From a virus, in the IMG/VR virus record IMGVR_UViG_3300045931_000290, positions 1-28,735 of that record: 28,735 nt of DNA. One strand, 5' to 3'. The notes below the pieces were generated by a model. It saw only the letters and a list, made by a program, of their open reading frames with translations, made no database searches and was not told where the DNA came from. A program made the translations under genes and the position numbers. This document shows, piece after piece, positions 1 to 28,735 of the stretch (the stretch's first letter is position 1; the number at the start of each line of letters is the position of its first letter).

Positions 1-356
1 CGCCACAGACCGACTGGTTGGCGGACACGCTCGCGCAGGAAGACACGGCTTCGATCACCGCCCTGGGGGAGACGCGCCTCTACGACCTCGAGCTGCCGAT
101 GGTGCGGGACGGCGCCACGGCCGATGACGTGGTCGGCGAGCTGCTGACGCGGCTGAAGGATGGGCCGATTCACGCCACGTTCGATGTGGACCTGTGCGGC
201 ACCGACGTCGAGAACGGTGACAACTGCACCCTCGACGAGTATCAGGGGATGTCCGCGTCTGGCTGGGCGGATCGCCTCATTCGCGTCGAGGAGCACGTGC
301 TCAATCTGGATACCCTGTCGGTCACGCTCGTGGCGCGCGACATCGGCGGATTGTAG
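1..356 (+). CDS. Tail/baseplate-like protein, 3' end only
   Basis: The reading frame is open to the left edge (it reads P-Q-T-D-W before the first possible TTG at position 18), so this is the C-terminal part of a longer gene. About 118 residues are visible. The end is acidic and beta-rich (RLYDLELPMVRDG, RLIRVEEHVLNLDTLSVTL), ending in ARDIGGL. I do not recognise a named domain. Its place just before the fibre-like genes suggests a tail tip or baseplate protein, which is inference from order only. The next gene starts 12 bases downstream behind an AGGAAGGGG ribosome binding site, so the two are probably co-transcribed. Confidence 0.6.
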   Translation, partial: PQTDWLADTLAQEDTASITALGETRLYDLELPMVRDGATADDVVGELLTRLKDGPIHATFDVDLCGTDVENGDNCTLDEYQGMSASGWADRLIRVEEHVLNLDTLSVTLVARDIGGL

Positions 357-367
357 GAAGGGGCCAC

Positions 368-871
368 ATGGCCGGCAGCGCTCGGAACATCGTGCGGACC
401 GTGACCAGGGATGGCCGGTCGGCGGCGCGCCCACTCGTCGAGCCATCCACTGGCGGCGGCGGGATGAGTGGCGGCGGCATCGTGCCCTCGACCGCGGCGA
501 GCGCCGTCGCCTACGGCGGGACGATGGGCCGCACGGCGCCCTCGGGCACGACGACGGCGCAATCCATGCCCGACGCGCACGACGTGCCGGGGGATGGGCG
601 CACCTGGGTCGTGCACGTCCTCACGCGCTCGCAATTCAGCGCGCATACGGCGACGCCGAGTATCGCCCGGTGTTCGGCGGCGCATGCCGTCGAGGCCACC
701 GTCGCCACCGGCACCGCGACGAGCGCCACGAGCTCGGATCCGTCCACGGGAAATTGGCAGACGCTCGGTCCGTTCATCGCCGCGGCGGGCAAGTTCTATC
801 GGCTGCAAGTCACCATGAACCATACGGCGGGCGCCGGCGCCGTCATGGGGATGGGGGAAGTCAGTGCCTAA
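368..871 (+). CDS. Small tail-associated protein of unknown function
   Basis: 167 residues. The N-terminus is basic and glycine/serine rich (about residues 1-50), followed by a likely beta-sandwich-like half containing RTWVVHVLTRSQFS and NWQTLGPFIAAAGKFYRLQVTMNH. No catalytic motif is visible and I do not recognise the family. The start is supported by AGGAAGGGG five to ten bases before the ATG. The 3' end overlaps the next gene by 8 bases, which points to coupled translation and a shared role in the tail-tip or fibre module. It could be a fibre-attachment or minor virion protein. Confidence 0.6.
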   Translation: MAGSARNIVRTVTRDGRSAARPLVEPSTGGGGMSGGGIVPSTAASAVAYGGTMGRTAPSGTTTAQSMPDAHDVPGDGRTWVVHVLTRSQFSAHTATPSIARCSAAHAVEATVATGTATSATSSDPSTGNWQTLGPFIAAAGKFYRLQVTMNHTAGAGAVMGMGEVSA

Positions 872-2942
872 GACAATCGGCCTTCTGCTCCTCGCCTGGC
901 TGCTCGGGGCCGCGCCCGTCGCCGCGCAGGCCACGTGCACGCAAGTCAGCGATACGACGCGGATCTGCAGTGGCAGCGGCACTCCCGAGGGCGCCGTGCT
1001 CGGGAACATCGGCGACGTCTATCTGCGGACGGACACGACGCCCACGGTCTACAGCAAGACGAGCGGCGCCGGCACGAATACCGGCTGGACGGATGTCTCC
1101 AGCGGCGGCGGCGGGGGCATCAGCGGCACGGCGGGCACGCTCCCGAAGTTCGCGACGGCGACGACGCTCGGCGACTCGGTGCTCACCGAGGCCGGCGGGA
1201 ACCTGTCGACGGCCGGCACGATCACGGCGCCGTCGTTCCTGGGCAATGCGACGACGGCCTCGGCGCTCGCCGCCGATCCGACCGACTGTCCTGCGAACCA
1301 GGTCGCGACGACGATCAATGCGAGCGGGACGCTCGGTTGTGTCGCCCTGACCGACGCCTTTGTGCCCGATACGATCACCGTCACTCTCGCCGCGACGGCG
1401 ACCGCGCTCGCCGCCGACCCGGCCGACTGCACCGCGGGGCAGTATGCGACGGCGATTAATGCCAGTGGGACGCTGACGTGCGCGACGGTGGCGGGCGGAT
1501 CGACGCATGCGCTCTTGAGCGCGACGCATACCGATACGTCGGCCGCCGCGGTGGCGCGAGGCGCCTTACTCGTCGGGAATAGCACGCCGGCCTGGGCGCG
1601 GCTCACGATCGGCGGGGCGAACACGGTGCTCGCCTCGAATGGGACCGACGCCGCCTGGACATCACTGACCGACGCCTATATTCCCAACACGATCACGGTG
1701 GACCTGGCCGCGACCGCGACCGCCCTGGCCGCCAATCCCGCGGACTGCACGACCAATCAGGTGGCCACGTCGATCAACGCGAGTGGCACGCTGGGGTGCG
1801 TGGCCCTCACCGACGCCTACGTGCCGGACTCGATCACGGTGATGCTCGCGGCGACCGCGACGGCGCTCGCGGCCAATCCGGCAGATTGTTCGGCGACGCA
1901 GTTTGCGACGTCGATCAATGCAAGCGGCACCCTGGGCTGCGCGGCCCTGACCGACGCCGACGTGCCGAATACGTTGACGCTCACGAATATCAGCGGGACG
2001 GCCGGCACCATTCCGAAGTTCACGGCGGCCGGCGCGATCGGCAATTCCATCTGTGCGGAAGCGAGCAGTTCGCTGACCTGCACCGGCGGATCCGGGGTCT
2101 ATGCCCTGCGCGCGGTCAATACCAGTGCGGTCGGCGGCTCGTTCGGACTGGAGGTGCAAGCGGGCAGTAACACGACGAACTATGCCGTGCTGGTGAGCGA
2201 TTCGAGTGCTTCGACGACGCTGTTCAGCATTCGGGGCGACGGGGAAACGGTCGTGTCAGACGATATGACCATCGGGGGGGCGCTCGGCATCGGGGAATCG
2301 CTCGTCGTCGGCGGCGCGGGGTCGTTTGCCGAAACGGCGTTGGGGCTGACACCAATGGTCCCGGGGGCGTTCGGCGCCGCGTTTGAAGCCTACGACTCGC
2401 CCGTCGGGACGGGCAATGCCGGCGGCACGTACCTGTACCTCGGGCGGAATACCTCGGGCAACGGATCGCCGGGCGTGATCTACTTCATCGACCGCCAGGG
2501 CGTCGGCGGCGCCGTCTGGATGGATACCAGCGACGTCCTGCGCATTGGCTCGGCGCCTGAGGAAGACGGCGCTCCCGCTGACACGGGCGGCACGGTGATC
2601 GGCACGCAGACCTCGACGCGGGCCTCCAAGCAGGTCTTCGGCGAGTACGTGGACTATGCGGCGAAGCTCCGGCAGATCCTCGACACGCCGCTCTACGACT
2701 TCACCTATCGCAACGGCCGCTACAACGGGCAGCGCTTCGTTGGCCTCGTCACCGACGAGGCGCCGTGGTTCGGCCTGGACCGCGATGCCGAGTATCCGCA
2801 AGGGAAAAGCCTCAACGACATTGAGTTGTTCGGCGCGTTGATTGCGAGCACCAAAGTGCTGTATGCGGAACTCGAACAGCAGAAGGCCGAAATCGCCGAA
2901 TTGAAGAAGGAACTCGCGGCCTTGAGAGAAGCCAAGCGCTAA
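864..2942 (+). CDS. Secreted tail-fibre-like protein with C-terminal S74 chaperone-like domain
   Basis: 692 residues from a GTG start behind GGGGGAAG. Residues 1-23 look like a Sec signal peptide: MPK, a run of leucines, then APVAAQA with an AxA-type cleavage site. Residues about 130-360 hold four copies of a repeat with the pattern ALAA[D/N]P..DC....Q.AT.INASGTL.C, each carrying two cysteines about 20 residues apart. The motif GTAGT[L/I]PKF occurs twice, as in many tail-fibre-domain proteins. Residues from about 576 (TRASKQVFGEYVDY, then FVGLVTDEAP) resemble the Peptidase_S74 intramolecular chaperone, which trimerises fibres and then cleaves itself off. The last 25 residues form a coiled coil rich in E, K and L. 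A signal peptide is odd for a virion fibre: it may be exported during lysogeny, or the hydrophobic start may have another role. Confidence 0.75.
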   Translation: MPKTIGLLLLAWLLGAAPVAAQATCTQVSDTTRICSGSGTPEGAVLGNIGDVYLRTDTTPTVYSKTSGAGTNTGWTDVSSGGGGGISGTAGTLPKFATATTLGDSVLTEAGGNLSTAGTITAPSFLGNATTASALAADPTDCPANQVATTINASGTLGCVALTDAFVPDTITVTLAATATALAADPADCTAGQYATAINASGTLTCATVAGGSTHALLSATHTDTSAAAVARGALLVGNSTPAWARLTIGGANTVLASNGTDAAWTSLTDAYIPNTITVDLAATATALAANPADCTTNQVATSINASGTLGCVALTDAYVPDSITVMLAATATALAANPADCSATQFATSINASGTLGCAALTDADVPNTLTLTNISGTAGTIPKFTAAGAIGNSICAEASSSLTCTGGSGVYALRAVNTSAVGGSFGLEVQAGSNTTNYAVLVSDSSASTTLFSIRGDGETVVSDDMTIGGALGIGESLVVGGAGSFAETALGLTPMVPGAFGAAFEAYDSPVGTGNAGGTYLYLGRNTSGNGSPGVIYFIDRQGVGGAVWMDTSDVLRIGSAPEEDGAPADTGGTVIGTQTSTRASKQVFGEYVDYAAKLRQILDTPLYDFTYRNGRYNGQRFVGLVTDEAPWFGLDRDAEYPQGKSLNDIELFGALIASTKVLYAELEQQKAEIAELKKELAALREAKR
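1258..1941 (+). repeat. Four-copy repeat with paired cysteines inside the S74 gene
   Basis: Four imperfect units lie near 1258-1350, 1396-1480, 1711-1800 and 1849-1941. Each encodes ALAA[D/N]P-x-DC and INASGTL-x-C. The copies differ at many third codon positions, so they look like an old duplication kept under protein-level selection, not a recent DNA expansion. Confidence 0.7.
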
Positions 2943-2955
2943 GGGGGATACACGC

Positions 2956-3273
2956 ATGGCCGAAGAATTGATCCTCACAGACCCGGTCCAGCCACCGACC
3001 ACGACGAAGTACCGCGTGTCGTCGCTCACGCTGGACCTGGATCGGGTCGTGAGTCCGGGGGTCACGGGCTCCGTCGAGATCACGCTCGTCGACAATAACG
3101 GCGTCTTGTTGAATCACCAATACATCGGGGCGGAAGCCGAGTCCATGATTCGGCAGCTGAACACCGCGAACCTGACCACGAAGTCGATGCACAAACGGGT
3201 GCTCGAGAAGCTCGCCGCGGATGGCGTGATTCCCGGCACGGTGACCGGCACACCGGATCCGCCCGCTGCCTAA
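2956..3273 (+). CDS. Small tail-module protein of unknown function
   Basis: 105 residues, starting at ATG behind a run of Gs (AAGGGGGAT). The body alternates beta-like stretches (TTKYRVSSLTLDLDRVV, GSVEITLVDNNGVLLNHQYIG) with a helical segment (SMHKRVLEKLAADGV), and it ends in a proline-rich tail. I do not recognise a family. It sits 13 bases after the S74 gene and 10 before the next one, in the same transcription unit, so an accessory fibre or baseplate role is likely but unproven. Confidence 0.6.
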   Translation: MAEELILTDPVQPPTTTKYRVSSLTLDLDRVVSPGVTGSVEITLVDNNGVLLNHQYIGAEAESMIRQLNTANLTTKSMHKRVLEKLAADGVIPGTVTGTPDPPAA

Positions 3274-3283
3274 CGGGTGAGAG

Positions 3284-4414
3284 ATGAGCGAGTCGATCAT
3301 TCCGGACAGTGGCGAATACGCCGACCTGGTGGCCGTCGCCGGCCGCGTCTATCTCGCGACGGAAGTCGCGGCGCGCGATGCCGTGGCGGTCTACGCCGAC
3401 ACGTACGGGAGCCAGCTCCTGGCGCTCCTGCCGGGGGCGTTTGCCGGCGACCGCGTGTACGCGCTCTATCCGCGCATGGCCGTGAACCTGGATGGGCAAC
3501 TCGCCGTGGTCTACCAGCGCGGGCCGGCGCTCGCGCTCTGCCTGATCGGCGTGACCGAGATCGTGCGGCCGACGAGCGAGGTGCCCTTCGGCACCGAGAT
3601 GACGTGCGTCGCGTGGGTCGGTGACCGCTGGCAGTGGTCGTCGGTCGTGCAGTTGGGACCAGGCGGCCCGATCAAACTGGTGACGCATTTGTACGCGCGG
3701 GACGGCGCGTACATCGGGTCGTCGGCGGTCGATGCGGACACGACGCAGGGCATCTCGCGCATCCTGCCCTCGGGCGACGTCATCACGATTGACGAGGACT
3801 TCCTCTGGCCGGCCTACCCGGCGATCTCGCGGCCGTACCAGAGCGGCGATCTCATTGTCGGCCAGAACAACCAAGGGCCGGCGCGGTGCCTCGGGTACCG
3901 CAACGGCTTGCCCGATCCGACCTATCGCCTCTTCGACGGGTTGGCGTTCCGACCGCGCGCGGCAGAACCGACGCCTGGTCAGTGGACCGTGATTGCCGGC
4001 GGCCAGGGCGGGATTCGCGTCACCGACGTGCCGCCGTTCGTGCTCGACGTCGTCGAACCGCCCATCGAGCCGCCCGTTGAACCACCGATTGAGCCACCCA
4101 TCGAACCGCCGATTGAACCCCCAATTGAACCCCCGGAGCCTCCTATGCCTGGCAAACCCTACGACGAACAGTTCTACCTGAACACCGCCCCGCCGATGGT
4201 CGATGGCGAACCGGCCGGCGCCATGAATCAGGCCATCGCCGACTATCGGGTGATGGGGCGGGAACCGGACGCGCAATATGCGATCTGGGCGACCCGCACC
4301 GAGTTTGACTATCAGAATGCGGGGATGTCGCTCGCGGCCAGTTGGAAAAAGCACCGCAACGAGATGCGGCAACTGCTCAACCCGGCGGGCGACAAGCTGC
4401 CGCTTTTCCCGTAG
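3284..4414 (+). CDS. Tail-module protein with proline-glutamate hinge; possible first half of a frameshift fusion
   Basis: 376 residues. Residues 1-255 are beta-rich and unrecognised (for example RVYALYPRMAVNLDGQLAVVYQ). Residues about 258-287 are a tandem hinge of EPPIEPPVEPP units. Residues 288-376 are a separate small domain (PYDEQFYLNTAPPMVDG, then MNQAIADYRVMG, ending LPLFP). A stiff hinge between two domains fits a spike or an enzyme held away from the particle. The stop codon TAG follows directly on the heptamer TTTCCCG, and the next gene lies in the -1 frame with no good start of its own. The two may therefore make a single protein of about 717 residues. Confidence 0.65.
   Translation: MSESIIPDSGEYADLVAVAGRVYLATEVAARDAVAVYADTYGSQLLALLPGAFAGDRVYALYPRMAVNLDGQLAVVYQRGPALALCLIGVTEIVRPTSEVPFGTEMTCVAWVGDRWQWSSVVQLGPGGPIKLVTHLYARDGAYIGSSAVDADTTQGISRILPSGDVITIDEDFLWPAYPAISRPYQSGDLIVGQNNQGPARCLGYRNGLPDPTYRLFDGLAFRPRAAEPTPGQWTVIAGGQGGIRVTDVPPFVLDVVEPPIEPPVEPPIEPPIEPPIEPPIEPPEPPMPGKPYDEQFYLNTAPPMVDGEPAGAMNQAIADYRVMGREPDAQYAIWATRTEFDYQNAGMSLAASWKKHRNEMRQLLNPAGDKLPLFP
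4055..4143 (+). repeat. Twelve-base tandem repeat encoding EPPI hinge
   Basis: Units of the form GAACCGCCCATC recur about seven times with third-position drift, encoding EPPIEPPVEPP and similar. The repeat is in frame and forms the hinge of the gene around it. Such repeats can change copy number by slippage, which would alter hinge length. Confidence 0.7.
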
Positions 4415-5436
4415 GGGGCGGGGGACCCACCGGTCCCATCCCCGTCCCTGGCCGGGACCAACTCTTCGGATGCTGGGTGGCCGCGATGGGCAGCCAACAA
4501 CTCATCGCGCCGCATGCGGACGAGTTCTTCGATCGGATGCAGCAACTCGGCGTCAATGCGACCGAATTGTGGATGATGCCCTGGGTGGACGACGCGGGTC
4601 AGTTTGGGACGATCTCGCCGTGGCTCCCTCGGTCTGACGGGAAGTACGACCTCAGCATCGTCAACACTGCGTACTGGGATCAGACGTGCGCGACCATCGA
4701 CGCGGCGCATCGCCGAGGCATGGTTGTGCAGTTGTGCTTCTTCGACCTGTACTGCTGCTCGAAGGAAAAGCAGGGGATGCTCTGGGTCCCCGACCGGGAC
4801 CAGAACCCCGTGCGGAAGAACGTCAACGGCGTCAAATGGGGCGACCCCAACGACGACCAAGGGATCTATTTCCTGCTCCCCGATTGGGTATTGCAGGCGT
4901 TCATCGCGGAGACGTTCCGCCTCGTACCGGCCACGGGCATCTATGCGCGCACGGCGAACGAATCCCCCGAGAAGCCGATGCACCAGCGGATCTATGCGGA
5001 GATCAAAGCGCAGCGACCGGATTGCTTCACGATCTGCAACCGGCAGAACAACAACACGGGCCAGTACCGGAATATGGTCATCAACGGGGGCATGGACGGG
5101 ATCGAGTTCCACAACTTTGACCACGTCTCCTACATCGACGAGGTGATGCCGGGCGAAGTGCCCGACACCTACCCGGAAGCCTGGGCGGAAGCCGACCCAC
5201 GGCGCATCTTCATGTCCACAGATGGATGCCGGAACGGGAACACGACGGACGTGGGGCAATCCTACGAGTACAACGACATCCGAGACGTGCTCATCGACCA
5301 CTGGCGGCGCGGGTTCAACATCTCGCACCAGTCAGATCGGAAGATGATCCCGTTCATCGAAGGGGCCTTCCACTTCGAGCAGTGGGAGAACGAATTGCGG
5401 ATGCTTGACGAAATCCGTCAAGCCATTGGGAGGTAA
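4342..5436 (+). CDS. Glycoside-hydrolase-like (beta/alpha)8 barrel protein
   Basis: 364 residues if read from the TTG at 4342. That start overlaps the previous gene by 73 bases and has no clear ribosome binding site. The residues before about 38 look like out-of-frame sequence, and the domain proper begins at PGRDQLFGCWVAAMG. Strand/helix alternation resembles a barrel of glycosidase clan GH-A type: FFDRMQQLGVNATELWMMPW, then WDQTCATIDAAHRRGMVVQLCFFD. The motif TANESPEKP (Asn206-Glu207) matches the usual position of the acid/base Glu, and GIEFHNF (Glu255) is a candidate nucleophile. It may degrade a host surface polysaccharide. I cannot name the family. An internal ATG at 4486 is possible but would cut off the first strand. 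Confidence 0.6.
   Translation: MEKAPQRDAATAQPGGRQAAAFPVGGGGPTGPIPVPGRDQLFGCWVAAMGSQQLIAPHADEFFDRMQQLGVNATELWMMPWVDDAGQFGTISPWLPRSDGKYDLSIVNTAYWDQTCATIDAAHRRGMVVQLCFFDLYCCSKEKQGMLWVPDRDQNPVRKNVNGVKWGDPNDDQGIYFLLPDWVLQAFIAETFRLVPATGIYARTANESPEKPMHQRIYAEIKAQRPDCFTICNRQNNNTGQYRNMVINGGMDGIEFHNFDHVSYIDEVMPGEVPDTYPEAWAEADPRRIFMSTDGCRNGNTTDVGQSYEYNDIRDVLIDHWRRGFNISHQSDRKMIPFIEGAFHFEQWENELRMLDEIRQAIGR
4405..4437 (+). promoter_or_regulatory. Candidate programmed -1 frameshift site with downstream hairpin
   Basis: The zero-frame codons are CTT TTC CCG TAG. T-TTC-CCG (4405-4411) fits the canonical X-XXY-YYZ slippery pattern and touches the stop codon. Ten bases later a perfect 6-bp stem (GGGACC at 4422-4427, GGTCCC at 4432-4437) closes a 4-base loop. 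A -1 slip reads on as ...LPLFP-VGGGGPTGPIPVPGR into the barrel domain, a natural-looking linker. An indel in the assembly would give the same appearance. Confidence 0.45.
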
Positions 5437-5438
5437 TC

Positions 5439-5702
5439 ATGGCGGACATCGACGTCCCGATCGATATTCAGCAGGCGCTGGACCAGTGGCTCGCCGACAA
5501 CCCCGACGCGCAGAAATACGTGTCAAAAATCTGGTACGTGCAGGAAGGCACGCCAGTCCCGACGGACTGCACGCACACACTCCGACTGCAATCGACGGTG
5601 TCTGACGAACGCGCGCTGACGGTCGGGGTGGTCGGCGTGCCGCCGTTCCCGGCGTTTCTCGACGCGTTGCTGGCGATGATCGCGACACAACCGAGTCAAT
5701 GA
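5439..5702 (+). CDS. Small protein of unknown function after the tail genes
   Basis: 87 residues, with GGGAGG five bases before the ATG, just after the hydrolase-like gene stops. It has an N-terminal helix (IDIQQALDQWLADNPDAQKYV), beta-like strands (SKIWYVQEG, HTLRLQSTV) and a hydrophobic C-terminal helix (AFLDALLAMIATQ). No known family or motif is apparent. Its close spacing places it in the tail/lysis transcript. Confidence 0.6.
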   Translation: MADIDVPIDIQQALDQWLADNPDAQKYVSKIWYVQEGTPVPTDCTHTLRLQSTVSDERALTVGVVGVPPFPAFLDALLAMIATQPSQ

Positions 5703-5716
5703 TTCTGGAGGTAACG

Positions 5717-5860
5717 ATGGCGAAGAAGCAGCACGCGGGGGGTGCCACGGGCCGGACCGTGCGACCCGCCGCGAAGAAAGACCACGATCTCGCGACCCGC
5801 CTCACGGCCTTGGAAGCGCGGGTCACTGCCCTCGAGCGCGCGGGATCGAAGAAACGCTAG
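5717..5860 (+). CDS. Very small basic coiled-coil protein (47 residues)
   Basis: It starts at ATG behind a strong CTGGAGGT ribosome binding site. The first half is very basic (MAKKQHAGG, then VRPAAKKDHD). The second half, LATRLTALEARVTALERA, has leucines spaced as in a short coiled coil. It is well placed between two coding genes and its start signal is among the best here, so I think it is real although tiny. The function is unknown; similar tiny coiled-coil proteins often sit between tail and lysis genes. Confidence 0.55.
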   Translation: MAKKQHAGGATGRTVRPAAKKDHDLATRLTALEARVTALERAGSKKR

Positions 5861-5865
5861 CGCGC

Positions 5866-6009
5866 GTGGCCATCCCCGTGCGGGAGTTTCTTCTCATCCA
5901 AGGCGCCGCGCTGCTCGTGGTGGGCGTGGCGTTCGGCCTGGTGACGACCATCCTGGCCGGCGTCACCGCGCTGCTGGTGGCGCTGTGCTTGAAACGAGAC
6001 ACCCTATGA
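5866..6009 (+). CDS. Small membrane protein, holin-like (47 residues)
   Basis: It starts at GTG and reads MAIPVREFLLIQGAALLVV and on. It is one long hydrophobic stretch (residues about 8-42, one or two membrane spans) ending in a basic tail (KRDTL). The stop overlaps the ATG of the next membrane gene as ATGA, so the two are translationally coupled. Paired small membrane proteins after the tail genes are typical of holin and antiholin, or of pinholin pairs. That identity is inference from size, hydrophobicity and place; no sequence family is recognised. Confidence 0.5.
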   Translation: MAIPVREFLLIQGAALLVVGVAFGLVTTILAGVTALLVALCLKRDTL

Positions 6010-6236
6010 CTGCCATGACGCTGGTCTCGATCCTGATCGCCGTGCTGGTCGTCTGTGTCGTGATCTGGGGCACCAAGTCGCTGACGAGTGCGTTCAAGGT
6101 GGGGGAGCCGATCGCGACCGTGATCCTCGTCATCGTCGTGCTGCTGTGCCTGGTGCTGCTGCTCCGGCAGATCAACCTGCCTCGGGTTCTGACCCGAGGG
6201 CAGACGTCGGCGGTGCCACGGTCGGTGCCACGGTGA
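6006..6236 (+). CDS. Holin-like protein with two membrane spans (76 residues)
   Basis: The start ATG overlaps the previous stop (ATGA). Residues about 4-22 (MTLVSILIAVLVVCVVIW) and about 34-55 (ATVILVIVVLLCLVLLL) are clear transmembrane segments joined by a short loop (GTKSLTSAFKVGEP), the shape of a class II holin. The C-terminus is basic. The last codons run through a stem-loop and two copies of a 12-base repeat that recurs beside the integrase, so the 3' end merges with the presumed attachment region. No endolysin accompanies it in the window. Confidence 0.55.
   Translation: MTAMTLVSILIAVLVVCVVIWGTKSLTSAFKVGEPIATVILVIVVLLCLVLLLRQINLPRVLTRGQTSAVPRSVPR
6177..6203 (+). other. Stem-loop at the end of the holin-like gene
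   Basis: CTGCCTCGGGT pairs with ACCCGAGGGCAG across a 4-base loop, giving 11 base pairs with one bulged G. There is no following T-run, so it is not a standard intrinsic terminator. It may still protect or end the tail/lysis transcript before the convergent integrase gene. Confidence 0.4.
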
Positions 6237-6453
6237 CGACGGAAACCACGCGAACACGGCGGAATTTGTGGCACTCTCCCGGACGAATGTGCACACGGCC
6301 GGCCGGAGAGATTCGCAAAATCCTTAATTATTATGAGGATTATTATGCTGGAGGCTGGCGGAAGCGCCTGGGAGTCGAAGCCAACCGCGTCGGCTCCTAA
6401 CGGCTTGGCGACGGACAGGATCCGGCGCCGTGCCACGGTGCCGGTGCCACGGT
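6207..6453. other. Presumed phage attachment region (attP) with repeated 12-base motif
   Basis: The 216 bases between the holin-like stop and the integrase stop contain no gene. CGGTGCCACGGT occurs at 6211-6222, 6223-6234 and 6442-6453; a one-mismatch copy is at 6428-6439; and the core appears inverted (GTGGCAC) at 6268-6274. Between them lies an AT-rich island with a direct repeat of ATTATTATG (6327-6335, 6339-6347) and an inverted repeat AATCCT/AGGATT (6319-6324, 6336-6341). AT-rich cores flanked by repeated arm sites next to an integrase gene are characteristic of attP. The exact crossover core cannot be read from one sequence. Confidence 0.5.
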
Positions 6454-7520
6454 CAGGCCCGTTTCTTCCCCTTCTCCGCCGGCGCTGACACCTCGGCCGG
6501 CCACTGCAGCCGGCCCGACAGGCGCGCACTCGCCTCCCTGAGCCGACCGCCTAGCACCGGCACGTAGTGCAGGCGCGTCGTCGCGATCCGCTTGTGTCCC
6601 ATCATCGCCTGAATGTCGGCGAGGTCTTCACCCTGTTCGGACAGCGCAATCCCGAACGCGTGCCGGAGGTTGTAGGGCCTGACGTTCTCTGGCCAGCCGG
6701 CGGCGCGCAACGTCCGATCAAACGCGCTCACATCGAACCCGCCCCAGGCGCGCACGGCGGCGAACAGCGTCCACGCCGCGAGCATGTCATCGTTGAGCCA
6801 GAGCCCAGCCGACCACCCGCCCTTGCCATCGCGCACGCGCCAGACGCGTTGCTGAAGGTCCACGTCACCGGGCTCGGCGCGCATCACTTCGGACGGGCGC
6901 TTCCCGGTGGACGCCAGGACCATGAACCGCGCCCGCGTCTTCGCGCTCCGGATCAGCCCGGCCTGCTCCCGCTCGAGGAGCTGCGCCGCGACGTCGACGA
7001 CCATCGCCGGATCAATCGCCTGCGGCACCGTACGCGGCACGGCCGGCAGCGTGACGTCATCGCACGGCGTCACGGCCCGGCGCCCGTCGAGCGCCCGATA
7101 GAGCGTCTGCAGGCTGCGCACGCGATTGACGATCGTCTTCGGCGCCCTCCCGTCCTGACGCCATCGGCTCATCGCGATGCGGACGTGTTCGGCGGTGAGG
7201 CTCCGGCGCTGCAACGGCCCGAACAGGGCGACCCACGCCTTCAGCTCCGCGCGTCGCTCTCGCCAGCTCGCCAGATACGTGATCTGGGTGACGTAGCGAT
7301 CGACGTCGCCGACCAGCGTGCCCTTCGCGTGCGGCGGCGGCGCGCCCTTGCTCAGTTCCGCGCGCAGCCGGCCGCGGACGTCGCGCAGCGTCGAGATGTC
7401 GGTGCCGAGCGGCCACCGCTCCTCACGCCGCGTCTCGCCGAAGAACCCGACGACGCGATACCCGCCCGGGTCGCGGTAGATGCCGTCCTCGATGCGCGTC
7501 GACGTGCCGCGGCGCCCCAT
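6453..7520 (-). CDS. int: Tyrosine-recombinase integrase
   Basis: 355 residues from the ATG at 7520, which overlaps the stop of the upstream TM2 gene as TGATG. The frame is open to 7691, but the extra 57 residues lie over the TM2 gene and contain its repeats, so I reject them. Residues about 65-150 are a SAM-like core-binding domain (LASWRERRAELKAWVALFG). The catalytic domain shows Arg208 (STGKRPSEVMR), a beta-hairpin Lys233 (RDGKGG), Arg286 and His287 in RPYNLRHAFG, His309 in MMGHKRIATT, and nucleophile Tyr319 (LHYVPV). The usual first His of the H-x-x-R box is Tyr283. It integrates the phage into the host chromosome, acting at the adjacent attP region. Confidence 0.9.
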   Translation of the reverse strand: MGRRGTSTRIEDGIYRDPGGYRVVGFFGETRREERWPLGTDISTLRDVRGRLRAELSKGAPPPHAKGTLVGDVDRYVTQITYLASWRERRAELKAWVALFGPLQRRSLTAEHVRIAMSRWRQDGRAPKTIVNRVRSLQTLYRALDGRRAVTPCDDVTLPAVPRTVPQAIDPAMVVDVAAQLLEREQAGLIRSAKTRARFMVLASTGKRPSEVMRAEPGDVDLQQRVWRVRDGKGGWSAGLWLNDDMLAAWTLFAAVRAWGGFDVSAFDRTLRAAGWPENVRPYNLRHAFGIALSEQGEDLADIQAMMGHKRIATTRLHYVPVLGGRLREASARLSGRLQWPAEVSAPAEKGKKRA

Positions 7521-7522
7521 CA

Positions 7523-7969
7523 GTCCTTGGCTGATGACGGCGGCGGCGATGTCGTCGCCGGCGATGACCAGTAGGACGATCGGGTGCGACGCGTCGGCGT
7601 CGAAGACCAGTAGGACGATTTCACAGCGACGCCTGGCGCCGCGTACGGATTGCCCTGCGCCGCGGTCAGGATGGCTACGAGGTGCAGGCACAGGCCAGGA
7701 ATGATCAGCATGACGTAGCCGACCACCGTGACGACGAACAACACGATGCCGGTGCCCGCCTCGCCCTTGTACACGTGGCCGGCGCCGGGAACGATGAGGC
7801 TGAGGAAGGCCGCGACGCCTGGACTCCAGCGCGGCACGGGCGTGTGCACGACGACGGTCGGCTTCTGAGGCGTCGCGGGCAGCGCGCCAGGCGCGAGCTC
7901 GCGATTGCAGAACCGACAGACGATCGCGGCGTCTTGGATTTCTTCAGCGCAGAACGGGCAGTTTTTCAT
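7523..7969 (-). CDS. Zinc-ribbon plus TM2-like membrane protein in the lysogeny operon
   Basis: 149 residues including the stop-proximal tail; the stop codon occupies 7520-7522. Residues 1-25 are a zinc ribbon (MKNCPFCAEEIQDAAIVCRFC, two CxxC pairs). Residues about 47-105 are a TM2-like pair of membrane spans with the conserved PGAGHVYKGEAGTGI turn. The final 35 residues (SSYWSSTPTRRTRSSYWSS) are low-complexity and come from a 39-base DNA duplication. The start overlaps the upstream stop as ATGA and the stop overlaps the integrase ATG. Expression from the immunity operon suggests a role in the lysogen, such as superinfection exclusion or host conversion, but this is inference. Confidence 0.75.
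7566..7619. repeat. 15-base direct repeat, 39-base period
   Basis: GACCAGTAGGACGAT occurs at 7566-7580 and again at 7605-7619. It falls in the 3' end of the TM2 gene and creates the repeated SSYWSS residues there. It may mark a recent tandem duplication next to the integrase start. Confidence 0.6.
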
Positions 7970-8292
7970 CGAGCGTCCTTGTTGATGCTTGCCTTCGCTG
8001 GGCGTGGTTTGATGATCGTCAGGCGTTCCCGGCTTTCGGCCGCCAGATCCGACTCGCGGATGATTGCGGCGATCGCTTCGAAGGCCGCGACGGTTTCCGC
8101 GTCGGCCGCTGGCGCCTGGACACGTGGCCGCAGCGCGGCGCGTAGCGTCTTCGGCGGAACCTTTCGTTTCAGGATTTCATCGACATAGCGCAACGTCCAC
8201 GTGAGGAGTAGTTCGAGGCGCCGGTATTCCTTCGGCGTGAGTCGCTCGCGGATCTCCCGCTCCACGAGCTGTGCGCGCGTCGGTCCCTTCAT
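7966..8292 (-). CDS. Lysogeny-operon protein of unknown function (108 residues)
   Basis: Mainly helical and strongly charged: TRAQLVEREIRERLTPKEYRRLELLL near the start, then VDEILKRKVPPKTLRAALRPR, and a C-terminal helix ending in a basic tail. No known fold is recognised. It overlaps the repressor stop at its start and the TM2 start at its end, both as ATGA, so it is translated with the repressor and integrase. Its place suggests a gene expressed in the lysogen, perhaps a co-regulator or a partner of the TM2 membrane protein. Confidence 0.65.
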   Translation of the reverse strand: MKGPTRAQLVEREIRERLTPKEYRRLELLLTWTLRYVDEILKRKVPPKTLRAALRPRVQAPAADAETVAAFEAIAAIIRESDLAAESRERLTIIKPRPAKASINKDAR

Positions 8293-8768
8293 CCGGCTCG
8301 TCTGCTACGCGCCATCGGTTTCGTGGCCGGCGTCTCTTCGACGTGCCGCGTCGTGCCTGGCGATGGGCCTGATGCCCCCTCGCCGTAGAGCAGCCGGCGG
8401 ATCAGTCGTGTGAACTCGTGCCGCGCGCCGGCCGGCAGCGCCCGCCAATCCCTCAGGTGAGCCCGCTCTTCAATGCTCGTTGAAGGTTCGCCGTACAGCT
8501 CCTCAAGGAGGGTAGCGACGTCCTGCTTGCCGGCTGAGCGAAGGATGCGTGATGCCGGCACTCCACTCGCCCGAGAGAGTCGAAGGCAGTTCTCCACGCT
8601 CAACGGGAAATCGCCTTTGTTTAAGGCCCGGCTGAAGCGTTGCGGCGTGATGCCGATCGCACGGGCGACCTCGACCTGTGACTGCGCACCTTGGACGATC
8701 TGGCGCAGTAGCTCGGTGAACGATTCCGGCGTCTGGCTCACGGTGACCGTAAGGTAGCGAGAGAACAT
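8289..8768 (-). CDS. XRE-family helix-turn-helix repressor (CI-like)
   Basis: 159 residues. Residues about 17-75 form a Cro/C1-type helix-turn-helix (FTELLRQIVQGAQSQVEVAR, then GITPQRFSRALNK, then LRLSRASGVPASRIL). The remainder is charged and lacks a visible LexA-type peptidase, so induction may not depend on RecA-driven self-cleavage. It is the first gene of the leftward operon and faces the Cro-like gene across the operator region. It is the likely repressor of the rightward promoter at 8794-8822. No strong ribosome binding site precedes its ATG. Confidence 0.8.
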   Translation of the reverse strand: MFSRYLTVTVSQTPESFTELLRQIVQGAQSQVEVARAIGITPQRFSRALNKGDFPLSVENCLRLSRASGVPASRILRSAGKQDVATLLEELYGEPSTSIEERAHLRDWRALPAGARHEFTRLIRRLLYGEGASGPSPGTTRHVEETPATKPMARSRRAG

Positions 8769-8793
8769 GAATTGCCGCTAGTGCAACTCGTGC

Positions 8794-8822
8794 TTGACAG
8801 TGCCATTCCATCGCGCTTATAT
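8794..8822 (+). promoter_or_regulatory. Rightward early promoter (sigma70-like)
   Basis: TTGACA at 8794-8799 and TTATAT at 8817-8822 are separated by 17 bases, close to the ideal sigma70 promoter. The start of transcription would be near 8829, about 36 bases before the Cro-like gene. It stands out as AT-rich in very GC-rich DNA. Confidence 0.75.
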
Positions 8823-8849
8823 TGACAGCACTGTCAACGTTACGTTGAC
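8822..8849. promoter_or_regulatory. Overlapping inverted-repeat operators for the phage repressor
   Basis: TTGACAG-CA-CTGTCAA (8822-8837) is a perfect 7-bp inverted repeat over the end of the -10 box and the start site. GTCAACG-TTA-CGTTGAC (8833-8849) is a second perfect inverted repeat that overlaps it. A further half-site, TTGACAG, forms the -35 box at 8794. Binding of the CI-like or Cro-like protein here would block the rightward promoter. The leftward promoter is not clear to me. Confidence 0.65.
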
Positions 8850-8864
8850 TGGAGAGAATGGCCA

Positions 8865-9062
8865 TTGGTCAGAGAAATTCGAGAACTGAATCAGTTGCGA
8901 CTCGATCGGAACCTGCCATTCCGGCAGCTCGCCGAAGAGTGCGGTATCCCGTACCGCACGCTCTTCCGCATCCTGACGACCCCGAATGCCAAGGTTTACG
9001 ACCGGACCCTGCACCGCATCCGGTTGTACCTCGACCAGCAGCGCCAGGAGGCGAGCGCGTGA
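8865..9062 (+). CDS. Cro-like helix-turn-helix regulator (65 residues)
   Basis: It starts at TTG, 8 bases after GGAGAG; the nearby ATG at 8858 is in another frame and too close to that site. The protein is one small helix-turn-helix (LRLDRNLPFRQLAEECGIPY, then RTLFRILTTPN, then LHRIRLYLDQQ). As the first gene after the rightward promoter it occupies the place of Cro. It is likely to bind the operators 20-40 bases upstream of its own start. The stop overlaps the next ATG as TGATG. Confidence 0.75.
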   Translation: MVREIRELNQLRLDRNLPFRQLAEECGIPYRTLFRILTTPNAKVYDRTLHRIRLYLDQQRQEASA

Positions 9063-9466
9063 TGGCGCGGCGCGAGTACTTCACCGGCGCTCGGCGTCTG
9101 GATGGCCAGGCGAGCCCCAGCCCGCAGGCCGCAGGGACCCAGGCGTCGAGCGTCGCTGACGTCCTCGCGCCGCCGCCGGCCGCGCACAGCCTCGACCAGG
9201 CGATCGCGCGCCTCCTCGACGCCGCTGGCGATCGCGCCTGGCTCGACGTCCACGGGATCTGCGCCTACCTCGGCATCGGCCGCACGACCTACTACCGGAT
9301 GCTGCGTGCCGGCACCTGGCCGATCCCGGAGATGTGGCCGCGCTTCACGGCCACGCGCTTCCACGTCGACGACGTCATCGCGTACCTGCGCAGCGCCGCG
9401 GCGTGCCACGCCGATGAACGCCTGACGCTCGTGCGGGGTCGCGTGTCTCATCAGGCACAACGGTAG
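9062..9466 (+). CDS. Excisionase/AlpA-like DNA-binding protein
   Basis: 134 residues. The N-terminal half is low-complexity and proline/alanine rich. Residues about 58-112 form a winged-helix domain of the AlpA/excisionase type: WLDVHGICAYLGIGRTTYYR, then IPEMWPRFTATRFHVDDVIAYL, with the typical R-F-x-x-x-D-V-x-A-Y-L ending. This fits a recombination-directionality factor or an early regulator. It is coupled to the Cro-like gene by TGATG and precedes the next gene by 4 bases. A purely regulatory role is equally possible. Confidence 0.65.
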   Translation: MARREYFTGARRLDGQASPSPQAAGTQASSVADVLAPPPAAHSLDQAIARLLDAAGDRAWLDVHGICAYLGIGRTTYYRMLRAGTWPIPEMWPRFTATRFHVDDVIAYLRSAAACHADERLTLVRGRVSHQAQR

Positions 9467-9470
9467 AGCT

Positions 9471-9845
9471 ATGTCTGCCGCCCTTCCAGTTGCGTCGCGT
9501 CACCCCGCCGACTCTGCGCCGGTTGCGCGGCGCAACCGGGACCTCTCGGACTGCCTGGCTGATGCGCTCGCGCGGCTCGGCTTGCAGAAGAAGGAGCTCG
9601 AATTCTGGTGGCGCTGCTCGCATCAGTTCGTCAGCCAGGTGCTCGATGGGTCGAAGCCGCTGACCGACGAGCGGCTCGCGCAACTCCCGGGGCACATCCA
9701 AGTCGCCGTCGCGCAGGAGTGGTGTGCCGAGCTCGGCTTGCTGACCGGGTCGCGGGCCGCCGCGATCGGCGCGCTCGAAGCTGCCCGGCATCTGCTCGCG
9801 TTGCCGGAGCGCGCGGAGCGCATGGCGAAGGCGGGAGTGGAGTAA
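9471..9845 (+). CDS. Putative helix-turn-helix early regulator
   Basis: 124 residues. The central part, DLSDCLADALARLGLQKKEL, followed by FWWRCSHQFVSQVLDGSKPLTDERLAQLP, looks like a degenerate Cro/C1-type helix-turn-helix. A long C-terminal helix follows (AAAIGALEAARHLLALPERAERM). Proteins of this build are common in early operons of temperate phages, where their role is unknown. The stop overlaps the next start as TAATG. Confidence 0.5.
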   Translation: MSAALPVASRHPADSAPVARRNRDLSDCLADALARLGLQKKELEFWWRCSHQFVSQVLDGSKPLTDERLAQLPGHIQVAVAQEWCAELGLLTGSRAAAIGALEAARHLLALPERAERMAKAGVE

Positions 9846-10486
9846 TGGCGACGACACGCCGCCGCGGCGGCCCCTACGTCTACGTCACCTGGCTGACCAA
9901 GCTCCTCGCCGGCGGCGACCGCTGCGTCTGGTCGGCCTGGTTCAAGGCCAACTTCAAGTACGACAAGCGCCCCGACGAGACGTTCGACCTGGCCGCGTGG
10001 ACCACCGAGCACAACCTGCTCGTCACCGAACAGGCCGCCACGCTGCGCGCCGAGGGGTGGCGCGTGACGCTCGAGGATCAGAATGCGTTTCGTCTGCAGG
10101 GCCGTGGCTGCGTCCTGGCCGGGAAGCCGGACCTCCTCGCGATCCGCGACGACGAGCTGCTCATCCTCGACGTGAAGACGGGGAAGCCGCGCGATGCCGA
10201 CTGGTGGCAGATCCTCATCTACCTCTTCGCGCTGCCGCTCGTGGGGGCGGTCGCGCCGCGCCGGTCCGGACGCGTCGTCTACAAGACGCACGCGATCGAC
10301 GTCGCCGGCGAAGAACTGTCCCAGCCGCGCCGCGAGCAGATCATCGCGCTCCTGCGCGAGCTGTCAGGTCCCCCGATGGCGACCGCGCCGAGCGCCCGGG
10401 AATGCGGGTTCTGCGACATCAGCGATGCCGACTGTCGCGAGCGGGTGCACGCCGCCGCGCCGGCCGTCTTGACGGAGGCGTTCTGA
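9845..10486 (+). CDS. Cas4/RecB-like PD-(D/E)XK nuclease with iron-sulphur cysteines
   Basis: 213 residues. The nuclease core is GKPDLLAI (Asp96), ILDVKTGK (Asp109, Lys111) and a QxxxY motif (Gln122 and Tyr126 in WWQILIY). Four cysteines are placed as in Cas4 and AddB: Cys27 near the N-terminus (DRCVWSAWF) and Cys187, Cys190 and Cys197 at the C-terminus (ECGFCDISDADC). They very likely hold a 4Fe-4S cluster. Such enzymes resect DNA ends, here probably for phage recombination or replication. It sits among early genes and not near any cas1 gene or CRISPR array. A second PD-(D/E)XK exonuclease lies at 13779. Confidence 0.8.
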   Translation: MATTRRRGGPYVYVTWLTKLLAGGDRCVWSAWFKANFKYDKRPDETFDLAAWTTEHNLLVTEQAATLRAEGWRVTLEDQNAFRLQGRGCVLAGKPDLLAIRDDELLILDVKTGKPRDADWWQILIYLFALPLVGAVAPRRSGRVVYKTHAIDVAGEELSQPRREQIIALLRELSGPPMATAPSARECGFCDISDADCRERVHAAAPAVLTEAF

Positions 10487-10488
10487 CG

Positions 10489-10719
10489 ATGGCCCTCGAA
10501 CCCGATCGCCGCCCGGACCGCTGCCAGTGCCACGCCCACACGTGGCCCGTCACGCGCCCGATTCCGCCCGTCTGCCGCACCTACGTCCAGCCGAGGATGA
10601 ACGGACGCTGCCATTGCAGCACGTGCAGTCATGACCCGGAGTGCCACGGCGTGGTCCGATCGCCGTCGCGCCGCGGGTCGAAGCGCCAGGCGATCACCCT
10701 GCCGGAGCGCGCGTCATGA
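10489..10719 (+). CDS. Small cysteine/histidine-rich protein, probable zinc binder
   Basis: 76 residues. Cysteines and histidines are clustered as RCQCHAHTW, NGRCHCSTCSHDPECHG and a single CRTY between them, enough for one or two zinc sites. The tail is basic. The start is 2 bases after the nuclease stop and the stop overlaps the next ATG (ATGA). No specific family is recognised; a nucleic-acid-binding role is a reasonable guess. Confidence 0.5.
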   Translation: MALEPDRRPDRCQCHAHTWPVTRPIPPVCRTYVQPRMNGRCHCSTCSHDPECHGVVRSPSRRGSKRQAITLPERAS

Positions 10720-11066
10720 GCCCCTACGACTGGTCCGTCATCGGCGCCGCGCTGCTCGTCGCCGTCGGGCTGCTGATCGGCGCGCGGGAGATCGCCTATG
10801 AGGTCCGTCATCGCGTGCGTCGGCGCCGTGTGCGCGCCGAGATGGCTGCGCTGTCTGCTCGGGTGGCACGAACACACGCGGGAGGTCAGCGGCGGCCGGC
10901 TGCGGCTGCGGTGCCTCCACTGCTTGCGCCGGACGCCGGGCGTGCCGTTCGCGATCCGGTAATCGGCGTCGACCAGGTCACGGTGGAGGCGCGGCGGGCG
11001 GCCTTCGGCCTCCAGCTCGCGGCCGACGGGCAGTACGTCGACGAGCTCCGCATCGAACCGAAGTAG
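10716..11066 (+). CDS. Small membrane-anchored protein of unknown function
   Basis: 116 residues from an ATG overlapping the previous stop (ATGA). Residues about 6-24 (WSVIGAALLVAVGLLIGA) are a membrane span followed by a strongly basic stretch (RHRVRRRRVR), so the C-terminus should lie in the cytoplasm. The middle of this frame runs through the region where another frame encodes a convincing zinc-ribbon protein (10798-10962). Residues about 30-80 here may therefore be constrained by that gene. The end (FGLQLAADGQYVDELRIEPK) again looks like ordinary protein. Confidence 0.45.
   Translation: MSPYDWSVIGAALLVAVGLLIGAREIAYEVRHRVRRRRVRAEMAALSARVARTHAGGQRRPAAAAVPPLLAPDAGRAVRDPVIGVDQVTVEARRAAFGLQLAADGQYVDELRIEPK
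10798..10962 (+). CDS. Nested zinc-ribbon-like small protein in an overlapping frame
   Basis: 54 residues, ATG to TAA, lying wholly inside the membrane-protein gene in another frame. It reads ...RCLLGWHEHTREVSGG and RLRLRCLHCLRRTPGV. The pattern His-x-His followed by CxxC resembles small zinc-ribbon proteins found in many phages, which is better evidence than the anonymous middle part of the enclosing frame. The two may be a true overlapping pair, or the enclosing gene may end early through a frameshift. Confidence 0.4.
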   Translation: MRSVIACVGAVCAPRWLRCLLGWHEHTREVSGGRLRLRCLHCLRRTPGVPFAIR

Positions 11067-11075
11067 CGGTGAGAC

Positions 11076-12194
11076 GTGATCAAGGTCGATTCCGAATTCC
11101 GATCGTTGATTCCGCCGCTGACGCCGGACGAGCGCGCGCAGCTGGAGGCGAACGTGTGCCGGGATGGCTGCCGGGATCCGCTCGTGCTCTGGAAGGGGAT
11201 CCTGCTCGACGGTCACAACCGCTTCGAGATCTGCGCGGCGCACAAGATCAAGTACCGGGTCATCGATCAGGAGTGTGTCGATCGGGCCGACGCGAAGATC
11301 TGGATCATCCGCAATCAATTCGGCCGCCGGAACCTCACGCTCTTCGCCCGCGCCGAGCTCGCGCTCACGCTTGAGCCGCTCATCGCCGCGAGAGCAAAGG
11401 CAAAGCAACGGCTGTCTCGTGGCAGAGGTCGCCAAAAAGGTTTGACAGATTTGTCAAACCTTTCATCAACCAATACGAGAAGGGAGATCGCGAAGGCCGC
11501 CGGCATCTCCGAGGGCACGATCGATAAGGCGCGCGTGATTGCGGCGCGGGCGCCCGAGGCCGTCAAAGAGAAACTCCGGCGCGGTGAGACGACGATCGAC
11601 AAGGAACACAAGGCAATCGTCCAAACCGAGCGCAAGGCCGCGCAGATCGCCAAGATCGAAACGGCCGCGGCGTTGCCCGATGGCCTCTTCGACGTCATCG
11701 CCGCCGATCCGCCCTGGGCCTACGCCAAGCGTGCGGAGGATGCGACGCATCGCGGCGCCGCGCCGTACCCGTCGATGACGGTGGAGGAGATCGCGGCGCT
11801 GCCCGTGGGCGGGCGTGCGTCAGCCGATTGCATCCTCTGGCTCTGGACGACCAACGCCTTCATGGAGCAGGCGTATTCCGTGGCGCGCGCGTGGGGCTTT
11901 GAAGTCAAGACGATCCTCACATGGGTGAAGGATCGGATGGGTACGGGCGATTGGTTGCGCGGGCAAACCGAGCATTGCCTGATGGCCGTGCGCGGCCGTC
12001 CCGCGGTGAACCTGACGAATCAGACGACGTTCCTTCGGGGGCCTCTCCGCGAACACTCGCGGAAGCCAGACGAGTTCTTTGCACTTGTGGACGTGCTCTG
12101 CGTCGGCCGGAAGTGTGAGCTGTTTGCTCGCGAGCAACGACCTGGGTGGGCCGCATTCGGCGCGGAACTGGATCAGTTCGCTCGCACAGCATGA
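11076..12194 (+). CDS. ParB-like plus MT-A70 DNA adenine methyltransferase
   Basis: 372 residues from GTG. Residues about 10-62 are a ParB-like N-terminal domain (IPPLTPDERAQLEANV, then GILLDGHNRFEIC). Residues about 130-185 form a helix-turn-helix-like linker (TRREIAKAAGISEGTIDKAR). From about 200 comes an MT-A70 N6-adenine methyltransferase with the catalytic DPPW at 211-214, then CILWLWTTNAF and RKPDEFFALVD. It probably methylates phage DNA, protecting it from host restriction or marking it for replication. A 12-bp perfect inverted repeat lies in the linker-coding DNA. The stop overlaps the next ATG (ATGA). Confidence 0.85.
   Translation: MIKVDSEFRSLIPPLTPDERAQLEANVCRDGCRDPLVLWKGILLDGHNRFEICAAHKIKYRVIDQECVDRADAKIWIIRNQFGRRNLTLFARAELALTLEPLIAARAKAKQRLSRGRGRQKGLTDLSNLSSTNTRREIAKAAGISEGTIDKARVIAARAPEAVKEKLRRGETTIDKEHKAIVQTERKAAQIAKIETAAALPDGLFDVIAADPPWAYAKRAEDATHRGAAPYPSMTVEEIAALPVGGRASADCILWLWTTNAFMEQAYSVARAWGFEVKTILTWVKDRMGTGDWLRGQTEHCLMAVRGRPAVNLTNQTTFLRGPLREHSRKPDEFFALVDVLCVGRKCELFAREQRPGWAAFGAELDQFARTA
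11436..11463. repeat. Perfect 12-bp inverted repeat inside the methyltransferase gene
   Basis: AAAGGTTTGACA (11436-11447) and TGTCAAACCTTT (11452-11463) are exact reverse complements around GATT. The centre TTGACA-N4-TGTCAA is the same arrangement as the operator at 8822-8837. It may be a distant operator, or form an mRNA hairpin. It sits in a local patch of low GC. Confidence 0.7.
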
Positions 12195-12604
12195 CGCAGC
12201 GGCGCAACGACCCCGATCGGCTGAGCAACTACTTCGACCGCCTCCTATCGGGCATTGGTCATCGAGGCAGTTCTTTCTCGGACATTGATGCATGCACGCA
12301 TGACGGCGCGACAGATCGCTTTTTGTATCAGGAGTTCAAAAGACAGGCGGAGAAAATCAATCGTGGCCAGGCCGATCTATTGAAGGCGCTTGCGCGGCGG
12401 GACTACAACACGGTGTGGTGTGTCCGCCCCCGTGCTGATGCGGATCTTGATTGGTATAACGTGCGAACCAGGAAGCTCGAAGTGATTTCCGTCAAAGAGT
12501 ACCGCGAGCTGGTTCGACGATGGTGGCGCTCGGACGAGGGCGCTCCGCAAAATACATGGGAGTCCGCGCCCGTGACTCCTGACGTCACAGAGATCAACTG
12601 GTAA
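12191..12604 (+). CDS. Putative PD-(D/E)XK-type nuclease, foreign-looking composition
   Basis: 137 residues, coupled to the methyltransferase by ATGA. SFSDIDACTHDGATDRFLYQ followed by EFK gives Asp31/Asp33 and Glu48-x-Lys50, the D...ExK signature of PD-(D/E)XK nucleases. The second half (VRPRADADLDWYNVR, then LEVISVKEYRELVRRWW) is consistent with the end of a small alpha/beta fold. Its DNA is clearly less GC-rich than the neighbours, suggesting a later arrival. It may act with the methyltransferase as a paired modification or cleavage unit, which is speculative. Confidence 0.5.
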   Translation: MTQRRNDPDRLSNYFDRLLSGIGHRGSSFSDIDACTHDGATDRFLYQEFKRQAEKINRGQADLLKALARRDYNTVWCVRPRADADLDWYNVRTRKLEVISVKEYRELVRRWWRSDEGAPQNTWESAPVTPDVTEINW

Positions 12605-12651
12605 GGCGGAACGCCGCCAACTGAAATCCACATAAGAGGAGGCCCGTTCTC

Positions 12652-13773
12652 ATGTCCACCACGGCCGAGCCGTTCGAGCTCGACACCACCACCACCGAGA
12701 TCACCGCGCCCCTCGGCTCGATGCTCGAAGCGCAGACCCGCGGCGAGATCGACATCCAGGTCGCCACCGCCAAGCGCTTCCCGCGCTCGCTGCGCACCTT
12801 CCACCAGGAAGCCCTGGAGATGGTCACCCTCACCGAGCAGATCGCCGAGCAGTGCTTCTATGCCCTGCCGCGCGACGGCAAGACGATCGAAGGCCCCTCC
12901 GCCCGCTTCGCCGAGATCATCGCCTCGGCCTGGGGCCACATGCGCATCGAGGGCCGCATCGTCCACGAAGACGATCGGTTCGTGACCGGCCGCGGCGTGT
13001 CCTGGGACATGCAGCGCAACGTCGCGATCGCCTACGAGGTCCGCCGCAAGATCACCGGGAAGACCAACCGCAAGTACTCCGACGACATGGTCACCGTCAC
13101 CGGCAACGCCGCGGCGTCGATCGCGCTCCGGAACGCCGTGCTGAAGAACATCCCGAAGGCGTACTGGGAGCCGCTCTACCTCGCGGCCCGCCAGGTCGCC
13201 GTGGGCAACGCGCAGACGCTCGTCGATCGGCGGGCGCACATGCTCGCCTACTTCCAGAAGATGGGCGTGCCGCCGGCGCGCGTGTTCGCCACACTCGGCG
13301 TCACCGGCGAAGCCGACGTGACGCTCGACCAGCTCGCGACGCTGAAGGGCCTCGCGACGGCGATCAAGGAAGGCGACACGACCGTCGATCAGGCGTTCCC
13401 GCCGGAGGGCGCCCCGGCCGTGGCCAACGGCCAGGCGCCGGAGCGGAAGTCGGCCGACACCAGCAAGCCCACGTCGGGCATCGCCACGGCCACCGTCACG
13501 GCCCTGTGGGAAGCCAAGACCGCGAAAGGGCACCCGAAGCGCTACGAGGTCGTGGCCGGCGGCATCGTGTATCACACGCACGACCTGGCGATCGCGGACC
13601 GGGCGACGCTGCTGTCGAAGGGGGGCGCGCGGGTGCAGCTGCGGTGGACGCTGGCCGAGCCGTTCGGGCGTCGGCTCGAGGCGGTGGACGCCGTCGAGGC
13701 CCCGCCGCGCGAGCGCGAGCCCGGCGACGAACCCGACGATCCCACGCCGGCCCAGAGTGACATCGGCTTCTGA
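12652..13773 (+). CDS. Phage recombination protein, candidate single-strand annealing (RecT/Red-beta-like)
   Basis: 373 residues behind a good GAGGAGG site. The conserved part is residues about 30-200: RTFHQEALEMVTLTEQIAEQC, then DGKTIEGPSARFAEIIASAWG, then KYSDDMVTVTGNAAASIALRN. I know this as a widespread phage protein encoded beside RecB-like exonucleases, but I cannot show homology to RecT by eye. The C-terminal third has a low-complexity linker and a small beta domain (RYEVVAGGIVYHTHDLA). It lies 5 bases upstream of an exonuclease gene, the usual arrangement of a two-gene phage recombination system. Confidence 0.5.
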   Translation: MSTTAEPFELDTTTTEITAPLGSMLEAQTRGEIDIQVATAKRFPRSLRTFHQEALEMVTLTEQIAEQCFYALPRDGKTIEGPSARFAEIIASAWGHMRIEGRIVHEDDRFVTGRGVSWDMQRNVAIAYEVRRKITGKTNRKYSDDMVTVTGNAAASIALRNAVLKNIPKAYWEPLYLAARQVAVGNAQTLVDRRAHMLAYFQKMGVPPARVFATLGVTGEADVTLDQLATLKGLATAIKEGDTTVDQAFPPEGAPAVANGQAPERKSADTSKPTSGIATATVTALWEAKTAKGHPKRYEVVAGGIVYHTHDLAIADRATLLSKGGARVQLRWTLAEPFGRRLEAVDAVEAPPREREPGDEPDDPTPAQSDIGF

Positions 13774-13778
13774 GGCCC

Positions 13779-14408
13779 ATGCACACGGTCCCGCGCGATC
13801 CGCTCACCTTCGACGCCGCGACGCACACCTACACGCTCGACGGCGTGCGCGTCCCCAGCGTCACGGACATCTTGCGCCTGGCCGGGTTTCTCGACTTCTC
13901 CCGCATCCCGGCCGACATCCTCGACGCCGCCCAAGAGCGCGGCACCCTCGTCCACGAGGCCCTCCACTACCTCGCCGACGACGACCTCCACCCCGACTCC
14001 GTCCCGGACGCCATCCGCGGGTACGTCGAGGCCGGCATCGCCTTCCGCCGCACCGCCGGCTTCTCCGTCGTCGCCGCCGAGCTCCGCGTCTTCTCGCGCA
14101 CCTGGCAGCTCGCCGGCACCGTCGACCTGGTCGGCTACTGGGACGGCGAGGACGCGTGCCTCGCCGACTACAAGACGGGCGACCCGGCCGACGTCGCGGC
14201 CGACCTGCAGCTGGCGGCCTACGTGGAGCTCCTGAAGGAGATGCGGCCGGACCTCGGGATCGTGAAGCGCGTGTCGGTGCGGCTCACGAAGGACGGGGCG
14301 TTTCACGTGGAACCGTACGACGACGACCACACCGAGGATTGGGAAGTCTTTCGCGCGGCGTTGACGACCGTCACCGAGCGCCGGCGCCGGCAGAAACGGA
14401 CATGGTGA
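13779..14408 (+). CDS. RecB-like PD-(D/E)XK exonuclease
   Basis: 209 residues. The sequence shows the RecB-family order: GTLVHEALHY (His59-Glu60), AELRVFS (Glu101), GTVDLVGYWDGED (Asp116), CLADYKTGD (Asp130, Lys132) and the QxxxY motif (Gln144, Tyr148, LQLAAY). It should degrade one strand of a DNA end and hand the other to the annealing protein encoded just upstream. No iron-sulphur cysteines are present, unlike the nuclease at 9845. The stop overlaps the next ATG as TGATG. Confidence 0.8.
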   Translation: MHTVPRDPLTFDAATHTYTLDGVRVPSVTDILRLAGFLDFSRIPADILDAAQERGTLVHEALHYLADDDLHPDSVPDAIRGYVEAGIAFRRTAGFSVVAAELRVFSRTWQLAGTVDLVGYWDGEDACLADYKTGDPADVAADLQLAAYVELLKEMRPDLGIVKRVSVRLTKDGAFHVEPYDDDHTEDWEVFRAALTTVTERRRRQKRTW

Positions 14409-14587
14409 TGACCCCAGAGGCCTTGTATGCCACCGTCCAGGCGATGACGCGTTACGGCGGGTCCTTCGTCCGACAGCTCGCAGAGCTCGTGCGCCTGGCC
14501 GACGACGACAACCGCGCGCGCCTGCTTCAGGCGTTCCCCGAGTACTTCGAACGCTACCGACAACGCGCCGAGGCCGACACCGTATGA
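14408..14587 (+). CDS. Small helical early protein (59 residues)
   Basis: I chose the ATG at 14408 because it overlaps the exonuclease stop as TGATG; an in-frame ATG at 14402 is also possible. It reads MTPEALYATVQAMTRYGGSF, then VRQLAELVRLADDDNRARLL, then a short acidic/aromatic end (FPEYFERYR). Entirely helical, it resembles small proteins found beside recombination genes in many temperate phages. The function is unknown. Its stop overlaps the HNH gene start (ATGA). Confidence 0.55.
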   Translation: MTPEALYATVQAMTRYGGSFVRQLAELVRLADDDNRARLLQAFPEYFERYRQRAEADTV

Positions 14588-15093
14588 CACTCCGGCGTGA
14601 GGCACCAACCGCCGCCGTCAGAATCCGCGCGATGAAGCGGGATCGATTTCGCTGCACCTACTGCGGCGTTCCGGGAACAGATGCAGAGCTGGAAATAGAT
14701 CACATCATCGCGGTTTCAAATGGCGGCAGTCATCACATAAGTAATCTGACTACAGCGTGCAGAACGTGCAATCAGTTGAAAGGCTCCTCCGAAGGACAGC
14801 CACCAATCATACGTAATGGAACAGGGAAGCGCGGGTTAATTGGGATGTGTATTCACCGCCTCAAGGACGGTCGGATCAATAACCAGGGCCAAATTATCGC
14901 AGAAGACGGCGACATGGTTCTTGTTCAGCTCTACGAATGGTTCTGTGGAAGCCCAACTGTTGTCGTTCCTATCCCAAAGACGGTTATCTATTCGGAAGAG
15001 TGCCGAATTTACAGAGACCACGAATCAATGAACAGTGCGTACGAGATTGAGGCTAGAGGTCGTAACTCAGCTTTCGACCGGGGAGAACTATAG
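14584..15093 (+). CDS. Free-standing HNH endonuclease with extra C-terminal domain
   Basis: 169 residues. The HNH fold is residues about 15-60: RFRCTYCGVPG, then ELEIDHIIAVSNGGSHH, then NLTTACRTCNQLKG, with two CxxC pairs and the catalytic DH. Residues about 80-150 form a second small domain (GQIIAEDGDMVLVQLYEWFCG) of a kind I associate with phage proteins of unknown function. The gene is much less GC-rich than its neighbours and uses AT-ending codons, which marks it as an acquired, homing-type element. Its start has nonetheless become coupled to the upstream stop. Confidence 0.75.
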   Translation: MTLRREAPTAAVRIRAMKRDRFRCTYCGVPGTDAELEIDHIIAVSNGGSHHISNLTTACRTCNQLKGSSEGQPPIIRNGTGKRGLIGMCIHRLKDGRINNQGQIIAEDGDMVLVQLYEWFCGSPTVVVPIPKTVIYSEECRIYRDHESMNSAYEIEARGRNSAFDRGEL

Positions 15094-15774
15094 ATGCCCC
15101 CTGCAGCCGCCGCTGCGCCGCCCGTCGACACGCGCCCGATCGAGTCCGAGATCGCCCCGGCCCTCGCCGCCGCCCGCGGCCTCGCCGTCCTCGACCCCGC
15201 CTCCTACGCCCTCGCCGGCCAGGAGCTCGTCCGCCTCGCCACCGCCGAACGCCGCATCGCCGACTGGTTCCGCCCGCTCCGCGACGCCGCACACAAAGCC
15301 TGGAAAGTCCTCTGCGACCGCGAGCGCGAGGTCCTGACGCCCCTCACCCAGGAGATCGCCCGCCTCAAACGCGAGCGCGTCACCTGGAAGGCCGCCGACG
15401 ACCAGCGCCGCCGCGACGAGGAACGCCGCCTCGCCGACGCGGAGAAGCGGCGCGCGGAAGAGGCCGCGGCCGCCAAAGCCAAGCAGCTCGAGGACCGCGG
15501 CCAGGTCGCCCAGGCAGCGCAGGTCCTGGAGCGCGCGATCGCCGCGCCGCCGCCGGCCGTCGTCCTGCCCGACAGCACGCCGAAGGTCGCCGGCATCAGC
15601 GCGCGCAAGGTCTGGCGGTTCCGCGTCGTGGACGAGGCGCTCGTCCCGCGCGAGTACCTCAAAGTCGATGAGACGAAGGTCGGCGCCTACGTGCGCGCGA
15701 TGAAGAGCACCGGGGCGATTCCCGGGATCGAGATTTACAGCGAGGACGACGAGAGCGTCAGAAGGATCGGCTGA
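15094..15774 (+). CDS. Coiled-coil early phage protein
   Basis: 226 residues beginning right after the HNH stop. Residues about 60-150 are a long charged helix (IARLKRERVTWKAADDQRRRD, then AEKRRAEEAAAAKAKQLEDR) that should form a coiled coil. The C-terminal part (VWRFRVVDEALVPREYLKVD, then VRAMKSTGAIPGIEIYSEDD) is a conserved small domain common in temperate phages near recombination genes. A Gam-like or nuclease-associated role has been suggested for such genes by position only. I cannot assign a function. Confidence 0.6.
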   Translation: MPPAAAAAPPVDTRPIESEIAPALAAARGLAVLDPASYALAGQELVRLATAERRIADWFRPLRDAAHKAWKVLCDREREVLTPLTQEIARLKRERVTWKAADDQRRRDEERRLADAEKRRAEEAAAAKAKQLEDRGQVAQAAQVLERAIAAPPPAVVLPDSTPKVAGISARKVWRFRVVDEALVPREYLKVDETKVGAYVRAMKSTGAIPGIEIYSEDDESVRRIG

Positions 15775-15813
15775 ATCTGTCCGCGTTGGTCAGACCAATG
15801 GAGCCACAACGGA

Positions 15814-16869
15814 ATGTGGGTCAAACTCGACGACGCCTTTCCTGAGCATCGCAAGATCGAAGAGGCCGCGCGCGCCCTCGGCCGCTTCGGCGTCAGCCGC
15901 GCCATCGCCGTGTATGTCGAGGGCCTCTGCTACGCCGCGCGCAACCTGACCGACGGCTTCCTCTCCGCGCGCATCGTCGCCAAGCTCTACACCGACCCGG
16001 CGCCGCAGCAGGTCGCCCGCGCACTCGCCACCGTCGGCCTCTGGGAACCCGTCGAGGGCGGCTATCAGATCCACGACTACGGGCACTACAACCCCACGTC
16101 CCAGGAGGTCAAGGAGAAGCGGGAGTGGGACCGAAAACGGAAGTCCCTCTACAGCGACCCTGACCTCGTCGTCGCGATTCGCACGCGCGATCAGGACCGC
16201 TGCCGCTATTGCGGTGAGCGTGTGAACTGGACCGACCGTCGCGGCCCAGGCGGCGGGCAGTTCGATCACGTCGTGCCCAGAGGCGACAACTCGATGAGCA
16301 ACGTCGTCGTCGCCTGTCGCGGCTGCAACAACCGGAAGGGAGATCGGACACCCAAGCAAGCTCGGATGGTTCTTCTCGATGAGAACCAAGTCGGACCTAG
16401 TTCTGAGAGCCCAATAGGACCTAGTTCAGAACTAGTTCCCAAGAACCAAATAGGAACTAGTTCGGAACCAGTTCCCCCTCGCGGGGGCGCGCGGCGCGAT
16501 CGCGATCCCGTCCCGTCCCCAGATCCGGATCCGGATCCCAGCAGAGGTACTCCTCCCCCCAGTGTGTCTTCGTCGAACAGGCCGCCTGCGGCGGCAGACA
16601 CACGGCGCGGGGCGCTCTCGATCGGCTCACATAAAGCCCACGCGAGTTGCGGCCGGCCCTGCGTCCCGGCGTTCCTGCACGCCGAATTCCGGCAAAATCT
16701 CGGCGGCGATGAGGACGCCAACGACCGCGAGTTACGCGCGTGGTACGGGCGCGTCATGGACGAATGGCACGGGAAAACCATCCCGCTGGACGGCGTAAAG
16801 TTCTGGCGTCGGGCGTTTGAATCCTGGCAGAAAACCGAGGCAGAGGAGGCGATGTGGAAGGCCATGTAA
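15814..16869 (+). CDS. Phage replisome-organiser-like protein with internal HNH domain
   Basis: 351 residues. Residues 1-95 match the N-terminal winged-helix type of phage replication initiators (MWVKLDDAFPEHRKIEEAAR, then GLWEPVEGGYQIHDYGHYN). Residues about 120-175 are an HNH nuclease domain (RCRYCGERVNW, then GGQFDHVVPRGD, then VVACRGCNNRKG). A low-complexity linker with GPSSE/GTSSE repeats follows, encoded by iteron-like DNA, then a DP repeat and a C-terminal domain (ELRAWYGRVMDEWHG, then VKFWRRAFESW). It probably opens the phage origin and recruits helicase. The embedded HNH is unusual. It overlaps the next gene by 16 bases. Confidence 0.65.
   Translation: MWVKLDDAFPEHRKIEEAARALGRFGVSRAIAVYVEGLCYAARNLTDGFLSARIVAKLYTDPAPQQVARALATVGLWEPVEGGYQIHDYGHYNPTSQEVKEKREWDRKRKSLYSDPDLVVAIRTRDQDRCRYCGERVNWTDRRGPGGGQFDHVVPRGDNSMSNVVVACRGCNNRKGDRTPKQARMVLLDENQVGPSSESPIGPSSELVPKNQIGTSSEPVPPRGGARRDRDPVPSPDPDPDPSRGTPPPSVSSSNRPPAAADTRRGALSIGSHKAHASCGRPCVPAFLHAEFRQNLGGDEDANDRELRAWYGRVMDEWHGKTIPLDGVKFWRRAFESWQKTEAEEAMWKAM
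16394..16474. repeat. Iteron-like repeats, candidate phage replication origin
   Basis: Five 10-base units occur in 81 bases: GACCTAGTTC (16394, 16418), GAACTAGTTC (16429, 16454, both perfect palindromes) and GAACCAGTTC (16465). Unit starts are spaced 24, 11, 25 and 11 bases. Repeats inside the replication-initiator gene are the arrangement of the lambda origin in gene O. They are less GC-rich than the surroundings. Confidence 0.5.
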
Positions 16870-17363
16870 TCGCCGCCGCGCCCCCCCTGCCGGAGTGGTT
16901 CAAGACCACCCTCCGCGAATTTTTCCTGTGCTGGCGGCAGACCGTCACGGTCGAGATGGGCCGCGCGTACTGGGCCACCCTGAGCGACTGCGACCCGCAC
17001 GACGTCGCGGCCGCCGCCCTGGATCTCAGGCGCGGTGCGGGCGGCGAGTGGCCTCCGAGCGCGAGCACCTGGCACCAGGTTGCGGACCAGATCGGGCGCG
17101 ATCGTCGGCTGCGCGAGACCATCCAGCTGGGACGAGAACAGCACTGGCGCGCAGAGTGTCAGGACTGCGACGACACCGGCTGGCAGAGCCTGGAATGCAC
17201 CGCCACGGCCCGCTGTGGTCGACCCCGCTGTGACCAGGCCGAGGAAGCCTTCACGCATGGCTACGCGGCCGTGTGCCCCTGCCGTCCGACCAACAGCACG
17301 TATCAGCGTTCGCGTGACCGTGAGCGCACCAGCGCGCGACGCGAGAGGAGCCGCACCGCATGA
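16854..17363 (+). CDS. Replication-module zinc protein, possible helicase-loader analogue
   Basis: 169 residues. The N-terminal half (WFKTTLREFFLCWRQTVTVE, then HDVAAAALDLRRG, then EWPPSASTWHQVADQI) resembles the helical N-terminus seen in phage helicase-loading proteins. The second half is cysteine-rich: CQDCDDTGW, CTATARCGRPRCD and AVCPCRP, with nearby histidines, enough for two zinc sites. It overlaps the replisome-organiser gene by 16 bases, so the pair are likely produced together, as initiator and loader are in other phages. There is no P-loop, so it would not be a DnaC-type ATPase. The assignment rests partly on position. Confidence 0.45.
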   Translation: MEGHVIAAAPPLPEWFKTTLREFFLCWRQTVTVEMGRAYWATLSDCDPHDVAAAALDLRRGAGGEWPPSASTWHQVADQIGRDRRLRETIQLGREQHWRAECQDCDDTGWQSLECTATARCGRPRCDQAEEAFTHGYAAVCPCRPTNSTYQRSRDRERTSARRERSRTA

Positions 17364-18193
17364 CCACCAGGACGAGCAACCCCAACGGGAAGGACCGCGA
17401 CGCCGAGCGGCACGCGCGGCGCCGCAAGCCCCGCTCGCACACCGTGCCGCATCCGAAGGACCCCGCGCCCGTCGAGGATCCGCCCGTCGAGGCCGCGCCA
17501 ACCGTCATCACCCAGGCTGCCGAGATCCTCGAGCAAGAGCAGGCCACGGAGCCGCCGCCGGCGCTTCATCCCGGCGTCAACGAGGACGAACGCGAACGGC
17601 TCCGCGAGGCGCTGCGTCGCTGTGAGGCCGCCAACGCCGAGCTCGCGCGCGCCACCGATCGCCGCAAGCGCGCGCAGGCCGAGGTCGACGCCGCGAACAC
17701 GCGCCTGCAGACCCTCGTCGCCGAGATCAGCAGCGGCACCGGACAGCCGTCGCTGCCGTTCTCTGTCGCCGACCAGGAGGCCGACCGCAACGCGATGCTG
17801 CAGGCCGACCGCGAGGCGAACACGCCGGCGCTGATCGAGCGCCTAAAGCGCTTCGGCTGGATCCTCACGCGCGAGCAGCTTGACGCGCTGGCGCACGCGC
17901 AGCGTCACGAGCTCGCCGAGTATGTGAAGCGATCCGAGGCCGCGATCCTCGACGCGACGCAGCTCCACAACGTCGCGCTGCCGGCGGTCCTCGCGTCGAT
18001 GCACGTCGCCGACGACCCGCCGCCCGGCGAAGAGCGCCAGCACTGCACCCTGTGCGGGATGATGCTCCAGGCGCATCCGGTCGACTTCTGGGTGCCGGGT
18101 CTGCGCATCGGCAGCGACTGTCCCGGCGAGGACGTCAGCGGCGAGCGCGACACCGCGCTGGTCACCGCCGACGAGGAGCACGCCGCGTCATGA
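17360..18193 (+). CDS. Early protein with coiled coil and C-terminal zinc-binding motif
   Basis: 277 residues, coupled to the previous gene by ATGA. Residues 1-30 are very basic, 30-75 low-complexity, and about 75-125 a coiled coil (ERLREALRRCEAANAELARA). The rest is helical until HCTLCGMMLQAHPVDFWVPG and IGSDCPGED, which supply cysteines for a zinc site. I do not recognise the family. Placement between replication and resolvase genes suggests DNA metabolism. Confidence 0.5.
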   Translation: MTTRTSNPNGKDRDAERHARRRKPRSHTVPHPKDPAPVEDPPVEAAPTVITQAAEILEQEQATEPPPALHPGVNEDERERLREALRRCEAANAELARATDRRKRAQAEVDAANTRLQTLVAEISSGTGQPSLPFSVADQEADRNAMLQADREANTPALIERLKRFGWILTREQLDALAHAQRHELAEYVKRSEAAILDATQLHNVALPAVLASMHVADDPPPGEERQHCTLCGMMLQAHPVDFWVPGLRIGSDCPGEDVSGERDTALVTADEEHAAS

Positions 18194-18792
18194 CCCGCCT
18201 GCTCGCAATCGACCCGGGACCGACCGCGTCTGCGTATGTGCTCTACGTGCACGAACGCGACCCCATGACCCGCCGCAACGTGCTCGAGCGCCCTCTCCTC
18301 GAGCACGCCAAGGAGGCGAACGAGACCGTGCTGGCCAGGATCTACCGGGTCGCCGCAGAGAACCGCGGCGGGCGATGGGTCGACCAGGTTTGCATCGAGA
18401 AAATCGAATCGTTCGGGATGGCGGTCGGCGAAGACGTCTTTGAGACCGTCTTCTGGTCGGGCCGCTTCGCCGAGGCCTGGTGTTCGTACGACGCGGCCGG
18501 CGTGGCGCGTGTGCCACGCGGCGAGGTCAAGATGCACCTGTGTCGCTCGATGCGCGCGAAGGACCCCAACATCCGCGCCGCGCTGATCGATCGGTTCGGT
18601 CAGCCCGGCACCCGCAAGGCACCAGGCAGGGTCTACGGCGTCACGGGCGATGTCTGGTCCGCCCTGGCCGTCGCCGTCACCGTGGCCGAGGGCGGTCACG
18701 TCGAACGCGGGCTCAAGGTGCGACCGCCGAGACCGCCGAGGCTGCGTGAGGTCGATGCACTGGATGACCCGCGGGCGCCGTTGTTCCCATGA
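18190..18792 (+). CDS. RuvC-like Holliday-junction resolvase
   Basis: 200 residues from an ATG overlapping the previous stop (ATGA). The RNase H-like fold is shown by RLLAIDPGPTASAYVL (Asp8), VCIEKIESFGM (Glu70) and VYGVTGDVWSALAVAV (Asp154), the acidic residues spaced as in RuvC. It should cut four-way junctions and branches in replicated phage DNA before packaging. That fits its place between the recombination genes and the HNH/terminase genes. The C-terminus is an unusual proline-rich basic extension. Confidence 0.7.
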   Translation: MTRLLAIDPGPTASAYVLYVHERDPMTRRNVLERPLLEHAKEANETVLARIYRVAAENRGGRWVDQVCIEKIESFGMAVGEDVFETVFWSGRFAEAWCSYDAAGVARVPRGEVKMHLCRSMRAKDPNIRAALIDRFGQPGTRKAPGRVYGVTGDVWSALAVAVTVAEGGHVERGLKVRPPRPPRLREVDALDDPRAPLFP

Positions 18793-18810
18793 CTCCTGAA
18801 CTCTGACACC

Positions 18811-19218
18811 ATGCCGATCTGTCTGGAGCGCGGCTGCCCTCGCCTCGTCACACGCGGTCGCTGCCCCGCGCACGCCCAGGCCAAGGAGCGCACCCGAGGC
18901 ACCGCGCATCAGCGTGGCTTCACGTCACACTGGCACAACACATTCAAGCCACACTTCCGAAACCTCCTGCTCGAGCAGGACATCCCGCCCGTCTGTGGGG
19001 CGACGCTGCCGACCGGACCTCAGACGAGTGACAGCCGATGCAAGGCGGACGGTGTGCTGACGTTCGACTCGTTGCACCATGACCATGAGCCCCCGTTGAC
19101 ACCGCACGAGCGGCAGCATCGGGCCGCGGTCGAGGACCCGCAGCGTATCCAGTTGCTGTGCGCGGCGTGTCACGCGGCCAAGACGCGACGGCAGCACGGG
19201 GGGACCCCGGGGGGGTGA
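18811..19218 (+). CDS. HNH endonuclease of the packaging module
   Basis: 135 residues. The N-terminus has a small Cys/His cluster (CLERGCPRLVTRGRCPAH). The HNH core is FDSLHHDHEPPLTPHERQH followed by IQLLCAACHAAKTRR, with the catalytic H-D-H and a CxxC zinc pair. HNH proteins encoded directly beside terminase genes in HK97-like phages stimulate terminase cutting of the packaging site. Its position about 100 bases before TerS fits that role. Confidence 0.75.
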   Translation: MPICLERGCPRLVTRGRCPAHAQAKERTRGTAHQRGFTSHWHNTFKPHFRNLLLEQDIPPVCGATLPTGPQTSDSRCKADGVLTFDSLHHDHEPPLTPHERQHRAAVEDPQRIQLLCAACHAAKTRRQHGGTPGG

Positions 19219-19304
19219 GCCGAAAGGTCCATCGAGGGCGTCCAAAAACCGTGTCGGAGGTCGGAAACGTTCTCTACGAGATGTGGATTGGTGAGCAGGG
19301 CTAG
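19215..19304 (+). CDS. Possible tiny protein (29 residues) between HNH and TerS
   Basis: A GTG overlapping the HNH stop (GTGA), behind a run of Gs, opens a frame reading MSRKVHRGRPKTVSEVGNVL and ending YEMWIGEQG. The composition looks protein-like, but the length gives little support. It is otherwise the only content of the 100-base gap before TerS. Confidence 0.2.
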   Translation: MSRKVHRGRPKTVSEVGNVLYEMWIGEQG

Positions 19305-19318
19305 AAAGGCCGGTCGAG

Positions 19319-19774
19319 ATGCCCGGACCTCCTCCGAAAGATCCGAAGCTGCGGCAGCGGACGAATCGCGTGACGACGGCGGCGACCTTGACGCTGGCGA
19401 GTGGGGCCAGGCGGGTCCGGCGGCCGCCGCTGCCGCGGCGTGGGCCTGACGGTCCGGCGTGGCACCCAGACACCGTCTGGTTCTGGTCGAAGGTGTGGGA
19501 GTCGCCGATGGCGTCGGAGTTCATCGCGGCCGACGTGCCGGGGCTGCTGTTGGTGGCGCAGCTCGTGGATCGGTTCAACTACGGCGAGGTCGCGCTGGCG
19601 GCGGAAATCCGACTTCAAAGGCAATGTTTTGGGCTGACGCCACTGGATCGGCGTCGGTTACAGTGGCAAATCGAGAAGGTGTCCGAAGCGGAGCGCCGTC
19701 GCACCAAGAGGATGCCGGCACCGGCTGGGACGGCGACCCGCGATCCGCGACGCGTGCTGCGGGCGGTGACATGA
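19319..19774 (+). CDS. terS: Terminase small subunit (P27-like)
   Basis: 151 residues. It begins MPGPPPKDPKLRQRTNR, the basic proline-rich start typical of P27-family small terminases. A helical middle follows (WFWSKVWESPMASEFIAADV, then GLLLVAQLVDRFNYG) and a basic C-terminus. The small subunit binds the packaging site on phage DNA and brings it to the large subunit. The stop overlaps the TerL start as ATGA, which supports the identification. Confidence 0.75.
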   Translation: MPGPPPKDPKLRQRTNRVTTAATLTLASGARRVRRPPLPRRGPDGPAWHPDTVWFWSKVWESPMASEFIAADVPGLLLVAQLVDRFNYGEVALAAEIRLQRQCFGLTPLDRRRLQWQIEKVSEAERRRTKRMPAPAGTATRDPRRVLRAVT

Positions 19775-21387
19775 GCGTGCTGTCCGTCCCCGAGCTGGAA
19801 GACACGCCGTGGCCGACACTCGGCCCGCACGTCTGCCAGTTCATCGAGGCGCATCTGGTCCACGGGCCAGGCGATCTGCGGGGTGAGCCGGCGCAGTTGG
19901 ACGACGAGAAGCGTGGCCTCGTCTACCGGATGTATGAGGTCTTCCCGAAGGGCCACTCGCAGGCGGGCCGGCGGCGGTTTAAGCGGGTGGCGATCTCGCT
20001 GCGCAAGGGGAGCTCGAAGACCGAGCTGGCCGCGTGGATTGCGATTTGCGAGTTGCATCCCCACGGCCCGGTGCGGTGCGACGGGTTCGACCGGAAGGGC
20101 CGGCCGATCGGTCGGGGCGTGACCGACCCGTACATCCCGATGGTGGCCTACACCGAGGAACAGGTCGAGGAGCTGTGCTACGGCGCGGTGCGGGTCATCC
20201 TGGAGAACTGCGCGCTCGGGAACGACTTCGACATCGGGCTGGAGCGGGTGATGCGGAAGGGTGGCGATGGGAAGTGCGTGCCGCTCGCGACGTCCCCGAA
20301 CGGCACCGACGGCGCACGGACCACGTTTCAGGTGTTCGATGAAGTGCATCGGATGGTGCTGCCTCGCCTCAAGGCGGCGCACCGGACGATGATGGCGAAC
20401 ATTCCCAAGCGGATGAAGGCCGACGCCTGGAGTCTGGAGACGACGACGGCCCCGGCCCCAGGGGAAGGCAGCATCGCCGAGGACACGATGCAGTATGCGC
20501 GGCAGATTGCCGACGGGAAGATTCAAGACCCGCGGCTGTTCTTCTTCCACCGGCAAGCGAGCGATGGCCACGACCTGAGCACGAAGGCCGGATTGACGGC
20601 CGCGGTCCGCGAAGCGTCGGGGCCGGTGGCGAGCTGGTCCGACATCGGCACGATCGTGGAGCAGTGGCAGGATCCCACGGCCGACCCGGCGTATCTCGAG
20701 CGCGTCTGGCTGAATCGGCTCGTGCAGAGTTCAGAGAAAGCGTTCGACATGACGCGGTGGGCGGCGCTGGCGCAGCCGGGGCGCGTGGTGGCGAAGGGCG
20801 CGGCGATTGCGCTGGGCTTTGATGGGGCGCGGTATTACGACTCCACCGCGCTCATCGGCACGGAGATGGACTCCGGGTTCCAGTTCGTCCTCGGGCTCTG
20901 GGAGCGGCCCGAGTTCGTCAAGACCTGGGAAGTGCCGAAGGCGGACGTGGACGCCGCCGTGGCGCACGCCTTCGAGACCTACCAGGTGCGGCGGTTCTAC
21001 GCCGACCCGCCGTATTGGGAGGAAACCGTCGCGACCTGGATCGGCACCTACGGCAAGGAGCGCGTGACGGAGTGGTGGACGAACCGGCCCAAGGTCATGG
21101 GCTACGCCGTCAGGGCCTACCGCAACGCCCTGATCGACGGCAGCGTGTCGCACGCCGGGGATGCGGGGCTGACGCGGCATCTGGGCCACGCGCACAAGCG
21201 GCTGTTGGGCGTGCGAGATGAGCAGGGGGAAGCGCTCTGGACGATTCAGAAAGACCGACCGGATTCCCCGTTCAAGATTGACGCGGCGGTGGCGGCGGTC
21301 CTGAGTTCAGAAGCGCGGACGGATGCGATTGCGGCGGGGGCGTTGGCGCCGCCGCCGCAGTATCAGGTGCTGGTGCTGCGGAGGTAG
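19771..21387 (+). CDS. terL: Terminase large subunit
   Basis: 538 residues. The ATPase domain has a deviant Walker A (SLRKGSSKTELAAW, residues about 77-90) and Walker B VFDE (Asp190-Glu191), then SLETTTAP as a probable coupling motif. The C-terminal nuclease domain has ALGFDGARYYDSTALIG (Asp351 and Asp357), RRFYADPPYW (Asp412) and FKIDAAVAAV as its acidic sites. It powers DNA translocation into the procapsid and cuts the concatemer. Length and motif order are normal for the HK97-like family. The start overlaps the TerS stop (ATGA). Confidence 0.88.
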   Translation: MSVLSVPELEDTPWPTLGPHVCQFIEAHLVHGPGDLRGEPAQLDDEKRGLVYRMYEVFPKGHSQAGRRRFKRVAISLRKGSSKTELAAWIAICELHPHGPVRCDGFDRKGRPIGRGVTDPYIPMVAYTEEQVEELCYGAVRVILENCALGNDFDIGLERVMRKGGDGKCVPLATSPNGTDGARTTFQVFDEVHRMVLPRLKAAHRTMMANIPKRMKADAWSLETTTAPAPGEGSIAEDTMQYARQIADGKIQDPRLFFFHRQASDGHDLSTKAGLTAAVREASGPVASWSDIGTIVEQWQDPTADPAYLERVWLNRLVQSSEKAFDMTRWAALAQPGRVVAKGAAIALGFDGARYYDSTALIGTEMDSGFQFVLGLWERPEFVKTWEVPKADVDAAVAHAFETYQVRRFYADPPYWEETVATWIGTYGKERVTEWWTNRPKVMGYAVRAYRNALIDGSVSHAGDAGLTRHLGHAHKRLLGVRDEQGEALWTIQKDRPDSPFKIDAAVAAVLSSEARTDAIAAGALAPPPQYQVLVLRR

Positions 21388-21391
21388 CCCG

Positions 21392-21604
21392 ATGGCGAAG
21401 ACTCCCCCTGGCGAGCCCACGGTGACCGTGCTGATGCGTCGTCGCGGTCGCCCGCGGACGGTGTGCGTCGACGAACGTGATGGGTCACGCGTGTCGACCT
21501 ATGTCCCGGCGTCCTTCCATGACCGCCTGGTCACCATCGCGAAGCGAGAGGAGAAATCCGTCGCCGCACTAGTCCGCTCGTGGCTGATGCTGCGGATGAC
21601 GTAG
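21392..21604 (+). CDS. Ribbon-helix-helix-like small protein
   Basis: 70 residues, with the GGAGG ribosome binding site lying at the TerL stop. After a basic N-terminus (MRRRGRPRTVCVDE), residues about 32-65 (SRVSTYVPASFHDRLVTIAK, then REEKSVAALVRSWL) match the strand plus two helices of an Arc/CopG-type ribbon-helix-helix DNA binder. It sits between TerL and the capsid gene, where it may regulate head-gene expression or simply be an accessory gene. Confidence 0.6.
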   Translation: MAKTPPGEPTVTVLMRRRGRPRTVCVDERDGSRVSTYVPASFHDRLVTIAKREEKSVAALVRSWLMLRMT

Positions 21605-21631
21605 GATTTTTCTCCTAATAAATAGGCGATT

Positions 21632-23590
21632 TTGCGCCAACCTGCCACCGTGGCAGGCAGCGTGGATCGCGCCTATTCCCTTCTCGACATCAAAAGCATC
21701 GATGATGACGAGCGCATCATCGCCGGGATCGCCAGCTCGCCGCTGACCGATCGGGTCGGTGACGTGCTGGAGCCCACAGGGGCCGAGTTCCGTCTGCCGT
21801 TGCCCTTGCTCTGGCAGCACCGCGCCGACGAACCGATCGGCCAGGTGCTGGCCGCCAAGGTGTCCGCCAGCGGCATCGAGATTCGCGCGCAGATTGCGAA
21901 GAACGTCCTCCCGCGGATCGATGAAATCTGGGCGCTGATCAAGGCCCGCCTGGTGCGCGGCCTGAGCGTGGGGTTTCGTCCGACCGCGGACCCCGAACCC
22001 ATCAAGGGCACGAGCGGCCTGCGCTTTCCGGCGTGGGAATGGCTGGAGTTGTCGGCCGTCACGATTCCGGCGAACGCGGACGCCTCCATTCAAACCGTCA
22101 AGCAATGCGACACGTCGGCCGCCGCGCCTGGGGGCCGCCGCGTCGTCTCAGTTCTACCCGGCGCTCCGGGGTCACGAGGACACGGCAGTGCGATGAAACC
22201 CTACGCCGAACAAATCACGAGTTTCGAGCACACGCGGGCTGCGAAGGTCGCCGAGCGCGACAGCCTGCAGGAGAAGGCGTCCAGCGAAGGGCGCACCAAG
22301 GACGCGGCCGAGCGCGAGTCGTTCGAGACGCTGACGCAGGAGATCAAGGCCATCGACGACGAGCTCGTGGACCTGCGCGCGCTCGAGCAGACGAACCGGC
22401 AGATGGCGGCGCCGGTCACGGGTGGCACACCGGAGCAGGGCGCGGCCTCGCGCACGCCCGTCATCACCGTGAAGGACACGCTGCCGCCCGGCATCGAGTT
22501 CGCGCGGTACGTCATGTGCCTCGCGGCGGCCCGAGGCAACACGTCGCAGGCGGTCGAGATCGCCAAGGCCCGGTACCCCGACATGACGCGCATCGCCACC
22601 GTGCTGAAGTCGGCGGTCGCGGCGGGCACCACGACCGACCCGCAGTGGGCCGGGGCGCTCGTCGACTACACGAACTTCACCGGCGACTTCATCGAGTACC
22701 TGCGCCCGGCGACCATCATCGGCAAGTTCGGCACCAACGGGATTCCCGCGTTGCGGCCGGTGCCGTTCAACATCCGCATCATCGGTCAGACGAGCGGGGG
22801 TGAGGGGTACTGGGTGGGCCAGGGGCAGCCGAAGCCGCTCACGTCCTTCGACTTCGCGCCGACGCTGCTCACCTGGGCGAAGGTCGCCAATATCGCGGTC
22901 CTCAGTGACGAGCTCGTGCGGTTCTCGTCGCCGTCGGCCGAGGCCCTGGTGCGCGATGCGCTGCGCGGCGCCCTCGTGGCGCGGCTCGACATCGACTTCG
23001 TGAACCCGAACAAGGCCGCCGTGGCGAACGTGTCGCCGGCCTCGATCACCAACGGCATCTCGCCGATCGCCTCGTCGGGCACCGATGCGGCGGCGGTGCG
23101 CGCCGACATCGCAGCGATCTTCAGCACGTTCATCGCGGCCAATCTGACGCCGGCCAATGGCGTCTGGATCATGTCGGCCACGACGGCGCTGCAGCTCTCG
23201 CTGATGCGCAACGCGCTCGGCCAGAAGGAATTCCCCACCATCACGATGATGGGCGGGACCTTCGAAGGGCTGCCGGTGATCGTCTCCGAGCACGTCGCCG
23301 TGTCGGGCAGCCCGGACAATCACATCGTCATCCTGGTCAACGCGTCCGACATCTACCTGTCGGATGACGGCCAGGTGGTGATCGATGCCAGCCGGGAGGC
23401 GTCGCTGCAGATGGACGATGCGCCGACGAATGCGAGCGCGTCCGGATCGCCGCTGGCGCCGGTGCCCACGCAAGTCGTCTCGATGTTCCAAACCAACAGC
23501 GTCGCGCTGCGCGCCGAGCGCTACATCAACTGGGCGCGGCGGCGCGTCGAGGCGGTGGCGTATCTGGAAGGCGTGAACTGGGCGGCGTAG
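21632..23590 (+). CDS. Fused HK97 prohead protease and major capsid protein
   Basis: 652 residues from TTG (GTG at 21650 or 21662 is also possible). Residues about 13-155 are an S78-type prohead protease: RAYSLLDIKSIDDDERIIAG, LLWQHRADEPIGQV (His63), RLVRGLSVGFRP (Ser112) and WEWLELSAVTIPAN (acidic third member). Residues about 188-260 are a coiled-coil scaffold-like region (ERESFETLTQEIKAIDDELVD). Residues about 285-652 are an HK97-fold capsid protein (PPGIEFARYVMCLAAARGN, then ALRGALVARLDIDFVNP, ending RRRVEAVAYLEGVNWAA). The protease would cut itself and the scaffold away during head maturation. An internal ATG at 22193 could make the capsid part alone. Confidence 0.85.
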   Translation: MRQPATVAGSVDRAYSLLDIKSIDDDERIIAGIASSPLTDRVGDVLEPTGAEFRLPLPLLWQHRADEPIGQVLAAKVSASGIEIRAQIAKNVLPRIDEIWALIKARLVRGLSVGFRPTADPEPIKGTSGLRFPAWEWLELSAVTIPANADASIQTVKQCDTSAAAPGGRRVVSVLPGAPGSRGHGSAMKPYAEQITSFEHTRAAKVAERDSLQEKASSEGRTKDAAERESFETLTQEIKAIDDELVDLRALEQTNRQMAAPVTGGTPEQGAASRTPVITVKDTLPPGIEFARYVMCLAAARGNTSQAVEIAKARYPDMTRIATVLKSAVAAGTTTDPQWAGALVDYTNFTGDFIEYLRPATIIGKFGTNGIPALRPVPFNIRIIGQTSGGEGYWVGQGQPKPLTSFDFAPTLLTWAKVANIAVLSDELVRFSSPSAEALVRDALRGALVARLDIDFVNPNKAAVANVSPASITNGISPIASSGTDAAAVRADIAAIFSTFIAANLTPANGVWIMSATTALQLSLMRNALGQKEFPTITMMGGTFEGLPVIVSEHVAVSGSPDNHIVILVNASDIYLSDDGQVVIDASREASLQMDDAPTNASASGSPLAPVPTQVVSMFQTNSVALRAERYINWARRRVEAVAYLEGVNWAA

Positions 23591-23605
23591 GTCGCCCGTT
23601 TGACG

Positions 23606-23650
23606 GGACGCGGGGCCTCGTGGTGTCGAGGCGCCGCGTCCTGGTTTTCG
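23606..23650 (+). terminator. Strong stem-loop after the capsid gene, terminator-like
   Basis: Bases 23606-23620 pair with 23627-23641: 15 positions with one G-G mismatch, and a 6-base loop. CTGGTTTTCGG follows, so the T-run is short. It may end part of the transcription after the capsid gene or stabilise its mRNA. Confidence 0.5.
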
Positions 23651-23659
23651 GTCCTGCCC

Positions 23660-23872
23660 ATGATTCAGCTCGTGCCCATGTCCGTCCGCGTCGCGTTCGA
23701 ATTCCACGGGCGCGCCCTGCGCCCAGGCGATCGGATCGAGGCCGGTCCCGTCGAAGCGCTCGCCCTCAAATATGCCGGCAAGGCCGACTACGTCGAGCCG
23801 GCGTCCGCGGCGCCGTCGCCTCCGCGATCGAAGCGGCGTTATCGCCGGCGCGATCTGCAGGCGGAGGGCTGA
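23660..23872 (+). CDS. Small head-module protein (70 residues)
   Basis: I chose the ATG at 23660 because upstream starts in the frame would run through the stem-loop. It reads MIQLVPMSVRVAFEFHGRAL, then PGDRIEAGPVEALALKYAGK, then a short acidic turn and a very basic tail (RSKRRYRRRD). The middle resembles small phage proteins that form a beta-hairpin next to portal genes, but I cannot name it. The stop overlaps the portal start as TGATG. Confidence 0.5.
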   Translation: MIQLVPMSVRVAFEFHGRALRPGDRIEAGPVEALALKYAGKADYVEPASAAPSPPRSKRRYRRRDLQAEG

Positions 23873-25254
23873 TGCAGCTCTTCGGCCTGACCATCCAGCG
23901 CACGAAGGCGGTGCCGTCGCTCTCGCCGGTGCCGACGACGACGTCCGGGAGCTGGATGGGCGGCTGGTTTCCGGTCGTGCGGGAAGCGTGGCCGGGCGCC
24001 TGGCAGGACAACGTCGAGGTGCGCCTGGCGAACGTGCTCACGCACCCGACCGTGTTCGCGTGTATCAGCCTCATCGCGTCGGACATCGCGAAGATGCGCC
24101 TGCGGCTCGTCGAACTGGACCGCGATGGGATCTGGACGGAGACCGACTCGCCGGCCTACTCGCCGGTGCTGCGCAAGCCCAATCACTTCCAGACGCGGAT
24201 CCAATTCTTCAAGGGCTGGCTGACCTCGAAGCTCGTCTACGGCAACACCTACGTGCTGAAGGAGCGCAACGAGCGCACGAACGTGTCGGCGCTCTACGTG
24301 CTCGACCCGACCCGCGTGCGGGTGCTCGTCGCGCCCAATGGCGAGGTCTACTACGAGCTGATTCGGGATGATCTGGCGCTGCTGCCGGAGCAGCGGACCG
24401 CGCCGGCCAGCGAGATCATCCACGACACGATGCACGCGCTGTATCACCCGCTCTGCGGCCTGTCGCCGATCCACGCGTGCGGTCTGGCCGCGACGCTCGG
24501 CCTCAAGATTCAGACCGACTCGGCGTTGTTCTTTGAGAACAACTCGACACCGGGCGGCATCCTGACCGCCCCTGGCGCCATCAGCCAGGAGGTGGCGGAC
24601 CGCATCAAGGAAACCTGGGAAACGAACTACGGCACGGACAACCGCGGCCGCACGGCGGTGCTCGGTGACGGGCTCAAGTTCGAACCGATGACCTTCAAGG
24701 CGCAGGAGTCGCAGGTCGTCGAGCAGTGGCAGAAGACGGCCGAAGCGGTGGCCGCGGCCTATCACGTGCCGGCCTACCTGGTCGGTGCGGCGCCGCCGCC
24801 GGCCTACAACAACATCGAGGCGCTCACCCAGGCGTATTACTCGCAGTGTCTGCAGGAGCTGATCGAGTCGATCGAGCTGCTCCTGGATGAAGGCCTGGGC
24901 CTGACGGCCGGCAAGATCGAAGGGCGCACGCTCGGGACCGAGTTCGACCTCGACGATCTCCTCCGGATGGACAGCGCCACGATGGTCACGACGCTGGCGG
25001 CGGGCGTGGGCGCCGGCATTGCCGCGCCAAACGAAGCCCGCAAGCGCGTGAATCAGAAGCCCGTCGAGGGCGGCGACACGCCGTATCTCCAGCAGCAGTA
25101 CTGGCCGATCCGGCAGTTGGCGGAACGGGACATTCCGGTGCCGCCGACGTCGCCGGCGCCAGCGCCCGCTCCGGATGAGGGCGACGACGGCGACGAGGCG
25201 AAATTCGCCACCGCCCTCTGGACGAAAGTCGCAGCGCTCGACTATGCACCGTGA
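23872..25254 (+). CDS. Portal protein (HK97-like)
   Basis: 460 residues. Typical portal signatures are present: [20 protein letters not shown] near residue 55, [19 protein letters not shown], then [20 protein letters not shown], and [20 protein letters not shown] with [20 protein letters not shown] in the crown/stem region. The last 30 residues are proline- and acid-rich. It forms the ring at the head vertex through which DNA passes and to which terminase and connector bind. It lies after the capsid gene, whereas portal usually precedes protease and capsid in this group. Confidence 0.85.
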
Positions 25255-25981
25255 TCCTGAAGCTCGAGCGGAACTGATCGTCGCGGCGATTCGCGCCGCG
25301 GTCGCGCCGCTGCTCGTCCGCATTGCGGCGCTCGAAGCCAAGGTCGCGCTCGGGCCGCGGGATGGCCGCGACGGGATGCCTGGACCGAAGGGCGACCCGG
25401 GCGACCGTGGGCCGAAGGGCGACCCCGGGGACGCTGGGCCCGCCGGCGGCGCCGGCGAGCGGGGGCCGGCTGGTCCCCCCGGTGACCCGGGTCTCCCTGG
25501 TGAGGCGGGGGCGCCTGGTGCGCCGGGCCCGCCAGGGTCGGAGGGACCCGCGGGGCCGGCGGGCCCCCACGGTGACGCCGGCGCCCCGGGGCGAGACGGA
25601 CTCGACGGCACAGACGGGGCGCCCGGGCTGAACGGCTCGCTCGAGGGCATCGAGCTCCGACAGGCCGAGGACTTCCGGACGGTGCAGTGTGTCTTCAAGG
25701 CGACCGGCGAGTTGGTGCCCGGCGGTACGCTGACCTTCCCGGTGGTGCTCGATCGCGGCGTCTACAAGACCGGCCAGACATATCAGGCCGGCGACGGCGT
25801 GACGTGGGCCGGGTCGTTCTGGATCGCCCAGCGGGAGACGAGCGAGAAGCCCGGCGAGGGGCCCACCGGGTGGCGCCTGGCCGTCAAGGCGGGCCGCGAA
25901 GGTAAGCAGGGGATCAAGGGCGATCCGGGGGACCGCGGGCCGAAAGGCGACCAGGGGCCGCAGGGGAGGTCGGGCTATTGA
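25244..25981 (+). CDS. Collagen-like protein with C-terminal carbohydrate-binding-like module
   Basis: 245 residues, overlapping the portal gene by 11 bases. Residues about 5-38 are a helical, possibly trimerising, segment ([20 protein letters not shown]). Residues about 43-132 are Gly-X-Y repeats ([20 protein letters not shown] and on), interrupted once near GGAGERG. Residues about 133-215 form a beta domain whose [25 protein letters not shown] and GWRL pattern is like small chitin- or sugar-binding modules. A second short collagen run ends the protein. Virion fibres of this kind decorate heads or tails and may bind the host surface or glycans. Confidence 0.75.
25371..25637 (+). repeat. Collagen Gly-X-Y repeat tract
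   Basis: About 30 consecutive nine-base units encode Gly-X-Y triplets, rich in [15 protein letters not shown] and GAPG. Charged KGD and DRG triplets would help a triple helix form without hydroxyproline. A shorter tract encodes [19 protein letters not shown] near 25900-25975. Confidence 0.8.
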
Positions 25982-26640
25982 TGACCGTCGCGCAGGCTCG
26001 TCGGCGGAATGCGCAGCGTCCTCCGATGCCGGTGGTGGTCGTCCCCAGGTTGTGCCCGGGTGGCACGGTGGTCTGTCTCGCGTCAGGGCCGAGTCTGACC
26101 GAGGACGATGCTCGGTTCTGTGAGGGTCGAGCGACGGTGATTGCCGTGAACGATGCGTATCGCTACGCCCCCTTCGCCGCCGCCTTGATGGCGAGCGACA
26201 CCGAGTGGTGGCGCGTGCATCACGGCGTGCCGTCGTTCACCGGGCTGAAGTATTGCCTCTCGCGGTCGGCCGTGGGCAAGTGGCCGGATGTGCACGTCCT
26301 GCGCAGCACGGGCGCGGCCGGGATTGAAACCGACCCCACGGGCCTGAAGACGGGCTGCAACTCCGGCGCGGCGGCGGTCAACCTGGCCGTGCACTTCGGC
26401 GCCGCGCGCATCCTGCTGCTCGGCTACGACATGGGGGTGTCGCGCGCCGGCATGCCGGAGCATTTCTTCGGGAATCATCCGCGGCCGTTGCGCGGCGGAT
26501 CGCCCTACCGGCTGTTTCGCGAGCAGTTCGGCCAGATGGTCGCGCCGCTGAAGGCCGCCGGCGTGGCCGTCATCAACTGCACGCGCCGCACGGCGCTCGA
26601 GCACTTCCCCTGTCAGCCGCTCCGGGAGGCCCTGGCATGA
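25981..26640 (+). CDS. DUF115/MptE-like Rossmann-fold protein, glycosylation-related (copy 1)
   Basis: 219 residues, ATG overlapping the previous stop (TGATG). It begins with a nucleotide-binding-like loop (VVCLASGPSLTEDDARFCEG), then VIAVNDAYRYAPFAAALMAS, and has the diagnostic NSGAAAVNLAVHFGAARILL-LGYDMG block near residue 125-150. The family includes motility-accessory (Maf-like) glycosyl transfer proteins and pterin kinases. In phages it is usually found among glycosyltransferase genes. The most likely role is sugar transfer to a virion or host surface polymer. A paralogue lies at 27317. Confidence 0.6.
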   Translation: MTVAQARRRNAQRPPMPVVVVPRLCPGGTVVCLASGPSLTEDDARFCEGRATVIAVNDAYRYAPFAAALMASDTEWWRVHHGVPSFTGLKYCLSRSAVGKWPDVHVLRSTGAAGIETDPTGLKTGCNSGAAAVNLAVHFGAARILLLGYDMGVSRAGMPEHFFGNHPRPLRGGSPYRLFREQFGQMVAPLKAAGVAVINCTRRTALEHFPCQPLREALA

Positions 26641-27320
26641 CCCAGTGGCCGACCGTCCTCAGCGAGATGGACACGCTCGACCTGGTCCTCAGCGGGCGGA
26701 GCCTGGCGCGCTACGGCGATGGCGAGCTGCATCTGTGCGATGGGGTGCCTGCCAAGGCGCAGGAGGCCGATCCGGCGCTCCGTGGGCGCCTGAGAGGCAT
26801 TCTGCGATCGTCGGGGCACTGCCTCGTCGGCCTCCCGAATCTGCGCGCCCAGACGCCCAAGGCGGCCTTCTGGCAGCCATTCGCGCGGCATGTCGGCCTG
26901 CTCAAGGAGCGGGAGTACGCCAGCGCGTTCGTCACGCGTCCCGATTCCGCGCCCTGGATTGACACGCCGACCTATTGGGGCACGCTCGCACAGCTCTGGC
27001 TCGGGCAGGACGTGTTGCTCGTGCGCGGGGGCGCGCGGTCGTTCACCGCCGGGGACCTCTGCGGCGCGGCGCGCGTCACCGAGGTGGTCGGGCCGGCCGT
27101 CAACGCGTGGCGGTCGTATCGGGATCTGTTCACCCAGGTCATGGCGCATCGGCCGACGCGCGCGCTGCTGTGCCTAGGTCCGACGGCGACGGTGATGGCC
27201 GTCGACCTGTGCGCCCACGGGGTGCAGGCGATCGACCTCGGGCACCTCGGCCTCTTCTGGAAGAAGCATCTGAAGGGGGAGCCGATGATCGTGACCGAGC
27301 GCGACAAGGCGGTCGCATGA
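26637..27320 (+). CDS. GT-D-fold (DUF1792-like) glycosyltransferase
   Basis: 227 residues, ATGA overlap with the gene before. LARYGDGELHLC (residues about 23-34) matches the RFGDGE motif in which D and E bind metal and the sugar nucleotide in GT-D enzymes. LLCLGPTATVMAVDLCAHG and AIDLGHLGLFWKKHLKGE near the C-terminus fit the conserved second half (usual G-x-D-x-G-H). It probably adds a hexose onto an existing glycan. It is flanked by two related DUF115-like genes, suggesting stepwise building of one glycan. Confidence 0.65.
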   Translation: MTQWPTVLSEMDTLDLVLSGRSLARYGDGELHLCDGVPAKAQEADPALRGRLRGILRSSGHCLVGLPNLRAQTPKAAFWQPFARHVGLLKEREYASAFVTRPDSAPWIDTPTYWGTLAQLWLGQDVLLVRGGARSFTAGDLCGAARVTEVVGPAVNAWRSYRDLFTQVMAHRPTRALLCLGPTATVMAVDLCAHGVQAIDLGHLGLFWKKHLKGEPMIVTERDKAVA

Positions 27321-27949
27321 CCGTCGCCACCTGGACGCCGCCGGCGCTCTGGTCAGTCCCGCGCGTGTGGACCGGCGAGCGGTGCTTCGTGATCTGCGGC
27401 GGCGAGAGCGTGAAGGCGCAGCGCGCCGTCGTGCCGCATCTCAACGGCCGCGTGATTGCGGTGAAGCACGGCGTGTTGCTTCGTCCCGATGCGGACGTGC
27501 TGTTCTTCGCCGGCGAACGACCGGCCGACGTGGCGCCGCCGCTCCTGCGGGCATTTCGCGGGGACCACATCGTGGTGCGGGGCCGCGGGCACGAGGTATT
27601 TCCGCCGCACGCGAAACGCGTCTGGCGCACCCTCGAGCACACCGCCTGGAGCACCAATCCGACGATGGTGGCGGGCTACGACGCCGGCACGAGCGCGATC
27701 AACCTGGCCATCCTGTTCGGGTGCACCGAGATCGTCGTGCTCGGCTACGACATGGTCGGCGGGCGCTGGTTTAACGGGGAATGGCCGCACTACCTGCCGA
27801 ATCCGCCCGAGTCGGATTTTCAGCGGCACCTGTCGGTCCTGCCGTCGCTGGCCGAGGACGCCAAGGCGAAGGGTGTCCGCATCGTGAACGTGTCGCCGAT
27901 CTCGCGCGTGCCGGGCTTCGAGCGCCAGCCGCTGGAGGCGTTCGTCTGA
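27317..27949 (+). CDS. DUF115/MptE-like Rossmann-fold protein, glycosylation-related (copy 2)
   Basis: 210 residues, ATGA overlap. It shares with the gene at 25981 the loop near the start (RCFVICGGESVKAQRAVVPH) and the block AGTSAINLAILFGCTEIVVL-GYDMVG, so the two are paralogues that have diverged strongly. Copy 2 has an extra tryptophan/histidine-rich segment (GGRWFNGEWPHYLPNPPE) which may contact the acceptor. Its position between a GT-D enzyme and a methyltransferase supports a glycan-related function. Confidence 0.6.
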   Translation: MTVATWTPPALWSVPRVWTGERCFVICGGESVKAQRAVVPHLNGRVIAVKHGVLLRPDADVLFFAGERPADVAPPLLRAFRGDHIVVRGRGHEVFPPHAKRVWRTLEHTAWSTNPTMVAGYDAGTSAINLAILFGCTEIVVLGYDMVGGRWFNGEWPHYLPNPPESDFQRHLSVLPSLAEDAKAKGVRIVNVSPISRVPGFERQPLEAFV

Positions 27950-28506
27950 TGGTGGCTCTGGATGATCTGATTTCGCCCGGCTACCTCAAGATGCAGCGCC
28001 TCCTGCACGACGCGCCGCGTGGGTACGGCGGGCGCGGTGATAAGTGGGCCGGCATCGTGCTGCAGATTGCGATGGCCTATCACGCGCGCAGCATCCTGGA
28101 TTACGGCAGCGGCGAAGGCAGTCTGGCGAAGGCGCTCCGGGCGTCGCCGTATCTGGGCGACATCCAGATCGCGGAATACGACCCGGCCATGCCGGGCGTG
28201 GACCAGCTGCCCGCGCCGGCGGACTTCGTGAACGTGACCGACGTGCTCGAGCACATCGAGAAGGACCGACTGGCGGCCGTGCTCGAGCACATCAGAAGTC
28301 TGGCGCACAAGGTCGTCTTCGCGGTCATCTCCACGAAGAAGACGAACAAGGTGCTGGCCGATGGGCGCAACGCGCATCTCATCATCAAGCCGGATGCCTG
28401 GTGGAAGCAGCGACTCCGGCAGGCCGGATTCGACGTGCACCCGCCGCCCTCGGTGGTGCGGCAGATCCCGGAGCGGGAATGGTCCGTCATCCTGACCCGT
28501 CACTGA
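27949..28506 (+). CDS. Class I SAM-dependent methyltransferase
   Basis: 185 residues, start overlapping the previous stop (TGATG). Motif I is SILDYGSGEGSLAKAL (residues about 48-63), the acidic end of strand 2 is IQIAEYDPAM, and motif IV is ADFVNVTDVLEHIEKDRLAAV. It then has VVFAVISTKKTNKVLADGRN and HLIIKPDAWWKQRLRQAGFD, typical of small-molecule or sugar methyltransferases. In this cluster it may cap or modify a phage-made glycan. It lacks an NPPY-type motif, so a DNA methyltransferase is unlikely. Confidence 0.7.
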   Translation: MVALDDLISPGYLKMQRLLHDAPRGYGGRGDKWAGIVLQIAMAYHARSILDYGSGEGSLAKALRASPYLGDIQIAEYDPAMPGVDQLPAPADFVNVTDVLEHIEKDRLAAVLEHIRSLAHKVVFAVISTKKTNKVLADGRNAHLIIKPDAWWKQRLRQAGFDVHPPPSVVRQIPEREWSVILTRH

Positions 28507-28735
28507 CCGTCGCGTGCGTGTGGGTGCAGGGCGAGTATCCCTACACGGCGGAGTACGTGCGCCGGCTGCATGGGATGGTCACGCGCTGGGCGGATCCGCC
28601 GGTCCGCTTCGTCTGCCTGACCGACCGGCCGTGGCTCCTCGCGTCGCCCATCGAGGCGGTGCCGGTCACCAAACTCGCCGGGTTCGCGCCGTGGACGAAG
28701 CTCGAGCTGTTCAATCCGGCTCGGGCGTGGTCCGG
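28479..28735 (+). CDS. Glycosyltransferase-like protein, 5' part only
   Basis: 85 residues are visible before the right edge cuts the gene. The ATG lies just after GGAGCGGGA and overlaps the methyltransferase gene by 28 bases. It reads LTVACVWVQGEYPYTAEYVR, then RLHGMVTRWADPPVRFVCLT-DRP, then VTKLAGFAPWTKLELFNPAR. A first strand followed by a helix with YxxxYV and then a second strand ending in FVCLTD, with K-x-ELF after it, is the usual start of a GT-A-type transferase. Family and length cannot be settled from this fragment. Confidence 0.55.
   Translation, partial: MVRHPDPSLTVACVWVQGEYPYTAEYVRRLHGMVTRWADPPVRFVCLTDRPWLLASPIEAVPVTKLAGFAPWTKLELFNPARAWS

Follow-up and report, generated by a model that had tools for sequence, protein, structure and literature searches.

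Can a ribosome that has reached the end of a phage tail-module gene slip back by one base and add an enzyme to the protein it has just made? The question is raised by two consecutive reading frames, ORF A and ORF B, in IMG/VR record IMGVR_UViG_3300045931_000290, whose entire 28,735 bases were analysed and are referred to here as the window; the two ORFs and the elements of their junction lie on its plus strand. The same virus is represented by another record, G001 (3300045952_000116), whose 43,284 bases contain the whole window, base for base, in circularly permuted order and carry at both ends a 127-base repeat, the same stretch as window 12141-12267. On the basis of this terminal repeat the genome appears to be closed, with a length of about 43.16 kb, and the window would be a permuted part of it. 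Terminase, major head protein and portal were found, as in a tailed phage. In G001 (tape measure at 22538-27109, slip site at 35422) and in the related phage G002, a tape-measure gene lies some kilobases upstream of ORF A, and this position suggests that ORF A encodes a tail-module protein, which may be a virion fibre.

ORF A (3284..4414) encodes a frame-0 product of 376 amino acids and ends with CTT TTC CCG TAG. The heptamer T TTC CCG (4405..4411) has the X_XXZ_ZZN form in frame-0 phase, with TTC and CCG able to re-pair as TTT and CCC, and is directly adjoined by the frame-0 stop TAG (4412..4414). ORF B (4411..5436) occupies the -1 frame and comprises 341 amino acids plus stop, starting with a Gly/Pro linker that leads into a predicted TIM-barrel, glycoside-hydrolase-like domain. 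The original prediction had located the heptamer at the end of the 376-residue frame, touching its stop, had assigned the hydrolase to the -1 frame and had described a fused product of 717 residues joined by a Gly/Pro linker; each of these statements was confirmed.

By itself the heptamer is not unusual: the window contains four matches on both strands compared to 3.35 expected by shuffling. We compared the junction across phages, scanning 2.9 million viral contigs with the exact pattern TTTCCCGNNGGGGGCGGGGG. Matches were obtained in four stretches (G001, G002, G003 and L006); the pattern occurred once in each of four phage records, and neither the other strand nor a reversed control gave any match. 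L006 has neither the two-ORF layout nor the hairpin and was discarded as an unrelated chance match to the strict pattern. G002 (locus L003), which was found via its hydrolase, 79% identical to that of the window, and G003 (locus L005), whose enzyme is 38% identical, come from other IMG datasets than the window. In both, the heptamer closes a long frame-0 ORF and leads into a -1 ORF of some 344-365 codons; the stop adjoins the heptamer in G003 and follows a few sense codons later in G002. The comparison rests on three independent phages (window/G001, G002 and G003), among which there is no in-frame fusion of the two ORFs. When viral contigs were scanned again by protein and by pattern, a fourth phage was not found; phage records, GTDB genome contigs and the PDB (by sequence) yielded no relative of ORF A or ORF B, nor did Pfam or PHROGs at a meaningful score. 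A relaxed pattern returned 17 other stretches, all of them without the combination of a long frame-0 ORF that ends at the site, a long -1 ORF following it and a related protein. As a separate observation, the viral contigs L014, L020, L021, L022, L028 and L029 contain TTTTCCC followed by GGGGGAGGAGGGCC and would be read in the -1 frame as a comparable Gly/Pro stretch, without the two-ORF layout.

Around the junction, similarity between the phages sets in abruptly. Of the 60 bases before the heptamer, 24 match the window in G002 and 19 in G003, and from the first T of the heptamer onwards 25/30 and 23/30 bases do so; in both comparisons the blastn similarity near the junction begins exactly at 4405. 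The preceding protein is variable in its composition. The N-terminal domain of ORF A is 61% identical in G002 and differs from that of both phages in G003, while a middle domain of about 200 amino acids in the hinge region, together with the small C-terminal domain, is common to G002 and G003, the middle domain being absent from ORF A of the window. In these three genomes, then, the joint persists while the parts on both sides of it differ.

Directly downstream, comparison and folding identified a GC-rich hairpin of 14 bp with a 4-nt loop and a 4-nt bulge (4414..4449), the proposed frameshift stimulator, whose arms pair approximately 4414-4427 with 4432-4435 and 4440-4449. The original prediction had noted a 6-bp stem-loop starting 10 bases after the heptamer; this stem, GGGACC/GGTCCC at 4422-4427/4432-4437, is indeed present, but its size was understated, the structure common to the phages having 14 bp and beginning two bases past the heptamer. 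The hairpin can form in all three phages with every stem pair kept in each (100% of cells paired), so that the conservation of slippery site and stem-loop, which had been proposed as a check, was found in two further phages. Invariant across the three are 7/7 columns of the heptamer and 26/28 of the stem, against 2/11 of loop and bulge (stem versus loop and bulge, Fisher p = 1e-5) and 19/31 of the downstream coding sequence. Both stem changes are one-sided and retain pairing (A-U to G-U and G-U to G-C), and there is no double-sided covariation, for which three sequences are too few to give much. G003 carries one extra codon in the loop, by which the hairpin is lengthened by two pairs and not broken. 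What exceeds chance is the conserved combination and not the heptamer alone.

In folding energy the hairpin reaches -25 to -28 kcal/mol for 40 nt, within the top 0.3% or better of 40-nt stretches in each record; relative to shuffles that keep the very GC-rich composition, the bare hairpin attains z-scores of -1.5, -2.3 and -2.9 in the three phages, and with z-scores of -0.6 to -1.5 the window hairpin, taken alone, does not stand out from sequences shuffled from its own bases. In one folding window with longer flanks, the window sequence slightly favours a structure in which the 6-bp upper stem is accompanied by outer pairs and another hairpin. A spacer of 2 nt to the full hairpin is shorter than usual and counts against frameshifting; with this spacing the lower stem would need to be melted by the ribosome, which would place the upper stem at the usual distance. 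Part of the sequence conservation, moreover, is accounted for by the constrained glycine-rich linker.

ORF A is composed of an N-terminal domain, a Pro/Glu-rich hinge and a small C-terminal domain, with the proline-rich hinge (EPPIEPPVEPPIEPPIEPPIEPPIEPPEPP) encoded at 4052..4144. It matches no Pfam or PHROGs family, and the fold model of its N-terminal domain was unusable (pLDDT 38). For ORF B, an AlphaFold2 model based on three sequences showed alternating strands and helices at low confidence (mean pLDDT 54, pTM 0.66). The best PDB matches by Foldseek were GH140 apiosidase, GH5 mannosidases, mannanases and endoglucanases at probability 1.00, with E-values down to 6.7e-6, TM-scores of 0.3-0.5 and about 11-18% identity, all obtained with the pLDDT 54 model. 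No Pfam family passed its own cut-off for ORF B; Apiosidase (PF13204) scored 14.7 bits, below the cut-off of 26.5, and this sub-threshold match agrees with the Foldseek ranking. The modelled ORF B is likely a glycoside-hydrolase-type TIM barrel, clan GH-A-like, that resembles GH140 and GH5 enzymes, and the earlier description as hydrolase-like gains support from the fold comparison, subject to the low confidence of the model.

How might the enzyme frame be expressed if not by slippage? An ordinary downstream gene, with its own start or reinitiated past the stop of ORF A, would need no frameshift, and -1 frame starts do exist ahead of the heptamer: GTG in G002 and ATG in G003 at the same place, 36 nt upstream, and in the window only a TTG 63 nt upstream. 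These starts include none that is common to the three phages and none with a clear Shine-Dalgarno sequence, and the coincidence of the G002/G003 pair arises because Glu-Trp is conserved in frame 0. Past the site, the first starts of the window and G002 fall inside the conserved domain, while G003 has none for 219 nt. The -1 ORF, which extends for about 341-365 codons past the slip, has no conserved start, and in the window a convincing one had already been missed by the original prediction's author. The substitution phases likewise switch at the site. In the 300 bases upstream of it, G002 and G003 differ at 45 frame-0 third positions compared to 23 and 21 at the others (97 each), tracking frame 0 and not ORF B, and within the enzymes of the window and G002 (300-900) the -1 frame third positions carry 75 substitutions compared to 28 and 26 (of 199). 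As such a gene would also leave the invariant heptamer and stem unexplained, we regard it as improbable. A false indel splitting one gene through sequencing or assembly error is very unlikely, almost negligibly so: error-prone G-runs do adjoin the junction, but the bases over the locus are identical in G001, the second record of the same virus, and two diverged phages have the same frame relation. Readthrough of the stop codon was rejected, frame 0 past the TAG not being the conserved frame, and transcriptional slippage is unlikely as the site lacks a long homopolymer.

That both flanks are exchanged or diverged around a conserved island could also mean that the DNA serves as a recombination joint for the exchange of tail and enzyme modules, its conservation reflecting this exchange and the linker protein rather than frameshifting. 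Such a joint would explain neither why constancy is specific to the stem while loop and bulge vary nor why an in-frame fusion is absent from all three phages, and it is highly improbable as the full account. A more serious, though still rather unlikely, alternative combines slippage with internal initiation. A possible internal start, consisting of GGAG, a 6-nt spacer and ATG at 4145 (4135..4147), stands where the small C-terminal domain begins, and equivalents are found in G002 (GGAGG, 8 nt, GTG; L003 5704-5719) and G003 (AGGAG, 3 nt, ATG; L005 6987-7003). In all three phages the start and its Shine-Dalgarno-like sequence occur at the same place, in frame, past the proline-rich hinge and 81-89 codons ahead of the slip. 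The main enzyme product might then be a small-domain-enzyme protein of about 430 amino acids, separate from the long tail protein, although both this product and the long fusion may be made. Against this stand the composition of the Pro/Glu-rich hinge, whose CCG GAG GAA codons yield GGAGG by themselves, the continuity of the ORF with its upstream domains in all three phages, and the small number of sequences, three, from which the pattern is drawn. We keep the internal start as a lead: if used, it would add two products, the small domain alone and the small domain with the enzyme, and part of the enzyme may not be attached to the full-length ORF A protein.

The best reading of the junction, and a highly probable one, is that of a programmed -1 ribosomal frameshift site. 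Such a site had been proposed from the window, and the proposal is backed by the conserved slip site and hairpin, the lack of a shared hydrolase start and the identical second record. According to this reading, most ribosomes would terminate at the TAG that adjoins the heptamer, releasing the 376-amino-acid tail-module protein. A fraction would be held by the GC-rich hairpin two bases downstream, tRNA-Phe and tRNA-Pro would re-pair one base back on TTT CCC, and the shifted ribosomes would run through the Gly/Pro linker into the putative TIM-barrel domain to complete the 717-amino-acid protein. The enzyme-bearing form would be a minority tail subunit by which a domain that cleaves carbohydrates would be positioned at the tip of the tail or on a fibre, so that the enzyme would be carried in controlled proportion on the tail protein. 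The analysis itself shows the sequence, its conservation, the switch of reading frame and a predicted hairpin; we infer that slippage occurs, its rate, that the ORF A product belongs to the virion, that the enzyme is active, and its substrate. In Escherichia coli, 61 of the 64 X_XXZ_ZZN motifs shift above threshold when combined with a strong stimulator (PMC4066793), and T TTC CCG is not one of the three exceptions. All-pyrimidine X/Z combinations are favoured, whereas CCN codons shift less well on average than UUN or AAN codons (PMC4066793). If the host behaves like E. coli, a low to moderate shift rate would be expected.

Extensions of phage virion proteins by slippage are known. In T3, A2, A118 and T7 (10B), among others, C-terminal extensions, often Ig-like, are derived in this way (PMC5009743), and the present locus resembles them in that slippage would bypass a stop near the end of the gene to give a minority of copies an extra C-terminal domain. 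It differs from them in its extension, which is modelled not as an Ig-like domain but as a TIM-barrel enzyme, in its carrier, a tail-module protein encoded downstream of the tape measure, and in the retention of the slip-hairpin joint while identity between the enzymes has dropped to 38% and the preceding domains differ. With the lambda chaperones gpG/gpGT it would share a -1 frameshift in the tail module that gives a short and a long product. The genes of lambda-type chaperones, however, precede the tape-measure gene, and their products are not part of the virion, whereas here the pair lies well downstream, not immediately upstream, of that gene and the extension is hydrolase-like. A carbohydrate-active-type domain on a tail-module protein is also reminiscent of fibres and spikes with glycoside hydrolase or depolymerase domains. 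In phage fibres and spikes a single reading frame usually covers the enzyme too, which puts it on every copy, whereas here only frameshifted copies would have it. In the literature that we covered, largely outside subscription journals, we found no report in which a frameshift appends an enzyme to a tail protein. Whereas slippage extensions of virion proteins are already known, an enzyme as the extension, attached through a slip site that is conserved while the parts it connects can be exchanged, looks new.

It is conceivable, although we give it somewhat less than an even chance, that the slip-hairpin joint is portable and couples interchangeable enzymes to interchangeable tail proteins in a constant minority proportion, leaving most fibres bare and a few enzyme-tipped. 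If so, slippage would set the number of enzyme-bearing tail proteins per particle, which would be a way of balancing the binding against the digestion of surface sugars, and the recoding signal would be a joint that is conserved while the domains around it are swapped. Together with a used internal start, one locus would yield up to four products. The case bears on the question of whether frameshift extensions in phages are products of chance recombination or of selection for stoichiometry.

Two further features of the genome were observed. A window ORF of 692 amino acids (864-2942), a tail-module protein without an assigned family, contains imperfect internal repeats (1248-1984, 74-78% identity), which are also seen in G002 (about 17.9-18.6 kb and 28-29 kb) and in G003. 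Matches to HNH endonuclease families occur within window 14584-19218, in the ORFs 14584-15093, 15814-16869 and 18811-19218, the second of which includes a replication-initiator-like part.
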